Part shown: piece after piece, positions 1 through 64,000 of the stretch
Position numbering within the stretch: position 1 is the stretch's first letter
Layout: each line of letters begins with the position of its first letter
Origin: Myxococcales bacterium
GTDB lineage: Bacteria; Myxococcota; Myxococcia; Myxococcales; Myxococcaceae
Direction of reading: 5' to 3'
Length of the DNA stretch: 64,000 nucleotides
Assembly (NCBI GenBank): GCA_030681895.1
Contig: JAUXRI010000333.1
Coordinates: forward strand, 62,001 to 126,000
Translations under genes and position numbers: made by a program
The notes under the pieces: model-generated
What the model was told of the DNA's origin: nothing
The model's input: only the letters and a program-made list of their open reading frames with translations
Databases searched by the model: none

Positions 1-375
1 GAGCACCGTCACGCCGAGCGAGGCCAGCTTCTCGATGGGCTTCTGGTTGCCGGGAGACTTCTGCACCACGACGAGCTGCGGCTTCAGCGTCAGCACCGTC
101 TCGATGGACGGGTCGACGAAACCTCCCACGCGCGGCAGCGCCTTCACCTCGGGCGCCTCGTCGAAGCGGCTGACGCCGACCAGCACGTCCTGCGCGCCCA
201 GGGCCAGCACCGTCTCGGTCAACGAGGGCGCGATGGTGATGACGCGCGTGACGGTGGCGGGAGGTTTCGGGCCCAGCCACTGAGCCGGGCTGGCAGCGAG
301 GAGGAGCGCGAGCAACACGACGGCCGCATCGCACACTCCCGCCCTCGACGGGAAGCGGAGCCAACCCTCGCCCAT
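1..375 (-). CDS. ABC-type substrate-binding protein, helical-backbone metal receptor (partial, 3' end outside window)
   Basis: The minus strand is open from an ATG at 375 to the window edge, giving 125 codons without a stop. Residues ~16-32 form a hydrophobic signal segment (AAVVLLALLLAASPA). The mature part begins with the TVTRVITIAPSLTETVLALG pattern and continues with VGVSRFDEAPEVKALPRVGG and a conserved PQLVVV strand. This is the signature of the TroA/BtuF-like periplasmic receptors that deliver cobalamin, haem or metal-siderophores to ABC importers. The substrate cannot be told from this half. It is divergent from the methyltransferase gene with 47 bp between starts. The transporter partners would lie to the left, outside the window. 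Confidence 0.8.
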   Translation of the reverse strand, partial: MGEGWLRFPSRAGVCDAAVVLLALLLAASPAQWLGPKPPATVTRVITIAPSLTETVLALGAQDVLVGVSRFDEAPEVKALPRVGGFVDPSIETVLTLKPQLVVVQKSPGNQKPIEKLASLGVTVL

Positions 376-422
376 CGACAGTGCCGACGTGAAGCAGGCC
401 CGACTGGGGCTACAGTCGCCGC

Positions 423-1325
423 GTGCCGACACCCTGGTGGCTCTCCCACGTGGCGGCGCTCGAGCTGCCGATCGCGCTCGAGCCGCTCTCGCTCGGCGCG
501 CTGTGGCACCTCAGCGAAGGCCTGCGGTTCGTACGCGACAACGTGCAGCCCGAGTTGTTGGCGCAAGACGTCGCCGCGACGCCGGGCGTCTCGGTGCAGT
601 GGAGCTCGTTTCTGTCGCGCGAAGGTCTCGTTCGTCAGGCCCTCTCGCTGGCGACGGCGCTCGAGCTCGCTTCGATTCGTGGTGGAGCCCGGTCCCCCTC
701 GGCGTTCCGCGCGCATTGGGAGGCCCTCGGCTTCGTCGCCCACGTCGCCCGGGATGGCACGCCCGCCGACGACTACCTCGACGCGCTCTTCCTCACCTCG
801 CGCCTCTCGTTCGTCTCTTCCAGCGCGCCGCTCGCCAACGTGAACCTCGCCTCGCGGGCTTCGCGCGTGTCTGACTTCCTCTCGGTCGCCGCGCCGGGGC
901 GCTCCGACGTGGTGTTCGACCTCGGCTCAGGCAGCGGCAAGCTGGCGCTCACCGTCGCGGCGAGCAGCGAGACGACGGTGCAGGGGGTCGAGCTGGTCGA
1001 GAGCGCCGTCGACGAGGCGAACGGGTCTGCCATCGCGCTGGGTCTGCAGAACGTGGCGTTCCAGCGCGCCGACGTGCGTGACGTCGACCTCTCGGCCGGC
1101 ACCGTCTTCTATTTGTACTTCCCGTTCCGCGGCGAGGTGGCGTCGTCGGTGGCCGCGACCCTCGGCGCGCTCGCCAGACAGAAGGACATCACCGTCTATG
1201 CGTCAGGGCCCGTGCGCGACTACGGCGAGTTCTTCGTCCGAGAGGTCGAACAGGGCGCCCTGCGCCTCGTGCAGCGGCGTGGCGAGTTCGAAGAGGTGAT
1301 GGTGTTGCGCAGCGAGCGCGGCTGA
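423..1325 (+). CDS. SAM-dependent class I methyltransferase-like protein
   Basis: 300 residues from a GTG start at 423. The C-terminal half is a Rossmann-type methyltransferase: motif I is DLGSGSG at residues 166-172, followed by an acidic strand end (QGVELVE) that would bind the SAM ribose and by an adenine-side motif ADVRDVDL. The N-terminal ~140 residues are helical and not recognised, and could be a substrate or partner domain. The overall pattern resembles DOT1/histone-methylase-fold proteins of bacteria of unknown target, but the substrate is not evident. It stands alone between a divergent transport gene and a convergent kinase that ends only 4 bp further on. Confidence 0.7.
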   Translation: MPTPWWLSHVAALELPIALEPLSLGALWHLSEGLRFVRDNVQPELLAQDVAATPGVSVQWSSFLSREGLVRQALSLATALELASIRGGARSPSAFRAHWEALGFVAHVARDGTPADDYLDALFLTSRLSFVSSSAPLANVNLASRASRVSDFLSVAAPGRSDVVFDLGSGSGKLALTVAASSETTVQGVELVESAVDEANGSAIALGLQNVAFQRADVRDVDLSAGTVFYLYFPFRGEVASSVAATLGALARQKDITVYASGPVRDYGEFFVREVEQGALRLVQRRGEFEEVMVLRSERG

Positions 1326-1329
1326 CGGC

Positions 1330-3405
1330 TCAGCCAAGCACTTCACGAACCCGCCTCAACAACGTGCTGGCCGTGAGGGGTTTCTGCAGAAAGTGTGCGC
1401 CGCTCTCGAGGGTGGCTTGTTGAGCGACCGCGTCTTCGGTGTAGCCCGAGGTGAACAGCACCTTCATCAGCGGGCGCTGGTGGCGCATCCGCTCTGCGAG
1501 CTGGTGACCGCTCATGCGTGGGAGCACCACGTCGGTCACGAGCAGCTCGATGTCGTTTCCATACCGCTCGGCGATGAGAAACGCTTCACCGCCGTTGTGC
1601 GCGTCGAGCACGGTGTAGCCCTGACGCCGGAGCAGTTGCGCTTCCATCACGCGAACCTGGTCATCGTCTTCGACGAGAAGAATCGTCTCGGTGCCGCGCA
1701 GGCTGACGGGCGGCGCTGCGGCTGGCTGGGCTGTGGTGGCCGCCTGGTCGACGCGCGGGAAGTAGACCTTGAAGGTGGTGCCCCGGCCCGGTTCGCTGGT
1801 CACCCAGAGGTGTGCGCGCGTCTGCTTGACGATGCCGAAGACCGTCGCGAGGCCGAGCCCGGTGCCCTTGCCCTTCTCTTTGGTGGTGAAGAAGGGCTCG
1901 AAGATGTGCTCCAGCGTCGACGGGCTCATGCCCATGCCGGTGTCGCTGACGGCGAGCATGACGTAGGGGCCCGGGAGCACGTCGGCGTGGCTCGCGGCGT
2001 ACGTCGCGTCGAGCTCGACGTTCGACACCTCGACCGTCAGCATGCCGGAGCCAGTCATCGCGTCACGCGCGTTGACTGCGAGGTTCATCACGACCTGCTC
2101 CACCTGGGTCGGGTCGGCCTCGATGGAGCCCCCGGGTGAGGCAGCGAGGAGCGACAGGTCGATCTGCGCGCCGACGAGTCGACGCAGCATCTTCTCCATG
2201 TCACGCACCACGTACGCCAGGTCGAGCACCTCGGGCTGGAGCCGCTGGCGGCGACTGAAGGCCATCAACTGGCGAACGAGGGCGGCGGCGCGCTCTCCGG
2301 CTTTTCGCACCTCGTCGAGCTCTTCACGCAGCGGGCTCTTCGGGTCGAGCTCGTCGGAGACGTAGATGGAGTAACTGAGAATGACCGACAGCAGGTTGTT
2401 GAAGTCGTGCGCGATGCCGGCCGCGAGCTGTCCCGCGACTTCCATCTTCTGGCTCTGCCTGAGCTCCTGTTCGAGGTTGCGGCGCTCGGTGACGTCGGTC
2501 TGCACGCCGACGAAGTGCGTGAGTCGGCCCTGCTCGTCGAGCACCGGTGAGATGGTCATGCTGTTCCAGAATGGGGCGCCGTCTTTGCGGTAGTTGAGCA
2601 GCTCGACCGTGCACGCTCGACCGGCCGCGATGGCCTCGCGAATTCTGGTGACCGAGCCCGCGTCGGTGAGCGGGCCCTGCAGGAGTCGACAGTTTCGACC
2701 GATGAGCTCCGAGGCGGCGTAGCCCGTCAGCTTCTCGAAGCTGGGGCTCGCGTAGACGATGGGGTTGTCGCCCGCGTGCGCGTCGGTGATGGCAATGCCT
2801 TGAGACAGGGCCGCGATGGCACGGTCTTTCATGCGCAGCTCGGCGTGTTCGACCCGAAGCGCCTGATAGGCCGCTCTGAGCTGGTGCGACTTCGCCTCGA
2901 GCTTTCGGACCAGCCCCTGATTGTAGAGCTTCATGCCGGCTTCAGATTCGTCGCCGGCCGCGGTTGGTGGCCTCGGGGCACCCGTCGCGACGCGGCTCAG
3001 CGCTGCGTCGAGCTTCGAGATGAAGTCGTCTGGCGTCGTCGGCTTGATCAGAAACGCGTCGGCTCCCAGCGACAGCGCCAGCCGCTCGTCTTCGGCGTCG
3101 GTGAAGGTCGCCGTACAGATGATGAAAGGCACGAGCGAGAGGCGCTCGTCCGCGCGCCACCGGCGGAGCAACATCAGGCCGTCCATCACCGGCATGACCA
3201 GGTCTGAGATGACGAGGTCGGGCAGCTCGTGACGCGCCTTGTCCAACGCCTCTGCCCCGTTGTCGGCTGACGTCACCTGCCAGCCGTGTTCCTCCAGCAA
3301 CGTCTGCAGCAACGAGGGGGTCTGTTCGGCGTCTTCGACGAGGAGCGCCCGCTTCATCGAGCGTTCGGGGACTGCCGGGGTACGCACCGCGTGCAGTCCT
3401 GGCAT
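1330..3405 (-). CDS. Hybrid sensor histidine kinase (REC-PAS-HisKA-HATPase-REC)
   Basis: 691 residues, cytoplasmic, no membrane segment. Domains in order: receiver (~18-135, phospho-acceptor Asp in VISDLVMPVMDG), coiled linker, PAS/PAC (~205-320), HisKA with H-box LAAGIAHDFNNLL (~340), HATPase_c with N box NLAVNARDAM and G boxes DTGMGMS and GKGTGLGLA, and a C-terminal receiver (~575-690, VTDVVLPRMSG). The H-box type (HDFNN) is that of the NtrB-like/hybrid kinases common in myxobacteria. The ATG at 3405 has a GAGGGGG stretch six bases upstream. An internal ATG at 3357 (MKRALLVEDAE) would start exactly at the receiver but has a weaker site. No cognate regulator is adjacent, so phosphorelay may be internal. 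Confidence 0.9.
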   Translation of the reverse strand: MPGLHAVRTPAVPERSMKRALLVEDAEQTPSLLQTLLEEHGWQVTSADNGAEALDKARHELPDLVISDLVMPVMDGLMLLRRWRADERLSLVPFIICTATFTDAEDERLALSLGADAFLIKPTTPDDFISKLDAALSRVATGAPRPPTAAGDESEAGMKLYNQGLVRKLEAKSHQLRAAYQALRVEHAELRMKDRAIAALSQGIAITDAHAGDNPIVYASPSFEKLTGYAASELIGRNCRLLQGPLTDAGSVTRIREAIAAGRACTVELLNYRKDGAPFWNSMTISPVLDEQGRLTHFVGVQTDVTERRNLEQELRQSQKMEVAGQLAAGIAHDFNNLLSVILSYSIYVSDELDPKSPLREELDEVRKAGERAAALVRQLMAFSRRQRLQPEVLDLAYVVRDMEKMLRRLVGAQIDLSLLAASPGGSIEADPTQVEQVVMNLAVNARDAMTGSGMLTVEVSNVELDATYAASHADVLPGPYVMLAVSDTGMGMSPSTLEHIFEPFFTTKEKGKGTGLGLATVFGIVKQTRAHLWVTSEPGRGTTFKVYFPRVDQAATTAQPAAAPPVSLRGTETILLVEDDDQVRVMEAQLLRRQGYTVLDAHNGGEAFLIAERYGNDIELLVTDVVLPRMSGHQLAERMRHQRPLMKVLFTSGYTEDAVAQQATLESGAHFLQKPLTASTLLRRVREVLG

Positions 3406-3512
3406 CGAGCCCCCTCGTTCGGCCGCCGCGACGAGCGGCAGGACCGGATGATCAGGTAACGGGCAGCTCGCCTGGGTGCTCGTTCAGTTGGGCCGTCGTC
3501 GTCGAGCGTCTT

Positions 3513-3992
3513 TCAACTCGTGAAGGTGTGCACGGACGAGTCGTCGGATGTCGAGTCGGCGAACGTCTGGTCCTGCCCCGGCACCTGCTTGAGCCAGGCG
3601 ATGGCCTCGTTGAGCTGGCCGAATACCTTGTTGGGGTAGGGCCTGCGCGAGACGAGCGAGAAGCCCACCATGAAGGTGCGAATGATGGCTGCGAGAATGC
3701 CGCGCGCAGGCACCACGACCGCATCAGCGGTGACGTGATGCTGGTACTTCTTCACCATCTCGAGGGCCGCCGCGCGCACCTCTTCGGAGATGCGGTCGAT
3801 GGTGCCGCCTGACTGCACCACGACTGACAACAGGCTGATCTTCCCGCGCTGCTCGATGAACCGGCCTTCTTCGCGGTCGACGATGGCGATCTCCTCCGCG
3901 GACGTCGGCCCGGCGTAGACGACGATGAAGAGAGAGCCAGCAGTGCCGATGCGAAGGTGTTCGCTCTCGAAGACGCTCGTAATCTTCATCAT
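3513..3992 (-). CDS. STAS/SpoIIAA-like protein of unknown function
   Basis: About 159 residues. I start it at the ATG at 3992 (MMKITSVFESEHLRIG) because a GGGGG stretch lies just upstream; an ATG at 4031 is also open but would run over the 20-bp palindrome. The alternating strands and helices (FIVVYAG..., KISLLSVVVQSGG, a helix ISEEVRAAALEMVKKY, then AVVVPARGILAAIIRTFMVGFSLV) fit the SpoIIAA-like/STAS fold seen in many uncharacterised myxobacterial proteins. No catalytic motif is visible. It lies divergent from the RedB-kinase operon, so a shared control region is possible. Confidence 0.55.
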   Translation of the reverse strand: MMKITSVFESEHLRIGTAGSLFIVVYAGPTSAEEIAIVDREEGRFIEQRGKISLLSVVVQSGGTIDRISEEVRAAALEMVKKYQHHVTADAVVVPARGILAAIIRTFMVGFSLVSRRPYPNKVFGQLNEAIAWLKQVPGQDQTFADSTSDDSSVHTFTS

Positions 3993-4027
3993 GACCCCCA
4001 ACTGCAAATGGCCTGGAGACGTCCTAA

Positions 4028-4047
4028 GCATCGGGCATGCCCGATGC
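4028..4047. promoter_or_regulatory. Perfect 20-bp palindrome between divergent genes
   Basis: GCATCGGGCA followed directly by its reverse complement TGCCCGATGC, with no spacer and no mismatch. It sits in the 160-bp region between the STAS-like gene (start 3992) and the RedB-like operon (start 4153). A perfect dyad of this length in a divergent promoter region suggests a dimeric regulator's operator. A cruciform or recombination site is less likely because no mobile gene is near. Confidence 0.5.
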
Positions 4048-4152
4048 GCCGTGAGGGGCTTCGATGGGTTGCGAGGCGCGCCACGGGTCGCGAGAGACCG
4101 ATGCCGTCAGGCCCGACCTTCCGAGAGAGGGTCAACCGACTGATATTGAGCC

Positions 4153-4806
4153 GTGCTTTCGCGCGGCACGGGCCGTGCTCTGGCCACCGTCGTGTCACAC
4201 ACCCGATCGAGTCGTCAGCGTGACGCGGCCATCGTGGCGGGGCTGATCCTCGTGTTGATCAGCGCGGCGATCTGGCTGGTGCAGCTGACGAGGTACAAAG
4301 CCACGCCTGGCCCGAGCGCGTCGACGCCGGCGCTGTGGCCCGCGCAAAGCACGCTCTCGTTGTCGACCGAGGTGCCGACGCTGGTGATGTTCACGCACCC
4401 GAAGTGTCCGTGCACGGCCGCGAGTCTCGCTGAGCTGCGCGTGGCGCTGTCTTCTGCGTTGGGCAAGGTGAAGCCCGTCGTCGCGTTCGCCTCGCCCGAC
4501 GATGGCCCCGAGTGGAAGGTGTCAGGGTTTCGCGGGAGCGCCGCCTCGATTCCCGGCGTGGAGCTCGCGGAAGACCCCGGCCGCCTCGAGGCGCACCGCT
4601 TCGGCGCGCTCACCTCTGGCCATGTCGTGCTGTACGGCGCCGACGGCAGGCTGCGCTTCAGCGGAGGCATCACGCCTTCACGTGGGCATGGCGGCGACAA
4701 CCCGGGCCGGCGACGACTGGCGGCCATTCTCGAGAACCCTGCGCTCGTCGCCGCGAGCACGCCCGTCTTCGGCTGCGAGCTCGACGAGCCTGGAGCTGAC
4801 TGGTGA
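4153..4806 (+). CDS. RedB-like membrane-anchored thioredoxin-fold protein
   Basis: 217 residues from GTG 4153; downstream GTG codons are possible alternative starts. Residues ~26-46 form one membrane helix (AAIVAGLILVLISAAIWLVQL). The outside part has a thioredoxin-like strand and active-site turn, LVMFTHPKCPCTAAS, a CxC motif rather than CxxC, followed by a helix. A later VVLYGADGRLRFSGGIT strand-turn-strand matches the second half of the fold. This is the pattern of the RedB proteins of myxobacteria and planctomycetes. The histidine kinase starts inside its stop codon (4-bp overlap), so a redox or metal state sensed outside the membrane may feed the kinase; that link is inference. Confidence 0.65.
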   Translation: MLSRGTGRALATVVSHTRSSRQRDAAIVAGLILVLISAAIWLVQLTRYKATPGPSASTPALWPAQSTLSLSTEVPTLVMFTHPKCPCTAASLAELRVALSSALGKVKPVVAFASPDDGPEWKVSGFRGSAASIPGVELAEDPGRLEAHRFGALTSGHVVLYGADGRLRFSGGITPSRGHGGDNPGRRRLAAILENPALVAASTPVFGCELDEPGADW

Positions 4807-6680
4807 CGCCCGACGCCACGATGCGACGCACTGAAGCGCTCTTCGCCGCCGGGCTCGACGACGTCTACGTTCGCCAGAGTCGGCTGCTCGGCTGGCTCAT
4901 GGCGATTCAGTGGATCGCCGGGCTCGTCATCGCCGCCACCCTGTCGCCGCAAGCCTGGCAGGGAAAGGTGCACACCACGCATGCCCACCTGTGGACTGCG
5001 CTGGTGCTCGGCGGCCTGCTGAGTGTGCCCACCATCATCCTCTCGGTCACCCGCCCGGGCTGGGTGGTGACTCGTCACGCGATGGCGGTTGCGCAGATGG
5101 GCTGGTCGGCGCTGCTGATTCACCTCACGGGCGGCCGCCTCGAGACGCACTTCCACGTGTTCGGCTCGCTCGCCTTCATCGCCTTCTACCGCGACTGGAA
5201 GGTGCTGCTGACGGCCACGCTCGTGGTCGCCTCGGAGCACCTCGTGCGCAGCCTCACCTGGCCCGAGTCCGTCTTCGGCATCACCAACCCCGAGTGGTGG
5301 CGTTTTCTCGAGCACGCGTGGTGGGTCGTCTTCGAGAACGTGGTGCTCTTCCTGCTCGTGCGAGACGGCGTTCGGGAGCTGCACCGGGTCGCTCGCAGCC
5401 GCGCCCTGATGGAGCACGCCAACGAGACGTTCGAGGCCAAGGTGTTCGAGCGCACGGCCGACCTGGTGGCCAGCCGCGAGGAGCACCGCTCGTTGATGGT
5501 GACGACCCGCACCGTGCCGTGGCGCCTCGATATCGCCACCCACACGCTCCTCGAAGTGGGCGCGTACGCAGGCACGCTGCTCGGGTGCGACCCTGCCGCC
5601 TGGCTGCGACCGACCTTCTTGAAGGAGCGCCTGCACCCCGACGACCTCCGCAGCGTCCTGGCTGCCTTCGCGAGCGCCCAACGCGGCGCCGGTGTCGTCG
5701 AGATGGAAGTCAGGCTGCTGCACGACGATGGCAGCTGGGTGTGGGTGCGCTCCATCATCGGCACGCACGGCCCGCAGTCGACCGAGCTCAAGGGCATCAT
5801 GCTCGACGTCACCCAGCAGCGCCTCATGCTCTCGGAGCTCAACCAGGCTCAGAAGCTCGAGTCGGTGGGTCGGCTGGCCTCGGGCATCGCGCACGAGCTG
5901 AACACGCCCATTCAGTTCGTCAGCGACAGCATTCACTTCATCTCCGACGCCTTCTCCGACCTGCTGCCCCTCATCGCCGCGCACCAGTCGCTCCACCAGG
6001 CCGCCAACGACGGGCAGCCCACCCCTGAGCTGGTCGCGCAGGTGACGAAGGCCGAAGCCGACGCCGACCTCGACTACCTGCTCGAGAACGTGCCCCGCGC
6101 GCTCGAGCGCTCCGTCGAAGGCCTCGACCGTGTGACGACGCTGGTGCGCTCGATGAAGGAGTTCGCCCACCCCGACAAGAAGGAGAAGGCGCCGGCCGAC
6201 CTCAGGCGCGCGCTCGAGTCGACGCTGGTCATGGCGCGAAACGAGGTGAAGTACGTCGCCGACGTGCAGACCGACTTCGAGGCCCTGCCGCCCGTGACGT
6301 GTCACCTCAGCGAGCTCAACCAGGTCTTCCTCAACATCATCGTGAACGCCGCCCATGCCATCGGCGACCGGGTGAAGGGCACCAGCGACAGAGGGCTCAT
6401 CGCGGTGAAGACGCGCGCGCTCGACGGGCAGGTCGAAGTCTCGATTTCGGACACGGGCGGCGGCATTCCCGAAGCCATTCGCGCGAAGGTGTTCGAGCCC
6501 TTCTTCACCACGAAAGAGGTCGGCCGCGGCACCGGGCAGGGCCTCGCCATCGCGCGCAGCGTCGTCGTCGAGAAGCACCAGGGCACGCTCACCTTCGACG
6601 TCACGCCAGGCGTCGGCACGACGTTCTTCATTCGAATTCCCTGCCCCGGGCTCGCGGGCGAAAGAACGAGGGCCGCATGA
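4803..6680 (+). CDS. Membrane-bound PAS sensor histidine kinase
   Basis: 625 residues from GTG 4803, overlapping the RedB-like stop by 4 bp. The N-terminal ~200 residues hold about six hydrophobic helices with the conserved loop ETHFHVFGSLAFIAFYRDWK between them; its His and Glu residues could bind metal. A short coiled coil (ERTADLVASREEHRSL) leads to a PAS/PAC domain (~225-335), an H-box ASGIAHELNTPIQ at ~360 and a HATPase domain (NIIVNAAHAI, DTGGGIPEAI, GRGTGQGLAI). The HELNTPIQ type of H-box is found in kinases paired with RpfG/HDOD regulators. The next two genes encode just such receivers, so phosphotransfer to one or both is likely. Confidence 0.9.
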   Translation: MTPDATMRRTEALFAAGLDDVYVRQSRLLGWLMAIQWIAGLVIAATLSPQAWQGKVHTTHAHLWTALVLGGLLSVPTIILSVTRPGWVVTRHAMAVAQMGWSALLIHLTGGRLETHFHVFGSLAFIAFYRDWKVLLTATLVVASEHLVRSLTWPESVFGITNPEWWRFLEHAWWVVFENVVLFLLVRDGVRELHRVARSRALMEHANETFEAKVFERTADLVASREEHRSLMVTTRTVPWRLDIATHTLLEVGAYAGTLLGCDPAAWLRPTFLKERLHPDDLRSVLAAFASAQRGAGVVEMEVRLLHDDGSWVWVRSIIGTHGPQSTELKGIMLDVTQQRLMLSELNQAQKLESVGRLASGIAHELNTPIQFVSDSIHFISDAFSDLLPLIAAHQSLHQAANDGQPTPELVAQVTKAEADADLDYLLENVPRALERSVEGLDRVTTLVRSMKEFAHPDKKEKAPADLRRALESTLVMARNEVKYVADVQTDFEALPPVTCHLSELNQVFLNIIVNAAHAIGDRVKGTSDRGLIAVKTRALDGQVEVSISDTGGGIPEAIRAKVFEPFFTTKEVGRGTGQGLAIARSVVVEKHQGTLTFDVTPGVGTTFFIRIPCPGLAGERTRAA

Positions 6681-7825
6681 ACCAGGTCCTCTTCGTCGAC
6701 GACGAGCAGGCGGTGCTCGATGGCCTGGAGAACCTGCTGCGTCGACAGCGCCACGTGTGGGGGCTGCACTTTGCCCTCGGCGCGACGACGGCGCTCTCGC
6801 TGCTCGAGGCGAAGCCCTTCGACGTCATCGTCACCGACATGCGCATGCCCGGCTTCGATGGCGCCCAGCTGCTCACCCGGGTGAAGGCGAAGTGGCCGAC
6901 GACCGTGAGGGTGGTGCTCTCGGGGCACGCCGACCGGGAGTCGCTCGCGCGGGCGCTCCCCGTGGCCCACCAGTTCCTCAGCAAGCCGTGTGACGCCGGC
7001 ACCATCGAGGGGGTGCTGAGTCGAACCTTCTCGCTCGCGGCGCTGCTGAAGAACGAGCAACTGCGCGCCGTGGTGGGCTCGCTCGACAACCTGCCCTCGC
7101 CGCCAGACCTCTATTGGGACCTGCAGCACGTGATGGCAGACCCTTCGAGCGGCCTCGACGCGGTGGCGAGCCTCGTCGAAACCGACCCCGCGATGAGCCT
7201 CAAGGTGTTGCAGCTGGTGAACTCGGTGGCGTTCGGAGCAGGCCGCCCCATCGCGTCGACGAAAGAGGCCGTGCGGTACCTGGGCGTCGAGCTGCTGCGC
7301 GCGTACGCGCTCTCTGCCTCGCTCTTTTCGTCGTTGTCGGCGGCCGAGGTGCAGCGCCACTCGCTCGCCACGGCGCACCTGGCGCGCGCCTTCTTGAAGG
7401 GCTCGCCTCGCGCCGATGAGGCCTTCACGGCGGCGATGCTCCAGGACTTCGGCAAGCTGGTGTTGCGCCAGGCCCAGCCCGACCGCGCCAAGCGGGCCTA
7501 CGCATCTGGCGGCCCGACCGGCGAGGCGCTCGTCGCCCTCGAGCTCGAGCTGTTCGGCGCGACGCACGCCGCCGTCGGTGGCTACCTCGCCGCCGTGTGG
7601 GGCCTGCCCCTGAGCATCGTCGAGGCCATCACCCACCATCACGAGCCCGGCGTCCTCGTCGGCGCAGACCCGCTCGTCCTCGCTGCCGTTCACGTCGCCG
7701 GAGCGCTGGCGCAACCGGGCGGAGGCGAGGTCGACCTCGCGTTCCTTCGAAGGGCTGGCCTGCTCGAGCGGTTGTCTCGCTGGCAGGCCCTCGCCGCCGA
7801 GGCCCATCAGAAAGAGGCTGCATGA
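6677..7825 (+). CDS. Response regulator with HDOD output domain
   Basis: 382 residues. The ATG at 6677 overlaps the kinase stop (ATGA) and starts directly at the receiver (NQVLFVDDEQAVLDGLENLL). The phospho-acceptor is the Asp in VIVTDMRMPGFDG, and FLSKPC carries the conserved Lys. Residues ~135-375 form an HDOD domain with LPSPPDLYWDLQHVMADPS, ETDPAMSLKVLQLVNSVAFG and a C-terminal ITHHHEPG. HDOD proteins are non-catalytic relatives of HD hydrolases that act in signalling. It is the third gene of the RedB-kinase unit and a natural phosphorylation target of that kinase. Confidence 0.9.
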   Translation: MNQVLFVDDEQAVLDGLENLLRRQRHVWGLHFALGATTALSLLEAKPFDVIVTDMRMPGFDGAQLLTRVKAKWPTTVRVVLSGHADRESLARALPVAHQFLSKPCDAGTIEGVLSRTFSLAALLKNEQLRAVVGSLDNLPSPPDLYWDLQHVMADPSSGLDAVASLVETDPAMSLKVLQLVNSVAFGAGRPIASTKEAVRYLGVELLRAYALSASLFSSLSAAEVQRHSLATAHLARAFLKGSPRADEAFTAAMLQDFGKLVLRQAQPDRAKRAYASGGPTGEALVALELELFGATHAAVGGYLAAVWGLPLSIVEAITHHHEPGVLVGADPLVLAAVHVAGALAQPGGGEVDLAFLRRAGLLERLSRWQALAAEAHQKEAA

Positions 7826-9000
7826 AGACCAACCCGAAGCTGTTGTGCGTCGACGACGAGCCCATCGTGCTCGAGGGCATGAAGATGAACCTGCGTCGGC
7901 GCTTCGAGGTGCTGACGGCGACCAGCGGTGCGGCGGCGCTCGAGGTGCTGGCGCGCGAGCCGGGCGTCGCGGTGGTGATGTCTGACATGCGCATGCCGGG
8001 AATGGATGGTGCGACGCTGCTCTCGAAGGTGCGCGTCGGCTGGCCCGACACCGTGCGGCTGCTGCTCACCGGCCAGGCCGACCTCGAGTCGGCCATCGCA
8101 GCGGTGAACGAGGGTCAGATCTTCCGCTTCTTGAACAAGCCGTGCCCGCCGCCGGCGCTGCTCGCCGCGCTCGAGGCCGCCGCCGAGCAACATCGACTGG
8201 TGACGGCCGAGCGCGTGCTGCTCGAGCAGACGCTCCACGGCAGCATCAAGATGTTGGTCGACGTGCTGTCGTTGACGAACCCTGCGTCGTTCGGCCGGGC
8301 GACCCGCATCAAGCAGCTGGCTGGTGAGCTGAGCACCGCGGTGGGCATGAAAGACCGCTGGCAGGTCGAGGTCGCGGCGATGTTGTCAGAGCTGGGCTCC
8401 ATCACGTTGCCCGTCGACACCGTCGAGCGGCTGCGCACCGGGCAACCGTTGACCGACGACGACACGCGCATGATGAAACGCGCCGCCGAGGTGACCGACC
8501 AGTTGCTCGCGAACATCCCGAGGCTCGAGGTGGTTCGAGAGATGCTCATTGGCGCTGCGGCGCCGCCGAAACTCCCGCGGGTCGAGGTGCCCGTCAGTGA
8601 GCGCACCGTCGCCGACCTCGGTGCACAGGTGCTGAAGGTCGCCGCCGACATGGACGCGCTCGAGGCTCAGGGTGAGGAGGCGTCGACGTGTGTCGGCCTG
8701 CTGCGCTCGCGCGGAGCCCGGTACGACCCGGTGGTGGTGCGCGCGCTCGAGAAGGTGCGAGGCGGCGCGAACGGCCCGCGGGCCGAGCTGCGAGAGGTGA
8801 AGCTCGCGGCGTTGCGCCCGGCGATGGTGTTCGCGCGTGACGTGCGGTTGGCCACGGGCGCGCTGTTGGTGGCGCGCGGCTACGAGGTGACGCCCGGCTT
8901 CCTCGAGCGGCTGCGAAACTTCGGCGCCGACACGGTGCAAGAGCCACTGTGGGTGTTGCTGCCTGCGGTGAAGCCGAACGGGCTGGGCGTCGCGGCCTGA
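7822..9000 (+). CDS. Response regulator with degenerate HD-GYP-like domain (pseudo-enzyme)
   Basis: 392 residues. The ATG at 7822 overlaps the previous stop by 4 bp. The receiver occupies ~1-120 (VVMSDMRMPGMDG, FLNKPCPP). The following region matches the RpfG/HD-GYP layout: the helix SIKMLVDVLSLTNPASFGRATR corresponds to the usual start, and VAAMLSELGSITLP stands where active members have a His-Asp pair followed by GKxxxP. Here Ser-Glu replaces His-Asp, MKRAAE replaces MKRHP, and no HHERxDGxGYP is present. It therefore looks unable to bind the metal pair or cleave cyclic di-GMP, and may be a binding or scaffold protein. It ends the four-gene operon, 8 bp before a convergent gene. Confidence 0.8.
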   Translation: MKTNPKLLCVDDEPIVLEGMKMNLRRRFEVLTATSGAAALEVLAREPGVAVVMSDMRMPGMDGATLLSKVRVGWPDTVRLLLTGQADLESAIAAVNEGQIFRFLNKPCPPPALLAALEAAAEQHRLVTAERVLLEQTLHGSIKMLVDVLSLTNPASFGRATRIKQLAGELSTAVGMKDRWQVEVAAMLSELGSITLPVDTVERLRTGQPLTDDDTRMMKRAAEVTDQLLANIPRLEVVREMLIGAAAPPKLPRVEVPVSERTVADLGAQVLKVAADMDALEAQGEEASTCVGLLRSRGARYDPVVVRALEKVRGGANGPRAELREVKLAALRPAMVFARDVRLATGALLVARGYEVTPGFLERLRNFGADTVQEPLWVLLPAVKPNGLGVAA

Positions 9001-9008
9001 GGTTCGAC

Positions 9009-9542
9009 TCAGCGCTCCCAGACGCCCCACGAGAAGCCGGCGGTCAACCCGAGCAGCCACTGCAGGTTGACGGACTGGGTGGGAAGGACCGTACAGCCCA
9101 GCGCGATGGAGATGAGGCCCTTGTCAGACGGGCCCACGCGCAGCCGGACGCCGGTCTCGAGACCCAGCCCCAGATGATTGTCATTGGCGCCGTTGAAGCC
9201 CTTCGTCCACGGCGGTTGGAATTGCATCAACCGCACGCGCGCGCCGACGAAGAAGAACCGGTCGAACGGGCGCCACGCAGCGCCGGCCGAGTACGACTGC
9301 AGGAAGCCAGACGGCTCCCACCACGCGTCGACGTCGAAGCGGGGACGATTGGCGACGAAGAAGGTCGCGGTCGCGCCGACGCCGAGGAGGATGGGCAGGC
9401 CGACCTGCGCGCCGACGTGCAGCCGGAAGCCGGGGCCGACGGTCGATGGAGGTGCGGGTCGAACAGGCTCGGCGCCGGCTGAGTCGGGTTGAACAGCCAC
9501 GGCCGTTTGCGAGAGCAGCATCGACACCAGGAGCGCGTTCAC
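9009..9542 (-). CDS. Predicted outer-membrane beta-barrel-like protein
   Basis: 177 residues from a GTG at 9542 whose GTGA overlaps the stop of the broken hydrolase gene upstream. The N-terminus is a signal peptide (NALLVSMLLSQTAVAVQ). The rest alternates short amphipathic strands with turns (GFRLHVGAQVGLPILLGVGATATFF..., FFVGARVRLMQFQP, LGLGLETGVRLRVG) and ends ...LLGLTAGFSWGVWER, consistent with a small barrel, although the last residue is not aromatic. No family is recognised. Because its start is coupled to the hydrolase, loss of hydrolase translation could lower its own expression. Confidence 0.5.
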   Translation of the reverse strand: MNALLVSMLLSQTAVAVQPDSAGAEPVRPAPPSTVGPGFRLHVGAQVGLPILLGVGATATFFVANRPRFDVDAWWEPSGFLQSYSAGAAWRPFDRFFFVGARVRLMQFQPPWTKGFNGANDNHLGLGLETGVRLRVGPSDKGLISIALGCTVLPTQSVNLQWLLGLTAGFSWGVWER

Positions 9543-10618
9543 GGCGTCACCTGCGCATCGAAGAACTTCAGCGTGCGCTCGACCGCCACGTTCCGCACCT
9601 CGTCGACCTCGGCGTAGCTCTCGTGGTGCGCCTGCTCGAGGCGCGTCAGCTGACACCGCGGGGCTGCCGCGCAGTAGCGGTTCTGGCCTCCCGGGTTCAC
9701 CACCGAGTCCTGGCCCGCCTGGATGATCAACGTCGGCGTCGACGAGTAGCGGCCCAGTTGTTCTGCGTTGGACGACGCGGTGAGGGACTCGCACAACCAA
9801 CGCTAGGTCAGCCCGCCGACCCGCAGCTCGGGAGACTCGGTGAACAGCTGCCGCTTCCAGTCGAAGCGCGCGAGGCTCTTCGTGACGGTGCTCTTCGAGA
9901 AGTCGACCTCTTCTTTGAAGTCGCCCGAGCCGATGGCGTAGGCGCTGCCGTCGCTCGCTCCACACTCCGCGGCGCCGAGGGTGCTGGCGATGGGCGCAGG
10001 GAACGCGCCGGTGTTGATGTCGAGCATCGGCGACGTCGTCACCACCGCGGCGAAGTCGTCAGGCCAGGCATCGACCGCGAGCAGCGCCACTGCGCCGCCC
10101 ATCGAGTGCGCGAGGAGGAACACCTTCGTGGTGGTGTCGGGCTTCACCACGGTCGTGACGAAGGTGTGCAGGTCGGTGACGTAGTCGTCGAAGCTGGCGA
10201 CGTAGCCCTTCTGCGGGTTGGGGAGCATGCGGCCCGACGCGCCCTGGCCACGATGGTCGAGGGCGTAGGTCGAGTACCCCGCGCGGTTCAGGTCGTCGAT
10301 GAGCTCGGCGTACTTTCGAACCGGCTCGGTGCGCCCGGTGATCAACACCACGGCCGCCTTCGGCGTCGCGACGCGGTGGATCAGATAGGCGAGGTCGACG
10401 TCTCCGACGCCCCTGAACGAGCCCTTCTGTCCGGCGTCGTGACTGGCCTTGAGCGGGCCCATCCACCGTTCGGCGAGCGTCGCCTCGGCGCTGAAGACCT
10501 TCGGGCCGGGCAACGCGTCGAAGTCGAGCGGGGTGAGGCGGGGCGCCGAGCTGGGCGCGCGGCAGCCGAGGAACACGAGCAGGCAGCACGAGAGAAGTCG
10601 CACGCGGCGCTGCTTCAC
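9539..10618 (-). pseudogene. PldB-like lysophospholipase lipoprotein split by an in-frame TAG
   Basis: One alpha/beta-hydrolase frame runs from a GTG at 10618 to the TGA at 9539, interrupted by TAG at 9803-9805. The 5' part has a short hydrophobic lead ending LVFLGC (a weak lipobox), the oxyanion region TGRTEPVRKY, a DHRGQGASG loop and the nucleophile elbow AHSMGG. The 3' part continues in the same frame with RWLCESL, the acid-bearing strand LIIQAGQDSVV and the catalytic-His region LEQAHHES. Relatives have a Trp-rich segment at the break, so TGG to TAG is the simplest explanation. The triad is divided between the two halves, so neither piece alone should be active. A sequencing error or suppression are the alternatives. 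Confidence 0.8.
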
Positions 10619-10652
10619 ATGGACGAGAACGGAACTCCAGCGAGCGCGAGGC

Positions 10653-11042
10653 TCAGCCGTGACCGACGAGCTGCTGCCATGCCTCGGCGCGGTCGAAGTA
10701 CACGTGAGCCGTCTCTCCCAGTCCGCTCTCACGCAGAATCCGCTTCGACTGCAGCTCGCCCACGGCCGTCTTCCGCACGACGCGCGCGGCGCCGACGAGC
10801 CCGTGCGCGATGGCCCAGCGGTTCATCTCGGTGATGAGGTCGGTGAGGTGCGGAGGGATGACGTCGAGGTTGGTCTGGTCGACGAGACAGCGCCAGGTGG
10901 AGTTGAGCCGACCGACCGCGAGCTTCAGCTCAGCGGAGTAGTGCTCGAGCGATTCGCTGGTGAGCTTTCGAGGGTACTTCACCTCGATGACGCGCTCGCG
11001 CTCGTGCACGTGCAGCTCGAATGAACCTTCAGGCGACGACAT
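10653..11042 (-). CDS. Small STAS/SpoIIAA-like protein
   Basis: 129 residues, cytoplasmic. A strand (SFELHVHERERVIEVKYP), a helix (SESLEHYSAELKLAVGRL), a second strand ending in an Asp (WRCLVDQTNLDVIPP) and a helix leading into ARVVRKTAVGELQ suggest the SpoIIAA-like fold common in Myxococcota. No enzyme motif is seen. It lies 35 bp upstream of the broken lipase on the same strand and may share its transcript. It has the same general fold type as the product at 3513-3992, but no close sequence identity is visible by eye. Confidence 0.55.
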   Translation of the reverse strand: MSSPEGSFELHVHERERVIEVKYPRKLTSESLEHYSAELKLAVGRLNSTWRCLVDQTNLDVIPPHLTDLITEMNRWAIAHGLVGAARVVRKTAVGELQSKRILRESGLGETAHVYFDRAEAWQQLVGHG

Positions 11043-11153
11043 TCAGACTCCCGGCCCCCACCCCTTCTCTAAAGCACACTCCGGGGCGGCGTGCGCATCA
11101 GGTGCGTCGCATCCGCGTGACACCCAACGGGTCAGCCGAGCCCCGCTGGTGGG

Positions 11154-11909
11154 TCATCGGAGCACGTACCCGGCCTCGGCGTGCTGCACCCGTCGCCCGG
11201 CATGCGCATGCGCTTCGTCATCACGCCTCAACGCCTCGGTCGCCCTCGCTCGCAACACGAAGAAGCCCACGCCCACGACGAAGAGCGGCACCAGCGCGAG
11301 CGCACCCTTCATTTCGATGGAGACCGTCGAGAGCTGCGCCAGTGACAGCGCGGTGTCGTAGAGCCCGTGCAGGAGCACTGCGACGACGAGCCCTCCCAGG
11401 AGGCCGGGTCCGGTGCCGTCGAAGCGGCGGCGCGCGGCGAAGTCACCGATGAAGCCCGCGGCGATGGCGTGCACGGGGACGGCGAAGAACGCGCGCAAGA
11501 CGAAGGTGCCCAGGAAGCCGAACGTGGTGTCGGTGCTCGACAGCGCGAGCACGTTCTCGACGAGCGCGAAGCCGAGGCCTGCACGCGTCGCGTAGACGAT
11601 GCCGTCGAGCCGCTCGTCGAACGCCGGGTGCCGCCAGACGCCGAACCACAACACCAGCGCCTTGGCGCCTTCTTCGATGAGCGCTGCCGAGACGAAGCTG
11701 TCGAAGAACGCCGCGCTGGGTCCAGAGAACGTGACGAGCTTCGCGAGCCAGGTCTGCAGGAAGAACACCGGGATGACGGCGAGGGCTCCGAGCAGCGCCA
11801 GCTTTCGCACCTGCCAGTGGGGCTCTGGCCGCTTCGCGTCGGCGAGGTCGACGAGCGTCATCAACGCCAGGGCCGGCAACACGCCCGTCAGGGCCATCCA
11901 CGTCGGCAT
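11154..11909 (-). CDS. PrsW-family intramembrane metalloprotease-like protein
   Basis: 251 residues with about seven hydrophobic helices. The family signature is present: SAALIEEGAKALVLW with the double Glu, GFALVENVLAL with a second Glu, VPVHAIAAGFIG with one His and LLHGLYDTALS with another. In PrsW these residues sit in the membrane and bind the catalytic metal; the enzyme of Bacillus cleaves an anti-sigma factor. The target here is unknown and no sigma factor or anti-sigma gene is nearby. The C-terminal tail after the last helix is short and charged. It is a single gene on the minus strand with 111 bp downstream holding no other feature. Confidence 0.85.
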   Translation of the reverse strand: MPTWMALTGVLPALALMTLVDLADAKRPEPHWQVRKLALLGALAVIPVFFLQTWLAKLVTFSGPSAAFFDSFVSAALIEEGAKALVLWFGVWRHPAFDERLDGIVYATRAGLGFALVENVLALSSTDTTFGFLGTFVLRAFFAVPVHAIAAGFIGDFAARRRFDGTGPGLLGGLVVAVLLHGLYDTALSLAQLSTVSIEMKGALALVPLFVVGVGFFVLRARATEALRRDDEAHAHAGRRVQHAEAGYVLR

Positions 11910-12037
11910 GAAGGCACGCTACCTCGCTCGTTCCCGAGTCGAGGTCGAGAACTCGGTGCCACCCTCGCGAGGCACGGGTCGTCGCTCGTGAGTCGTGACG
12001 ACGCCGGGGTGGGCGTTCGACGCGCGCTCCTGACGGG

Positions 12038-13006
12038 TCAACGCGGGCGAAGCTCCGACCGGGTGATGCCCCAGCCGAGCGGGTACAGGCCGCGGATCAT
12101 TCGCGCCGACCACTCCGAGCCCGCGCCAGAGAGCCCGTCGCCCCTCAAGCCCTCGAGCTGCGGCTTCACGCGCTTGTCCCACGCGGCCTGCTTTTCCGCC
12201 TCGGAGCCGGTGATGACCGCGATGAACTCGGCGTCGAGCAACCACACGTTCGAGTACAGCCGAATGCCCTTCGTCTTCAGCTCGGGCGCGAGCGCCTTCA
12301 CGTAGTCGGGGTCTCCATGAATCCACGTGACGGGCAGCGTCGTCGTCGCGACCAGCTGCCGCGCTTCGTCGGCCGATTGCACGCGCGGCATCAGCGCCAT
12401 CTGCGGCAGCTCGGCGTGAATACGCGTCAGCACGTCCAGGTTCGAGTCGAAGAACAGCATGCGCCGGTCGGCGCCGGGCTTCGTCTTCACGTCAGCGATG
12501 AACGCCGCGAGGTCGCCGGCTTTGTAGTCGATGAAGAAGGTGAGCCCGAGCTCGGCCGTCGCGTCGAGCAGCTCGTCGAGCGTCGCGCCCCGGCAGCGCG
12601 TGAGGTCGGCGTCGGCGCCCTGACAGCGCGCGTCCTTCATGCGCAGGCTCTGGAATTCGGCCACCGTGAGGTCGGCCACCTTCGCTGACTTCGTCGTGCC
12701 GAAGCGCGCCTCGAAGTCCGTCACGCGGAGCACGTCGCTGTCGTGGTGCAGCACCACCACGCCGTCCTTCGTGACGCGGGTGTCGACCTCCACCATCGGC
12801 GCTCCGGCGCGGGCACACGCCAGATACGACGCGACGCTGTTCTCGGGCTCCGTGTCGTCACCACACTGCCCGCGGTGCGCCGCGAACATCAGGAACTCGC
12901 AGTCGACGTCGTGCAGACACTCGGTCGGCGTCGTCTTGATGACGACTGTCGGCGCAGGCCCACACGCGACCGTCATCACCACCAGGAGCAGGGCCTGAAC
13001 TCGCAT
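12038..13006 (-). CDS. Glycerophosphodiester phosphodiesterase lipoprotein
   Basis: 322 residues from ATG 13006. The signal ends LLLVVMTVACG, a lipobox-like site, so it is probably a lipoprotein. The GDPD barrel begins AAHRGQCGD...PENS, continues with MVEVDTRVTKDGVVVLHHD (the metal-binding Glu and Asp and the second catalytic His) and GLTFFIDYKAGDLAAF, and ends with WLLDAEF. These residues are the HR(x)nExD(x)nHD core of the family, which hydrolyses glycerophosphodiesters to glycerol-3-phosphate and alcohol. A GDPD-specific small insertion (CQGADADLTRC) carries two Cys that could form a disulfide. It is divergent from the egt operon. Confidence 0.85.
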   Translation of the reverse strand: MRVQALLLVVMTVACGPAPTVVIKTTPTECLHDVDCEFLMFAAHRGQCGDDTEPENSVASYLACARAGAPMVEVDTRVTKDGVVVLHHDSDVLRVTDFEARFGTTKSAKVADLTVAEFQSLRMKDARCQGADADLTRCRGATLDELLDATAELGLTFFIDYKAGDLAAFIADVKTKPGADRRMLFFDSNLDVLTRIHAELPQMALMPRVQSADEARQLVATTTLPVTWIHGDPDYVKALAPELKTKGIRLYSNVWLLDAEFIAVITGSEAEKQAAWDKRVKPQLEGLRGDGLSGAGSEWSARMIRGLYPLGWGITRSELRPR

Positions 13007-13088
13007 GGATAGGCGCGTACTCCGATCAGTCTGGGGCATTCCAGTCGAACCGGAAACGAGGAACCGGCGACGCGCGTAGAGTGGCCGT

Positions 13089-14402
13089 ATGACGCAGCGC
13101 CAGGAACTCGTCTCGAGGTTGCGCGCCGCGCGGCAGCGCACTGATGCGCTCTTCGAGTGGCTCAAGCCCGAAGCGCTGCTCGAGCGTCCCATCGCCGAAC
13201 GGCATCGGCTCATCTTCTATCTCGGCCACCTCGAGGCCTTCGACTGGAACCTGATCAGTCGCGAGGCGGTCGGCCACGCGTCGCGGAACCAGCACTTCGA
13301 GCGGCTCTTCGCGTTCGGCATCGACCCCATCGACGGTCAACTGCCGCGCGACACGCCTGACGACTGGCCCGCCGTCGCGGACATCAAGGCGTGGACGAAG
13401 CTGGTGCGCGCCGACCTCGACGCCGACCTCGAGCGCGGGCCGATGAATGGCTGGCTCTCCGAGGGCTGGGCGGCACACCTCGCCATCGAACACCGGCTGA
13501 TGCACGCCGAGACGCTCGCGTACCTGTTTCATCGGCTTCCTCTCGAGAAGCTGCACCCGGGCCCAGCGCCGACGCGAATCACCGGGCCTGCCGTCGAACC
13601 CACGCTCGTCTCCATTCCGGCCGGGGTCGCGACGCTCGGGCTCCAGCGCTCCCGCGCGCCGCACCTGGGCTGGGACAACGAATACGAAGAGCACCGCGTC
13701 GACGTGCGCGCGTTCCGCATCGACCGGTTTCCTGTCAGCAGTGGTGACTTCGCGCGCTTCGTCGAGGCGGGCGGGTACCAGACGCGCGCGCTGTGGAGCG
13801 ACGAGTCATGGAAGTGGCTCGCGACCGAGCAGCGCACACACCCGCGCGCGTGGACGAAGCGCCCCGACGGCTGGTGGACCCGCACGATGTTCGCCGAGGT
13901 GCCGTTGCCGTCGTCGTGGCCGGCCTCGGTGAGTCACGCCGAAGCGAGCGCGTACGCCGCGTGGAAGGGCGCGCGCCTGATGACGGAGCCCGAGTGGCAT
14001 CGCGCCGCGCTCGGCATGCACGAAGGTGGTGAGCGCACGTCTCCATGGGGCGGTCACCCCGCGGTGCCTGGCGTGCACGGTACGTTCGGGTTCTCGACGG
14101 TCGACCCGCTCCCCATCGGCTCGACGCCAGAGAGCCGCAGCGCCTTCGGCGTGGAAGAGCTCGTCGGCAACGGCTGGGAGTGGACCTCGACGCTCTTCGC
14201 GCCGTTCAAGGGCTTCGAGCCGCTGCCGTTCTACCAGGGCTACTCGGCGAACTTCTTCGACGGCCGGCACTTCGTGATGAAGGGCGCGAGCGCGTTCACC
14301 GACACGACGTTCCTGCGTCGCTCGTTCCGCAACTGGTTTCAGCCGCACTACCCTCACGTCTTCTCGAAGTTCCGCTGCGTGTACGAAGGCAAGGGCCCAT
14401 GA
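13089..14402 (+). CDS. egtB: Ergothioneine biosynthesis protein EgtB (hercynylcysteine sulfoxide synthase type)
   Basis: 437 residues. The N-terminal DinB-like part has the iron ligands expected of EgtB: a His in YLGHLEAFDW and the pair in IEHRLMHAETLAYL. The C-terminal FGE-sulfatase/C-type-lectin part runs from FRIDRFPVSSGDFARFVEAGGY through RLMTEPEWHRAAL and VGNGWEWTSTLFAPF to the last RCVYEGKG. EgtB uses iron and oxygen to join the thiol sulfur to hercynine. It is followed by egtD with a 4-bp overlap, which settles the pathway. No egtA, egtC or egtE is present nearby, so the donor may be cysteine itself rather than gamma-glutamylcysteine; that is inference. Confidence 0.9.
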   Translation: MTQRQELVSRLRAARQRTDALFEWLKPEALLERPIAERHRLIFYLGHLEAFDWNLISREAVGHASRNQHFERLFAFGIDPIDGQLPRDTPDDWPAVADIKAWTKLVRADLDADLERGPMNGWLSEGWAAHLAIEHRLMHAETLAYLFHRLPLEKLHPGPAPTRITGPAVEPTLVSIPAGVATLGLQRSRAPHLGWDNEYEEHRVDVRAFRIDRFPVSSGDFARFVEAGGYQTRALWSDESWKWLATEQRTHPRAWTKRPDGWWTRTMFAEVPLPSSWPASVSHAEASAYAAWKGARLMTEPEWHRAALGMHEGGERTSPWGGHPAVPGVHGTFGFSTVDPLPIGSTPESRSAFGVEELVGNGWEWTSTLFAPFKGFEPLPFYQGYSANFFDGRHFVMKGASAFTDTTFLRRSFRNWFQPHYPHVFSKFRCVYEGKGP

Positions 14403-15424
14403 AGACCTCGAAAGTGGTGCCGCTGCGTCCAGGACTTCAGGAGCGACGACGCCAGCCGCGTGCGGTCGAAGCGTCGCCAGTGCTGGCGGCGGCCGTGCGC
14501 GCAGGGTTGAGCGCGTCTCCCAAGACGCTGCCGGCGGCGCTGCTCTACGACGACCTCGGCTCGGCGTTGTTCGAGGCCATCACGTTGTTGCCCGAGTACG
14601 AGGTGACGCGGGCCGACCTGCGGCTGCTCGAGAGCAAAGCCGGCGACGTCGGAGCGCTGCTCCCCACCGCCGATGTCGTCGAACTCGGGCCAGGCGCGGG
14701 ACGAAAGGCGAAGCTGTTCCTGGAGCGGTTTGCCGCGGGCCGTGCGGTGCGCTTCTCGGCCATCGACGTGTCCGAGGCGGCGCTGCGCGACTGCGCGCGC
14801 ACGGTCGAGCAGGTGCCCCACGTCTCGGTGTCGACGGTGAAGGGCCGCTACCTCGACGGCCTCAATGACGTCGTCGCCGCGCGCCGGCCGGGGGTTCCGC
14901 TGCTGGTGTTGTTCCTCGGCAGCAACCTGTCGAACTTCGACCGCGCCGAGGCGCAGGGGGTTCTGTTCGCGATTCGACGAATGCTCCGCGAAGGTGACGC
15001 GCTGCTGCTGGCCACCGACCTCGACAAGCCGGCGGCGCAGCTCATCCCCGCGTACGACGATGCGTGTGGCGTGACGGCCGCCTTCAACAAGAACCTGCTG
15101 GTGCGGCTCAACCGCGAGCTGTCGGCGAACTTCGACGTCTCCGCCTTCCACCACGAGGCGCGCTGGAGCACGGTGCATCGCCGCATCGAGATGCACCTCG
15201 TCGCCACGCGCCCGCTCGAGGTGACGCTCGGCGCGACGGGAGACGTCTTTCACTTCGCGCACGGCGAGTCGTTGTGGACCGAGTCGAGCCACCGCTTCCG
15301 CACCGACGAGCTCGACGGCTGGGGCCACGACGCCGGCTTCGTCACCCAGGCGCAGTGGGTCGACCCGCACTGGGCGTTCGCGCACACCCTCTTTCGCGTT
15401 GGAACTTCGGGAGTCACTTCATGA
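14399..15424 (+). CDS. egtD: L-histidine N-alpha-methyltransferase EgtD
   Basis: 341 residues from ATG 14399, overlapping egtB by 4 bp. After a short basic leader it has the EgtD landmarks LLYDDLGSALFEAITLLPEYEVTRAD, the SAM loop VELGPGAGRKAK, LLVLFLGSNLSNFDRAEA, DLDKPAAQLIPAYDDACGVTAAFNKNLL and the C-terminal ESSHRF...AGF. These are conserved in enzymes that trimethylate histidine to hercynine, the substrate of EgtB. The order B-D is the reverse of some operons but common. The third gene, DUF427, again begins inside its stop codon. Confidence 0.92.
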   Translation: MKTSKVVPLRPGLQERRRQPRAVEASPVLAAAVRAGLSASPKTLPAALLYDDLGSALFEAITLLPEYEVTRADLRLLESKAGDVGALLPTADVVELGPGAGRKAKLFLERFAAGRAVRFSAIDVSEAALRDCARTVEQVPHVSVSTVKGRYLDGLNDVVAARRPGVPLLVLFLGSNLSNFDRAEAQGVLFAIRRMLREGDALLLATDLDKPAAQLIPAYDDACGVTAAFNKNLLVRLNRELSANFDVSAFHHEARWSTVHRRIEMHLVATRPLEVTLGATGDVFHFAHGESLWTESSHRFRTDELDGWGHDAGFVTQAQWVDPHWAFAHTLFRVGTSGVTS

Positions 15425-15702
15425 AGAAGGCAGAGTGGAATGGCGTGGTGCTCGCCGAGTCGGACGACATCGTGACGGAAGAGGGCAACGCCTACTTCCC
15501 GGCGAGCTCGCTGAAGCAGGAGCACTTCAAGCCGAGCGACACGCACACCGTCTGCGGCTGGAAGGGCACCGCGAGCTACTACGACGTGGTGGTGGGCGCC
15601 GCGGTGAACAAAGACGCTGCCTGGTACTACCCGCAGGCGAAGGCCGAGGCGAAGCACGTCGAGGGTCGCGTCGCGTTCTGGAAGGGCGTCATCGTTCGCT
15701 GA
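15421..15702 (+). CDS. DUF427 domain protein, third gene of the ergothioneine operon
   Basis: 93 residues from ATG 15421, overlapping the egtD stop by 4 bp. It shows the compact DUF427 pattern: AEWNGVVLAESDD, then VEGNAYFP-type strand, TVCGWKGTASYYDVVV and a closing HVEGRVAFWKGVIVR. The Cys in CGWKG is typical of the family. Its biochemical role is not established. Translational coupling to egtB-egtD suggests a helper role in ergothioneine chemistry or a shared stress regulon. Its 3' end is inside the left copy of a 92-bp direct repeat, and a decayed second copy of its last ~28 codons lies 2.2 kb downstream. Confidence 0.85.
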   Translation: MKKAEWNGVVLAESDDIVTEEGNAYFPASSLKQEHFKPSDTHTVCGWKGTASYYDVVVGAAVNKDAAWYYPQAKAEAKHVEGRVAFWKGVIVR

Positions 15703-15737
15703 AGCGCGGCGAGAGTCGGGTGCGTGACTCCGTGGCG
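15646..15737 (+). repeat. Left copy of 92-bp direct repeat
   Basis: Covers the last 19 codons of the DUF427 gene, its stop, 21 bp of spacer and the first 14 bases of a second reading frame (GTGACTCCGTGGCG) that here ends quickly. The right copy is at 17852-17943, an exact offset of 2206 bp with no gaps. I count nine mismatches by eye, nearly all in the coding part; the last 26 bases are identical. Confidence 0.85.
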
Positions 15738-15793
15738 GGTGGCGTGAAACTCATCACTGGCTCCGCAAGGGAGCGAATTCAGTCCCTACGCGG

Positions 15794-16975
15794 TCACTCC
15801 ATCGTGCGAGGCACCCGCACGACGCCATCAGAAGACGAAGCATACAACCACCTCGTGGAGAGCCACGTCGGGTCTGAATTTCGCCGAAGCGGAATGGCGT
15901 CAACACGAACCTCGCCAGTGCGGGTCAAGCGCGCCACGCCGATCAAGGGCGAGTCGCCGTGCAACCCCAGCCTGAAGAAGGGCACTCGTCCGAAACCGTT
16001 TGGCCCAAGACCGAGGTCGTCGTTTGGGGCCTTGCCCTCAAGCCGGCCGCCATCGGGCAGCTCGATCGAGAGCACCCTGCGGCTGCGGTCCACACGCCAG
16101 AAGCCCTCGTCGCTTGCCAGCACCTCGGCAGCCTCTCCGGGTTGGCTCGACAGCGAGAACGGAGCCTCGAGACTGATGACCTCGGTCAGCTGCCCTCGCG
16201 CGGCGAAGAGCGTCGTGTCATCCCGAAATCGGAGTGCCTGGATTCTGGCCTGAAGCGGGAGCTGCCGAACCCCAGCGTCTTCGTCGAATACGAAGAGTGC
16301 ATCAGGTGCCGCGACGACGAGCCGAGAGCCACGAGTGGCGAACACGGGCTCAATTGCATCGGAGAAGACATCCCGATGAACGAATGATGCGTCTCGAGAC
16401 TCATCATCGATTCTGCGGGCCTCGACGCTGCGCCCCGAGAATTCCCAGGCCAGGGAATCAGTGAGCGCGGTCGCACCGTTTCCTCGACAATAGACACCAC
16501 CATCAGGCAACTCGAGAGGGAAACACCTTGGAAGGCTTTCCCAGCTCGTTGGCCAATAGCCGTGGTACGCGAATCCTCTCCTCTCCATGACACCCAGGTT
16601 CGTCGTGATTCGAATGACCACAACTCCGGGAGGTGGCGCGAATGCAACGGTTGTGGATGCGACGCGGCTGGGAAGTCCATCAAAGTCTGCATTGTGAAAG
16701 AGTGAGATGGGGTTTCCAGCTTCGTCGAACACTTCAGCTCTTGCCGACTCGATTTCGTGCAGTCCGTCGTCGCACTGGGCAGAGCCGCTCGCGGAAACGC
16801 TGAGCACGGTGACGACGCCTGCGATGCTGTTGAATGGGCGACCAACGGTCGAGAACTCAGTCACGCAGACTGGATCTGAGGGCGGTTCTGGGGGCACCTG
16901 GGCCTGGGGTTGACACGCACAGGCGACGATGACCAGAAGTCTAAGCCAGTCTCTCAAGTGCTCTTTCTTGTCCAC
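15794..16975 (-). CDS. Lipoprotein of unknown function in the inserted segment
   Basis: 393 residues from a GTG at 16975; a TTG a few codons later is possible. The lead LRLLVIVACACQ is a signal peptide with a lipobox-like Cys at 19 or 21. After it come short beta repeats: SRLVVAAPDALFVFDEDAGVRQL, TLFAARGQLTEVISLEAPF and EGFWRVDRSRRVLSIELPDGG suggest a propeller or similar display fold. No catalytic motif is visible. Base use is clearly less GC-rich than the neighbours. Only 17 bp separate its start from the divergent Cys-rich lipoprotein, and that gap contains CCTTACGA twice in tandem. Confidence 0.65.
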   Translation of the reverse strand: MDKKEHLRDWLRLLVIVACACQPQAQVPPEPPSDPVCVTEFSTVGRPFNSIAGVVTVLSVSASGSAQCDDGLHEIESARAEVFDEAGNPISLFHNADFDGLPSRVASTTVAFAPPPGVVVIRITTNLGVMERRGFAYHGYWPTSWESLPRCFPLELPDGGVYCRGNGATALTDSLAWEFSGRSVEARRIDDESRDASFVHRDVFSDAIEPVFATRGSRLVVAAPDALFVFDEDAGVRQLPLQARIQALRFRDDTTLFAARGQLTEVISLEAPFSLSSQPGEAAEVLASDEGFWRVDRSRRVLSIELPDGGRLEGKAPNDDLGLGPNGFGRVPFFRLGLHGDSPLIGVARLTRTGEVRVDAIPLRRNSDPTWLSTRWLYASSSDGVVRVPRTME

Positions 16976-16992
16976 CTTACGACCTTACGACC

Positions 16993-17799
16993 ATGAATTG
17001 TATCAAGAGCTCAATTGTCATGCTCGTTCTCGTCATGGTCGAGGCCTGCTCAGGGGGGGATTGGTGCTCGAACTCTGCGAGCGCTCAGTGTGATCGTGAC
17101 GTTCGCTGCGGAATGGTCGACCCCCGTCTGCGGTCCACGTGTATTGCCCGACGGATCGCGGACTGCAAGCCGAGCGAGCTCCAGGCTGCTCTTGGAGCCG
17201 GCCACACCAGTTTCGTCGCGAGTGAAGGGGACGCCTGTCTTCAGGCTCTCGCCAATCAGAGTTGTGATGACCTGCGACCTGAGTTCTCCCATCCGCGAAG
17301 AACCCTGCCTGCAGCTTGTCTCCGTGCCTTTGCCGGAAAGCTCAAGACGAGCGCCAGCTGTGCCGTTCATGAAGCATGCGAGTCGACCATCTGCGAGGTT
17401 CCACGCCCTGGTCTCGGGGGCGACCGTCGATGCCAGGTTGCCGACGCGAGGGCCTCGTGCGAGACAGACTTGCACTGCCCGTTCGAGACGGTTTGTCACC
17501 GGAATTCTTGTAGTGGAAATGAGGGACAGACTTGTAATTGCGCAGCGAAGGCGACCACGGACTGCGGCTGCAAGTTTCCGCTGACATGCTTTCGAACGGC
17601 TGTGTACGTCAATGGTTCATCGGGCTACTGCACCGCCAGTAGCGAGCGGTTGCTGCTCGGCTATCGGCCCTGGGTCGCCGGTTCAGAGTGGATCTCCGAG
17701 GGTGGGAGCTGCCAACTCCCCGGCTCCTCTCAAGACGTCGTTCGCCCCTGCATGACCGACCTGACCTGCGAGAGCGGGACCTGCCGACGATCGCCCTGA
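16993..17799 (+). CDS. Cysteine-rich secreted lipoprotein
   Basis: 268 residues. The signal MNCIKSSIVMLVLVMVEACSGG ends in a lipobox-like Cys at 19. The mature part has about 27 Cys in pairs spaced like small disulfide modules (CSNSASAQCDRDVRCG, CETDLHCPFETVCHRNSC, CNCAAKATTDCGCKFPLTC, CMTDLTCESGTC), a pattern frequent in myxobacterial surface proteins of unknown function. It probably folds only after export. It forms a divergent pair with the lipoprotein at 15794-16975, and both share the lower GC of the segment, so they may have been acquired together. Confidence 0.7.
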   Translation: MNCIKSSIVMLVLVMVEACSGGDWCSNSASAQCDRDVRCGMVDPRLRSTCIARRIADCKPSELQAALGAGHTSFVASEGDACLQALANQSCDDLRPEFSHPRRTLPAACLRAFAGKLKTSASCAVHEACESTICEVPRPGLGGDRRCQVADARASCETDLHCPFETVCHRNSCSGNEGQTCNCAAKATTDCGCKFPLTCFRTAVYVNGSSGYCTASSERLLLGYRPWVAGSEWISEGGSCQLPGSSQDVVRPCMTDLTCESGTCRRSP

Positions 17800-17821
17800 A
17801 CGGCCTTCTCCGTCACTGGGC

Positions 17822-17908
17822 GACTCGGCCGGCGGCGCCTTCGAGTTCGACGAGGCGAAACACGTCGAAGGGCGTGTCGCGGTCCGGAAGCGCGTCGTCG
17901 TTCGCTGA
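17822..17908 (+). pseudogene. Remnant of a DUF427 gene 3' end
   Basis: Reads DSAGGAFEFDEAKHVEGRVA then VRKRVVVR and stop, in one frame. The intact DUF427 gene ends AKHVEGRVAFWKGVIVR. There is no start codon or upstream body, so this is a fragment. It overlaps the right copy of the 92-bp repeat. The conserved Trp is lost, consistent with decay. Confidence 0.75.
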
Positions 17909-17943
17909 AGCGCGGCTAGAGTCGGGTGCGTGACTCCGTGGCG
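17852..17943 (+). repeat. Right copy of 92-bp direct repeat
   Basis: Second copy of 15646-15737. Here the final bases GTGACTCCGTGGCG are the true start of the membrane-protein gene at 17930, while the coding part of DUF427 is decayed. Confidence 0.85.
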
Positions 17944-18682
17944 ATGGGCATGGCGCGCGCTCGGAACGGCGCTGGTTCTCATCATCGCCGGCTGGCTCAT
18001 CGGTGGGCTGCTGGGCCTGTGGAGCCCGCTCGTCTCGATGGGCGTGTGCGCGACGGCGATGTTGTTGGTGGGCGCGCCGTGGGCGGTGGGCCGAATCGGA
18101 GGCGCTGGGCTGGCGGCCGGGTTGTTCGGCCTCATCGCAGCCATCGGCGCAGCCATCGAGAGCCATCACGCCTTCGTGGTGAGCCGCGCCGAGGTGGTGT
18201 CGCTCCCGAGCCTGGCCGCGTGGACGCCCGAGTCTGGCGTGGTGGCGATGCAGGTGCCCGCGCTGCACCACCGGTGGAAGCTGAAAGCCTCGCTCTCGAG
18301 GACGGTGAGCTCGGGCAAGGGCACGCGACAGGTGAACCAGACCGCCGTGCCGCTCGCCGAGGTTGATGGGCGCGTCGTCGGGTTCTTCTGCGGCACCGAA
18401 GGCAGCGCCGATGGCCCGTTCGCCCTGTCGCTCGACGCGTGGCTCGGGCGCAGTCCTGAGCTGTGCGAGGCCGTCATCGAGCGCTCGACGAAGCAGCTCG
18501 TCGAGGCTGGCGTTCCCATCGAGCCCGGCGCGAAAGACAGAGTCGTCAGCGTCTTCGCGTCAGAGGCCGCGCTCCGTGGAGCCCACCGGCTCGACCTCGC
18601 CTTCGCGATGCCGATGTGGATGTTCGGCGTCTACGCGGTGCTCGTCGTGCTGCTGCGGAAGGCGGGCGCGGAGCCCGATTGA
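17930..18682 (+). CDS. Membrane protein of unknown function
   Basis: 250 residues from GTG 17930. Three hydrophobic helices lie near the N-terminus (TALVLIIAGWLIGGLLGLW, SMGVCATAMLLVGAPWAV, LAAGLFGLIAAIGAAI) and one at the C-terminus (MWMFGVYAVLVVLLRKAG). The middle ~130 residues are soluble, with a strand GRVVGFFCGTEGSADGPFAL. No family is recognised. Its first 14 bases are also present in the left 92-bp repeat next to DUF427, so it was probably the fourth gene of the egt operon before the insertion. Confidence 0.65.
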   Translation: MTPWRWAWRALGTALVLIIAGWLIGGLLGLWSPLVSMGVCATAMLLVGAPWAVGRIGGAGLAAGLFGLIAAIGAAIESHHAFVVSRAEVVSLPSLAAWTPESGVVAMQVPALHHRWKLKASLSRTVSSGKGTRQVNQTAVPLAEVDGRVVGFFCGTEGSADGPFALSLDAWLGRSPELCEAVIERSTKQLVEAGVPIEPGAKDRVVSVFASEAALRGAHRLDLAFAMPMWMFGVYAVLVVLLRKAGAEPD

Positions 18683-18781
18683 TCACGTCTTGATGAGGTA
18701 CCCCAGCGCGAGGAAGGGCTGCAGGTTGGGGACGCTCGTCGTGTGGAAGAGGCCAAGGCGAGAGTCGTAACCGCCCGACAT
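18683..18781 (-). pseudogene. Possible 3' remnant of an outer-membrane protein gene
   Basis: A 32-codon frame reading MSGGYDSRLGLFHTTSVPNL and ending FLALGYLIKT before TGA, directly abutting the stop of the convergent membrane-protein gene. The ending resembles the last strands of small outer-membrane barrels. No upstream coding sequence fits, and the region 18782-18904 holds only a hairpin and the next gene's ribosome site. It could also be chance. Confidence 0.35.
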
Positions 18782-18799
18782 GGCTCGCTTGTCTGGCCT

Positions 18800-18825
18800 G
18801 CTGACACACGGGCGGGCGTGTCAGC
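18800..18825. terminator. Inverted repeat, possible terminator or 5' UTR hairpin
   Basis: GCTGACAC and GTGTCAGC are perfect 8-bp arms around a 10-base GC-rich loop; two more G-C pairs lie outside one mismatch. There is no T-run, so factor-independent termination is uncertain. It lies 80 bp before the gene at 18905. Confidence 0.4.
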
Positions 18826-18904
18826 CGGTGCCACCGCGTGTCCGTGCACACCTTTCGCGCAGCCCGCATCTCCTCCGCGAGCCCACACGCCGGAGGAACT
18901 GAAA

Positions 18905-20179
18905 ATGTTCGTCGTCAACCGCAGCCCCGCCGCCACTCCGATTCGTGAAGTGACCGCCCCTGCTCCGTCGTCGCCCACTGCGACGCCGTCGACGCCGGCC
19001 GCTCCGTCGAGCCAGTTCGGCGTCAGCACCTTCGAAGCGTCGGCTCCACGCAACGCGCCCACGCCGTACGCGCCGACGCTCGCGCAGCTCGACCGGCCGA
19101 CGACGGCGACGGTGCTCAACATCACCAACGGCGAACGCCAGCCGCTCAACCCCGCGCAGATGTCGACGGAGCAGGGCGCCTCGTTCATCCAGGGCCGGCT
19201 TCAGGCGCTCGGCTACTCGGGGCCCGGGCAGGTCGCGAACACCTCGCTCCCGACGACTGGCCCATTCCGCATGGACTACGGCACCGATGACCGCCGCCAC
19301 TGGGACATCGACGGCATCAACGTCGGGCTCGCCGAGCGCCTGTACGCGAACAACCCGCCTGAAGTGGCCGACCGCATGCTTGCCCTCGACATGCAGCACG
19401 CGAGGAGGACGAGCTGGAACGACGACGACGGGCAGACGTCGTTCGCCTCGCAGCCCGCCGCGCAGGTGCAGCCCTTCACCCAGCCCGCCGCGACGCCGCC
19501 GATGCGCCTGGTACCTGGGACGAACATCGCCGCGCAGCTGCAGCAGGCGCAGATTCCACGACCCACGACGTCGCCCGCCACCGCCGCGCCGACGCGTGAG
19601 GCGCTCAACCGCTTCGTCGTCCGTGGTGGTGATGCCTTCACTCGAAGTGAATTGGAGAAGCAGGCAGCGGGAAGCCGGGCGACCGCGCAGTACAGCGAGC
19701 AGGTCAATGCAGCGTTGCTGGCGGACCCGAGGATCAAGGCGACCTACGAAGGGCTGAAGGCGCTCGGGTACCAGCGGTTTCTCCCCGACGTCGGACAGCT
19801 CTTCGACGTGTTCAGCACCACGGAGCTCGAGCCGGAGGACCTGTTGAAGCACTACGGCCTCCTCATTCAGAGCAGGGGTGGTGATGAGAACCGCGTGGCC
19901 GCTGGAGGCCACGGCGCTGAGTTCCGGAACATGGCCGAGGGCCTGGCGCCGCGGCTTCGCGAGGGCCTGTACGGTAAGCCAGCGTGGTCGACTGACGCGG
20001 ACGCGGCCAACCCCGTCCAGCCCTCGGCTCGCCCCGAGTCGCAGTGGAAGGGCGTCGCCTTCGACCCGCTCGAGCGGGCTGGCGTCGCTCGCAGTGGCCC
20101 GAAGTCCTACGACGCCCAGCAGGCCAAATGGGACCGGACCTTCGGGAAGGCAAAGAGGGTACGCGCACAATCCGAGTGA
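18905..20179 (+). CDS. Uncharacterised Pro/Ala-rich cytoplasmic protein
   Basis: 424 residues. The ATG at 18905 is chosen because GGAGG lies nine bases upstream. There is no signal peptide. Residues ~1-60 are low-complexity (TAPAPSSPTATPSTPAAPSS). A compact part follows (~85-165: ASFIQGRLQALGYSG..., RRHWDIDGINVGLAERLYA, PPEVADRMLALDMQHARR), then a second Pro/Gln-rich linker and a helical part (~270-350: EQVNAALLADPRIKATYEGLKALGYQRFLPDVGQLFDVFSTTEL). No family is recognised. The modular layout with disordered linkers resembles secreted or injected proteins of myxobacteria that lack a Sec signal; that is only a suggestion. Confidence 0.6.
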   Translation: MFVVNRSPAATPIREVTAPAPSSPTATPSTPAAPSSQFGVSTFEASAPRNAPTPYAPTLAQLDRPTTATVLNITNGERQPLNPAQMSTEQGASFIQGRLQALGYSGPGQVANTSLPTTGPFRMDYGTDDRRHWDIDGINVGLAERLYANNPPEVADRMLALDMQHARRTSWNDDDGQTSFASQPAAQVQPFTQPAATPPMRLVPGTNIAAQLQQAQIPRPTTSPATAAPTREALNRFVVRGGDAFTRSELEKQAAGSRATAQYSEQVNAALLADPRIKATYEGLKALGYQRFLPDVGQLFDVFSTTELEPEDLLKHYGLLIQSRGGDENRVAAGGHGAEFRNMAEGLAPRLREGLYGKPAWSTDADAANPVQPSARPESQWKGVAFDPLERAGVARSGPKSYDAQQAKWDRTFGKAKRVRAQSE

Positions 20180-20205
20180 GGCAGAACGACGAGTGACGGA
20201 GCGCC

Positions 20206-20703
20206 TCAGCCGCGCTCGAGGTCCATCGAGTCGAGCCACACCCAGAGTTGGTCGTCGTACTCGATGAGCACCAGCCAACGCTCCAGGGTGTCTTGTTGCG
20301 GGAGCTCGAAGCGAATCAGGCGGGGTTGGCCACGTGGCGCGCCGACCCTCTGGATCTCGCGCTGGACGTCCTCGTTGAGCTCGCCAACCGCGATGTGTGA
20401 GGGCGTCAGCCGGTTCGTTCCGAGGAGCCAGGGCCTGTCTTCAGGATGAAGCCGGGTGAGCACCTCGAAGCTCCAGGTCTGGAGCCCACCGTGCGTTCGG
20501 CTGCGCCAGGCCAGCGTCGTCGGTGGCAGCGCGACGTCGAAGACACTGGCGGCTTCGGCAGGACTCAGGGCGTCATCGTCCCACTTCGGCCAGCGGTCCG
20601 TGTGCAACACCGCCCAGCCCACGCCGACCACGCACGTGCTGACAGCGAGGAATGCGACCACGAGGAACGGCAGGAGCAGTCGTCGCGGCGACGCCGTGCT
20701 CAC
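20206..20703 (-). CDS. Small membrane-anchored protein of unknown function
   Basis: 165 residues from GTG 20703, which overlaps the stop of the radical SAM gene upstream (GTGA). One N-terminal helix (LLLPFLVVAFLAVSTCVVGVGWAVL) anchors it. The outside part contains DDDALSPAEAASVFDVALPP, TWSFEVLTRLHPEDRPWLLG and ends LVLIEYDDQLWVWLDSMDLERG. No domain is recognised. Coupling to the radical SAM enzyme suggests the two act together or are simply co-transcribed. Confidence 0.6.
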   Translation of the reverse strand: MSTASPRRLLLPFLVVAFLAVSTCVVGVGWAVLHTDRWPKWDDDALSPAEAASVFDVALPPTTLAWRSRTHGGLQTWSFEVLTRLHPEDRPWLLGTNRLTPSHIAVGELNEDVQREIQRVGAPRGQPRLIRFELPQQDTLERWLVLIEYDDQLWVWLDSMDLERG

Positions 20704-22613
20704 GAGCCCGCATCTCCGTAGCCGAGCACCGTGCGCTGCCACCGCGTCTCGAGCTCGCGGTCGGCGAAGATGACGCACTCCGGGTCGACGTCGGCCTCGA
20801 GCTGAGGAAGCCGGGTCGTGTCCACCGGCCCGACGATGCGCGCTGACGGGAGCGTGTCGCCAAGTTCGCTCGCGTCGGCGAGGGCGCGCGTGAGGGGCTG
20901 ATCTCGAAACACCTGCACCTGCTCCATCACCGCTTCGACCCAGTCGTGAGGCACCTGCGTCGTCGCCTTCAACACCACGGTGATGCGATGCACGGCGTCG
21001 CCGCTGCGGTGCTTGAGCGCGCGCGTCGCGTAGCTCTGCGTGCCCGAGTCGAGCTTCGCGGCGACGGCGTCGAGCAGGTCGAGCGGGAACGGCTGCGTGG
21101 GCACCAGCACCACGTCGAGCGTCGCGTACGGGTCGTCGGTCTGCCGCGCGCCGATGGCGTCGAGCACGGCCTGGCGCTTCGAGAAGAGGTCATCGGCTTC
21201 GAGCCACAAGGCGACGTGTTGACCTCCAGGGCGGGCGGCGTCGCGACGCTGATTATTCCCTGCTCCGTCGAGGTCGAGGTGGAAGACGTCACGCGCCGTG
21301 CCGCGCTCGACGAGGTGTGGACGCGGGCGCTCGTCGAGCCGCCGGCCCAATCGTTCTTCCGCAGAGGCGAGCGCATCGGCGATGGCCTGCTCATCCATCG
21401 TGGCGGTGCGAATGATGCGGTACGGCGGCTCGGGCTCGAAGACGAGGCCGTCGTCGAGGGCGGTGTCTCGCATCGCCGTGCCGGGGAGCACGAACAACGC
21501 GAAGACCTGCGCGAACGCTCCGAGTTGGTGCTTCTCGAGGTAGTCGACGCCGCGCGCGACGTCGTCAGCCGTGTCGCCTGGCAGGCCCACGATGAGGTCG
21601 AGCAGCAGGTCGAGGCCTTCGCTGCGCATCAACTTCGCCGCCGCCGCCACCATCGCCGGGTTGCCGCCACGCTTCACGCGCTTGAGCGTCTTCGCGCTCA
21701 CCGACTGCAGGCCAATCTCCAACTTCGTGAAGCCGGCCTGGGCCAGCATCGCGGCGTGCTTCGCGCTCAGGCCTTCGGGCCGCACCTCGGCGAAGAAGGA
21801 CATTTCGCGCTTCGGGTTCGCGCGGATCAACGCCTCGAGCACCGCTTCGAAGTCGGGCCGGTGATTGAACGTCGGGTCGAGGAACGAGAGCTCCTTCGCG
21901 CCGTGCTCACGCAGTCCAGAGACGAGCGCTTCGACCTGCGACGGGTCGAGCAGCCGCAGCCCACTCTCGGCCTTCGGGTAGAAACAGAACGTGCACTTCG
22001 AGCGGCAGCCCCGCGCGCCCTCGACGTACACGGAGCGCTGCGGCTCCACGGGGACGAGGCCCGCGAGGTACGGCGAGGGGTACTGCGAGAGTGGGAACTT
22101 CGCCGCGCGCTTCGGACCGAACGGCGTGAGGCCGGTGGCCGTGCGCACCGACACGCCAGAGAGACCGGCGAGCTCGCGACCAGCGAGGGAGTGCTCCAAC
22201 AGCTCGACGAGCGTCTCTTCACCTTCACCAGCGACCGCGAGGTCGTAGCCGGTCTGCTGCTGGAGCCACGTGTTGTCGGTGCTGACCTCGGGACCACCGA
22301 CCCATATTTGCGTGTGCGGCGAGCGCTTCTTCACTTCACGCGCGAGGTGCAGGCTGCGCTCGACGTTCCAGAGGTAGAGCGAGAGACCGAGCACATCGGG
22401 CTCGTCGGCGGCGATGCGCTCGGCGAGCTCGGTGTCTCCAAGGCTGTCGGTGAGTGACGGCGCGACGACCTCGACGGAGACGCGGTCCGAAAAGCCGTGC
22501 ACCTGCGCCGCGACGCCGAGACAACCGGCAGCGAGCGGAACGTTTCCAGTCGCCGCGAACGCTGCTGGTGGGGGAACGGGGAGCTGCACCAACCGGAGCG
22601 ACTTGCGAGGCAC
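20700..22613 (-). CDS. B12-binding-type radical SAM enzyme
   Basis: 637 residues. The N-terminal ~150 residues follow the cobalamin-binding Rossmann pattern (EPDVLGLSLYLWNVERSLHLA, HTQIWVGGPEVS, DLAVAGEGEETL). The radical SAM core starts at VYVEGARGCRSKCTFCFYP with the CxxxCxxC cluster motif and continues ELSFLDPTFNHRPDF, LEIGLQSVSAKTLKRVKRGG and LDLIVGLPGDTADDV. The C-terminal ~200 residues are an extra domain. The DPTFN/LQS motifs are those of B12-radical SAM enzymes such as methyltransferases and the family linked to anaerobic or lipid chemistry, but the substrate is unknown. Confidence 0.88.
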   Translation of the reverse strand: MPRKSLRLVQLPVPPPAAFAATGNVPLAAGCLGVAAQVHGFSDRVSVEVVAPSLTDSLGDTELAERIAADEPDVLGLSLYLWNVERSLHLAREVKKRSPHTQIWVGGPEVSTDNTWLQQQTGYDLAVAGEGEETLVELLEHSLAGRELAGLSGVSVRTATGLTPFGPKRAAKFPLSQYPSPYLAGLVPVEPQRSVYVEGARGCRSKCTFCFYPKAESGLRLLDPSQVEALVSGLREHGAKELSFLDPTFNHRPDFEAVLEALIRANPKREMSFFAEVRPEGLSAKHAAMLAQAGFTKLEIGLQSVSAKTLKRVKRGGNPAMVAAAAKLMRSEGLDLLLDLIVGLPGDTADDVARGVDYLEKHQLGAFAQVFALFVLPGTAMRDTALDDGLVFEPEPPYRIIRTATMDEQAIADALASAEERLGRRLDERPRPHLVERGTARDVFHLDLDGAGNNQRRDAARPGGQHVALWLEADDLFSKRQAVLDAIGARQTDDPYATLDVVLVPTQPFPLDLLDAVAAKLDSGTQSYATRALKHRSGDAVHRITVVLKATTQVPHDWVEAVMEQVQVFRDQPLTRALADASELGDTLPSARIVGPVDTTRLPQLEADVDPECVIFADRELETRWQRTVLGYGDAGS

Positions 22614-22663
22614 GTTGAGAACGTACTCCGTCGAATGCCGCGTGACCTGATCGTCGTCTCAGC

Positions 22664-22954
22664 TCAAAGGTCTGCTGGCAACCTTCGGTGGCCCTCGAAG
22701 ACCGTCAGCACGATCAGCTTGCCCTGCGCGACGGTGTAGACGATTCGATAGCCCTTGAAGATGACCTCTCTGAGGTCGCGCCGGTCGAGGCGTTCGGGCA
22801 GCCACCGGCCGATGCCTGGCGAGCGGGCGGCGGCAGCGGCGCGCAGTCGCAGTTTCTTCACCCACGCCGTCGCAGCAACCGGGTCGTCGTCGGCGATGTA
22901 TCGGAAGATCGCCAACAGATCAGCGCGGGCTCGATTCGACCAGAAGAGCTTCAT
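22664..22954 (-). CDS. RelE/ParE-family toxin
   Basis: 96 residues with the full ParE-type pattern: LFWSNRARADLLAIFRYIADDDPVAA, a middle KLRLRAAAAARSPGIGRWLPERL, then DLREVIFKGYRIVYTVAQGKLIVLTVFEGHR. The last strand and RR near the end match active members. ParE toxins poison DNA gyrase and RelE toxins cut mRNA; sequence favours the ParE side. The start overlaps the antitoxin stop by 4 bp (ATGA), the usual order of antitoxin first. Confidence 0.9.
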   Translation of the reverse strand: MKLFWSNRARADLLAIFRYIADDDPVAATAWVKKLRLRAAAAARSPGIGRWLPERLDRRDLREVIFKGYRIVYTVAQGKLIVLTVFEGHRRLPADL

Positions 22955-23244
22955 CGGCGCCGGGCGCGCTGAAGCTCGCGGTCGAGGTCGCGATCCAATT
23001 CTTCATCTGAGACGACGCGACCGGCCTCCACGTCTGCGAGCCCCTCCTCCACGGCAGCCAGGAACCGATCTCGCGCCATCAGCCGGTCGAAGTCAGCGGG
23101 CGCCAGCAACACCGCGGCGGGTCGCCCATTCTGGGTGATGACCAGCGGGCTGCGGCGATGCTTGAGCCCACGCACGGTCTTCGAGGCGTGGGCCTTGAAC
23201 TCGCCGATGGGGAGGATGTCACGACCGACTTCCAGTGCTCGCAT
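22951..23244 (-). CDS. Phd/YefM-family antitoxin
   Basis: 97 residues from ATG 23244 (MRALEVGRDILPIGEFKAHA); an ATG at 23256 would add four residues. The N-terminal DNA-binding fold shows ILPIGEFKAHASKTVRGLKHRRSPLVITQNGRPAAVLLAPADFDRL, the classic prevent-host-death pattern. The C-terminal tail rich in Asp, Glu and Arg would wrap the toxin. It is expected to repress its own promoter; a 12-bp dyad lies 19 bp upstream of the chosen start. Confidence 0.9.
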   Translation of the reverse strand: MRALEVGRDILPIGEFKAHASKTVRGLKHRRSPLVITQNGRPAAVLLAPADFDRLMARDRFLAAVEEGLADVEAGRVVSDEELDRDLDRELQRARRR

Positions 23245-23262
23245 GGGAAGGAGCATAACCGA

Positions 23263-23274
23263 TCCGTTTACGGA
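23263..23274. promoter_or_regulatory. Possible autoregulatory operator of the toxin-antitoxin pair
   Basis: TCCGT, two T bases, ACGGA: a dyad with 5-bp arms just upstream of the antitoxin start. Phd/YefM proteins commonly bind short palindromes at this position. Position and symmetry are the only support. Confidence 0.4.
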
Positions 23275-23346
23275 CCGCTTTGGCGACCCATCTGGACGGT
23301 GCCGCGACAGACGAGCGGGTCGTCGTCGTTGCCGTTACCCCCTCAC

Positions 23347-23772
23347 ATGCCTCGCTACGCCACGACGGTCTCCACGTCCCTCTCGCCCGCAGAAGCCTTC
23401 GCCTTCATGTCCGACGTTCGGCACTTCGCGGAGTGGGACCCCGGCATCAGCAGGTCCGTGCGCGTCGCCGGCGATGGCGCCGCTGGCTCGGCGTACGAGC
23501 TCACCGTGGCGCCCGGGAAGACGGTCATGCGCTACGAGGTGACGGCGTGCGAGGCCCCGAGGCTCTTGCGCATGTTGGCGAAGACGCGCTTCCTCACCTC
23601 GGTCGACGAGATTCGCGTCGAGCCTGCGGGCACCGGAGCGCTCGTGACGTACGACGCGGTGCTGACCCTCAACGGCGTGCTCGGCGTGATGGACCCGCTG
23701 CTCGGCATCGCCTTCAAGCGCATCGGCGACCGCGCGGCTGCCGGGTTGAAGCGCGCGCTCTCCCGCCCCTGA
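23347..23772 (+). CDS. SRPBCC (START-like) family protein
   Basis: 141 residues from ATG 23347 (MPRYATTVSTSLSPAEAFAFM). The opening helix-grip pattern AEAFAFMSDVRHFAEWDPGIS, the central beta strands and the closing long helix (LLGIAFKRIGDRAAAGLKRAL) mark the polyketide-cyclase/START-like superfamily, which binds hydrophobic ligands. No catalytic residues can be named. It is a lone plus-strand gene; the next gene is convergent, and the 168-bp gap 23773-23940 shows nothing apart from a tandem CTCGTGCC. Confidence 0.8.
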   Translation: MPRYATTVSTSLSPAEAFAFMSDVRHFAEWDPGISRSVRVAGDGAAGSAYELTVAPGKTVMRYEVTACEAPRLLRMLAKTRFLTSVDEIRVEPAGTGALVTYDAVLTLNGVLGVMDPLLGIAFKRIGDRAAAGLKRALSRP

Positions 23773-23940
23773 CTGCTGAGTTCTCGTGCCCTCGTGCCTG
23801 GAGCGCGCACCCTCGCCTGCCTTCATTGCTTCACCGCTCGAGAGCTACGCCGCTGCGACCTCGACGAGCTGGCCCGCCGGACCGACTTCGATTTCGGGGG
23901 CGTTCGCACACGAGCGCCAAACATCACTGACGGCCTGATT

Positions 23941-25281
23941 CTACCGTCTGCGCTTCGGAGGCTTCGGCACGTCGAGCGGCTTCTGCTCGTCACTCCCCTG
24001 CGCCTCGAGCCAGCGAATGACTGCCGGCGGCAGGAGCAGGTCCGAGTCCACCGGGTTCGCGTCGACGGCGTCGAGGCCGATGCCCGTGCGGTACAGCTCT
24101 TCCGTCATCGCCAGCACGTACGCGCCGTTCGGGTCGACCTTCGCGGGCAACGAGAGGAACGCGTCGGGGTGTGAGACGAGCTTGGTCAACACCTCGCCCG
24201 GAACATCGACGAGGAACACCCGCTCGAAGGACGGCAACGCGTCGAGCACGGCGCCGCGGCTGAGCACGCCCTTCGGCAGCGGGGCCTTCAAGCGCTTGGT
24301 GACGAACAGCCCTGCGTCGACCTTCGCCGTCACTTTGAGCGCCGTCGCGATGAGCAGCGCAGCCTCTTCCGGCTCCGGCGCTTTCGACAAGACGGCGACC
24401 GTCTTCGCCCGTTCCTCCTCGAGCCGCTTCACCCACGCGTCACGCACCTTCGCGGCGCCCGGCTCTTCAGCGCCAGTGGTGGCGACCTCGACGACCTTCG
24501 CCGCGAGCGACCGAACGCTCCCGAACTCCGCGCGGAGCGACACGTACTGTCCACTCTTCACGTGCAGCAGCGTGGTGGTGCCGATGCGCCCATCGCTGGT
24601 GCCTTCACACGGCGACGCCACCACCAGGTCGATGGGCCAGTCGCGGTGGGCCTCGAGCGTGGAACGAACGGCCGTCGAGCACCCATTCACCATCGCGACG
24701 ATGAGCTGCGCGCCCTGCGATTTCGCGGTCTCGACCGTCGTCTGCAGCGCGCCTTCGAGCGGCACCGCGTCGAACGGCCCGTCCGCTTTCGTGAGGCTCG
24801 ACACGCCGAGCACGCCGATGCGCACGCCGCTGCGCTCGAACATCGCGAAGGTCGGCGGCGCCAGGAGTGGTGGCGCTTCACTCGTCGGCCGCACGTTCGT
24901 CAGCAGCAGCATCGCGCCGCTGGTGTTGCGCAGCGTCACGAGCGAGTCCGTCCCGAAGTCGACGTCGCGCGGACCGGCCGCGAACGCCGCCACGTTCGCC
25001 GCCGTCATCATCGCCGCCGTCGGAGCGCCATCGAACAGCGCCGGCAGCACGTCGAGAGACGGCGAGACCCCCGTCATCAACACCAGCGCGTTGGGCCAGC
25101 TCTGCTGAGTGCGCCACTGCTCGACGAGGCGCGGACCCTCTCGCACGAACCATCCCTCCGCTGGGCCTGTGACGAGTACGTGCACGACCTTCGGCGGGAG
25201 CGAGCTGGCATCGAAGGACGACGACGGCGAACGCTCGCGGCACGAGACGAGGCCCAACGCGGCGATGACGAAGAGACGCAT
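23941..25281 (-). CDS. UshA-like 5'-nucleotidase-fold lipoprotein lacking metal ligands
   Basis: 446 residues with a lipoprotein signal MRLFVIAALGLVSC. The two-domain layout of UshA-type nucleotidases can be followed: IGVLGVSSLTKADGPF and the C-terminal LFVTKRLKAPLPKGVLSRGAVLDALPSFERVFLVDVPGEVL. The N-terminal metal sites are all changed. VLVTGPAEG stands for the Asp/His pair, VLMTGVSP for the AGD site, AAGPRDVDFG for GNHEFD, VAMVNGC for the SH site and ASPCEG for GHTH. It is therefore unlikely to hydrolyse nucleotides by the usual mechanism. It precedes another lipoprotein gene by 29 bp on the same strand. Confidence 0.65.
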   Translation of the reverse strand: MRLFVIAALGLVSCRERSPSSSFDASSLPPKVVHVLVTGPAEGWFVREGPRLVEQWRTQQSWPNALVLMTGVSPSLDVLPALFDGAPTAAMMTAANVAAFAAGPRDVDFGTDSLVTLRNTSGAMLLLTNVRPTSEAPPLLAPPTFAMFERSGVRIGVLGVSSLTKADGPFDAVPLEGALQTTVETAKSQGAQLIVAMVNGCSTAVRSTLEAHRDWPIDLVVASPCEGTSDGRIGTTTLLHVKSGQYVSLRAEFGSVRSLAAKVVEVATTGAEEPGAAKVRDAWVKRLEEERAKTVAVLSKAPEPEEAALLIATALKVTAKVDAGLFVTKRLKAPLPKGVLSRGAVLDALPSFERVFLVDVPGEVLTKLVSHPDAFLSLPAKVDPNGAYVLAMTEELYRTGIGLDAVDANPVDSDLLLPPAVIRWLEAQGSDEQKPLDVPKPPKRRR

Positions 25282-25310
25282 GCGCGCCTGTTACACGAAG
25301 CAGAGGCGCT

Positions 25311-26363
25311 TCACTCGTCGATGCGAATGACGTTCAGCCCCTGGTCGAGCGAACCCGTCGACAACACCGGCGTCGGCCCCACTCCGTACGCGCGCATGTT
25401 CCGCTCGAGGTCGTCACGGAGCTTCACCCACGTGACGGGCTGGGCGGCGGTGGTGTCGGCGACGTGCAGGTGCACGACGTCGGTGCCGGTGTTCAGGCCC
25501 CAGCGGTAGACGAGCCAGAGCCGTCGCTTCGCGTCGAGGTGCACCTGCGGAATGCCGATGAACGAGAGGCCCTCGGGGTTGGGGCGCGTGATGCCGGCGA
25601 GGTCGCTCTTCACCACGAGCACAGGCTCCGTCGCCCCGACCGAGAGCCGCCACACCTCGCGGTTCGGGTTCGCGATGAGCAACGAGCCGTCGACGTCGCC
25701 GAGCAGCGTCGTGTCTTCCTGGCAGGCGCGATAGTCGGAGTGTGAGGGGCGGAACATCGGGTGGGTGCAGGGCACGCGCTCCACCACCGTCTTCGTGTCG
25801 CGGTCGGCTTCGAAGAGGCCCTTGTCGTGCGGGCGCAAGAAGAGTCGGCCGGTCGAGGTGAAGCCCGTCGGCGTGCCTGCAGGGAGCAGCGGGTACGGCA
25901 GGTTGTCGGTCGCCCACACGCGCGCGCCCGGGTCCCACTTCGAGAGCAGCACGTGCGTGGCCGACGCGCTCATCGCCCAGAAGGTGCCGTCCTTGTCGCG
26001 GCCGAGTGGAGTCCCCGGCGGCACGTTCACCGGTGGGTCGAGCAGCGCGAAGCCCGTCGCGGTCTCGATGGCGTAGCCGCCCATGGTCGTCGAGAGCCCC
26101 AGCGCCTTGCCCTGCTGAAAGTCCGGCAGCGCGCTCGTGAGGCCGGGCTCGGTGACGACCTCCCAGGTGGTGGCGCCCTTCTTCAGGCGGAGCCACTTCC
26201 CGGTGAAGGTGGAGACGTAGACGTCTCCTGACGTCGTCTGCAGCGAGAAGCTGGCGACGCCCAGTTCGAGGCTTTGAGGCAGTTGCGTGAAGCGGAAACG
26301 CTCGGGCGCGACGGGAGAGCAGCTGATCAACCCGAGCGTGAGGAGTGCGGTGACGACGCGCAT
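25311..26363 (-). CDS. Lipoprotein with beta-propeller-like repeats, unknown function
   Basis: 350 residues. MRVVTALLTLGLISC is a lipoprotein signal. The mature part has regular strand-turn units (SGDVYVSTFTGKWLRLKKG, GGYAIETATGFALLDPP, DGTFWAMSASATHVLLSKWD, DGSLLIANPNREVWRLSVG, KRRLWLVYRWGLNTGTDVVHLHV), typical of a six- or seven-bladed propeller. No enzyme motif is visible. It precedes the UshA-like lipoprotein gene on the same strand and they may form an operon. The 136 bp to its left-hand neighbour (26364-26499) hold only a 17-base motif shared with 34710-34726. Confidence 0.6.
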   Translation of the reverse strand: MRVVTALLTLGLISCSPVAPERFRFTQLPQSLELGVASFSLQTTSGDVYVSTFTGKWLRLKKGATTWEVVTEPGLTSALPDFQQGKALGLSTTMGGYAIETATGFALLDPPVNVPPGTPLGRDKDGTFWAMSASATHVLLSKWDPGARVWATDNLPYPLLPAGTPTGFTSTGRLFLRPHDKGLFEADRDTKTVVERVPCTHPMFRPSHSDYRACQEDTTLLGDVDGSLLIANPNREVWRLSVGATEPVLVVKSDLAGITRPNPEGLSFIGIPQVHLDAKRRLWLVYRWGLNTGTDVVHLHVADTTAAQPVTWVKLRDDLERNMRAYGVGPTPVLSTGSLDQGLNVIRIDE

Positions 26364-26499
26364 GGCGATTGCCTAGCACCGCGCTGCTGCAGCTACACGT
26401 CCAGGTCAGCGCCGGCCGACGACGGAGAAGTTCCGCTCGGAGTTCAGGCGCTGGTTGAGGGCGCCGGCACGAGGGGCTGCCGCGACGCGCAGGCGAACG

Positions 26500-27444
26500 T
26501 CACCCGACCTGCACGACGTGTTTGCCCATCGACGCGCGGGACTCGAGCGCGCGGTGCACGTCGGCGAGACCCGACATCGGCGACGGGTGCACGTCGATGA
26601 CGACCTTCTTCTGAACGAGCGCGTCGACGACCGCCGAGACGCCATGCGCCCACACGTCTGGAGCCATCGGGGTTCTCAGCCACCAGCCACAGACCTTCAG
26701 CGAGCGCTCCAGCAGGCGCTGCGACGGAAACGCCGGCGCCGGGCCACTCGCGTCTCCGAAGCAGACCCACCGGCCGTACGGTTTCAGCACCTGAAAGCCA
26801 AACTCGAACGCGTCGCGGCCTACGGAGTCGAGCAGCACGTCGACGCGGCTGATCAGCGCCTCCGCCGTGAAGCCGACGAACACTTCGTGTGCGCCGCGCT
26901 CCAGCGCCACCTTTCGTTTCGCCTCGGAGGACACGATGCCGATGACGGTCGCTCCCGCCGCACGTGCGAGCTGAATCGCCGCTTGCCCCACGCCACCCGC
27001 TGCGGCCGTCACGCAGACCGTTTCACCTGCGCGCACGGACGCCATCGTGTGCAGCACGTGCCACGCAGAGAGGCCCTGCACGGGAAACGCGGCGCCCTCG
27101 ACCATCGACAACGTGTCGGGCAGATGAATGAGGCGCGAGACGTGAACGAGGCAGCAATCGGCCGTGCTCGCGGGGCTGACGAACGCGACACGTTTGCCGA
27201 CCCACGCCGCGTCGAAGGTCGAGCCGACCGCGCTCACCACGCCAGCGCCTTCGAAGCCGGTGATGGCGGGGAGCGGCTCTGCAGCGAGGTACAGCCCACG
27301 GCGCCGCTCGGTGTCGGCGAAGTTCACTCCGGCCGCGACGACGTCGACGAGCGCGTGGCCTGGCGTGACGGTCGGCTTCGGCACGCGCTCGACCTGCAAG
27401 ACCTCGGGCCCGCCAAAACGATGGAAGCGGACCGCGCGCATCAT
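26500..27444 (-). CDS. Zinc-free quinone oxidoreductase-like MDR protein
   Basis: 314 residues from ATG 27444, overlapping the acetyltransferase stop by 4 bp. It opens MRAVRFHRFGGPEVLQVERV and has GVNFADTERRRGLY, GFEGAGVVSAVGS and the NADPH loop AAAGGVGQAAIQLARAAGATVIG. The catalytic zinc Cys of alcohol dehydrogenases is absent, placing it with the quinone oxidoreductase/enoyl-reductase branch. Substrate unknown. It ends with SRASMGKHVVQVG, the usual C-terminus of the family. Confidence 0.88.
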   Translation of the reverse strand: MMRAVRFHRFGGPEVLQVERVPKPTVTPGHALVDVVAAGVNFADTERRRGLYLAAEPLPAITGFEGAGVVSAVGSTFDAAWVGKRVAFVSPASTADCCLVHVSRLIHLPDTLSMVEGAAFPVQGLSAWHVLHTMASVRAGETVCVTAAAGGVGQAAIQLARAAGATVIGIVSSEAKRKVALERGAHEVFVGFTAEALISRVDVLLDSVGRDAFEFGFQVLKPYGRWVCFGDASGPAPAFPSQRLLERSLKVCGWWLRTPMAPDVWAHGVSAVVDALVQKKVVIDVHPSPMSGLADVHRALESRASMGKHVVQVG

Positions 27445-28337
27445 GCCCAGAGCCCCTGCGTGACGTTCGCCCAGAGGGCGGCGCCGCCGTCGAGCGGGCA
27501 CAGCATCGGCAACTCGTCGTTTCGTTCGACGCGCGTCGCTCCCGCTGGGGTTGGCATCGCTCGAGCTTCCCACACTCGGACGGACGGAAGCCCGCAGCGC
27601 TGCGCCAACTCCGCGCACGCCTCGAGGAGCGCGAGCCCATCGGCGTCGTCGTGAAACTCCGTCCACAACACATGCAGCTCATTGCGCTGAAACGACGCCG
27701 CGACGGCGAGCGACGACGCGTTCAGCCTGGCGACGTGCGCGGGCGGGGCAGGGCGGTGGAGCGCCGCGGCGTAGAAGCGCTCCCGCTCGACGTGCCAGTC
27801 GCAGTGCTGCGCCGAGAGCACGAGCGTGACGGCGCGCGGATCGCCTCGATGGGGAGGCGCCTCGATGGCCGTCGTCCATCGCACGGCCGATGGCGAGGCT
27901 TCCGCGCGTGCCGGGAAGACGAGGTCGACGCCCGGCTGACCGACGAAGCCAGCGCGCTCGTAGATGGTCGGCCCGACCTCCGAGAACAGCACCACGGCCA
28001 ACGCGTCAGGCGTCGAGAGCCGCTTCACGAGCGCGTTCAACATCGCGACCGCGTGGCCCTTCCCACGCAGTGCAGGCTCGGTGAACACCGAGGCGACGAT
28101 GAAGGCCCGCCCCGACGTCGTGCCGCGCGACGCAGCGACCTCGAACGTCTCACACGACGAGAGAATGGACTCGGCGCACCACAGCCACGTGCGCATCGAC
28201 GCCTTCGCGAACGGGTGACTGCGGAGCGCTGCTTCTCTCGCGAGGAACTGCTCCGTCGACAGCTGCCGGCCCCATGCGGAGGCCGTGAGTGCGTCGCGGC
28301 TCACCTTCTCGGCAAAGGTCGCCTCGAGCAGTCGCAT
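27441..28337 (-). CDS. GNAT-family acetyltransferase (LYC1-like)
   Basis: 298 residues. The acetyl-CoA loop is ASVFTEPALRGKGHAVAMLNAL, with the R/Q-x-x-G-x-G/A pattern (RGKGHA), and VVLFSEVGPTIYERAGFVG is the following beta-helix. A second domain (~165-290) with little similarity to GNAT (HVERERFYAAALHRPAPPAH, NELHVLWTEFHDDADGLALLEA) gives the length and layout of the LYC1-type lysine acetyltransferases first known from fungi. Substrate unknown. The downstream oxidoreductase is translationally coupled. Confidence 0.75.
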   Translation of the reverse strand: MRLLEATFAEKVSRDALTASAWGRQLSTEQFLAREAALRSHPFAKASMRTWLWCAESILSSCETFEVAASRGTTSGRAFIVASVFTEPALRGKGHAVAMLNALVKRLSTPDALAVVLFSEVGPTIYERAGFVGQPGVDLVFPARAEASPSAVRWTTAIEAPPHRGDPRAVTLVLSAQHCDWHVERERFYAAALHRPAPPAHVARLNASSLAVAASFQRNELHVLWTEFHDDADGLALLEACAELAQRCGLPSVRVWEARAMPTPAGATRVERNDELPMLCPLDGGAALWANVTQGLWA

Positions 28338-28346
28338 GCGCGAACG

Positions 28347-29462
28347 CTACTTCACCTGCAGCGTCACCACGCCGTCGTCATCGGCCGTGAGCAGCCACAT
28401 CTTCTCGCCCGCCCACGCCAGACCCTTCACGACGCCCTTGATGGCGGCGAGCTCGACCCCGGCTTCGTCGTCTGGCTTCGACTCGAACAGCCGCGGCGCG
28501 ATGCCGGTCGTCGTGTAGCGAACCACGCCGTTCTGCACGGCGAGCCACTCCACGTCGACGCGCGCGACCGTCTTCATCGAGCCACCGCTGCGGCCACCAC
28601 GCTTGAGCTCGGGGCTGCTGGCCTGCGGGAAACGGTACGTGATGGCGCCAGGCTCGAGCGCGACGGGTCCATCGGCGCGCTCGGCGATGCGGGCGGTGAA
28701 CGAGCCATCGAGCGCGACGCGCGTCAGGCCTGAGGGATAGCCGGCCACGAAGAAGGCCTCGTCTTTGCCGTCGTAGAGCACCTCGCGCGGGCGAATCTGC
28801 TCGGTCGCGATGAGCTTCGCCTCGCCGTCATCGATGCTCACCACGGCGCCGTTCGGGTCGGCCGCGAACGGGTCACCATCACGAGGCACCAGCGCCGCGA
28901 CGATGATGTCGCCGTGCGAGGCGACCGACGTCACCAGCGCGCGCGTGAAGGCGATGTGCGTCTTCACCTCGCCACCGGCCACCGGCATCGACTTCACGGT
29001 GCCGCCTTCGCCCCACACCAGTCGGTTGTCCTTCGGGTCGACGCTGACCGTCGAGATGGCGGTGGTGCGGACCGTGAGCACCGTCGGCGCGCCCGACGCA
29101 GGAATTCGAACCAGCGCCGTGGAGCCACTCTTCTCGAGCACCATCACCGCGCCATCCGCAGTGCCGTGGAGCTCACGCGCCTTCACGGCCCCACGCAGCA
29201 GCGGCGAGAAGCCCGGCGTCACGTCGCCCGTCGAGGTCAGCAGGCCCGCGAGGTCGAAGCTGTCGGCAGGCGCGGCGGCATCGGGAGCGGGCGAGACCGT
29301 CTCGACGAGCGCCGTCATCGTCGGCGGCGCCGTCGGCGCGTTCTTCACCTTCTTCGCCTTGTCGACGCCCGCCTTTTTGTCTTCAGACGGGTGCCGCCGC
29401 GTGTACTCGGTGAGGCCGATGCCGACGACGATGAGCACGAGACCGGCGACGAGGAAGCGCAT
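28347..29462 (-). CDS. Membrane-anchored beta-propeller-like protein of unknown function
   Basis: 371 residues with one N-terminal helix (FLVAGLVLIVVGIGLTEY), then a Lys/Pro/Ala-rich linker (~25-70) and a domain of repeated strand units (GAVMVLEKSGSTALVRIP, NRLVWGEGGTVKSMPVAGG, GAVVSIDDGEAKLIATE, GLTRVALDGSFTARIAE, KMWLLTADDDGVVTLQVK). These fit a WD-like or DUF5050-type display fold. No catalytic residues are visible. It lies 9 bp upstream of the acetyltransferase gene, so the two may share a transcript. Confidence 0.6.
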   Translation of the reverse strand: MRFLVAGLVLIVVGIGLTEYTRRHPSEDKKAGVDKAKKVKNAPTAPPTMTALVETVSPAPDAAAPADSFDLAGLLTSTGDVTPGFSPLLRGAVKARELHGTADGAVMVLEKSGSTALVRIPASGAPTVLTVRTTAISTVSVDPKDNRLVWGEGGTVKSMPVAGGEVKTHIAFTRALVTSVASHGDIIVAALVPRDGDPFAADPNGAVVSIDDGEAKLIATEQIRPREVLYDGKDEAFFVAGYPSGLTRVALDGSFTARIAERADGPVALEPGAITYRFPQASSPELKRGGRSGGSMKTVARVDVEWLAVQNGVVRYTTTGIAPRLFESKPDDEAGVELAAIKGVVKGLAWAGEKMWLLTADDDGVVTLQVK

Positions 29463-29501
29463 GGCGCGCTCTCTAGCCTCTCATTCCGTCGTCGTCGCGC
29501 T

Positions 29502-30275
29502 TCAGGAGGCGGTGAGCCCGTCGTCCAGCGGGCCTGGCGTCGTCAACAGCGGCGGCAGGGCGATGCGGGCGGTGGGCCAGCTCTGCCACTCGCCGATTCG
29601 GGGACGGTCGCTCGCCAGGAAGTCGGCGCGCAGGTGCTCGAGCGGTTGGTCGAGGTACGCCTCCCACGGCACGAAGCAGAGCTCTTTGCAGGTCTGGCCC
29701 CAGCGGTAGAAGCGCCACACCTCGAGCGGCACCACGAAGAAGGCCTTCCACCCGTACTGCGCTGGCACCTTGAACCAGCCAAACGCAAGCGCCAGCACCG
29801 CCGAGCCCGAGTGGTACTGCGAGAGCAGCACGCCGAGGAAGCGCAGCTCGTTGCGCAGGTCCGTGCCGAGGCCGACCAGCGCGTGCCACACGTCGTGCGT
29901 GAAGAAGAGCCGGTCGACGAAGTACTCGAGCGCGCCGTCAGGCGTTCGACGCGGCGCGAAGGGCGCGATGCTCCACGTGCGGAACCAGTCTGCGAGGAAG
30001 CGGCCCAGCGTGCCTTCGGGCAGCGTGGCGAGGGCCGCGGGGTCGAGCCGGAGGATGGGGCGCTCGGTGAGCAGCCGGCGACCTTCGGGCGTGTGGTGCG
30101 CGCGGCGGGTGATGCGCCTGATGCCCCAGCCGTCCATCGCCCACTGAAACGCCTGCTGGGCCCACGGGTCGACGATGTTCTTCGAGAGCGCCACCATCGC
30201 GGTGAGGGCGAGGCGCAGCTTCCCGAAGAAGCCCATGCTGATCATCTGGTCGACGCCTGGTCGAGAGCCGCTCAT
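29502..30275 (-). CDS. COQ4-like protein
   Basis: 257 residues from ATG 30275 (MSGSRPGVDQMISMGFFGKL); ATGs at 30245 and 30236 are also possible. It carries the COQ4 metal signature HDVWHALVGLGTDLRNE (HDxxH then Glu) in the middle, with hydrophobic helices around it (VLALAFGWFKVPAQYGWKAFFVVPLEVWRFYRWG). COQ4 is needed for ubiquinone synthesis in mitochondria and proteobacteria and removes the C1 carboxyl group with concomitant hydroxylation. Myxobacteria mostly use menaquinone, so the substrate here may differ. It stands alone, with 184 bp without features upstream (30276-30459). Confidence 0.8.
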   Translation of the reverse strand: MSGSRPGVDQMISMGFFGKLRLALTAMVALSKNIVDPWAQQAFQWAMDGWGIRRITRRAHHTPEGRRLLTERPILRLDPAALATLPEGTLGRFLADWFRTWSIAPFAPRRTPDGALEYFVDRLFFTHDVWHALVGLGTDLRNELRFLGVLLSQYHSGSAVLALAFGWFKVPAQYGWKAFFVVPLEVWRFYRWGQTCKELCFVPWEAYLDQPLEHLRADFLASDRPRIGEWQSWPTARIALPPLLTTPGPLDDGLTAS

Positions 30276-30459
30276 TCCGCGGGCACGTTGCATTCGTCGC
30301 GCCCGGCAGGGTCGCCTGTGACGTCGACGGGTTGCTCGCGTCACGTCGCCAACGCGTCAGGGTCGTGACGCCGTTGGAAGGCCCGAGGCGGCGAAGGGCC
30401 AGTGGAATCATCTGAGCTCCAGACGGGAAGAGGCCAGAGCCTCCACCGGCCCGGACTCG

Positions 30460-31287
30460 TCAGGGCGCGACGGTGGCGCGGTCGAGCGCGACGGGCCACT
30501 TCGTGCCCATGCCGCTTTCTTTGTCGAGCACGACGGTGCCCTGGAGCGACACGCGTTGATCAACCGTCAACGGCTGGGTGCTGATGACGACGAGGTCGTC
30601 GTTCTGCGAGGCGGTGGTGCCGCTCCCGTCCTTCAGGTGGCCGTAGTGCACGCCCGCGATGGCGGTGGCTCGGCTGACGGTGCCCGAGACCTTCACGACG
30701 CGGCCCTGGAGCATCTGGCGCTCCGAGAAGACGTCGGCGACGCGCATCGAGAGCGCGGGCTCGGCGGCGCGGGTGGCGTCGAGGGCTTTGGCGACCGTGT
30801 CCTGAGGGGCGGCGCCGGTGGCTCCGACGGGTGGGTGGCCAGCGGGCAGCGCGGCGCCTTCGTTCACGGGGCCGGGACCGGCTGCGGCGGCGCCACCAGC
30901 GCCGAGCTCTCCGAAGATGATGCTGTCGAAGGTGCGGCCGAGCGACTTGCTCGCGAAGCTCTGCATGCGCGTCGAGACCCGCACCGTGACGTTCTGCCCC
31001 GCGGTGATGGCGTTGGTCGTCGACACGGCGGCCCACTCGTCACCAGCCTGCGTCGAGAGGCGAAGGTACGTGTAGTTCGGCACCTGGAGGACCTCGGCGA
31101 CGACGCCCGTCACGGTCGCGTCGTCACCCGGAGCGGAAGGCGCGACTGGCGGCGGCATCATGGGCGGCGCAGTCACCGGAGCGCTCGTCGCCGTCGCCGT
31201 CGCAGGGACGGGCGCCGACATGCGGCCAGAGAAGAAACCGACGGCGAAGACCACGACGACCACGACGGGCATGAGCGGAAACTTCAT
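30460..31287 (-). CDS. Secreted OB-fold-like protein, weakly NrfJ-like
   Basis: 275 residues from ATG 31287 (MKFPLMPVVVVVVFAVGFFSG), a good signal anchor; an ATG at 31329 would overlap the previous stop by 4 bp and add 14 residues. Two similar halves are visible: VTGVVAEVLQVPNYTYLRLSTQAGDEWAAV and VVKVSGTVSRATAIAGVHYGHLKDGSG, each with strand patterns of OB-fold (tRNA-anti-like) domains. Between them is a Gly/Ala/Pro linker with AGHPPVGATG. The layout resembles the NrfJ-like proteins near cytochrome genes, but no cytochrome is present here. Confidence 0.55.
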   Translation of the reverse strand: MKFPLMPVVVVVVFAVGFFSGRMSAPVPATATATSAPVTAPPMMPPPVAPSAPGDDATVTGVVAEVLQVPNYTYLRLSTQAGDEWAAVSTTNAITAGQNVTVRVSTRMQSFASKSLGRTFDSIIFGELGAGGAAAAGPGPVNEGAALPAGHPPVGATGAAPQDTVAKALDATRAAEPALSMRVADVFSERQMLQGRVVKVSGTVSRATAIAGVHYGHLKDGSGTTASQNDDLVVISTQPLTVDQRVSLQGTVVLDKESGMGTKWPVALDRATVAP

Positions 31288-31325
31288 GCGCGCGGGATAC
31301 ACGACTCGCGCCCGCTGAGGAACCG

Positions 31326-32975
31326 TCACTTCATCGAACGGGCTGGCAGGAACGCGGCCGCCCAGTCGTGGACGCCGATGGCGCGTGAGTAGCTGTCGTC
31401 TGCAGAGACGCCTCCGCGCTGGCCGCAGTCATTCGAGGTGAGCTCGAGCGTGTGTTTGCGCTTCTCCGTTCCGAGCGCACAGCTCACCTCGAGCGAGACC
31501 ACGTACTGGTTGGTCGAGATGCACGACGACGGACGCTCGGGGCGCAGCGCGCGTTCACGCAGTGCCGTCAGCCGTTGTCTCGCGGTCAGGGCATCGAGGC
31601 CGAGCGCCGGCTGATCAGCGCGACCGTGGTCGTCCTTCAGGCTCGCCTCGGCCCCAGCGGGAGTCCACGTCAGCTCGAGCGAGTTCGCGCTTCCGCCGAA
31701 ACACCCGTGCACACCGAACTCGAGGGTGAGTGAGCCACTCGGGTTCTTCAGACACGCGAGCGCGGCATCGGCCGAGGCGCCCTTCGCGGTCGCCAGGTCG
31801 GACGCGTCGAGCTCGAGGTTGACGCTCTGCTTCCAGTGCGCGCCTTCGTCTTCAGAGCGAAACAGCGCGCCGCTGGCGGCCCGGGCGATGGCAGTTCGTT
31901 GATTCAAGAACGCCAGCTCTTCGAACACCTCGTCTCCCGGGAGCGCGCTCAGCTCACGCCACGAGCGCCCGTCGTCCTCCGAGATGAACCCCTGTCTCTG
32001 GCCAACGGCAGTCTTCGTCGTCCCGAACGGGGTGCGCACGGTTGCCTCTCGTGGTCGGTCATTGCTTGCAGGGCCTGTCAGGCGGCCGATGCGGCGCGCG
32101 CCCACTTCCTCGATGACCACCGACCGGCCATCGAGCCACGCTGACGACGTGCCACGCGCGACGGGCGTGATGCGGAGCACGGGCTCCCACCCCGCGGGCC
32201 CTTTCCGCGCGGACCGCTCGGTGACGAGCAGTCGGCGGCCATCAGCGAGCGCGACAGCAGTCGTCTTGGCGTCGGCCTCGTACGGCTGCCACGTCTCGCC
32301 TCCGTCGAGGGTGCGGAACGAGCCACCATGGCCCGTCACCCAGCCGATGCGCGTGTCGAACCGGAGCACGGCGTCGATGGTGCGCACGCGCGACTCCGTG
32401 CTGCCGAACGGCGACGGCAGTCTCAGCTTCGTCCAGCTCTCGCCACCGTCGTCGGTCTCGAAGACGACGCCGTACCAGCCCGCGACCCAGCCCCGCTGCC
32501 CATCGAGGAATGAGAGCGAGATGCACCGATTGTCGCCGTCGGTCGCGCTCGACTTCGTCGTCTTCCACGTCTGCCCGGAATCGGCGCTGCCGAGAATCAG
32601 TCCGTCCGAGCCACACGTCCACACGAACGGGCCGCGGTGGGACATCGAGTAGACCCACTGGCCGCTCGTCGTCCGAAGGGTCTTCCAGGTCTCGCCGTTG
32701 GTCGTGCTCCGAACCACCTGCCAGCCGGAGGAGCCTGCGAGCAGGAAGCTGCCATCAAACAAGAAGGCGCTCGTGGTGAGCCTGGCCCTGTCTGACCCAA
32801 GCGGCAGCGACATGAACCGTTTCGCCCAGCTCGCCCCACCGTCGTCGGTGACGAACTCAGAACCGCACGCATCGACGATGAGCCCCTCACGCTCGGAAGT
32901 GAAGAACAGGCCGACGAGTTCGCAGTGCTCGAGCTCGGGGCCCGAGACGAGTGCGCTGAGCAAGAGTGGGAGCAT
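31326..32975 (-). CDS. YCF48/HCF136-like Asp-box propeller protein
   Basis: 549 residues, probably exported by its short N-terminal hydrophobic segment (MLPLLLSALVSG). It has seven Asp-box (BNR) motifs of the form D-G-x-S/T-W: TDDGGASW, TTNGETW, SADSGQTW, TDDGGESW, TLDGGETW, SEDDGRSW and SEDEGAHW, regularly spaced through residues ~45-390. This is the propeller type of YCF48-like and sialidase-like proteins; no sialidase Arg triad is seen. The C-terminal ~150 residues have a separate fold with Cys pairs (SSCISTNQY...VSCALG). Function unknown. Confidence 0.7.
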   Translation of the reverse strand: MLPLLLSALVSGPELEHCELVGLFFTSEREGLIVDACGSEFVTDDGGASWAKRFMSLPLGSDRARLTTSAFLFDGSFLLAGSSGWQVVRSTTNGETWKTLRTTSGQWVYSMSHRGPFVWTCGSDGLILGSADSGQTWKTTKSSATDGDNRCISLSFLDGQRGWVAGWYGVVFETDDGGESWTKLRLPSPFGSTESRVRTIDAVLRFDTRIGWVTGHGGSFRTLDGGETWQPYEADAKTTAVALADGRRLLVTERSARKGPAGWEPVLRITPVARGTSSAWLDGRSVVIEEVGARRIGRLTGPASNDRPREATVRTPFGTTKTAVGQRQGFISEDDGRSWRELSALPGDEVFEELAFLNQRTAIARAASGALFRSEDEGAHWKQSVNLELDASDLATAKGASADAALACLKNPSGSLTLEFGVHGCFGGSANSLELTWTPAGAEASLKDDHGRADQPALGLDALTARQRLTALRERALRPERPSSCISTNQYVVSLEVSCALGTEKRKHTLELTSNDCGQRGGVSADDSYSRAIGVHDWAAAFLPARSMK

Positions 32976-33039
32976 GGCGACCCTCAGACAGCAGTGAAGC
33001 CCGACAGGTTGCAGCGTCGGGAACTCTCTTTGCGCGAGC

Positions 33040-33246
33040 TCACTTCTGTTTTCGCGCCACCTTCAAGCCCAGCCCCTGCTCCGCGAGCGCTTCGGTCAGC
33101 ACCCGAATCGCCTTGGGACCGACGCCGTGCATGCCGCGCAGCTCGTCCTTCGTCAGCGCAGCAGCGTCGCGCAGGCGCAGAACGCCGTGCGCCTCGAGGG
33201 CCCTCAGCGCGACCTTGCCCATCGACGGTGGAAGCTCGTCGCTCAT
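33040..33246 (-). CDS. Helix-hairpin-helix (RpoA C-terminal-like) small DNA-binding protein
   Basis: 68 residues from ATG 33246. MGKVALRALEAHGVLRLRDAAALTKDELRGMHGVGPKAIRVLTEAL is the pattern of the alpha-CTD/HhH fold (GMHGVGPKA is the hairpin), followed by a basic tail KVARKQK. Such proteins bind DNA non-specifically. Its start overlaps by 4 bp (ATGA) the stop of a 43-codon frame that is a copy of the DUF4403 C-terminus, and it lies downstream of the OmpA gene, so it is likely co-transcribed. Confidence 0.8.
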   Translation of the reverse strand: MSDELPPSMGKVALRALEAHGVLRLRDAAALTKDELRGMHGVGPKAIRVLTEALAEQGLGLKVARKQK

Positions 33247-33374
33247 CTCGCGGCGCCCCCGGGCACCGACGGACAGGGCAGGTGCACGCTCGCTTGCGCC
33301 GTCGTGGTCGCGGACACGCGCAGGTACGAGGCGTGCGGGTACACGCCCCTCACTTCGATTCTGGAGACATTCAT
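33243..33374 (-). pseudogene. 43-codon copy of the DUF4403 gene's 3' end
   Basis: MNVSRIEVRGVYPHASYLRV then SATTTAQASVHLPCPSVPGG. The DUF4403 protein (34730-36094) ends MNVAKIEVSGVYPHASYLRV then YVTTTAQASVYLPCPSAPG. The DNA of the two stretches is also alike over about 130 bp. The frame is open from ATG 33374, 5 bp after the OmpA stop, with AGAGGTGAG upstream, and it is coupled to the next gene, so it may still be translated. It lacks any signal or the rest of the domain. Confidence 0.7.
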
Positions 33375-33379
33375 CCGTC

Positions 33380-34603
33380 TCACCTCTCGCAGCGCACCTC
33401 GACACGCCGGTTGAGACTGCGCCCCACCTCGTCGGCGTTCGAGGCGAGCGGCGTCGCTTCGCCGCGACCCACCGCCGTCAACTGCTTCGCGTCGAGGCCG
33501 CGCTTCACCAACTCGGCCACCACCGCCTCGGCCCGCCGCCGCGACAGTTCGAGGTTGTACTGCTCCGCGCCTTCGCTGGAGGTGTGCCCTTCGATGATGG
33601 CCTTCGGAGAGCCGTCGTCCCTCAGCCCGGCCGCGAGCCGCTCCAGCAGTGGCTCCGAGTCGGGCAGGACCTTCGCGGTGTCGTACCCGAAACGAACGCC
33701 GTGCAGCACCGCGCCGCACGACACCTTCTTCGCCGGCGGCGCGGGGCACTTCTCCTTGGGGCCCAGCGTCGCCGATGACAGCTCAACCACTCTGAAGGGT
33801 GCGCCGTTGGTGCTGCGCACGCCGCGCAGCACCCCAGCGACGGTGCGCTGCAGCACCCACAGGCTCACGACCTTCGTGCGCGTCGCGACACCACGCGCGC
33901 GGAGCATGGGCCCTGACACCGTGCCGTGCAGCGTTCCTTCGCCGTCGAAGCACCCCGTCACCACCGGGCCGTCTTGCTGCAGGTCGAGCGAGTCATTCTT
34001 CAGACGATACCCTCCGTTGAAGCCCTCTGCGCGCGGCGCCTCGGCCTGTGTCCCTTCACCGACCAACTCGCTGAAGTGGAACGTCGACTTCGCCTCTCTG
34101 ACGTCGAGGCCACCCGAGAGCTCGACCCTGACCCATCGCACCGCAGGTTGTTCAGGCGTGAGCGTCAACGACGTCTCGAGACCCTTCTTGCCGTGGGCCG
34201 ACAACGTGGCGCGCCCCAACACCTCGAAGCCAGCGTCCGGGCCGACTGACGAGCCCGCCACCACCACCTCACGGAAGAACGTCTGAAAGGCGCTGGGCGT
34301 CTCGTGCACCTCAGGTACCGCCAGGCGCGTGAACGTCGTCGGCGCTGGCAGCTCGTAGAGGAACCACGCCCCAGCATCAGGGGCTGCCTGCGTCAGCACC
34401 GAAGCCTTCACGGTGTTGCCATCGATGAGGTCGAGCGCCTGCTCGAAGCCGATGGGCGTTGCCTGGCCCGTCACGCCGAAGGCCAGCGGCAACGCGCCCG
34501 AAGCGAACGTGAAGAGGTCGGGAGGCCCCACCTTCTCGCCGTCGGCCGCAGCCGCGAGGAAGGGAACCACCGCAAGCAGCCACACTGCCCGAGCGCTTCG
34601 CAT
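33380..34603 (-). CDS. OmpA-family outer-membrane protein
   Basis: 407 residues with a signal peptide (AVWLLAVVPFLAAAA). Residues ~30-290 are an N-terminal extracellular or periplasmic part (FGVTGQATPIGFEQALDLIDG..., a strand-rich region with a discoidin-like look: WFLYELPAPTTFTRLAVPEV, RWVRVELSGGLDVREA). The C-terminal OmpA domain (~300-405) has VRFGYDTAKVLPDSEPLLERLA, IIEGHTSSEGAEQYNLELSRRRAEAVVAELV and NRRVEVRCE, the peptidoglycan-binding residues. It likely anchors the outer membrane to the wall. It is the first of a run with the short DUF4403 copy and the HhH protein. Confidence 0.9.
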   Translation of the reverse strand: MRSARAVWLLAVVPFLAAAADGEKVGPPDLFTFASGALPLAFGVTGQATPIGFEQALDLIDGNTVKASVLTQAAPDAGAWFLYELPAPTTFTRLAVPEVHETPSAFQTFFREVVVAGSSVGPDAGFEVLGRATLSAHGKKGLETSLTLTPEQPAVRWVRVELSGGLDVREAKSTFHFSELVGEGTQAEAPRAEGFNGGYRLKNDSLDLQQDGPVVTGCFDGEGTLHGTVSGPMLRARGVATRTKVVSLWVLQRTVAGVLRGVRSTNGAPFRVVELSSATLGPKEKCPAPPAKKVSCGAVLHGVRFGYDTAKVLPDSEPLLERLAAGLRDDGSPKAIIEGHTSSEGAEQYNLELSRRRAEAVVAELVKRGLDAKQLTAVGRGEATPLASNADEVGRSLNRRVEVRCER

Positions 34604-34729
34604 GTCGACTCTCTACACGCAGGGTGGGCTCAGGTGCGCGCTCGTGAGGGAGAGCAGGTCTTCTGCGACGTGAGCGGGGAGCACCTCGACGCGTCAGCGA
34701 CAGCTCGTTTGGAGTTCAGGCGCTGGTGG

Positions 34730-36094
34730 TCAGCGGGCGCCAGTCTCGCGAGCGGCCACACCCGGCGCCGACGGACATGGCAGGTACACGCTCGCCTGCG
34801 CCGTCGTCGTCACGTACACGCGCAGGTACGACGCGTGCGGGTACACGCCGCTTACTTCGATTTTGGCGACGTTCATCTTCACGCAGCCGCCCTCGAAGCC
34901 GACGTCGTTGGAGAGCTTCGTGCGCACGGTGTGGAACCGCTCCGCGAGGTCGAGCTTGAGCGCCTGCCTCGCCTGGTCCCGAATGCCGTTCGCGTCGAGG
35001 CTCGCCTTCAGGCCCAGCAGGAAGCTGCTCGTCTGCACCGTGGGCTCGAGGTCGGGAATGCGCAGCTCGTTGTCCACCACGACAGGGTGGCCCGCGAAGT
35101 AGAGGTCTCCGTCGAGGGTCGCCGAGAGGCCCGCGGCCTTGATGGGCCCGGCGAGATGCAGCTTCACCACCAACTGGTCCTGCTGTGACGCGAACACCTC
35201 GGGGTCCGACAGGAAGAGCTCGGGGTACGACTTCGAGAAGAAGAGCTTCCCGTCGGTGAAGGCGAGCGACATGGCTTTGGCGAGCTCTTCGTAGCGGGCG
35301 GCGATGGGCACCACGACGCTGAAGGGACCCGACGGCAGCGTCGCGACGTTCGCCAGGCGCGGCGCTTCGGTCTGCGCCACCTCGGTGCTGCACGGGAGCG
35401 ACACCGACGGCGCCACCACGAACGCGAGGTCCTTCTCGAAACCACCGGCGAGCACGGTCGGGCCCGCCTCGATGGACGTCACCTTCAACGTCGCGCAGCC
35501 GTCGGCAGTGCCGAGCGGCAGCTTCATCGGCGCGGAGATCTTCTCGTACGCCGTCTTCACCTGCGGCGAGAGGTCCCACGAGAACTGCTCGATGGCGCCG
35601 TCGATGGCCTCCTGGGCGCGCTCCAGCACACTGGCCATGCCCTGGGCGGTGCGCAACCGAAGGTCCTTCGACTCCACCTTCGTCTTCGCGCCCTGCAGCC
35701 GCGCCTTCCAGTCGCTGGTGATGACGGGCTCTCCGCTGACGGCGACCGAGACGGGCACCACCATCTTGCCCAGCATCGGCAGCTCGACGTCGAGGGATAG
35801 CTCGGTCTTGAGCTCGACGCGCTGATCAGCGAAGCGCAGGGTGAAGGGACTCCGGCTCCACTTCACCGCGCGTGGGCCTCGAAAGTCGAAGCTCGTCTCG
35901 CCGCTCGACGGGACGCGCGTGTCGAGGGCTTGCTTGAGGCCGTCGGCCGTCGCGGTGATGTGCACGACGAGCTTGGCCGGCAGCGGCTCGGCCGGCGGCG
36001 CGCTCGTCGAAGCGGAAGGGCGTGACGGGTACAGCGGCATGGTGGCGCAGCCGGCAGCGAAGAGCGTCAACGTGGCGAGGAGCGTGCGCGTCAT
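34730..36094 (-). CDS. DUF4403 family lipoprotein
   Basis: 454 residues from ATG 36094 (MTRTLLATLTLFAAGC); the lipobox is FAAGC. The body matches DUF4403, large two-fold tubular proteins of the envelope related to lipid-binding TULIP domains: FDFRGPRAVKWSRSPFTLRF, RLRTAQGMASVLERAQEAIDGAI, two similar halves (~60-240 and ~260-440) and the closing KIEVSGVYPHASYLRVYVTTTAQASVYL. Two Cys (DGCATL, LPCST) may pair. The last 44 codons are copied at 33243-33374. Possibly a lipid carrier between membranes; inferred from fold only. Confidence 0.8.
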   Translation of the reverse strand: MTRTLLATLTLFAAGCATMPLYPSRPSASTSAPPAEPLPAKLVVHITATADGLKQALDTRVPSSGETSFDFRGPRAVKWSRSPFTLRFADQRVELKTELSLDVELPMLGKMVVPVSVAVSGEPVITSDWKARLQGAKTKVESKDLRLRTAQGMASVLERAQEAIDGAIEQFSWDLSPQVKTAYEKISAPMKLPLGTADGCATLKVTSIEAGPTVLAGGFEKDLAFVVAPSVSLPCSTEVAQTEAPRLANVATLPSGPFSVVVPIAARYEELAKAMSLAFTDGKLFFSKSYPELFLSDPEVFASQQDQLVVKLHLAGPIKAAGLSATLDGDLYFAGHPVVVDNELRIPDLEPTVQTSSFLLGLKASLDANGIRDQARQALKLDLAERFHTVRTKLSNDVGFEGGCVKMNVAKIEVSGVYPHASYLRVYVTTTAQASVYLPCPSAPGVAARETGAR

Positions 36095-36151
36095 GCGGCG
36101 GAACAAACCTCAAGCCAGCCCACAACGCGACAGTGCTCGGGGTACCGTCCG

Positions 36152-36667
36152 GTGATGACTTCGTTCGTGGCACTCCTGCGGGGCATCAACGTCGGCGGCA
36201 AGCGCATGCTGCCGATGAAGGACCTCGTTGCCCTCTTCACGAAGGCCGGCGCGATGAACGTGCAGACGTACCTTCAGAGCGGGAATGTCGTGTTCGACGC
36301 GAAGACGGCTCCAGCCATCGTCGAGCGCGTGCGCAGCGCCATCGAGACGAAGTTCGGCTTCGACGTGCCGATGGTGGTGCGCTCCGGCGACGCGCTCGAT
36401 GGAGTCGTCGCTTCGAACCCGTTCGATGACGTCGAGCATGCGCACGTGGTGTTTCTCGCCGATGCGCCCATGCCCGCGCAGGTGAAGGCGCTCGATCCGA
36501 ACCGTTCACCAGGTGACCGCTTCGTGGTGCGAGGTGGTGACGTGTTTCTTCATCTTCCCAACGGCGTCGCCCGCACGAAGCTCAGCAACGCGTGGTTCGA
36601 CTCGCAGCTGAAGACGGTCAGCACGGTGCGGAACTGGAAGACGGTGCTCGCCCTCGCGCGGCTGTAG
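36152..36667 (+). CDS. DUF1697 family protein
   Basis: 171 residues, GTG at 36152 or ATG at 36155. The start MTSFVALLRGINVGGKRMLPMKDLVALF and YLQSGNVVFDAK are the hallmark of DUF1697. The middle RSGDALDGVVASNPF and end TVRNWKTVLALARL also match. The family is of unknown function. It is divergent from the DUF4403 gene with 57 bp between starts and convergent with the Sel1 gene. Confidence 0.88.
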   Translation: MMTSFVALLRGINVGGKRMLPMKDLVALFTKAGAMNVQTYLQSGNVVFDAKTAPAIVERVRSAIETKFGFDVPMVVRSGDALDGVVASNPFDDVEHAHVVFLADAPMPAQVKALDPNRSPGDRFVVRGGDVFLHLPNGVARTKLSNAWFDSQLKTVSTVRNWKTVLALARL

Positions 36668-36676
36668 CAGCTGACG

Positions 36677-37489
36677 TCACTCCTCGGGCGGCGCGAGGCC
36701 CTTCTCTTTGCAGCCGTCGTCATCACCAAGCCGGCACGCGCGCGCGAAGGCCTTGTCGGCGGTGCGGTCGTCACCTTGCTTGCGCAAGAAACGGCCCGCG
36801 TTGGTACACGCCGCGCCGTTGCCGCCCTTGCACGCCTTCGTCCACAACGTCATCGCCTGCTCGAGGCTCTTCACGACGCCGAGGCCCGCAGCCGTCGCGT
36901 TGCCGAGCTGGTTGCAGCCTGACGCCGAGCCACCGTCGCACGCGCGCTTGAACAACGCGGCCGCCTTCTCGACGTCCTTCGCGCCCAGCTCGCCCTGCGC
37001 CCACAGACTGCCCAACGTTCCGCACGCGAACGCATCACCCCCGTCACACGCCTTCTGCGACAGCTGCGCCGACTTCTTCGCGTCCTTCACGACGCCTTCG
37101 CCGTCCCAATAGAACGAGGCGAGGTTGGAGCAGCCGAGCACGTCTCCTCCGTCGCACGCCTTGGTGAAGAGCCCGATGGCCCGCTTGACGACGGCGGCGT
37201 CACGGCTGTTCTCGACGAGACGGAAGGCGAGCTTCGAGCAGCCGCGGAGCGCGTCGCGGTCACACGCCTGCTGGTACCGCTCGAGCGCTGTGCTTCGACA
37301 CGTCGCGACGAGCGCGTCTCCGGCCTCGATGCACGCCGTCGCGGGTTTCTTCTCGCAGGGACCGGTCGCGTGCTTCGGGTCCTTCGACGTGGCGGGACAG
37401 GGGTCGGCAGCGAACGAGAGGCCGGCGCTGAGCGACACGAGCAGCGGCAACCCACGAGTGACGAAGCGGAGGTCGAGCACGGCGAGCAC
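36677..37489 (-). CDS. Sel1-repeat secreted protein
   Basis: About 270 residues from GTG 37489; a GTG at 37480 is an alternative. A signal peptide (LPLLVSLSAGLSFAA) is followed by a Cys-rich start and five or six Sel1-type repeats of ~36 residues, each with ACDGGDxxGCxxLA (KACDGGDVLGCSNLASFYWDGEG, KACDGGDAFACGTLGSLW, RACDGGSASGCNQLGN, KACKGGNGAACTNAG). The paired Cys in each repeat are typical of bacterial disulfide-bridged Sel1 proteins such as HcpA-like lipoproteins. Likely a protein-interaction module in the periplasm. Confidence 0.85.
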   Translation of the reverse strand: MLAVLDLRFVTRGLPLLVSLSAGLSFAADPCPATSKDPKHATGPCEKKPATACIEAGDALVATCRSTALERYQQACDRDALRGCSKLAFRLVENSRDAAVVKRAIGLFTKACDGGDVLGCSNLASFYWDGEGVVKDAKKSAQLSQKACDGGDAFACGTLGSLWAQGELGAKDVEKAAALFKRACDGGSASGCNQLGNATAAGLGVVKSLEQAMTLWTKACKGGNGAACTNAGRFLRKQGDDRTADKAFARACRLGDDDGCKEKGLAPPEE

Positions 37490-37502
37490 TCTACCTGTCA
37501 GC

Positions 37503-38819
37503 TCACGGACACGGCAGCGGCGGCATCGGGCAGGCGCCGTTGGTGTCGCGAGGGTGCGTCTCTTTGCACTGTGCGATGCGCGTGAAGGTGTTGCCCGCGA
37601 GGAAGCTGGGCTTGTTGTCGTCTCGCCAGCCACGGTCGATGGCGTTGGTCGCGCTGTCGACGAACTCGGAGTTGGTGACGAGGCTCGAGGGAGGCACGTG
37701 GTACACGCGCACCGCGCCACCGTTGGTGGTGGTGCCGTTCATCACCGACTGGCACGAGTTGCTGCCTGAACTCTGCAGCTTCCCCGCGAACTCGATGCGT
37801 ACGTGGTCGAGCGCGTTGCGCGGGTCATCACCACCCAGCCAGATGCCGAGCCAGTCTCCGGCCGCGGGCGCCGCGTCGGCCGAGGTGAAGACGATGGGCT
37901 TCGCAGCCGTGCCGCGCGCGATGAGCACTCCGCGTGACGGCGTGCCGCCCGGGTCGACGCTCAGGTGGCCGGTGCTCTTCTTGAACTTCCAGCGCACGCC
38001 CGGCTCGATGGTCAGCACTGCGACCGTCCCCGCGCCGACGGCGCCAACGGCTGTGACGCCGGCCTGGTTGATGCCGCCCGAGAGATACGGAACGCCGCGC
38101 TCCTTCAGCGTCATGTCCCAGCGGATGCCCGGGTTGTCCATGAGCAGGATGTCGTCCTGCGTGTTGCCCGTGTAGTCGCCGGTCGGCAGCGTGCCGACGA
38201 GGTTCGCGTCGCTGGTGACGGCGTGGCCAGCCGAGCCCGTGATGGTGAGCGACGTGGAGTCAGCGCTGAAGCCACCACCGTTCTGCAGCCGCACGCCCTG
38301 ACTGCCCGAGCCCTTCACCGTCAGGTGGTCGACGAAGAGCACCGGGTCCGGAGCCGTCAGCGTCGCGGCGTTGGCGCTGCGAACGTCGAGCGCGCCCGGG
38401 AGGTCGACCACCGTGTTGAGCGGAGCGCCGCCATTCTCGAGCGTCGCGTAGCTGAAGCGCGCGGTGCCGCCGATGAGACGAATCGACGCCCACTTCTGCG
38501 CCCCGTCGGCGTTCTTGATGACGACGGGCTGAGTGGCGGTGCCGTTGGCGATGATGGAGCCGCCCGCGTTCACCGTGACGGTCTTGTCAGCCGCGAGCGT
38601 CACCACCGCGCAGGGTTCGAGCGTGATGGCGGCCGAGATGCTCGTGTCGAAGGGCAACACGTGAGGGCTCGTCGCGGCCGTCCACGTCTCGGCCGTCGAC
38701 AGACTGGCCCCGTGCATCGTGCCCGCGCCGGTCGGGGCTGGGCAGGTGTTGGGCATCATCGCGGGCGAACAACTGAGGCAGACGGCGACGACGAAGCAGG
38801 GAAGTCGAAGGTCGCGCAT
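37503..38819 (-). CDS. Right-handed beta-helix lipoprotein
   Basis: 438 residues from ATG 38819 (MRDLRLPCFVVAVCLSCS), with a lipobox-like Cys. The mature part contains regular coils of a parallel beta-helix: GGSIIANGTATQPVVIKNADG, ARFSYATLENGG, LTVKGSGSQGVRLQNGGGFS, LIARGTAAKPIVFTSADA, GIWLGGDDPRNALDHVRIEFAG and SLVTNSEFVDSATNAI. This resembles the pectate-lyase-like surface proteins of myxobacteria. No catalytic carboxylates can be assigned. The last Cys-rich segment (CKETHPRDTNGACPMPPLPC) may close the coil. Confidence 0.75.
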   Translation of the reverse strand: MRDLRLPCFVVAVCLSCSPAMMPNTCPAPTGAGTMHGASLSTAETWTAATSPHVLPFDTSISAAITLEPCAVVTLAADKTVTVNAGGSIIANGTATQPVVIKNADGAQKWASIRLIGGTARFSYATLENGGAPLNTVVDLPGALDVRSANAATLTAPDPVLFVDHLTVKGSGSQGVRLQNGGGFSADSTSLTITGSAGHAVTSDANLVGTLPTGDYTGNTQDDILLMDNPGIRWDMTLKERGVPYLSGGINQAGVTAVGAVGAGTVAVLTIEPGVRWKFKKSTGHLSVDPGGTPSRGVLIARGTAAKPIVFTSADAAPAAGDWLGIWLGGDDPRNALDHVRIEFAGKLQSSGSNSCQSVMNGTTTNGGAVRVYHVPPSSLVTNSEFVDSATNAIDRGWRDDNKPSFLAGNTFTRIAQCKETHPRDTNGACPMPPLPCP

Positions 38820-38968
38820 GGCGCGCACTTGACCAGAGTGGCCGCGAAAGTCCGGTCTTTCTCGGTGACAGATGCCGGTCTGCCACCCGCCCCGGTCCAC
38901 TCCGTGCGCGCGGGCTCGCGCAAAGTGACTCATGAGCGGAATCCGTCGTCGACCGGGTCCTTCGACAA

Positions 38969-39015
38969 TCGAGTCTGAAGATTTCGACATTGGATGTGTT
39001 TTTTTTCAGACTCGA
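38969..39015. terminator. 11-bp perfect inverted repeat with internal hairpin and T8 tract
   Basis: TCGAGTCTGAA at 38969-38979 and TTCAGACTCGA at 39005-39015. Inside the 25-base loop is a small dyad ACAT-TGG-ATGT, then G and eight T, reading like an intrinsic terminator on the plus strand. The stretch is strikingly AT-rich. It lies just downstream of the minus-strand gene ending at 39041 and 150 bp upstream of the beta-helix gene start. Confidence 0.5.
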
Positions 39016-39040
39016 TGCGCTCCGGGTCGTCGCCCGCGCG

Positions 39041-39502
39041 TCACCAGAACTTCCACCATCGTTTCGGAACGCGTGGCGGCGTGACGACGACAGGAGGACG
39101 TCGCCGCGGCTCCTTCGGCGCTTCGGGGACTTCGCTGATCAACGTCGTGATTCTCTGGGTGAGCGACTTCAGCGCGTCCTTCCCGAGCCGCGGTGTGCAG
39201 GCGAGCGCGACCTCGACCTGCGGCATGACGCCGGCGGATCCACGCTGGGCGTGCTGTTCGAACGTCGCGTCGGTGGGCGCAAGGAACGTGTGGCCGCTGC
39301 TCTCGAGCTCGTCGAGCACCACCTCGATGGCGGGCGTCGCGGCGTCGATGCGCCTGCGGAACTCGTCCTCCTCACGCCGGTGCCGCTCCATGCCGTGCTC
39401 GATGGAGCCGTTCTCATCAGGCGCCCACGAGATGCTGATGCCGGCGTCCATCGTCACAGTGCAGCGGCTCAGCTTTCGTTCGGCTCGAGAACTCCCGCTC
39501 AT
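39041..39502 (-). CDS. Small cytoplasmic protein with Trp-rich C-terminus, unknown function
   Basis: 153 residues, no signal peptide. MSGSSRAERKLSRCTVTMDAGISISWAPDENG is followed by a helix (EEDEFRRRIDAATPAIEVVLDELE), a strand with GHTFLAPTDATFEQHAQRGSAG, a C-terminal helix (GKDALKSLTQRITTLISEV) and a Pro-rich tail ending RVPKRWWKFW. No family is recognised. It begins 13 bp after the stop of the peptidoglycan-binding gene, so the two are probably co-transcribed. Confidence 0.55.
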   Translation of the reverse strand: MSGSSRAERKLSRCTVTMDAGISISWAPDENGSIEHGMERHRREEDEFRRRIDAATPAIEVVLDELESSGHTFLAPTDATFEQHAQRGSAGVMPQVEVALACTPRLGKDALKSLTQRITTLISEVPEAPKEPRRRPPVVVTPPRVPKRWWKFW

Positions 39503-39515
39503 GCGCGGCAGTGTC

Positions 39516-40958
39516 TCACGCCAGCGGCACGAAGACCTTCAGCCCCGAGCGGCCATACGCGCCCAGCGTGTTGCGCTCGATGAAGTCGCTCGTCGACGAG
39601 CGGCCGTCGCCGGTGGTGATGGCGGTGTGGCCGTACTTCTGACCGAGCGCGCTCGAGGTGCGCTCCCACGTCAGCACCAGGCCGGGAATCTTCAGCGCCT
39701 CGGCCAGCGACAGGTTCACCTGACGGAAGTGCGCGCGCGGCAGGTTGTTGTCGATCTGGTTGCCATTTCCCCAGACGTGGAAGCCCATGGTGCGCTCGAT
39801 GGCCCGGCTCACGCCCGTCGCGCAGAGCCCCTGGCCGCTGTAGCCGCCCATCGACAGCGCGACCGACTTGCCGTTCGCGACCAGCCGGCGCATCTCGTTC
39901 GTCACCTGAATGCCGCCGGCCTTCGCGGCGAGCTTCTTCATCTGCTTCAGCTGGTTGGTGCCGATTTCTCCGTTGCGCTCGAGGTGGTGCTTCTTCTCGT
40001 ACGCCTTCACGGCCTTCTCGGTGCGCGCGTCGAACACGCCGTCGACCTTGCCCGGGTTGAAGCCGAGCTTCTTGAGCAGCTTCTCGCTCTGCTTCACCTC
40101 GGCGCTGTGTTCTCCGCGTGCCTGCGCCGGAGCAGCCGCCTGGCTCGAAAGAATGAACGACGTCTTGAGGCGCTTCCACGTCTGCGCGTCGACGCGGCCG
40201 CTGGGCTCGAGGCCCGAGTGCCGCTGGAACGCCTTCAGCGCGCCGGCCGTGCGCTCATCGAAGACGCCGTTGGTGTGCTGAGGGTCGAAGCCCGCCGCGC
40301 GCAGGTGTTTCTGCACGTTCTCGACCGAGGGACCCTTCGCGCCTTCACCGAAGCCCTTCTCTCCATTCGCGTGCTGCGCCATCGCGGCCTTCGCGGTCCG
40401 CACGTCGAGGTGACGCTGCGCCTTCGTCGGGTCGAGGCGGCGACGCTCGGGGTCGTGCGCGAGCGCGCGGACTTCATCGCGAAGAATCTCTCGGCCGTGT
40501 TCGGCGATCGCGCCAGTGCCGTTTCGAATGTCGGGCTGATCAGCCTTGAAAGCCTTCACCGCCGCCGCGGTCTCGCGCGAGTAGATGCCGTCGGCCTTGC
40601 CCACGTCGTAGCCGAGGGTCTGCAGCCGACGCTCGATGGTCTTGATGCCGTCGGACTTCTGGCCGACCGACACGAAGCCGTCCCTCTCTTTGCGGTGGTC
40701 GGCGATGCGCTCGCCGGTGTGGCGCAGCTTCGCCATCGTGCGCGCGTCGGGCGCTCCGGACGTCGGCAGACCCCACGCCGCCTGGAACTCCTGGAGCGCC
40801 TTCGCCAGCGCCGGCGAGGCCTTCCCATCCACCGTTCCCGGGCTGAAGCCGGCCCGTTTCAGCAGCCGCTCCGCCTCACGAACCGTTGCGGTCAAAGCCA
40901 CGGGAACGTCTGGAATCACTGGGGAAACAGGGCGGGGCAGGGTGATGGGACCGGGCAT
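39516..40958 (-). CDS. Peptidoglycan-binding protein with C-terminal CHAP-like cysteine hydrolase domain
   Basis: 480 residues from ATG 40958, which has GGAGG nine bases upstream. There is no signal peptide. Four PG_binding_1-type repeats are visible, each LLxxxGFxPGxVDGxxxxxTxxAVKAFQ: ~35-90, ~115-155, ~220-275 and ~300-360. The last ~120 residues hold GQGLCATGVSRAIERTMGF (possible catalytic Cys) and KYGHTAITTGDGRSS (possible His), the spacing of CHAP/NlpC-type amidases. It probably cleaves peptidoglycan. The lack of a Sec signal suggests release by lysis, a holin or an injection system, none of which is seen here. Confidence 0.75.
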   Translation of the reverse strand: MPGPITLPRPVSPVIPDVPVALTATVREAERLLKRAGFSPGTVDGKASPALAKALQEFQAAWGLPTSGAPDARTMAKLRHTGERIADHRKERDGFVSVGQKSDGIKTIERRLQTLGYDVGKADGIYSRETAAAVKAFKADQPDIRNGTGAIAEHGREILRDEVRALAHDPERRRLDPTKAQRHLDVRTAKAAMAQHANGEKGFGEGAKGPSVENVQKHLRAAGFDPQHTNGVFDERTAGALKAFQRHSGLEPSGRVDAQTWKRLKTSFILSSQAAAPAQARGEHSAEVKQSEKLLKKLGFNPGKVDGVFDARTEKAVKAYEKKHHLERNGEIGTNQLKQMKKLAAKAGGIQVTNEMRRLVANGKSVALSMGGYSGQGLCATGVSRAIERTMGFHVWGNGNQIDNNLPRAHFRQVNLSLAEALKIPGLVLTWERTSSALGQKYGHTAITTGDGRSSTSDFIERNTLGAYGRSGLKVFVPLA

Positions 40959-41097
40959 GACGACCTCCGTGGAGACGATGTATGGAATCGTCGGCCGAGG
41001 TCGGTCTTGGGTTCTGAGAAGGAACGCAAATCCAGCTGACATCTGGGCTCGAATTTCTCCCACTGCCGTCGAGCGCTCGGCGCAGTAACACCAGCGC

Positions 41098-42261
41098 ATG
41101 TCCACTCCGAACCTGCTGATGATTCCGGGGCCGATCGGCCTGTCGTCTGACGTGCTCCGCGCGTTGTCGGAGCCTCAGCGTGGACACCTCGACCCCGTCT
41201 TCATGCAGTCGTTTTCGCGCGCGTTGAAGCGGCTGCGTGAGGTGTTCGTCGCGCCGGGCGCGCAGCCGTTCATCGTCTCGGGCTCCGGCACGCTCGCGAT
41301 GGAGATGTCGGTCGCGAACCTGATCCAGCCCGGTGACAAGGCGCTGGTGGTGAACACCGGCTACTTCTCGGACCGCATCGCCACGATGCTCGAGCTGCAC
41401 GGCGCGCAGGTGACGCACGTGAAGGCCGAGCCCGGTGACGTCGCGTCGCTCGGCGACGTGGAGCGTGCGCTCTCGAGCACCTCGTTCAAGCTGATGACCG
41501 TCACGCACGTCGACACCTCGACGGCGGTGCTCGCGCCGGTGAAGGAGCTCGCCGCCCTCGCGAAGAAGTACGGCGCGCTGGTGGTGGTGGACGGCGTCTG
41601 CAGCGTCGGAGGTGAAGCGCTCGAGATGGACGCCTGGGGCGTCGACGTGGCGTTCACCGCGAGTCAGAAAGCGCTCGGCGCGCCTCCGGGGCTGGCCGTG
41701 CTGCTCGCGAGCCCGCGCGCGATGGAAGCGTGGAAGGCACGCACGAAGCCCGTCGCCGCGATGTACCTCGACTTCGCGCAGTGGCTGCCGATTCAGCAGG
41801 CCTACGAGGCAGGCACGCCGTCGTACTTCGCCACACCTGCGGTGAACCTCATCATGGCGCTCGAGGTGAGCCTGGGAGAGCTGGTCGCCGAGACGATGCC
41901 GGTACGCATCGCGCGTCATCAGACCCTCGCCCGTGCCGCGCGCGCGGCGTGGAGCGCGTTGGGTCTCGTGTCACTCACCCATCGCCCCGAGGTGACGGCG
42001 CACACGCTGTCGGCGCTCAAGTACCCAGCCGGTGTCGATGCATCGCTGGTGAAGCACGTCGCCGCGCAGGGCGTGAACATCGCTGGCGGGCTTCACCCGG
42101 CGCTCAAGGCGACGTACTTCCGCGTCGGGCACATGGGCGCCGCAACTGGCGGCACTGTGCTCGAGACGGTCGGGGCCCTCGAGCGCGGCCTCTCGGCCTC
42201 CGGCTACCGCTTCGACGCAGGCGTCGGTGTTGCCGCGGCGCAGCGCGCGCTCACGGCCTGA
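41098..42261 (+). CDS. Class V aminotransferase (alanine-glyoxylate/serine-pyruvate type)
   Basis: 387 residues. It opens NLLMIPGPIGLSSDVLRALSEPQRGHLDPVF, the family's PGP motif. The PLP-binding Asp is in VVVDGVCSVGG and the Schiff-base Lys in TASQKALGAPPGLAV. GTPSYFATPAVNLIMALEVSL and the C-terminal HPALKATYFRVGHMG match alanine-glyoxylate and serine-pyruvate aminotransferases, which transfer amino groups between Ala, Ser and glyoxylate. Its last ~40 codons are found again twice just downstream as a non-coding remnant. Confidence 0.9.
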   Translation: MSTPNLLMIPGPIGLSSDVLRALSEPQRGHLDPVFMQSFSRALKRLREVFVAPGAQPFIVSGSGTLAMEMSVANLIQPGDKALVVNTGYFSDRIATMLELHGAQVTHVKAEPGDVASLGDVERALSSTSFKLMTVTHVDTSTAVLAPVKELAALAKKYGALVVVDGVCSVGGEALEMDAWGVDVAFTASQKALGAPPGLAVLLASPRAMEAWKARTKPVAAMYLDFAQWLPIQQAYEAGTPSYFATPAVNLIMALEVSLGELVAETMPVRIARHQTLARAARAAWSALGLVSLTHRPEVTAHTLSALKYPAGVDASLVKHVAAQGVNIAGGLHPALKATYFRVGHMGAATGGTVLETVGALERGLSASGYRFDAGVGVAAAQRALTA

Positions 42262-42303
42262 TCAGCGCGCTCGCCGCGCCAGCCTCGCGCGCGACCGCTT
42301 GGG

Positions 42304-42603
42304 CCCTTCGGCGCGGCGACGGGCGGCACAGTGATCGAGACCGGTGGTGCGCTGGAGCGGGGTCATGCGGCCCATCGCTTCGACGCAGCTGTCGACGTCG
42401 CCTCGCCTCGCCTGCACATGCTCGCGCGCAACCGTGTTGGGCCGATGGGCGCGCGCTCCAGCACCTTGAGGTGCTTCGAGATGGCCTGGAGGCCGGTGCT
42501 CGAGACCGGTGGTGCGCTCGAGCGGGGCCTTGCGGCTGCGGGCCATCGCTTCGACGCAGGTGTCGGCGTCGCCGCGGCCCAACGCGCGCTCTCTTCGCGC
42601 TGA
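42304..42603 (+). pseudogene. Two tandem degenerate copies of the aminotransferase C-terminus
   Basis: First copy, ~42304-42405: in frame it reads PFGAATGGTVIETGGALERG then HAAHRFDAAVDVAS. Second copy, ~42490-42603: VLETGGALERGLAAAGHRFD then AGVGVAAAQRALSSR and stop. The functional gene has MGAATGGTVLETVGALERGL then SASGYRFDAGVGVAAAQRAL. Both copies are in one open frame (GTG 42331 to TGA 42603), separated by a segment that reads as an ArsR-like helix on the other strand. No ribosome site is seen. Confidence 0.8.
42425..42496 (-). pseudogene. Fragment resembling an ArsR-family recognition helix
   Basis: The minus strand reads TGLQAISKHLKVLERAPIGP. ArsR repressors have QPAVSKHLKVLERAGL at the DNA-reading helix. 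Only about 20 codons fit and both sides are copies of the aminotransferase end, so this is a scrap caught between duplications. It could be chance similarity. Confidence 0.45.
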
Positions 42604-42936
42604 AGCGCCGGCGGGCCACCGGAGCCTTCGCCGCGAGCCAGAGAGGAAGGCACGCGCGGAGTGGGGCGAGGCCTGACGGGCGGCGTGTCGCGGTCGCGAC
42701 AGCGTGAACGTCGAGCGAGCTGCGTGACACTGCGTGAGCGGGTTCGACGCTTGTTCGTGCTCAAGCATCTGCCGTGTCGCAGTCGCAACGCGTGCGGTCG
42801 CAGCACGACGAACGAAGGATGTGCAGTCGCTGCGGATGAGGCCCGGCGCAGAAGGTTGGATCGTGCCTTGCTCCCTGTGACTGCGAGGCCGGCTGCACGA
42901 CCCGTCGTTCTTGTCCCGCTCTGCTTCGAGGCTCAG
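42604..42936. other. 333-bp stretch without a gene
   Basis: Between the aminotransferase remnants and the next lipoprotein gene. Reading frames on both strands are Arg/Ala-rich with no family likeness. It contains several short CGTGAG/GTGACA-like words but no convincing promoter, hairpin or repeat copy. Confidence 0.5.
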
Positions 42937-43626
42937 ATGAGACACGTCATCGCAGGCATCGTGTTGCGCCTCATTGCAGCGCCGGGGTGTCGCTGTGGCC
43001 CTGAGCCTGAACCCGACGCCGGCGTCGACGCCGGTGAGTTCATCGCCCGGCCTGCGGGTGACACGCCGCCGCTCTTCGACCCCGCGGCTGGTGGGCTCGA
43101 CCGTGAGGTCGCGAACCTGATCTCCGTCTGGCAGACGGTGCCGGCGACCGAGGCCGAGGCACAACACCAGGTGCGGGTGCTGCGGGCCTCGCGCGCCGCG
43201 CTCGTCGCCAGTGGTGCGGCGGGCGCCGACCGGATCAGCCAGGTGTGTGAGCTGGTGACGGCCGACCACCAGGAGCACCAGTTGCTGTGTCTTCGGCTGC
43301 TGTCGTCCACCGAGAGCCCGCGCAGCCTCGCGCTGCTGGCCAATCGCGCGCGCACCCCGCTGCCAACCAACGCAGGCGAGCTGCAGCTCCCCTCGGCTCA
43401 GGCGATGACGCGTCAGGCGGCGATGTTCTCGTTGACCCGCCGCGCGGCCGACGGCTCGGCGCCGGCCCTCGAGGTGCTCCTCACGCTGGCGGCCGAGCCC
43501 GACGACGGCATCAAGAGTCTCGCCGTCGCCGGTGTGTTCGACGCGCTCCCGCGCTGGCGCGCGAAGTCGAAGCTGCGCGCGGTGCTTCCCGAGTCGGAAC
43601 AGTGGCGGTTGTACCAGTCACGCTGA
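42937..43626 (+). CDS. Lipoprotein of unknown function, helical
   Basis: 229 residues from ATG 42937, with GAGG eight bases upstream. The signal MRHVIAGIVLRLIAAPGCRCG ends in a lipobox-like Cys, followed by a short Asp-Ala-Gly linker (PEPDAGVDAGEF). The rest is mostly helical (AEAQHQVRVLRASRAALVAS, VCELVTADHQEHQLLCLRLL, PALEVLLTLAAEPDDGIKSLAV) and could form HEAT-like repeats. No family is recognised. The next gene, a secreted HExxH protein, starts 10 bp later, so this lipoprotein may be its partner or chaperone. Confidence 0.6.
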   Translation: MRHVIAGIVLRLIAAPGCRCGPEPEPDAGVDAGEFIARPAGDTPPLFDPAAGGLDREVANLISVWQTVPATEAEAQHQVRVLRASRAALVASGAAGADRISQVCELVTADHQEHQLLCLRLLSSTESPRSLALLANRARTPLPTNAGELQLPSAQAMTRQAAMFSLTRRAADGSAPALEVLLTLAAEPDDGIKSLAVAGVFDALPRWRAKSKLRAVLPESEQWRLYQSR

Positions 43627-43636
43627 GGAGACGACC

Positions 43637-46063
43637 ATGAGCCGAGCCATCATCGGAGCGCTGGTCCTGAGCCTGTCGAGTCCTGCGTGGGGGGCCGACT
43701 GGTGTCCCCCGTCCGCCAATGACTTCACGTCCTGGGGCGCGCGCGACGCCGTGACGACCGGCGACGTGTGGATGTCGGGCGTCTGGTGCGGCGCGTCCGT
43801 CAACGGCGTGCTCGTACCGTTGCCGTCACGTGAGCCAGTCATCAACTCCTTCATCGACGCCATGGGTCTGGGCCAGAACTGGGGCAGTCGGTGGGCGGCG
43901 TTGATGAGCAACGTCACTTCGTGCGACCCCGAGTCATGGAGCGGCCGCTTCGCGAACGGCGCCTACTTCGCCGACTACCTCGGGTACCACCGCGAGCAGA
44001 CGTCGTTCGTGCAGAGCGGCTCACCCTGGGCGGTCATGCCCGAGGGCGACATCGTCAAGTACTGGTTGGCGCGCTACATCAAATACTACACACGCGAAGA
44101 CGGCTGGGCGCCGTTCTGTATTGCGACCGGCGACGTTCCCAACGACAACCGGTTCACCAACGCCGCGAACCCCGACAACCACGACCCACTCCGTGTCTAT
44201 TTTCCCTGGTTCTGGGTCCTCTCGACCGTCGACCGCTCGAGCGTGCTGGTGCACGAGGCGACCCACCAGTTCTCGAGCCACATCGGCGACGGAGAGTGCG
44301 CCAACCAGGGCTCCTGTGACCCCGTCTTCGGCAGCGGCAACGCGCAGACGCTCACCATCATCTTCGCGGCGCAGGCGATGGATGCGTATCGGCGGGCGCC
44401 TGACTCGAGCCAGCTCGAGGTCTACAACTACGGGCAGGACTTCTGTGGGTACGTGCCCCTCATTCCAGACGCCCAGCGGTTTGCGCTCGTGCAGTCGATG
44501 CAGCTGCGCCTCATGAACACCTTCAAGTACCCGCCGCCGCAGAGCGAGTGGCCGCCGTCGGCCTTCATCGACTTCGTCTGGGGCACGGGCCTCGACTTCG
44601 GTGACAATGCTGGAGGTGCCTCGGGCAGCGCGTACCGCATCGACCTCGTCAACGGCTCCCGCTGGCCGTGCGGCGCGGTGTGCACCCTCGCCGACTACGA
44701 CTTCGCCACCGGTGGCACGCGCGCGTGCAACGAGAACTACCAGGCGGGAAACGTCGCCATCAACCAACAGAACAAGGCGCTCTGTCTCGCCCTCAACACG
44801 CAGGTCGCGGGCGGCGTGACGCAGACCCAACACGCGTTGCTGAGAAACAAGGTCACCAGCGAGGCCAAACCGTGTCTGGCAGGCGTGAGCGACGCCTGGG
44901 TCGCGCAGGTGTGTTCTCAGCTGTCGTCGCAGGCCACGAAGGTCGAAGACCTCGAGACGAACTGGTCGATTCCAGACATGGAATTTCACTTCGACGCCAG
45001 TCGCGCGATTCACGCCTGCCAGGCCTCGTTCTGCGCTCAGAAGCACACCACTGCGTGGGACACGGCGGCCTCGGCGGCGTGCTTCGACTGGGACGACCCG
45101 TACGGCTGTCTGAAGCTCGCGTGTGGCGACCTCGCGGCCCTGCAAAACCAATACGGGAAGAGCAGCCCCGAGTACCTGAAGGCCGTGGTGTGCCGCTCCT
45201 CCGAGCTCAACCGCGACTTCGCCGGGCTCGCCGACCCGACGAGCGCCTGCTCCGAGAAGTACACCGCGTGCCTGCTCGAGGAGCGCTACCAGGCCGCCTG
45301 GGCCGCGCAGCAAGCAGGTGGCGCGTGCTGGGTGAGAGGGTCTGGCTCGTCGCCGACGACCGACCCGCTCTTCGTCACGCTTCGCGACAAGGCCGGCACG
45401 GTGGCCGTCGAGAACTTCCTCGCCCTCGACACCGTCTCGCACCTCGCCACGTCCCGCTGTCTCATGGAGAACGTCACCTGTCAGATGGAGGCCGCTGCTC
45501 TCGACGCCGCGCTGGCGAAGCTCATCCACGACGAGGCGAAGACGCGGCCCGTGTGGAAGGTGCCGACGCTGCCGGACAGCTGGGAGAAGCTGAAGGGCCG
45601 CTACGACCGCGACGTCTTCAACGAGATGGACCGCATCGGCGCGGCGCTCACCGACCCCACCGTGACGTTCGGCCCGCTCTCGAAGAACCCCGCCCTCGCG
45701 CGGCTGGTCGCGAGCCCCGAGGCGTCGCTCGCCATCGCGGCGGTGGTCGGCCAGGACACGTACCTGAAAGCAGGCGGCAGCCGGTTCGCGAAGGGCATCT
45801 TCAACCCGGCGGTGCTCACCCGGTACGGCACCGAGGCAGACCCGTACGGCTTCTCGACCGCGGCCCACACCGCCGAGCTGAGCGCGCTCGGACGGTTGAA
45901 TCAGCGCTTGTCGGCGACCCAGGTCGAGACGGCCTTCTCGAAGACGAACCGGCTCACCGCGCCGCAGGCGTATGGCCACGTGCTCGCCCTCTTCAACGCG
46001 AAGAACGGCGTCGAGCTCGAGGCCGCGTTCGAGGCCTTCGTCGCCGACGCTGCGGCGCGGTAG
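43637..46063 (+). CDS. Secreted protein with HExxH metallopeptidase-like motif
   Basis: 808 residues from ATG 43637 with GAGGAGACG upstream. The signal peptide is RAIIGALVLSLSSPAWGA. About residue 204 it has VLVHEATHQFSSHIGDGEC, a HExxH zinc-binding pattern in a hydrophobic strand, and EWPPSAFIDFVWGTG further on. The mature protein has about 25 Cys (CETDL-like pairs such as HACQASFCAQKH, CFDWDDPYGCLKLACG, CLLEERY) and a C-terminal helical part. No peptidase family is recognised; it could be a new secreted zinc protease. It follows the lipoprotein at 42937-43626 and is followed 84 bp later by the DUF2330 gene. Confidence 0.6.
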   Translation: MSRAIIGALVLSLSSPAWGADWCPPSANDFTSWGARDAVTTGDVWMSGVWCGASVNGVLVPLPSREPVINSFIDAMGLGQNWGSRWAALMSNVTSCDPESWSGRFANGAYFADYLGYHREQTSFVQSGSPWAVMPEGDIVKYWLARYIKYYTREDGWAPFCIATGDVPNDNRFTNAANPDNHDPLRVYFPWFWVLSTVDRSSVLVHEATHQFSSHIGDGECANQGSCDPVFGSGNAQTLTIIFAAQAMDAYRRAPDSSQLEVYNYGQDFCGYVPLIPDAQRFALVQSMQLRLMNTFKYPPPQSEWPPSAFIDFVWGTGLDFGDNAGGASGSAYRIDLVNGSRWPCGAVCTLADYDFATGGTRACNENYQAGNVAINQQNKALCLALNTQVAGGVTQTQHALLRNKVTSEAKPCLAGVSDAWVAQVCSQLSSQATKVEDLETNWSIPDMEFHFDASRAIHACQASFCAQKHTTAWDTAASAACFDWDDPYGCLKLACGDLAALQNQYGKSSPEYLKAVVCRSSELNRDFAGLADPTSACSEKYTACLLEERYQAAWAAQQAGGACWVRGSGSSPTTDPLFVTLRDKAGTVAVENFLALDTVSHLATSRCLMENVTCQMEAAALDAALAKLIHDEAKTRPVWKVPTLPDSWEKLKGRYDRDVFNEMDRIGAALTDPTVTFGPLSKNPALARLVASPEASLAIAAVVGQDTYLKAGGSRFAKGIFNPAVLTRYGTEADPYGFSTAAHTAELSALGRLNQRLSATQVETAFSKTNRLTAPQAYGHVLALFNAKNGVELEAAFEAFVADAAAR

Positions 46064-46147
46064 CGGCGCTCTCTTCTGGAACCGAGACCAGGTGGCGTGC
46101 GTCCGGCTCCGGCTATGGTGCGCCCGCTACTCACCTCGGGGGTCTCG

Positions 46148-47575
46148 ATGAAACACCTGCTCGCAGCACTGCTGATCATCACGCCGTTCGCAGCGCACGC
46201 CTTCTGCGGCTTCTACGTCGCGGGCGGTGGCGCAGAGCTCTTCAACAACGCGACGCAGGTCGTCCTCATGCGCGAGGGCACGCGCACCGTGCTGTCGATG
46301 CAGAACAACTACCAGGGCCCCGCGGCAGACTTCGCGATGGTGATTCCGGTGCCCGTCGTCCTGAAGAAGGAACAGGTGAAGACGTTGCCGCGTGACGTGT
46401 TTGGCCGCGTCGACACGCTCTCGGCGCCGCGCCTCGTCGAGTACTGGGAGGTCGACCCCTGCTACGTCGACCAGCGCGAGTACGAGGAGGAGGACGGGGC
46501 CGTTCAGAAGTCGGGCGGCGCTCCCGATGAGCCGAAGAAGAAGGGTGGGCTCGTGAAGGTCGAGGCCCGCTTCGAGGTCGGCGAGTACGACGTCGTCATC
46601 CTCTCTGCGAAAGACGCGCTCGCGCTCGAGCAGTGGCTCAAAGAAAACAAGTACAAGATCCCCGAAGGTGCCGAGGCGTTGTTCCGCCCGTACGTGCAGC
46701 AGGGCCAGAAGTTCTTCGTGGCGAAGGTGAACGTGAAGAAGGTCACTTTCGAGAAGGGCATGGCGAAGCTCTCGCCGCTGCGCTTCTTCTACGACTCCGA
46801 GAAGTTCGAGCTGCCGGTGCGCCTGGGTCTCATCAACGCGAAGGAGAAGCAGGACCTCATCGTGCACATCCTCGCGCGCAACCAACGCTACGAGGTGGCC
46901 AACCTGCCCAACGTCACCATTCCGACGAACATCGACCTCGCGCCGTCGGCGAAGAGCGAGTTTCCGTTCTTCTACGTGAGCCTCTTCGACCGCACGCTCG
47001 CGAAGAACCCGAAGGCCGTCATCACCGAGTACGCCTGGCAGGCGACCAGCTGCGACCCGTGTCCGACGTCTCCGCTCGCCGCCGCCGACTTCGCGACGCT
47101 TGGCGCCGACGTCACGCCGACGAAGTGGAGCGAAGAGGACCAGTGGAAGCCCGAGAAGCAATTCGTCCTCACCCGCCTGCACGCGCGCTACGACAAGACG
47201 TCGCTCGGCGAAGACCTCGTCTTCCGCGCTGCGAAGCCCATCGTCGGAGGCCGCGAGTTCCTCACGGACGGCAAGGCGCTCGAGCAGGGCAGCCGCTCCG
47301 ACAGCATCAACAACTTCCAGGCGCGCTACGCGATTCGGTACCCGTGGAAGGGCAAGGTCGAGTGCAAGGAGCCCGTCTACGGACGGTGGGGCGGACCTCC
47401 GGCGGGCGCGCAGGCCGAAGGCACGAAGTCGGCGCAAGACACGGCCTTCGTCACGCGCGACCCGAAGAAGGTCGACGCGTTGGCCGAGAGCCCCATCGCA
47501 GAGCTCTCGGTGGCCGGCCTGAAGCCGAAGGCTGGTGAGGCGCTCCGCCCGAAGCCTGCGACGCCGAAGAAGTGA
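46148..47575 (+). CDS. DUF2330 family secreted protein
   Basis: 475 residues from ATG 46148 (MKHLLAALLIITPFAAHAFCGFYVAGG). The opening CGFYV-like motif with the Cys at the start of the mature chain, TQVVLMREGTRTVLSMQNNYQGPAADFAMVIPVPV and the long central domain up to QATSCDPCPTSPL are the DUF2330 pattern, found in bacteria with large secretomes. A CDPC motif near residue 300 may be redox or metal binding. Function unknown. The next gene's GTG overlaps its stop by 4 bp. Confidence 0.8.
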   Translation: MKHLLAALLIITPFAAHAFCGFYVAGGGAELFNNATQVVLMREGTRTVLSMQNNYQGPAADFAMVIPVPVVLKKEQVKTLPRDVFGRVDTLSAPRLVEYWEVDPCYVDQREYEEEDGAVQKSGGAPDEPKKKGGLVKVEARFEVGEYDVVILSAKDALALEQWLKENKYKIPEGAEALFRPYVQQGQKFFVAKVNVKKVTFEKGMAKLSPLRFFYDSEKFELPVRLGLINAKEKQDLIVHILARNQRYEVANLPNVTIPTNIDLAPSAKSEFPFFYVSLFDRTLAKNPKAVITEYAWQATSCDPCPTSPLAAADFATLGADVTPTKWSEEDQWKPEKQFVLTRLHARYDKTSLGEDLVFRAAKPIVGGREFLTDGKALEQGSRSDSINNFQARYAIRYPWKGKVECKEPVYGRWGGPPAGAQAEGTKSAQDTAFVTRDPKKVDALAESPIAELSVAGLKPKAGEALRPKPATPKK

Positions 47576-48249
47576 GCCTCTGGAGCGACCTCGCGCCTGC
47601 CACCTGCCTTCCCGACGCGTGTTTCTGCGAGGCGGTCGGTGATGGGCTGATCCGCCAGCCGTCGAACACGTGGTCGAACCTGGGCTTCTGCGTCGCTGGC
47701 CTGGTGATGCTGCGGGAGTGGCGCTCCACTCGTGTTCGCGGCGCGCTCTCGTCGGCTGAGGCGCTCACGTTCGGGCTCGCCGTCATCCTCGTCGGCGTCA
47801 CGAGCGGGCTGTACCACGCGTCCTTGAGCTTCATCGGCCAGACGCTCGACGTGCAGTCGATGTACCTGGTGGTGTTGCTCGCGTTGATGGTGAACGTCGA
47901 GGCGCTGCGACGGCCGGTCCGCTCCCGCGCGCTTCAATTCTACCTCGCGGCGAACGTCGTATTGGGCGTGCTGCTCGTCACGGTGCCGGCGGTCCGCCGA
48001 CACGCGTTCGGGCTCGCGATTCTCGGCATCCTCGTGACCGAGGTGATGGTGCGCACCCGCGGGCTGAGGACGCGGGGACTGTCGTTGCTCCTCGGCGCGG
48101 TGGCGGTGCAGGCCCTCGCGTTCGGCATCTGGGTGCTCGACTTGAAGAAGCTCGTCTGTGCTCCCGAGAGCCTGTTGCAGGGCCACGCCGCGTGGCACCT
48201 GCTCGGCGCGGTCGCGAGCTACCTGCTGTGGCGCGCCCTCAGGGCGTGA
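47572..48249 (+). CDS. Ceramidase-like (CREST superfamily) membrane protein
   Basis: 225 residues from GTG 47572, coupled to the DUF2330 gene. It has about seven membrane helices and the alkaline-ceramidase signature: ACFCEAVGDGLIRQPSNTWSNLGF, TSGLYHASLSFIGQTLDVQSMYLV and, near the end, GHAAWHLLGAVASYLLW. The His and Asp residues bind the catalytic zinc in CREST hydrolases. Ceramides are found in myxobacteria, so lipid amide hydrolysis is plausible. Its 3' end overlaps the convergent fatty-acid hydroxylase gene by 11 bp. Confidence 0.8.
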   Translation: MSLWSDLAPATCLPDACFCEAVGDGLIRQPSNTWSNLGFCVAGLVMLREWRSTRVRGALSSAEALTFGLAVILVGVTSGLYHASLSFIGQTLDVQSMYLVVLLALMVNVEALRRPVRSRALQFYLAANVVLGVLLVTVPAVRRHAFGLAILGILVTEVMVRTRGLRTRGLSLLLGAVAVQALAFGIWVLDLKKLVCAPESLLQGHAAWHLLGAVASYLLWRALRA

Positions 48250-48904
48250 GCAGCCGCCGCAGCGGTGCCCAATTCGCCTTCAGTGGATTCAGCTCGGTCT
48301 TCACCCCGCCGATACCGAACGAATCGACCTCGCACTGCGGCTCGAACGTGCCGAACAGCCGGTCCCACACGATGAAGACGCCGCCCAGGTTCTTCCCTCG
48401 AAGGTGAGGCGCGTTGGAGTGGTGCCCGCGGTGCAGGTACGGGCTGTTGAAGAGCATTCCCGGCCGGTCCATCCATCGCGGCGTGCGCGAGTGCAGCAGA
48501 AAGACGAGCGCGGTGTGCGCCACGTACGCGGCCACGTAGACGCCGAAGGGCAGGCCGAGCACCGCGAGCGGCAGTTGCAACGCCAACACCGCCACGGGCG
48601 CGAACGCCGACGTGCGCAGCGAGACCGACGCGTCACAGATGTTCGACTGGTGGTGCACCTCGTGAACGGCCCACAGCCACTTCGAGCGGTGCTCGGCGCG
48701 GTGCTGCAGGTAATAGAGGAGGTCGAGCCCGACGAAGGCGAGCGCGAAGGTGAGGGTCGGCGGCAGGCTCCAGTGCAGCAGCGCGTGCGCCGAGAGCAGT
48801 CGATAGAGCGCGAGCAGGCCGCTCCCCACGGTGAGCGAGACCAGCGCCGTGAGCGCGCCGCACGCCCAGTTGGAAATCCGGTGCTGCCAGACCGTCGCGT
48901 TCAT
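48239..48904 (-). CDS. Fatty-acid hydroxylase/sterol desaturase family membrane protein
   Basis: 221 residues from ATG 48904 (MNATVWQHRISNW), with an upstream ATG at 48961 also open. It has four hydrophobic helices and the three iron-binding His motifs of the family: YYLQHRAEHRSKWLW, AVHEVHHQSNICD and SPYLHRGHHSNAPH. A closing GGVFIVWDRLFGTFEP is typical. Such enzymes hydroxylate or desaturate fatty acids, sterols or sphingoid bases. The convergent ceramidase-like gene overlaps it by 11 bp. Confidence 0.9.
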   Translation of the reverse strand: MNATVWQHRISNWACGALTALVSLTVGSGLLALYRLLSAHALLHWSLPPTLTFALAFVGLDLLYYLQHRAEHRSKWLWAVHEVHHQSNICDASVSLRTSAFAPVAVLALQLPLAVLGLPFGVYVAAYVAHTALVFLLHSRTPRWMDRPGMLFNSPYLHRGHHSNAPHLRGKNLGGVFIVWDRLFGTFEPQCEVDSFGIGGVKTELNPLKANWAPLRRLLTP

Positions 48905-48996
48905 GAAGACATCAACGCACGGCCATCGATTCCGATGCGGATTGAGTTGTTGGGGTATCAATCACCCATCGTCATCGATGCTGCAGGCGACCGGAT

Positions 48997-49377
48997 TCAG
49001 GCCTTCTGCGGAACGCTCAGCGCGCGATCGGCCAGCACGCCCACCGCCACCAGCCCGAGCCCGACGACCACGTGCAGCACATCGTCAGCCGCCTTCCACT
49101 GGAACGCCGCCTTCGGCCACAGGTCCGCGAAGCTCGCGATGGCCTGGTAGAGGTCGATGAGCCCGAAGCCGATGTTGAACGAGCGCACGGCGTCGAGTCG
49201 CTTCGAGAAGACGCAGCCAAGACCAACGGCTCCGAAGACGAGGTGGAAGATGTTGTACGGCGCGGCGCCGCTCGTGAGGGCCATGGACGCGGGCATGACG
49301 AAGCCCAGCACGCCGACGATGAGCAGCAGCGGCGCAAACACCTTCAGGACCGGCAGGTTGACGGGGGTCTTCGCCAT
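48997..49377 (-). CDS. DUF4383-like four-helix membrane protein
   Basis: 126 residues from ATG 49377. Four hydrophobic helices with AAPYNIFHLVFGAVGLG, RSFNIGFGLIDLYQAIAS and DDVLHVVVGLGLVAVGVL between short loops. His in the NxxH and DxxLH helices is shared with DUF4383-type proteins of unknown function. It is divergent from the GST gene (60 bp between starts). 92 bp without features separate it from the hydroxylase gene. Confidence 0.6.
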   Translation of the reverse strand: MAKTPVNLPVLKVFAPLLLIVGVLGFVMPASMALTSGAAPYNIFHLVFGAVGLGCVFSKRLDAVRSFNIGFGLIDLYQAIASFADLWPKAAFQWKAADDVLHVVVGLGLVAVGVLADRALSVPQKA

Positions 49378-49437
49378 GGCGAACGCCCTCTCCGGACGTG
49401 GGGCTCTGGTGGATTTCCTGCTACGAGCGCCGCGCTC

Positions 49438-50031
49438 ATGAAGCTCTATTACGTGCCGTTTACCCGCTCCAACCGGCCGCGCTGGTTGCTCGAAGAGCTC
49501 GGTGTGCCCTACCAGCTCGTTCGCCTCGACCCGAAGGCCGGAGACACCCGGTCTGACGAGCACACCTCACGGCACCCACTGCAGCACGTGCCGGTGCTCG
49601 ACACGCCCGACGGGAGCCTCTTCGAGTCCGCCGCGCTGGTGCTCCAGCTTGCAGACCTGCACGGCAAGTTGATTCCAGCCGTCGGCACCTACGAGCGCGG
49701 CCTCGTCTACCAGTGGCTGTTCTTCGCGATGACCGAGCTCGAGCCCCACTGCGTCACGTATTTCGACGAGAAGGTGAAGAAGAAGACGCCGCAGAGCGAG
49801 CTCGCGCTCGAGGCGAAGCGCAAGGTGAACACTGCCGCGAAGGTGGTGAACGCCGAGCTGGTGTCCCGTCAGTGGATGCTGCCGTCGGGCTTCTCGGTCG
49901 CCGACGTGGTGCTCGGCAGCGTGGCCTGGTGGGCCAACCGCATGGGCGCGCTCGAAGAGGTGCCGAACGTCGTCGCCTACGTCGAGCGCATCATGGCGAG
50001 GCCCGCGTACCAGCGCGCCGTCGTCGACTGA
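49438..50031 (+). CDS. Glutathione S-transferase family protein
   Basis: 197 residues from ATG 49438. The N-terminal thioredoxin-like half reads MKLYYVPFTRSNRPRWLLEELGVPYQL and QHVPVLDTPDGSLFESAALVLQLAD, the glutathione-binding pattern. The helical half ends FSVADVVLGSVAWWANRM...VVAYVERIMARPAYQRAV. The active-site residue would be Ser or Thr in FTRSNR. Its role (detoxification or other thiol chemistry) cannot be set. Its stop abuts the stop of the convergent SRPBCC gene with no base between. Confidence 0.92.
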   Translation: MKLYYVPFTRSNRPRWLLEELGVPYQLVRLDPKAGDTRSDEHTSRHPLQHVPVLDTPDGSLFESAALVLQLADLHGKLIPAVGTYERGLVYQWLFFAMTELEPHCVTYFDEKVKKKTPQSELALEAKRKVNTAAKVVNAELVSRQWMLPSGFSVADVVLGSVAWWANRMGALEEVPNVVAYVERIMARPAYQRAVVD

Positions 50032-50544
50032 TCAGCGTCTCTCTGCCCGCGCCTTGTACTCGGCGTTCATCTTCTCGAACCCCGGCGCAGCGCCCGCCAT
50101 CATCGGTTGACGCTCCATCACCATCGACAGCACGCCGCTGTACGTCTCGCGGTTGATGAGCTTCGTCTTGCCGCCCGCGACGGGCTCGAGCTCGAAGAAG
50201 TGCTCGCCATCGAAGACCCGCGGCAGCCCGGTGCGCGCGAGCCACGCGAAACGAACGTTCGGCTCCCAGTGGCTGACCGTCGGCGCGAACTCGTACGGGT
50301 CTGCCCCTTCCGCCGAGAGCTTCAGCTTCAACACCTCGCCCGGGCCCGCCGTGCCGCCGAGCCACGCGAGCTGCGTGTTCCACTGCGCGTACGAGGGGAA
50401 GTCGACGATGACGGCCCAGACGCGCTCCGGCGGCGTGTCGATGAGGACCTCTTTGCGAATCTCGAACGAGGTGAAACTCAACGCCCCGAGGAGCACCGCC
50501 AGCGCGCCGAAGAGGCCGCCCAGCAGCCGGGCCCAACGGCTCAT
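50032..50544 (-). CDS. SRPBCC family membrane-anchored protein
   Basis: 170 residues from ATG 50544, overlapping the NmrA-like stop by 4 bp. One N-terminal helix (LLGGLFGALAVLLGALSFTSF) anchors it. The START-like domain reads IRKEVLIDTPPERVWAVIVDFPSYAQWNT, GEVLKLKLSAEG, FDGEHFFELEPVAGGKTKLINRETYSGVL and ends with a long helix. This is the polyketide-cyclase/SRPBCC pattern; ligand unknown. It is co-transcribed with the NmrA-like gene. Confidence 0.8.
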   Translation of the reverse strand: MSRWARLLGGLFGALAVLLGALSFTSFEIRKEVLIDTPPERVWAVIVDFPSYAQWNTQLAWLGGTAGPGEVLKLKLSAEGADPYEFAPTVSHWEPNVRFAWLARTGLPRVFDGEHFFELEPVAGGKTKLINRETYSGVLSMVMERQPMMAGAAPGFEKMNAEYKARAERR

Positions 50545-51437
50545 CGCGCCCAACCGGTGCGGCGGAGGAAGGCCTCGAGGTTCTCGAGCGCCGGGTGCAG
50601 CGCCTTGAGCCCGGGAATGAACGCGTCGCCGCCGAGGGCGTCGAACGCCTCCCACATCGCGCCGAACTCTTCGCTGAACTTCCGAATCGCGGGAATCGCC
50701 TTCTCGTCGGCCCTCGACTGCACCGGCTTGCCCATCACCTTCGTGAAGACCGCCGCCATCTCGCCGGGCGTCAACGAGTCGCCCGCGAGGTCGAACGCGG
50801 CGCCGATGAAGTCCGACGGACGCTCGAACGCCAGGGCCGCGAAGACGCCGATGTCGCTGGCGCCAATCAACTGCAGCCGCTGGTGCGCACGAATCGGAAT
50901 CTCGAGCCGGCCCTCACGCGCCTTCGCGCCGAAGTCCATCAAGGGCGAGTTGAAGTTCTCCATGAAGAAGGCCGGCCGCAGCACGGTGGCGGGCACCTTC
51001 GAGTCGAGCAGGTGCCGCTCGACCTCCTGCTTGCTCACCACGTGCGGCACCTTGCTGGGCCACGCGTAGCCGCTGCCGACCGACGAGAAGACGAGGTGCG
51101 CGACCTTCGCGGCCTTCGCGGCGTCGACCAGGTTCTTGCCCTGCTTCACCTCGCCCTCCGCGCCCAGCGGCTTGCCGCTCGCCATGCCGTCCCAGAAGTT
51201 GGTGAGCGCGAAGACGCCGTGCGCGCCCGTGAAGGCCCGCTCCAGTGAGGCGCGGTCGAGCAGGTCGGCGGCGACGACCTCGACCCCCAGCGCCGTGAGC
51301 GCCTGCGCCTCGGGCTTCTTCGGGTCGCGCGTGATGGCCTTCACGTGAAAGGCCCGGCGAAGGCTTTTGACGACGGCGCCTCCTTGTTGGCCGGTGGCTC
51401 CGGTGACGACGATGGTGGGGGTCGAGGTGGTTTGCAT
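50541..51437 (-). CDS. NmrA-like NAD(P)-binding protein
   Basis: 298 residues from ATG 51437. The Rossmann start PTIVVTGATGQQGGAVVKSLRR and AHGVFALTNFWDGM...GKNLVDAAKAAKVAHLVFSSVGS are the NmrA/HSCARG pattern of atypical short-chain dehydrogenases that bind NADP(H) and often act as redox sensors without a catalytic Tyr-Lys pair. FMENF and IGASDIGVFAALAF also match. It is divergent from a LysR gene with 99 bp between starts, the usual place for a LysR target. Confidence 0.88.
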   Translation of the reverse strand: MQTTSTPTIVVTGATGQQGGAVVKSLRRAFHVKAITRDPKKPEAQALTALGVEVVAADLLDRASLERAFTGAHGVFALTNFWDGMASGKPLGAEGEVKQGKNLVDAAKAAKVAHLVFSSVGSGYAWPSKVPHVVSKQEVERHLLDSKVPATVLRPAFFMENFNSPLMDFGAKAREGRLEIPIRAHQRLQLIGASDIGVFAALAFERPSDFIGAAFDLAGDSLTPGEMAAVFTKVMGKPVQSRADEKAIPAIRKFSEEFGAMWEAFDALGGDAFIPGLKALHPALENLEAFLRRTGWAR

Positions 51438-51492
51438 GGGTGACTCCGGGGGCTGCGGGGTTCGAGCCAGAAGTACCGCCGGTGCACCAGCG

Positions 51493-51538
51493 CAACAATG
51501 TTGAGGTCTGCAACGAATCGTTCCACCATTGAAACGAT
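51493..51538. promoter_or_regulatory. Candidate LysR binding sites in the LysR/NmrA divergent region
   Basis: Two dyads lie side by side: CAACA-A-TGTTG (51493-51503) and ATCGTT (51517-51522) with AACGAT (51533-51538) ten bases apart. The latter pair overlaps the LysR start codon at 51537. LysR regulators usually bind such interrupted dyads near their own promoter and that of the divergent gene. Confidence 0.5.
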
Positions 51539-52421
51539 GCGAGACCTCAACGAGCTGGCGGTGTTCTCGGCGGTGGTGCGGCACGGCGGCTTCACCGCGG
51601 CGGCGAAGGCGCTGGGTCTGCAGAAGTCGACGATGAGCCGCATGGTGTCGCGCCTCGAGGAGCGGCTGGAGACACGGCTGCTCCTTCGCACGAGCCGGCA
51701 GCTCTCGGTCACCGAGGCAGGGCGCGTCTTTCTCGAGCGCTGTGACGAAGGGCTGCGGTTGCTCGACGCGGCAGAAGGCGTGGTGGAGCCCGTCGAGCCC
51801 GCCGGCACCGTGCGCATCACGGCGATGCCCGATTTTGCAGAGCGCTTCATCGCGCCGCTCGTGGGTCAGTTCGCGAAGGCGCAGCCACGGGTGCAGGTGG
51901 AACTCATCCTCACTACCCGCCTCGTCGACCTCGTCGAGGAGCGCATCGACCTCGCCATCCGCTCCGGGCCGCTGCCGGACTCGTCACTGGTCGCGCGCCG
52001 CATCGGTACGGCGCGTCGCTGCCTCGTCGCCAGCCCGGCCTATCTCGAGGCGCGCGGCCGCCCGCGCAGCGTCAGCGACCTCGCTCGCCACGACTGTCTC
52101 GCCTACCGCACCATCGATGGCTCGGTGTCGTGGCGGCTGATCACTCCGACCGGGCCCAGGAACGTTCGCCTCGAGGCCCGCCTCGCCGCCGACGACTTCA
52201 CGGTGCTGCGAGACTGGGCGCTGGCCGGGCTCGGCATCAGCATGCTGCCGGGGTTCGTGTGCGAAGAGGGCCTGAAGTCTGGGGAACTCGTGCCGCTCTT
52301 GCGCAGCTCGGTCCAGGAGGAGGTGCCCCTGTTTCTGGTCCATCCACAGGGCCGCCACCTGCCGTCGCGAGTTCGCCTGCTGCACGATTTTCTGGTCGCC
52401 TGGATGAATGTAAGGTCATGA
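51537..52421 (+). CDS. LysR-family transcriptional regulator
   Basis: 294 residues from ATG 51537 (MRDLNELAVFSAVVRHGGFTAAA). The N-terminal winged helix reads FTAAAKALGLQKSTMSRMVSRLEERLETRLLLRTSRQLSVTEAG. The effector domain starts at GTVRITAMPDFAERFIAPLV and contains ERIDLAIRSGPLPDSSLVARRIGTARRCLVASPAYLEARG and FTVLRDWALAGLGISMLPGFV, the type that often controls neighbouring NmrA, dehydrogenase or GST genes. It probably regulates the divergent NmrA-SRPBCC unit and itself. Confidence 0.92.
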   Translation: MRDLNELAVFSAVVRHGGFTAAAKALGLQKSTMSRMVSRLEERLETRLLLRTSRQLSVTEAGRVFLERCDEGLRLLDAAEGVVEPVEPAGTVRITAMPDFAERFIAPLVGQFAKAQPRVQVELILTTRLVDLVEERIDLAIRSGPLPDSSLVARRIGTARRCLVASPAYLEARGRPRSVSDLARHDCLAYRTIDGSVSWRLITPTGPRNVRLEARLAADDFTVLRDWALAGLGISMLPGFVCEEGLKSGELVPLLRSSVQEEVPLFLVHPQGRHLPSRVRLLHDFLVAWMNVRS

Positions 52422-52528
52422 ATTTACAGTTTCTTCTGTTGGAAACAAATTGAACGAAACTTCTTTCCGGGAGGTCAGAGAATGTAGGTGTCCGCAGCAC
52501 AGCGCACCACTTCTCGGAGCCCTCGCCC
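52422..52528. promoter_or_regulatory. AT-rich upstream region with GTTTC/GAAAC dyad
   Basis: The bases after the LysR stop are markedly AT-rich for this genome (positions ~52420-52465). They hold GTTTC (52429-52433) and GAAAC (52442-52446) as an inverted pair, followed by further GAAAC-like words. It likely carries the promoter of the gene at 52529, but no clear -35/-10 pair was fixed. Confidence 0.35.
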
Positions 52529-53026
52529 ATGCCCCTCGTCTTCAACCCGTTCAACCCGATGTCATACTTCAACGCGTGGACGAGCAGCGTGACGTCTGCC
52601 GACCTGGGCCGCTCGCGGGTGTCGACGAAGACGCCGGTTCCGGTCGAGGTGAAGAGCACGGGTTCGGGCATCAAGACGTCGGTGAAGCAGGTCGGAGCGC
52701 AGACCGAGGTGAGCTTCAGCGGCAAAGCGAAGAAGCCCACCAGCCACGACGTCTTCGGCGGCGCGCTCAACTCGTACGTCGAGCACCACCCCATCTCGCT
52801 GGGCGTCGCAGTCGCCGAGGCACCCACGAAGGACGCGCTGGGCCGCACGAACTACACCGAGAAGAACAAGCGCAGCATGGTGACGAGCCCCAATGGCGGT
52901 GAGTCAGGTCGCCTCATCGCTGAGCGCTTTGCTTCGAAGATCAACTCCGAGTTGTCCGCGTTCCGCGCGACGGTGAAGCCGGGCACGACGCCCGACGCTG
53001 CGGTGCTCGTCATCACCCGACGCTGA
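52529..53026 (+). CDS. Uncharacterised small cytoplasmic protein
   Basis: 165 residues, no signal peptide. It opens MPLVFNPFNPMSYFNAWTSSV, has a basic Ser/Thr/Lys-rich part (TKTPVPVEVKSTGSGIKTSVKQ), then VFGGALNSYVEHHPISLGVAVAEAPTKDALGRTNY and a C-terminal helix SGRLIAERFASKINSELSAF. No family is recognised. It is a single gene behind the AT-rich region and before the first copy of the hairpin repeat. Confidence 0.55.
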   Translation: MPLVFNPFNPMSYFNAWTSSVTSADLGRSRVSTKTPVPVEVKSTGSGIKTSVKQVGAQTEVSFSGKAKKPTSHDVFGGALNSYVEHHPISLGVAVAEAPTKDALGRTNYTEKNKRSMVTSPNGGESGRLIAERFASKINSELSAFRATVKPGTTPDAAVLVITRR

Positions 53027-53086
53027 CCCGAGAGCGCACTCGACTCGTTCCCACGTTCGATGGTCGAGCAGCCGCCGGGCACCCGT

Positions 53087-53157
53087 GAGTCAGCGGCGGT
53101 GCGGAAAGCGCCCCAGTCGTGACACTCGTTTCGCGCCGCGACGGTTCCTTGCGCGAC
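53087..53157 (+). repeat. Hairpin repeat, copy 1
   Basis: Starts GAGTCAGC, has the core GGTGC-GGAAA-GCGCC (a small stem with one G-U pair) and CGTGACACTCGTTTC, and runs on to GGTTCCTTGCGCGAC. The outer GAGTCA and TGACACTC can also pair with a bulge. Confidence 0.65.
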
Positions 53158-53201
53158 CTCAGGCGTCGTCACCTCATCGCTGCGACCGTGCTGCCTGCCG
53201 C

Positions 53202-53254
53202 GAGTCAGCGCCGGTGCGGAAAGCGCCCCAATCGTGACACTCGTTTCGCGCCGC
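53202..53254 (+). repeat. Hairpin repeat, copy 2
   Basis: GAGTCAGCGCCGGTGCGGAA and the rest of the core through CGTGACACTCGTTTCGCGCC are almost identical to copy 1. Similarity stops after CCGC. It lies 54 bp upstream of the PLP-enzyme start at 53308. Confidence 0.65.
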
Positions 53255-53307
53255 ATCGGAACGGGCAACCGATTCACCGCAGACTCTGCGATGAGCCGCG
53301 CCAGCCC

Positions 53308-54447
53308 ATGCCGAAACGAACGTTGAAGCCCGCGACCCTCGCAGCGCAAGCGCTCGGCTGGGTCGAGCCCACCACTCGCGCCGTCGTCGCTCCGATTCAC
53401 GTCTCCACCACCTACGAGCGCGACCCCTCGTACGGCCCGGGCCGAAGCTACGCGCGCGCCGACAACCCGACCTTCGACCAGGCCGAGGCGTTGCTCACCG
53501 CGCTCGAGGGTGGCCGGGCCTCGTTGCTCTTCGCCTCAGGCATGGCGGCGGCGACGAGCGTCTTCCTCGCGCTGAAGCCGGGCGACCACGTGCTCGTGCC
53601 CGAGGTGATGTACTGGGGCCTTCGTACGTGGCTCCAGCAGTTCGCCGCGCCGCGTGGGTTGCTCGTCGAGTTCGTTCCCACCGGCGACGTCGGCGCGCTC
53701 GCGAAGGCGGTGAAGCCGGGCACGACGAAGCTCCTGTGGGTCGAGACGCCGGCCAACCCCACCTGGACGGTGACGGACATCGCCGCCGCCGCGACCATCG
53801 CCCACGCCGCCGGAGCCCGCCTCGCCGTCGACAACACCGTCGCGACGCCGCTGCTGACCCGGCCGCTCCAGCTCGGCGCTGACCTCGTCATGCACTCGGC
53901 GACGAAGTACCTGAATGGCCACTCCGACGTCGTCGCTGGAGCGCTCGTCACCGCCGCGACCGATGACTTCTGGCAGACGTTGATCAGCATTCGTCACGAC
54001 GGCGGCGCGATTCTCGGGCCGTTCGAGGCGTGGCTGCTCCAGCGCGGCATGCGAACGCTGCACCCCCGCGTGATGACCGCGTGCGCGGGCGCGATGCGAA
54101 TCGCTCGGCACTTCGAAGGCCACGCGCGCGTCGTCGAGGTGCTGTACCCGGGTCTGCCTCGCTTCGAAGGACACCGCGTCGCTGCGCAGCAGATGACGGG
54201 TGGCTTCGGGGGCATGCTCTCGCTTCGTGTCGCAGGTGGAGAAGCTGCTGCCCTCGCCGTTGCCGCGCGGGTCGAGGTCTTCAAGCGCGCCACCTCGCTC
54301 GGTGGCGTCGAGAGCCTGATGGAGCACCGCGCCTCGGTCGAAGGTCCCACCAGTCCCATCCCGAAGGACCTGCTGCGCCTCTCGGTCGGCATCGAAGACG
54401 TCGACGACCTCGTGGCCGACCTCGAGCAGGCGCTGACCCCGGGCTGA
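53308..54447 (+). CDS. Cystathionine gamma-synthase/lyase-type PLP enzyme
   Basis: 379 residues from ATG 53308. It has the Cys/Met metabolism PLP pattern: VVAPIHVSTTYERD, YARADNPTFDQAEALLTALEGG, LLFASGMAAATSVFLALKPGDHVL, LWVETPANPTWTVTDI, AVDNTVATPLLTRPLQLGADLVMHSATKYLNGHSD (Schiff-base Lys in SATKYL) and SLGGVESLMEHRAS. Such enzymes join or split cystathionine, or act as methionine lyases; the exact reaction cannot be read from sequence. It stands alone, flanked by copies of the hairpin repeat. Confidence 0.9.
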   Translation: MPKRTLKPATLAAQALGWVEPTTRAVVAPIHVSTTYERDPSYGPGRSYARADNPTFDQAEALLTALEGGRASLLFASGMAAATSVFLALKPGDHVLVPEVMYWGLRTWLQQFAAPRGLLVEFVPTGDVGALAKAVKPGTTKLLWVETPANPTWTVTDIAAAATIAHAAGARLAVDNTVATPLLTRPLQLGADLVMHSATKYLNGHSDVVAGALVTAATDDFWQTLISIRHDGGAILGPFEAWLLQRGMRTLHPRVMTACAGAMRIARHFEGHARVVEVLYPGLPRFEGHRVAAQQMTGGFGGMLSLRVAGGEAAALAVAARVEVFKRATSLGGVESLMEHRASVEGPTSPIPKDLLRLSVGIEDVDDLVADLEQALTPG

Positions 54448-54680
54448 TCCGTGGGGAGGGCATGCACCTCGTCCGGTCGGCCTCCGGGCGCACGCAAGGG
54501 AGCACAAGCCCAGCTGCGCTTCACGATGAGCGTCAGCGGGCTGGCCCAGAACGCGTTCGCGAGAAATGCACGTTCCTGAGCAGCGGCCCGGCGACCGACG
54601 TGGCCAGCGCCCTCTGCATCTCGCCCTCGCTCAGTCAGGAGTTTTCCTGCTCCCGCGTTGCTTGAAGACCGGCCCGCCCC
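54448..54680. other. 233 bp without a gene after the PLP enzyme
   Basis: No frame here looks coding on either strand and there is no signal peptide or ribosome site. It ends at the third copy of the hairpin repeat. No strong terminator hairpin was found right after the TGA at 54447. Confidence 0.4.
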
Positions 54681-54824
54681 GAGTCAGCACCAGTGCGGAA
54701 AGCGCCCCGGCATTCCCACCATCGCCTTCGGAGCCGCGCAGCTCGGCCTCGGCATCGCGAGCTTCTTCACCGCGCCCGCGCGACCGTGACACTCGTTTCA
54801 CTCCGCGAGGGTTCGTTGCGCGAC
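54681..54824 (+). repeat. Hairpin repeat, copy 3, interrupted by 76 bp
   Basis: First part GAGTCAGCACCAGTGCGGAA..GCGCCCC (54681-54708), second part CGTGACACTCGTTTCACTCC..GTTGCGCGAC (54785-54824). The 76 bp between them are absent from copies 1 and 2. The inserted DNA can be read as IPTIAFGAAQLGLGIASFFT, protein-like but without a start. Confidence 0.6.
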
Positions 54825-54912
54825 GTCCACCTGTGACTGCGTCACTCGCCACGGGCGTCACCTTCGCGTGCCACTGCCGAAGCAGGGGTGTTCGCGGGTC
54901 GCGTTCATCGCT

Positions 54913-56748
54913 ATGCCGCTCCCCGTGCGCGTCGTTCCGTTCTCCGTCACTGCAGCTCTCCGATTCACGCTCGTGTTGGCGGCCGTCGCTGGAGTCTCTG
55001 CGTGTTCTGCGCCGCCTGCGAGCTGCGCCGACTCGTGCCTTGGGTGTTGCGACACGAGTGGAACCTGTCGCGCGGGCAGCTCCGTCGACTTCTGCGGAGC
55101 CCGAGGCGCGTCGTGCCAGACCTGTGAGCAGAACCAGGTGTGTCAGCTCGACACCTGCGTGCCGGTCACCAGCGGAACGGGTGGCGGCTCGAGTGGAACG
55201 GGTGGTGGGTCGGCCGCGGGAGGCTCTGCAGGCCTGGACGGCGGTGACGATGGTGGCAGGCCCGACGCGGGCGTCATCGATGCGGGCCTTCCCGATGCAG
55301 GAAACCCCGACGCGAGCACTCCTGACGCTGGGCCCGTCGACGCCGGGCTGGTGACGACCGACTCGGGCGTCGTGCTCGCGACCGTTTCGCATCCCCGCGA
55401 GCTGCGCGGCATCTGGGTCGCGACCGTCGCCAACCTCGACGTTCCCCAGGGGCTCTCGGCCGACGCCGGCATCGCCGCGATGAACGCGCTCGTCGAGCGC
55501 ACGCGCAACGCCGGCCTCAACGCCATCTTCTTCCAGGTGCGGCCCGAGTCCGACGCCTGGTACCAGTCGACCCTCGAGCCGTGGAGCCGGTTCCTCTCGG
55601 GCACCCAGGGCCGCGACCCGGCGTGGGACCCGCTCGACGCGCTCCTCACGGCGGCGCACGCGCGCGGCGTCGAGGTGCACGCGTGGGTGAACCCGTACCG
55701 TGCGCTCTCGGCAGCGGGCAGCCAGACGGCGACGAACCACGTCAGCCGCACGCTCTCGGCGCACGCCATCACCTACGACGGGAAGGTGACCATGAACCCG
55801 GGCGTCACCGCAGTGCGCGCACACGTGCTCGACGTCGTGCGAGACCTGCTCGGGCACTACGACGTCGACGGCCTGCACTTCGACGACTACTTCTACCCGT
55901 ACCCTGATGCCTCGGGCACGCCGTTCCCCGACGACGCGACGTTCCAGTCGTACCGCTCGAGCGGCGGCACGCTGACGAAGAGCAATTGGCGGCGCGACAA
56001 CGTGAACACGTTGGTGCGCGAGGTGATGGCCGAGGTGACGGCGAGCCACCCGCAGGTGCGCTTCGGCGTCTCGCCGTTCGGCATCTGGCGGCCGAACAAC
56101 CCTCAAGGCGTCGTGGGCCTCGACGCGTACGAGACGATTTCGTGCGACGCGGTGGCGTGGATGAACAACGGCTGGGTCGACTACGTGGCGCCGCAGCTCT
56201 ACTGGCCCACGACGTCATCAGGGCAGCCCTTCGTTCCGCTCGCGACCTGGTGGGCGAACGGCACGATGGGAGGCAGGCACGTCTTCACCGGCCACGGGCT
56301 CTATCGGCTCGGCACGCCGGGCTGGAGCGTCGCCGAGATTCGCGCGCAGGTGAACGCGACCCGCACGCTGCGCAGCAGGGGCATGCTGGGCGGCATCCAT
56401 TTCCGCGAGGCGAACCTGCGCTCGAGCCCCGACGTGCTCGACCTGTTCCGCACCGAGCTCTATGCGACGCCGGCGCTGCCGCCTGCGATTCCGCGTCAGG
56501 GCTCGTCGATGACACCGCTGCCGCCGGTGGTGACTCGCCAGGGCGCCTCGCTCACCGTCTCGCACCCGCTGCCGCTGACGGCGCGGTTCTATGCGCTGTA
56601 CCGCTTCGGCCCGACGGGGTGGGCGTTGGTCGACGTCGCCGGCGGGGTGCAGGCGCGCTTCGGTTCGCTGGCATCGGGCACGTGGGCTGTCAGCGCGGTG
56701 AATCGTGGCGGCGCCGAGAGTCAGGGCGTCGTCGTCACCGTGCCGTAG
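54913..56748 (+). CDS. GHL10-type glycoside hydrolase lipoprotein
   Basis: 611 residues from ATG 54913 (MPLPVRVVPFSVTAALRFTL). The signal ends AAVAGVSACS, a lipobox. A Cys-rich module (CLGCCDTSGTCRAG, CQTCEQNQVCQLDTC) and a long Gly/Ser then Asp-Ala-Gly linker follow. The catalytic part (~175-530) is the GHL10 (DUF187) barrel: ELRGIWVATVANLDVP, NAIFFQVRPESDAWYQSTLEPWS, VHAWVNPYRA, YDVDGLHFDDYFYP (the Asp pair), FGVSPFGIWR and VDYVAPQLYWP. A C-terminal Fn3-like part closes it. It probably cuts a bacterial or wall polysaccharide on the cell surface. Confidence 0.88.
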   Translation: MPLPVRVVPFSVTAALRFTLVLAAVAGVSACSAPPASCADSCLGCCDTSGTCRAGSSVDFCGARGASCQTCEQNQVCQLDTCVPVTSGTGGGSSGTGGGSAAGGSAGLDGGDDGGRPDAGVIDAGLPDAGNPDASTPDAGPVDAGLVTTDSGVVLATVSHPRELRGIWVATVANLDVPQGLSADAGIAAMNALVERTRNAGLNAIFFQVRPESDAWYQSTLEPWSRFLSGTQGRDPAWDPLDALLTAAHARGVEVHAWVNPYRALSAAGSQTATNHVSRTLSAHAITYDGKVTMNPGVTAVRAHVLDVVRDLLGHYDVDGLHFDDYFYPYPDASGTPFPDDATFQSYRSSGGTLTKSNWRRDNVNTLVREVMAEVTASHPQVRFGVSPFGIWRPNNPQGVVGLDAYETISCDAVAWMNNGWVDYVAPQLYWPTTSSGQPFVPLATWWANGTMGGRHVFTGHGLYRLGTPGWSVAEIRAQVNATRTLRSRGMLGGIHFREANLRSSPDVLDLFRTELYATPALPPAIPRQGSSMTPLPPVVTRQGASLTVSHPLPLTARFYALYRFGPTGWALVDVAGGVQARFGSLASGTWAVSAVNRGGAESQGVVVTVP

Positions 56749-56884
56749 CTCCCGACCTCAGACACCGATCGCTCGGAACCAGACAGTGCCTCCGCATGCG
56801 CGCGAAAATGGCGGTAGCTCCGGAGGTCCGGCTCCAGCACTGAGGAGTCCACTCCCGCACTGATGAACGCTCGCAGGGCTCCCG

Positions 56885-57337
56885 TCAGTCCTCGCGTCGC
56901 CGGGCGCGTGATGCGGCGCGGAGTCGTGACGCCCTCGCGCTCGCGTCGACGTGCTCATTCCACCGGTGGCCCGCATGAGCCCGCACCCACTTCGTCACGG
57001 CGCCGCTCGTCACCGCGAGCTCTCGCAACGCTGATGACAGCGCCGCGTACTTCGGCGGCCGCGGCGTGAACGTGCCAGCAGCCACCTCGAGCGCGACGCG
57101 GCAATCGCTGATCAACACCACCGTGTGCGTGAAGTGCCACCGCTGCGCGACGACCTCGTCGAGCGCTGACCGCGCGGCTTCGAGCTCCATCACGAGGCTG
57201 GTCGTTTTCCCCGCCGAGCCGTCGCGCTCGCACAGCACCTCGCCGTCTCGGACGATGACGAAGGCCCACCCACCCGGGCGGCCGACACGCTCTTCTCCGG
57301 AGCCGTCGCAGTGGACCTCGAGGATGGGCCGCGTCAC
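56885..57337 (-). CDS. RNase H-like protein
   Basis: 150 residues. The RNase H fold is clear: EVHCDGSGEERVGRPGGWAFVIV (first Asp), TTSLVMELEAARSALDEV (Glu), VVLISDCRVALEVAAG (second Asp), KWVRAHAGHRWNEHVDASAR (His and last Asp). The four acidic residues needed for metal-dependent cutting of RNA in RNA-DNA hybrids are present, so it may be active. A basic tail (RASRLRAASRARRRED) is unusual. The lipoprotein gene 57342-58175 lies 4 bp upstream on the same strand. Confidence 0.85.
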   Translation of the reverse strand: MTRPILEVHCDGSGEERVGRPGGWAFVIVRDGEVLCERDGSAGKTTSLVMELEAARSALDEVVAQRWHFTHTVVLISDCRVALEVAAGTFTPRPPKYAALSSALRELAVTSGAVTKWVRAHAGHRWNEHVDASARASRLRAASRARRRED

Positions 57338-57341
57338 GGGA

Positions 57342-58175
57342 CTATTCGGAGAGCATCGCCCGCAAGCGCTCCGAGGCGCTCACCACGGTGGACTCGTCGG
57401 CCGACTCGAGCGGAACCAATCGTCGCGACAGCGACAGCGTGCCTTTGCCCGAGAGGCGCGGCTCGTCGTCCGAGGGCGTCGACGTCACCTCGACGGGGCC
57501 TTCGAGCGTCAACGTGAGCGGCAGCGTGTCGGTGCGGCGGACGTCGAGCGTTCCGTGGAGTTGCGTGCGCATCGTCACGGGGCCTGAGTTCGTCACGCTG
57601 TCGAGCGAGGCCGAGAAGGTCACGACCGTCTCCGAAGCGCTCTCGAGTCGAAGCGTCGCGTTGTCGACGACAGCGCTGTCTCCCAACGCTCGGTGCGCGA
57701 GCTGCGCGAAGGCGGCGTCGAGGTCTGGCGACGAGCCCGTCATCGACAGCGGCTTCTTCATCAGCGCCACCTGCACGGCATCGGGACCAGCCACACCCTG
57801 CGCGATGGCCAGCGTGTCAGCGGCTTGTTCACGCTCGAGCGCGACGCCACTCTCGATCGATGTGGCCGTGCCTCCGCTCACCGAGAAGCTGCGGCCTTCG
57901 AGTGCGGTGACGCCTGAGTGCTCGAGCCACCGCACCACCTGGTCCGTGCCAGCTCGCTCGACGCGCGCGCGGAGCGTCGTACTGGTCTCGTGCGTCTGTG
58001 GCTCGACGTCTTCACCGAGCCCCACCATCAACTGCAGCGAGAGACGCTGCGTCGACGAGACCTCCACCTGCTCCGGTGCGACGCGGCGCCCGAAGGTGAC
58101 CGAGGCCTCGCGATGGCAACCGACGAACGCGGAGCTGATCAACAGAGCAGTCGAGACGCGCATGAACGAAGACAT
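57342..58175 (-). CDS. Lipoprotein of unknown function
   Basis: 277 residues. The signal MSSFMRVSTALLISSAFVGCHRE has a lipobox FVGC; the ATG at 58163 would be an equally good start. The mature part is strand-rich (QRLSLQLMVGLGEDVEPQTHETSTTLRARVERAG, VVTFSASLDSVTNSGPVTMRTQLHGTLDVRRTDTLPLTLTLEGPVEV) and could form a beta-sandwich. No family is recognised. It ends 4 bp before the RNase H gene, so the two are probably co-transcribed by position only. Upstream lie 207 bp (58176-58382) without a convincing feature. Confidence 0.6.
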   Translation of the reverse strand: MSSFMRVSTALLISSAFVGCHREASVTFGRRVAPEQVEVSSTQRLSLQLMVGLGEDVEPQTHETSTTLRARVERAGTDQVVRWLEHSGVTALEGRSFSVSGGTATSIESGVALEREQAADTLAIAQGVAGPDAVQVALMKKPLSMTGSSPDLDAAFAQLAHRALGDSAVVDNATLRLESASETVVTFSASLDSVTNSGPVTMRTQLHGTLDVRRTDTLPLTLTLEGPVEVTSTPSDDEPRLSGKGTLSLSRRLVPLESADESTVVSASERLRAMLSE

Positions 58176-58382
58176 CGCACGGGCGCTGCACCTGCTCCCG
58201 AAAACGGCTCCCGTGGTTCAGCCCTGTAGCGGGTGACACACGCGGTGCCACGAGCGCCGAATCCCCTCGGTCCGAGATGGGCTTCGGCGCGTCTGGTCGA
58301 ACGGCTCATGTGGATCATCGCGACTGAGACCGCGGCTCCCACTCCTGCTGATTACTCCTGCGACCTCGAACCCGGCCGTTCA

Positions 58383-59327
58383 TCACATCGCGACGAAGCG
58401 CAGCGGCGCGGGCATGAACGTCAGCACCGTCAACACGAAGCACACCGCGCACACCACCTTGCGGCTCGTCGACAGTGGCGCCGACTCGTCCTCGACTGGC
58501 GGGTGTTTGAACTTCACGACGAACGTCACCAACAGGAACCACACCAGCCACGACGTCGAGAACAACAACGCTGCGATGAGAATCGAGGCCGCCACCACCC
58601 GCCCCAGCGTCTCGGCCCGCGCACCGAACCACGCGTGGGTGAGGTGGCCTCCGTCGAGCTGACCGACCGGCAGCAGGTTCAGCATCGTCACCAGAAAGCC
58701 GAACCACGACGCGACGAGCACCGGGTGCGCGAACAGGTCGGTGCCCACCGGCAGGGGACCCTTCATCAGCCACTGCAGCGCGACGCCGAGCAGGTTGTCT
58801 CCGAACACCTGCACGACGTGGCCTTCCGGGGTCGCGTCAGAGAGCGAGCCGACGAGGTGCCACAACGAGAACTGGCCAGGGAAGGTGTCTCGCAGGTCAG
58901 GCGACGGGGCGACGCGCGAGAGCCACACGCCCGCGCACCAGAGGGGAACGCAGATCAGCAGGCCTCCCAACGGCCCCGCGGCGCCGATGTCGACGAGCGC
59001 GTCACGCGTCGGAATTCGGCCACGCAGCCGAATCACCGCGCCCATGGTGCCGAAGCCGAGCGGGAGCGGAATGAAGTACGGCCACGTCGAGTCGACGCCG
59101 TGGTGCCGCGCCATCAGGAAGTGGCCCATCTCGTGCGCAGTGAGAATCAACATCACCGACAGCGAGAACCAGAGACTGCCCCACGCCTGGTCGACCGGCG
59201 CCGTGCTCTCGACGCCTCCGCCTGACTGCGTGAAGAACGTCACGAACGTGCTGATGAACGTGGCGACGAACAACACCACGTGCAGCCACGGGCGATCGCG
59301 ACGTCTGGGTCCAGAGAGCTCACTCAC
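58383..59327 (-). CDS. M50-family site-2 protease-like protein
   Basis: 314 residues, about six membrane helices. The zinc site HEMGH lies in LSVMLILTAHEMGHFLMARHHGVDS, and the third ligand region is FLVTMLNLLPVGQLDGGHLTHA. GAAGPLGGLLICVPLW is also typical of M50. Family members cut transmembrane anti-sigma factors or other membrane proteins. No PDZ domain is seen. It is divergent from the small lipoprotein gene at 59493; its start is 12 bp from a TGACG/CGTCA dyad. Confidence 0.9.
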   Translation of the reverse strand: MSELSGPRRRDRPWLHVVLFVATFISTFVTFFTQSGGGVESTAPVDQAWGSLWFSLSVMLILTAHEMGHFLMARHHGVDSTWPYFIPLPLGFGTMGAVIRLRGRIPTRDALVDIGAAGPLGGLLICVPLWCAGVWLSRVAPSPDLRDTFPGQFSLWHLVGSLSDATPEGHVVQVFGDNLLGVALQWLMKGPLPVGTDLFAHPVLVASWFGFLVTMLNLLPVGQLDGGHLTHAWFGARAETLGRVVAASILIAALLFSTSWLVWFLLVTFVVKFKHPPVEDESAPLSTSRKVVCAVCFVLTVLTFMPAPLRFVAM

Positions 59328-59342
59328 CGCAGCGCGCTCGTG

Positions 59343-59354
59343 TGACGAACGTCA
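59343..59354. promoter_or_regulatory. TGACG-AA-CGTCA dyad
   Basis: A 12-bp dyad with 5-bp arms between the divergent M50 protease gene and the small lipoprotein gene, 19 bp before the TTGACA box. A possible operator for either gene. Confidence 0.35.
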
Positions 59355-59373
59355 ATCACTGTCCAGTCTCCCG

Positions 59374-59401
59374 TTGACACGTCAGCGTCGGCCGATAAGG
59401 T
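59374..59401 (+). promoter_or_regulatory. Sigma70-type promoter
   Basis: TTGACA at 59374-59379, 16 bases, then TAAGGT at 59396-59401. The -35 box is perfect and the -10 box acceptable. Transcription would start near 59408, about 85 bp before the small lipoprotein start. Confidence 0.6.
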
Positions 59402-59492
59402 CCGCGCGCTCGCTGGGAGGGGAAGAATCCCTGGCAGGCAGTCACAGCAGTCCACCACCTTGCGCATCTCTGCGCACTACGAGGAGTCACAC

Positions 59493-59840
59493 ATGAAGAA
59501 GGCGTTTCTGGCCCTGTCGCTCGCCGCTGCCGTTGGTTGCACGTCGGTCGAGTCTGCCACTGTTGCGGGCAATGAAGTTGTCGCCAACGGCGGCGAGGCT
59601 GTTGCCGTCATCCAGGCAAACAGCATCGGCATCACCCTCATCTTCCACATCATCGACATCGTGACGTCGGACCTCGACCAGGTCGTCAACAAGCTCCTCG
59701 TCGCGGAGGCCAAGGCCATGGGCGCGTCGAAGGTTGACCTCAAGGGCGCTGGCACGACCCCCCGCCACGGCATCTTCGCGCTCGCCGGCAACATCATCGG
59801 CGTGACGAACTCGTCGGCGATGGGCATCGCGGTCAAGTAA
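59493..59840 (+). CDS. Small lipoprotein of unknown function
   Basis: 115 residues from ATG 59493, with GAGGAG eight bases upstream. MKKAFLALSLAAAVGC is a textbook lipoprotein signal. The mature part is SVESATVAGNEVVANGGEAVAVIQANSIGITLIFHIIDIVTSDLDQ, a helix VVNKLLVAEAKAMGASKVDL and GIFALAGNIIGVTNSSAMGIAVK. The strand-helix-strand order and the AEAKAMGAS helix resemble small lipoproteins of Gram-negative bacteria and spirochaetes, but I cannot name the family. It has its own promoter and terminator, suggesting strong expression. Confidence 0.7.
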   Translation: MKKAFLALSLAAAVGCTSVESATVAGNEVVANGGEAVAVIQANSIGITLIFHIIDIVTSDLDQVVNKLLVAEAKAMGASKVDLKGAGTTPRHGIFALAGNIIGVTNSSAMGIAVK

Positions 59841-59861
59841 GTCGGTCCGCTGTCTGTTTCT

Positions 59862-59902
59862 CGAAGGGCTCGGTGGCTCCGCTTGGAGTACCGGGCCCTT
59901 CG
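59862..59902 (+). terminator. Long hairpin terminator
   Basis: CGAAGGGC (59862-59869) pairs with GCCCTTCG (59895-59902). Inside, CGGT with ACCG and CTCC with GGAG extend the stem, leaving a GCTT loop. It follows the small lipoprotein stop by 22 bp and is followed by ATTTCT. The next gene starts 17 bp later, so read-through control is possible. Confidence 0.75.
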
Positions 59903-59919
59903 GCATTTCTGGAGGTCGC

Positions 59920-60708
59920 GTGTCGCTGCGAACGAGTCTGATGTTGAGCGTGCTGCTCCTGGGCTGCCCGAAGGAGCCGGCCAGGGCGCCCGAGAACCTC
60001 GCGTCTGAAGCCCGCCGCGCGCTGGCGGAACGCGACAAGCGCCTCACCAGCTACCTGGTCGAGGCGTCCACCACGCAGGGCGACCAGACGGCCACGCACA
60101 CCTTCGTCGCGCGCGCGCCCAACCGCGTGAAGGGCTCGCTGCTCACGCCGACGCCGATGACGCTCGCGTTCGATGGGACTCGCTTCTTCAAGCTGTCGCC
60201 CGCCGAGAAGAAGCTCGAGGCCTTCGAGCTGAAGCTGCCCGCCGAGAAGGCGGCGCTGTTCCTGACGACCCAGTTTTCGCCGTTCGTTCCTGAGGGCTAC
60301 CGAACACCGCTGGTGCCCTCGAAGGGCGTGACGGCGACGAAGGTGGCGCACCCGAAGGGCCCCGAGGCGTTCGAGCTCGTCGTCTCGACGCCCGACGAGG
60401 CCGGCAAGCCCATCACCGTCACGTACGTGCTGCGGTTTCCCGGCGGCGACTTCCTCAGCAAGAAGACGCAGGCTGGTGGGGTGACCTCGGAGCTCGTCGT
60501 CGAAGCCGAGCACTGTGACGTGAAGCTCTCGCTGTGCGTGCCGAAGGTCGTCGTGCAGCGCGAGAACGGCGCGGAGCTCGGCCGGACGACCTTCACCCGC
60601 ATCGAGCTTTCGCCTGAGGTGCCGAACGACGCGTTCTCGTTGACGGCGCCCGAGGGCTACACGTTCGAGAAGCACGAGCTCGTCGAGTCGGCGGCTCCGG
60701 CGAACTGA
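59920..60708 (+). CDS. LolA-like outer-membrane lipoprotein
   Basis: 262 residues from GTG 59920 with GGAGGT three bases upstream. The signal SLMLSVLLLGC is a lipobox. The mature part has the half-barrel pattern of LolA/LolB-like proteins: KRLTSYLVEASTTQGDQTATHTFVARAPNRVKGSLL, MTLAFDGTRFFKLSPAEKKLEAFEL, ELVVSTPDEAGKPITVTYVLRFPGGDFLSKKT and AFSLTAPEGYTFEK. This fold binds lipoprotein acyl chains or other lipids. It may be co-transcribed with the FHA gene 3 bp downstream. Confidence 0.65.
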   Translation: MSLRTSLMLSVLLLGCPKEPARAPENLASEARRALAERDKRLTSYLVEASTTQGDQTATHTFVARAPNRVKGSLLTPTPMTLAFDGTRFFKLSPAEKKLEAFELKLPAEKAALFLTTQFSPFVPEGYRTPLVPSKGVTATKVAHPKGPEAFELVVSTPDEAGKPITVTYVLRFPGGDFLSKKTQAGGVTSELVVEAEHCDVKLSLCVPKVVVQRENGAELGRTTFTRIELSPEVPNDAFSLTAPEGYTFEKHELVESAAPAN

Positions 60709-60711
60709 ACC

Positions 60712-61218
60712 ATGTTCACCGTTCGTGAACTGAAGGCGCTCGCGACCCGGCTCGACGCGGTGGCGTTCGAGCGGCAGCTTGGACCGTTCGTGCTGGTGGA
60801 GCGGCCCTTCAAGAAGGAGCGCCCTTCAGGCTCGCTCGACGTGAACCCGAAGGCGACGCGGCCGCTCAAGAGCGGGAGGCCGCAGAAGGGCGTGCTCGAC
60901 TTCGACGACCTGTGGGTCGCGACGCTCCCGCCGCTGCGCGAGGAGGACGAATTCATCATCGGCCGCACCGCCGACTGCGACGTGATGCTCGACGAGGGCA
61001 CGGTGTCCAAGCACCACGCGTGCATCCGGTGGAAGCGCAAACGCGCTGAGCTCGAGGACCTGGGCTCGCGCAACGGCACGCTGCTCAATGGCGCACGGCT
61101 GCGGCCGGGCACGGCGCTGTCGCTGAAGGACAACGACGCGCTCGACTTCGGTGGGGTGCGGGTGTTGTTCCTCGAGGTGTCGACGCTGCGGAAGCGCATG
61201 CGGCCCGGTGGTGAGTGA
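60712..61218 (+). CDS. FHA domain protein
   Basis: 168 residues. The FHA core is clear: EEDEFIIGRTADCDVMLDEGTVSKHHACIRW (Arg and Ser for phosphothreonine binding) and AELEDLGSRNGTLLNGARL (Asn). The N-terminal ~70 residues are basic (RPFKKERPSGSLDVNPKATRPLKSGRPQ) and probably disordered. FHA domains read Ser/Thr kinase signals, which abound in myxobacteria, but no kinase gene is near. It ends 3 bp after the LolA-like gene and is followed by 263 bp with a tandem TGAGTCGGGAA word but no gene. Confidence 0.9.
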   Translation: MFTVRELKALATRLDAVAFERQLGPFVLVERPFKKERPSGSLDVNPKATRPLKSGRPQKGVLDFDDLWVATLPPLREEDEFIIGRTADCDVMLDEGTVSKHHACIRWKRKRAELEDLGSRNGTLLNGARLRPGTALSLKDNDALDFGGVRVLFLEVSTLRKRMRPGGE

Positions 61219-61481
61219 GTCGGGAATCAGGCCCGGCGCCGACTGAGTCGGGAAACACAGCTGATCAGTCTTCGCGCCGCGCACGCCAGACGTCGAGCAG
61301 CAGCACGTCTGCGCCGACCAGCCCCGCGGGCGTGTCTGCTGTCTCGAGCTCTTTCCTCCCGCGGTTTCGGCCCGCTCCGCAGCCACCTCTCTGGGCCCAC
61401 ACACTCCGGCTCGGCACTCGACCCTTCGCCCCGTTTCCTGCTTTGGTCTTATTTCTGTCTCAGCTGAACGAGGGCATCGAC
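61219..61481. other. 263 bp without a gene
   Basis: Holds two copies of GAGTCGGGAA about 33 bases apart and, near 61440, a T-rich stretch (TTTGGTCTTATTTCTGTC) unusual for this genome, which may include the promoter of the gene at 61482. No reading frame looks coding. Confidence 0.4.
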
Positions 61482-61814
61482 ATGGCGAACGTGAAAACGA
61501 CCTTCTTCATCGGCTTCGTAGGCGGGCTCGTTGGCTATGCGTGCGGAGCGGCCTTCACCCCGACTCGCGCCGTCGCCCAGCAGGTCACCTCCCAGGACGC
61601 CGGGCCTCCGGACCAGACCAACGTGACGATCGTCGACGCCGGCAGTGCACCGGTGCAAGCAGGTCCTCTACCGGCCTGTCGGCAATGGGAGGTCAAGGTC
61701 GACTCGAGGGCGACCTACTCCACCGCTGGTTCCGTGCTGATGGACGAAGGCTGGGAGCCTTTCGCCTACGCCTACGGAGGAGGCAACATCGTGCTGCGCC
61801 GGTGCGTCCGCTGA
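61482..61814 (+). CDS. Small secreted or membrane-anchored protein, unknown function
   Basis: 110 residues from ATG 61482. One hydrophobic segment (FFIGFVGGLVGYACGAAF) then AVAQQVTSQDAGPPDQT, an Ala-rich site where a signal peptidase could cut. The rest has one Cys pair (PACRQWEVKV...LRRCVR) and the strand QWEVKVDSRATYSTAGSVLMDEGWEPFAYAYGG, similar to small DUF4177-like domains (a strand, a loop and GWEPF/Y). Function unknown. Confidence 0.6.
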   Translation: MANVKTTFFIGFVGGLVGYACGAAFTPTRAVAQQVTSQDAGPPDQTNVTIVDAGSAPVQAGPLPACRQWEVKVDSRATYSTAGSVLMDEGWEPFAYAYGGGNIVLRRCVR

Positions 61815-61947
61815 CCTTCCCCGTCAGTCTCGCTCGCCTCGTACTCATCTTCAGGCCACGGAGCTTCGAGGTCCGCGTCGTCTCCCGTTTGGATGGCGAC
61901 CGGGTGCTCGTTCTCCATGTCAGGCGCTCGGAACAGCGGCTGCGGCC

Positions 61948-62994
61948 TCACGTCTTCATGCGCAGGCGGTGCTCGTCCACGCCTTCCGGCGGCGCCTCTT
62001 TCGCTGCGGCCTGCTTCATCAGCCGCGTCACCTGCGGGCCCAGCACGTCGAGCTCCGTCGAGGTGTAGCGCTCGCCGCCGAACCGCTTCACCTGCTCGGT
62101 CTGCTTCTTCAGCATCACTGCGTCTTGCGCGAAGATCTGCCCTGCAATCGGCGCGACGAACGGCTTCACCAACCACGCCGGCAGCGGCAGCTTGAACGTC
62201 ACCACCACGAACACCCGCGTCTCGGTGTCCGTCACCGGCGTGAGCGCGCTCGTCGCCATCAGGTGGCTCTTCGTGCCCAGCCGGTACTCGACCTGCGCGA
62301 TGGACGGCAGCAGGAAGCGGTCGGTGTGCTCGGTCACGCCACCACCGGGAGCCAGCAGCCTCCCGACGAGCCCCTTTGGCGCCGGCTCTCCGATGAACTC
62401 GGCCTCCGCGAAGGTGCCGTGACGCCGCACCACCACGTCGATGACGTTCGACTTCTGCGCGGTGCGGAAGAGGCCGCCATGCAGGTACGCCGTGTGCGGC
62501 ACGTCGAGGGTGTTCTCCACGACGGCATGCACCGACGCCGCCACGAGGAACTCCCGCACCACGCTCGAGTACGGCGCCTCGTCGAAGTGCGGGAACACGA
62601 ACGGCCGGCTCGACGCTTCGACGTTCGGCGTCGTGTACACCCACACGAAGCCCTGCTGCTCCACGCACGCGAACGTCTCGGCGCAGCGGGAGCGCAGCGA
62701 CACCTCACCATCGACCAGCCCCGGCACCGCCGTGCACGCGCCCTTCGAGTCGAACCGCCACCCGTGGTACTGGCACTGCAACTCACCCTTCACCACCGTG
62801 CCCATCGACAGCGGCACGTTGCGATGCGGGCAGCGGTCGGAGAACGCGGCGGGCACTCCATCGCGGCCCCGGAAGAGCACCAGCGGCCGGCCTTGAATCG
62901 TCACCGCCAGCGGCGCCGCGCGTAACGTTTTCGAGCGCGCCGCCACGTACCAGACGTCGGGCAACGTCAATCCCGGTGGGGGCACTGCGCTCAT
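61948..62994 (-). CDS. Rieske 2Fe-2S oxygenase (PaO/aromatic-ring type)
   Basis: 348 residues from ATG 62994 (MSAVPPPGLTLPDVWYVAA). The Rieske site is SDRCPHRNVPLSMGTVVKGELQCQYHGWRFDSKG. The mononuclear iron site is VHAVVENTLDVPHTAYLHGG (Asn-Asp-His-His). The C-terminal half is the substrate domain, with a final helical part. This layout suits oxygenases of the pheophorbide/choline-type family; the substrate is unknown. It is divergent from a receiver-domain gene, with a TCCGGC/GCCGGA dyad in the gap. Confidence 0.92.
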   Translation of the reverse strand: MSAVPPPGLTLPDVWYVAARSKTLRAAPLAVTIQGRPLVLFRGRDGVPAAFSDRCPHRNVPLSMGTVVKGELQCQYHGWRFDSKGACTAVPGLVDGEVSLRSRCAETFACVEQQGFVWVYTTPNVEASSRPFVFPHFDEAPYSSVVREFLVAASVHAVVENTLDVPHTAYLHGGLFRTAQKSNVIDVVVRRHGTFAEAEFIGEPAPKGLVGRLLAPGGGVTEHTDRFLLPSIAQVEYRLGTKSHLMATSALTPVTDTETRVFVVVTFKLPLPAWLVKPFVAPIAGQIFAQDAVMLKKQTEQVKRFGGERYTSTELDVLGPQVTRLMKQAAAKEAPPEGVDEHRLRMKT

Positions 62995-63039
62995 GCACAC
63001 ACTGTAACCCCGCGCCGCCGACGATGAGGTGATCAGAAA

Positions 63040-63057
63040 TCCGGCCGCGACGCCGGA
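63040..63057. promoter_or_regulatory. TCCGGC/GCCGGA inverted repeat
   Basis: Perfect 6-bp arms with a 6-base loop in the 129-bp gap between the divergent Rieske and receiver genes. A possible operator. Confidence 0.35.
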
Positions 63058-63123
63058 CGTTTCGGGAGCCGCCCTTTCACGCAGGGCGTACGGGTTGGTA
63101 AGACGCAGGTGGGGGTGGAACCG

Positions 63124-63666
63124 ATGGCTGAGACCGACGGCAGGCCGGTGGTCGTGTACGTCGAGGACGACGCCGACACCTTCAAGATCGCGGCGCTGAG
63201 GCTTCAATCGAAGTACCGCCTGCGGTGGGCCCAGAACGATCGCGAGGCCATCGACCTGATCGACTTCCACCAGCGCGGTCTCCACGCGGTGCTGATGGAC
63301 ATCGAGCTTCGCGGCTCGGCCCTCGACGGCCTCGACCTGGTTCGCCTGCTGCGCGGCCTGCCACTGCGACGCTCGGGAGATCAGCCCCATGAGCCGTTCC
63401 CTGACTACGCCCAGAAGATGCCCCGGCTGCCCAACGTGCCGGTCATCGTGCTGACGGCGTACACCGCCCGGTACTCCGAGGACGACGCGCACGCGGTCGG
63501 CGCCACGCACTTCGCCACCAAGCCCATCGACTTCACGCGCCTGAACCTCGCGCTCGCGCAGGCGAACATCGCGGCGGTCATGCGGCGACTCGAGACCCTC
63601 ACCGGCCCGGCACAGCCCGCGGCGACTGCGATGCCGCCGCCCCCCGACGGAAACGAGAAGCGCTGA
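63124..63666 (+). CDS. Single-domain response regulator with extended loop
   Basis: 180 residues from ATG 63124 with GGTGG eight bases upstream; a GTG at 63109 is also open. The receiver shows VVVYVEDDADTFKIAALRL, the phospho-acceptor Asp in AVLMDIELRG, VIVLTAYTARYSEDDAH and the conserved Lys in FATKPID. Between strands 3 and 4 is an insertion of about 30 residues (RGLPLRRSGDQPHEPFPDYAQKMPRLPN) not usual in receivers. The C-terminal tail is Pro-rich. A sensor-like gene starts 80 bp downstream. Confidence 0.85.
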   Translation: MAETDGRPVVVYVEDDADTFKIAALRLQSKYRLRWAQNDREAIDLIDFHQRGLHAVLMDIELRGSALDGLDLVRLLRGLPLRRSGDQPHEPFPDYAQKMPRLPNVPVIVLTAYTARYSEDDAHAVGATHFATKPIDFTRLNLALAQANIAAVMRRLETLTGPAQPAATAMPPPPDGNEKR

Positions 63667-63677
63667 CGTTCCATTGA

Positions 63678-63692
63678 GGGCGGAGCCCGCCC
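63678..63692. terminator. GGGCGG/CCGCCC hairpin
   Basis: Perfect 6-bp arms around AGC, 11 bp after the response-regulator stop. A compact terminator-like stem without a T-run. Confidence 0.45.
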
Positions 63693-63746
63693 ACCACCGG
63701 CACCTTGGGACTTGTGCAGCCCCCGAAAGATGGGACGCTCCCGCGC

Positions 63747-64000
63747 ATGGGTTCGCTCTGGGCCAGGTTGTCGCTGCGGGTGCAGGCCGCCATCGCCGTC
63801 GTGGTGCCGTGCGTCCTCGTCGCCCTCTTCGCGTCCATCTACTTCCCCTCACGCCTCAACCAGCAGGCCGGCGACGCGCTCGAGAGTCAGTCCATCGCGC
63901 TCGCCCAGCTCGCCGCCACCAATGCCGCGCCCACCGTCCGGTTGATCAGCGACGGCCTCGCTCAAGCCGACGAGCTCGCGAGCCTCTTCAAGGGCCTGCG
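63747..64000 (+). CDS. Membrane sensor protein (partial, 3' end outside window)
   Basis: Open for 84 codons from ATG 63747 to the window edge. The start GSLWARLSLRVQAAIAVVVP then CVLVALFASIYFP is a short cytoplasmic lead and one membrane helix, followed by a periplasmic helix (SRLNQQAGDALESQSIALAQ then LAATNAAPTVRLIS). This is the usual N-terminus of histidine kinases, chemoreceptors or diguanylate cyclases in this phylum. It lies 80 bp after a response-regulator gene, so a kinase partner is the best guess. Confidence 0.6.
   Translation, partial: MGSLWARLSLRVQAAIAVVVPCVLVALFASIYFPSRLNQQAGDALESQSIALAQLAATNAAPTVRLISDGLAQADELASLFKGL

Follow-up and report, generated by a model that had tools for sequence, protein, structure and literature searches.

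An apparent two-gene insertion with a 93-bp target duplication beside the ergothioneine genes of a Myxococcales bacterium, and loci of like anatomy in its genus

Long target duplications around acquired genes

Gene segments flanked by long direct repeats of their target have been described as "insertion with long target duplication" (Nobusato et al. 2000, Gene 259:99, cited through PMC1643837 and PMC3031569), often linked to restriction-modification genes, in Helicobacter pylori. The four loci considered here (cases 1 to 4) resemble these insertions in the long, variable direct target duplication surrounding a gene segment and, for case 4, in being recognised by comparison of related genomes. 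Unlike the H. pylori insertions as portrayed in those sources, their cargo is secreted- or lipoprotein-like and their repeats are ends of protein genes; the restriction-modification link is absent, with no restriction-modification Pfam family in the main predicted genes of the four inserts. As far as these accounts describe it, the product matches the insertion with long target duplication already known.

A comparable product arises in Escherichia coli when linearised DNA is homologous at one end. In that work, 56 of 60 Lac- clones gave the PCR product of a lacZ duplication, and 14 sequenced duplications of 109-950 bp were explained by recircularisation followed by a single crossing-over (PMC3240628). 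Such Campbell-type integration likewise leaves the insert flanked by a direct duplication of the homologous segment, whereas the laboratory plasmid and the homology of about 1 kb reported there contrast with the present natural loci, which have repeats of 53-126 bp, no vector and a putative mechanism. In Arabidopsis, single transposed genes are flanked by mostly genic target-site direct repeats, and re-insertion of a circle was proposed (PMC2869330); the host there is a plant and parental sites are given for some of the genes, whereas no donor site was found here. A limited literature search showed no myxobacterial report of insertion with long target duplication among the 10 of 16 papers listed, and the 19 papers that use this term seem, from their listing, to deal mostly with Helicobacter and restriction-modification.

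Integrative elements that settle at gene 3' ends duplicate the 3' end of the target gene, which remains intact, as it does here. Unlike these elements, the present inserts are only 1.4-2.4 kb long, their target gene differs each time, and neither a fixed attachment site (four cases) nor a transposase, integrase or other mobility family (Pfam, main predicted genes of the four inserts) was found. Insertion sequences usually make target duplications far shorter than the present ones, and their terminal inverted repeats have no counterpart here: none of the four inserts clearly beat its shuffles in this respect, case 2 coming nearest with 7% of shuffles as good.

The focal locus

The window analysed, namely the whole 64,000-nt stretch from 62,001 to 126,000 of contig JAUXRI010000333.1 (assembly GCA_030681895.1), carries the focal locus (case 1) and case 2 (Table 1). 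The two focal repeat copies, put at 92 bp in an earlier reading made from this sequence only, measure 93 bp; they are gapless and colinear, with the offset of 2206 and the nine mismatches already noted, and self-BLAST of the window gives the pair an E value of 1.7e-29, so that it is not due to chance. Their sequence also confirms the division of labour proposed for them, with an intact DUF427 end and a broken start of the next gene on the left, and a decayed end and an intact start on the right. Within the decayed end, three replacements (F>V, W>R and G>R) all affect positions conserved in relatives. Of the nine mismatches, eight are in coding sequence and one is outside it (p 0.15). The repeat runs to 35 nt beyond the DUF427 stop and 14 nt inside the next gene, and neither edge coincides with a gene boundary.

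Table 1. Features of the focal locus (case 1) and of case 2, in window coordinates
Feature	Position	Strand	Description
egtB-like gene	13089..14402	+	DinB_2 and FGE-sulfatase domains (Pfam)
egtD-like histidine methyltransferase gene	14399..15424	+	Pfam Methyltransf_33
DUF427 gene, intact	15421..15702	+	Pfam NTP_transf_9/DUF427; last 58 nt inside left repeat copy
Left repeat copy	15645..15737	+	Intact DUF427 end (58 nt), spacer (21 nt), first 14 nt of next gene (broken)
Segment interpreted as inserted	15738..17850		2113 bp, 61% GC; terminal inverted repeats not beyond chance
Inserted gene A	15794..16975	-	393 aa, probable lipoprotein; two paralogues (37%, 31%) elsewhere in genome
Inserted gene B	16993..17799	+	268 aa, Cys-rich, signal-like start
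Right repeat copy	17851..17943	+	Decayed DUF427 end, same spacer, intact start of 17930 gene
Membrane-protein gene (17930 gene)	17930..18682	+	Probable former neighbour of DUF427; present in 4 of 40 genomes searched, own included
Case 2 HHH_5-like small gene	33040..33246	-	Below Pfam cut-off; probable former neighbour of DUF4403
Case 2 decayed copy of DUF4403 3' end	33250..33375	-	Abuts HHH_5-like gene
Case 2 inserted OmpA-domain gene	33383..34603	-	Pfam OmpA; segment GC 68.6%
Case 2 DUF4403 gene, intact 3' end	34733..36106	-	Pfam
Case 2 repeat copy within intact DUF4403 gene	34752..34877	-	126 bp, 86.5% identical to partner

Because both copies hold the junction between DUF427 and the 17930 gene, that junction existed before the insert. 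The former adjacency of the two genes, already proposed, is supported at the focal locus by the repeats themselves, and an insertion between them with a 93-bp target duplication is apparent from the sequence and is further supported by the empty site at case 4. The sequence-only reading had placed the segment in the ergothioneine operon; it borders egtB-egtD-DUF427 on the downstream side and leaves the biosynthetic genes themselves uninterrupted.

Relatives do not add to the case for adjacency. A DUF427 search of 40 genomes gave six relatives with a close DUF427, of which four have egtB and egtD sequences upstream; in none does the 17930 gene lie within 1.5 kb. Two scans of GTDB contigs, one using the 17930 protein and the other gene A, gave 52 and 23 pattern matches, respectively, among which tblastn recognised no relative. 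The empty site anticipated earlier, with the 17930 gene directly after DUF427, thus appeared neither in the six relatives nor in the contig scans. One relative (G001) has both genes on different contigs and in other surroundings. Among the relatives read, the DNA downstream of DUF427 varies from genome to genome, and for this reason the missing adjacency is not taken as a refutation. A donor carrying the inserted genes beside an intact DUF427 was found neither in these contig scans nor in the family search with gene B. The sequence-only reading had itself named relatives without this adjacency as evidence against its claim, and by that wording they count against former adjacency.

The lower GC content of the segment, also part of that reading, stands, the value of about 55% being corrected to 61.4% for 15738-17851 (lowest 500-base window, 57.4%). 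Windows of 2114 bases average 68.0% (sd 1.5), and only 3 of 619, all overlapping the segment, are as low. At third codon positions, both inserted genes have 67% GC against 88-93% in four neighbours. The two genes are divergent open reading frames as described, their lipoprotein nature resting on lipobox-like starts seen by eye, clearer for A than for B; as stated earlier, no recombinase is recognisable among them (Pfam).

A Pfam search with gene A gave no match. Its structure model (pLDDT 73, from 4 sequences) is beta-rich and of modest confidence, and many of its structural matches are beta-propellers, with TM-scores to the query below 0.4 among the 50 matches listed. Paralogues of gene A occur twice in its own genome (contigs C69 and C131) and once in relative G005. 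The C69 paralogue is flanked by a 29-bp repeat (25 of 29 identical; score 43, with no more than 37 reached in 200 shuffles), and flanking repeats of the C131 and G005 copies do not rise above chance. Pfam returned for gene B two chance-level matches only (E 0.19 and 0.26, below cut-off), a genome search found no second copy in its own genome, and among 95 other family genomes just six gave matches, of 29-36% identity and mostly partial; by these searches, gene B is an apparent orphan across 96 family genomes. The idea that the cargo is a repeated mobile unit was rejected, as among the paralogues of gene A only the C69 copy is flanked by a repeat and gene B is single-copy.

Further loci with the same anatomy

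The duplication-based insertion suggested for the focal locus is strengthened by three more loci of the same anatomy, one of them with an empty site in a relative. Case 2, in the same window, has its copies 1.5 kb apart; of its flanks, the DUF4403 gene occurs in two other genomes of the genus and the HHH_5-like gene in 1 of 7 genus genomes, namely its own. Case 3, on contig C220 of the focal genome, shows a 53-bp repeat (94%) of the last bases of a protein-kinase gene including the stop; its insert of 2.1 kb carries a NosD-domain gene with a signal-like start, and the far copy adjoins a metallo-beta-lactamase-fold gene. A search for this non-kinase flank in relatives gave a best match of 32%. 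Case 4, on contig C76 of the same-genus genome G006, has a 96-bp repeat (94%) of the end of a serine acetyltransferase gene and a 2.4-kb insert with a Cys-rich, signal-like gene whose Pfam matches are all below cut-off.

Repeat lengths in cases 1 to 4 are thus 93, 126, 53 and 96 bp. In cases 2 to 4, one repeat edge lies, by eye, within about 3 nt of the stop codon of the target gene. Their inserts have 66-72% GC, so the low GC of case 1 is not general, and no Pfam family is common to the cargo genes of different inserts among the genes scanned.

At case 4, the flanking genes are convergent in G001, with 13 nt between their stops and no insert. The G001 junction aligns with the right-hand junction of G006, whereas the DNA beyond the stop in the left copy belongs to the insert. 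At the acetyltransferase loci of four relatives, taken with about 1.3-1.5 kb on each side, the insert gene finds no match, and in the focal genome the flanking pair is separated by a different gene of 226 aa, with no long repeat visible. This comparison shows case 4 as an insertion with target duplication, an exact loss in G001 appearing the less likely reading; insertion at the focal locus is not thereby proven. Since both copies at case 4 share codons that the four relatives lack, their source was the own lineage or a close donor.

Decay of the unused copies

Over the four cases, the 34 coding mismatches are distributed 9:6:19 over codon positions 1, 2 and 3. This fits the ratio 1:1:2 (p 0.61), which stands for one neutral copy and silent change in its partner; the fit to 1:1:1 is poorer (p 0.017), and 1:1:8, which stands for strong constraint on both copies, does not fit (p 0.001). 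Changes could be polarised with 5, 2 and 4 relatives over 51 of 58, 117 of 126, and 93 coding nucleotides of cases 1, 2 and 4, respectively. The broken copies of these cases took 19 changes, distributed 7:5:7 and including 13 nonsynonymous ones, and the intact copies took 5, of which 4 are synonymous; 5 further mismatches were left without polarity. For the broken copies, an even spread over codon positions is compatible with the counts (p 0.81), whereas the third-position share of 7/19 differs from an assumed 75% (p 0.0005); the contrast between broken and intact copies is not significant taken by itself (Fisher p 0.12).

The broken copies thus look neutral, as would be expected from decay after duplication, so that the two copies were probably near-identical when made. 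A divergent donor allele as the source of the copies is disfavoured by the same third-position share. In case 3, which is unpolarised, all three mismatches are silent and at third positions, a pattern that decay alone does not predict.

Route of insertion and alternatives

With a little better than an even chance, we consider that the 2.1-kb two-gene segment was inserted at the DUF427/17930 junction through an end-joined circle and a single crossover, and that events of this kind recur in the genus. Two genes for probably secreted proteins would have arrived on DNA that also carried a piece homologous to the junction. End joining would have circularised this DNA, which a single RecA-type crossover would then have integrated, leaving the insert between flanking direct repeats. 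Both resident genes have remained complete, one relying on the left copy and its neighbour on the right one, with decay in the parts out of use. Six of seven genomes of the genus, the focal one among them, carry a Ku gene, and no LigD was noticed by eye in the list of open reading frames beside Ku. The circle route would explain the stop-codon edges of cases 2 to 4, provided that the homology stopped where the gene content of donor and recipient begins to differ. The edges of case 1, which lie inside two genes, are not predicted by a circle, and a filled staggered break would do as well for them.

The main rival is indeed a staggered double-strand break with ends of about 50-130 nt, into which a fragment is ligated by Ku-type joining while fill-in duplicates the overhang, so that the insert needs no homology. 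Such a break accounts for the arbitrary edges of case 1 and suits inserts without terminal inverted repeats beyond chance, copies near-identical at the start and the distribution of Ku in the genus, but it does not predict that three of the four cases have an edge about 3 nt or less from a stop codon. Staggers of about 50-130 nt are unusual, which counts against it, and a limited literature search turned up a single genome-editing review; we regard this explanation as unlikely. Less probable again is a mobile element, or a transposase acting in trans, that makes long target duplications of variable length, a mechanism put forward for the restriction-modification genes of Helicobacter. The same product anatomy in the accounts of PMC3031569 and PMC1643837 speaks for it, together with the recurrence within the genus, but the chance-level terminal inverted repeats of all four inserts, the lack of a Pfam family common to the cargo genes scanned and the variation of repeat length from 53 to 126 bp make it quite improbable.

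Polarity could also be the reverse, with an ancestral insert lost from relatives by recombination between the repeats. Direct repeats permit such precise deletion, and G001 at case 4 could be its product; against this, one copy is a gene fragment, so that a duplication event is required anyway, and the G006 insert gene is without match at the loci of the four relatives, which leaves this reading still less credible. An artefact of draft assembly, with two strain haplotypes placed in tandem, would suit a draft focal genome of 352 contigs with 5.6% contamination, probably a metagenome assembly. It is nevertheless highly improbable, as the copies differ by 6-14% and occur only at gene ends and junctions, two assemblies show the pattern at four loci in all, and the broken copies of the three polarised cases have changed in a way that looks neutral.

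Survey of nearby repeats

The repeat survey covered 1.04 Mb of the focal genome, 0.75 Mb of G006 from the same genus and 0.40 Mb of G012 from the same family, the last a smaller and more broken sample in 20-kb pieces and hence a weak control; filters were set once part of this sequence had already been inspected. The length and identity thresholds were passed by 15 direct and 3 inverted pairs in the focal genome, 21 and 0 in G006, and 8 and 0 in G012. After removal of low-complexity, multi-copy and same-ORF pairs and of two-ORF interiors (10 direct and 1 inverted in the focal genome, 16 in G006, 8 in G012), the gene-end pairs left were 5 direct and 2 inverted, 5 and 0, and 0 and 0, respectively. 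Both inverted pairs come from one place, C321 56352-56966, and resemble a single palindromic element.

The four cases were chosen by hand from the ten direct gene-end pairs, and the count is soft. Dropped by eye were C211 40438/41573 (78%, start regions of two genes), the pair at L124 (paralogues), a weak one at L089, two at L099 (one resembling multi-copy start repeats, the other ambiguous) and one of ExbD-like paralogues at L100. A tag test with a looser filter on the focal genome and G006 gave direct matches for 6 of 1254 gene-end, 5 of 1246 start and 8 of 2423 mid-gene tags and no inverted ones, cases 1 and 2 being missed as end matches; it showed no clear gene-end enrichment among nearby repeats. 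In G012, direct matches comprised 1 end, 2 start and 2 mid-gene tags, and inverted ones 2 start tags. A first, stricter version lost cases 3 and 4, probably through an over-strict complexity filter.

Significance for gene gain in the genus

The hand-sorted scars number 3 in the 1.04 Mb of the focal genome and 1 in the 0.75 Mb of G006, for which Poisson ranges are about 6-83 and 0.3-66 per genome, respectively. Tentatively, and with the balance rather against it, these loci may reflect a standing recombinase-free route of acquisition, in which one or two secreted-protein genes are set beside residents, captured ends are joined and 50-130 bp of the target are duplicated, with some ten to thirty scars per genome. 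Many bacterial gene gains leave no trace of their route, whereas a repeat scar with separately decaying halves records where a gain took place, and its relative age, with no mobile element involved. A genome-wide count of such scars in the genus would test the entry of single orphan or secreted-protein genes into large genomes.

Further scars and direct repeats

Besides the first scar, three more cases, in which an insert lies between direct repeats of the end of a target gene, are listed below, one of them within the same window and two outside it.

Scars beyond the first case (G000, genome of the window; G006, same-genus genome; G001, relative)
Scar	Position	Genome and contig	Description
Second, insertion-like	window 33250-34877	G000	OmpA-domain gene flanked by repeated DUF4403 gene ends
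Third	L060 6868-9115	G000 C220	NosD-domain gene enclosed by 53-bp repeat of kinase gene end
Fourth	L187 10356-12959 (C76 304356-306959)	G006 C76	Empty site in G001 C333

The junction of the fourth scar, between an acetyltransferase gene and a cytochrome gene, is occupied by a different gene in each of two genomes, G006 and G000, and by none in G001. On the G000 contig C311 (L195), this gap is filled by the other gene, of 226 aa, without a long repeat.

Further repeats were also observed. ORF 53119-54447 has repeats both upstream of it and behind it (window 53075-54827); they are 40-62 bp long, 67-92% identical, and spaced by 115 bp and by about 1.5-1.6 kb. At window 42157-42591, repeats of 40-96 bp follow each other at a spacing of about 165-174, the first being located within the end of ORF 41098-42261. 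On G000 C69, a paralogue of inserted gene A, the probable lipoprotein gene of the first scar, is enclosed by a 29-bp direct repeat (25/29; L041 639-667 and 2368-2396) close to the stop of the right-hand gene.

Concerning end-joining proteins, the Ku gene of G000 is located on L130, and no LigD-like protein was noticed by eye among the ORFs up to 1.5 kb away from it.

On G000 C211 (40438/41573; L046 438-510 and 1573-1643), the start regions of two adjoining genes, signal-like peptides included, are 78% alike, and the start of a target gene may have been captured there by an inserted gene.
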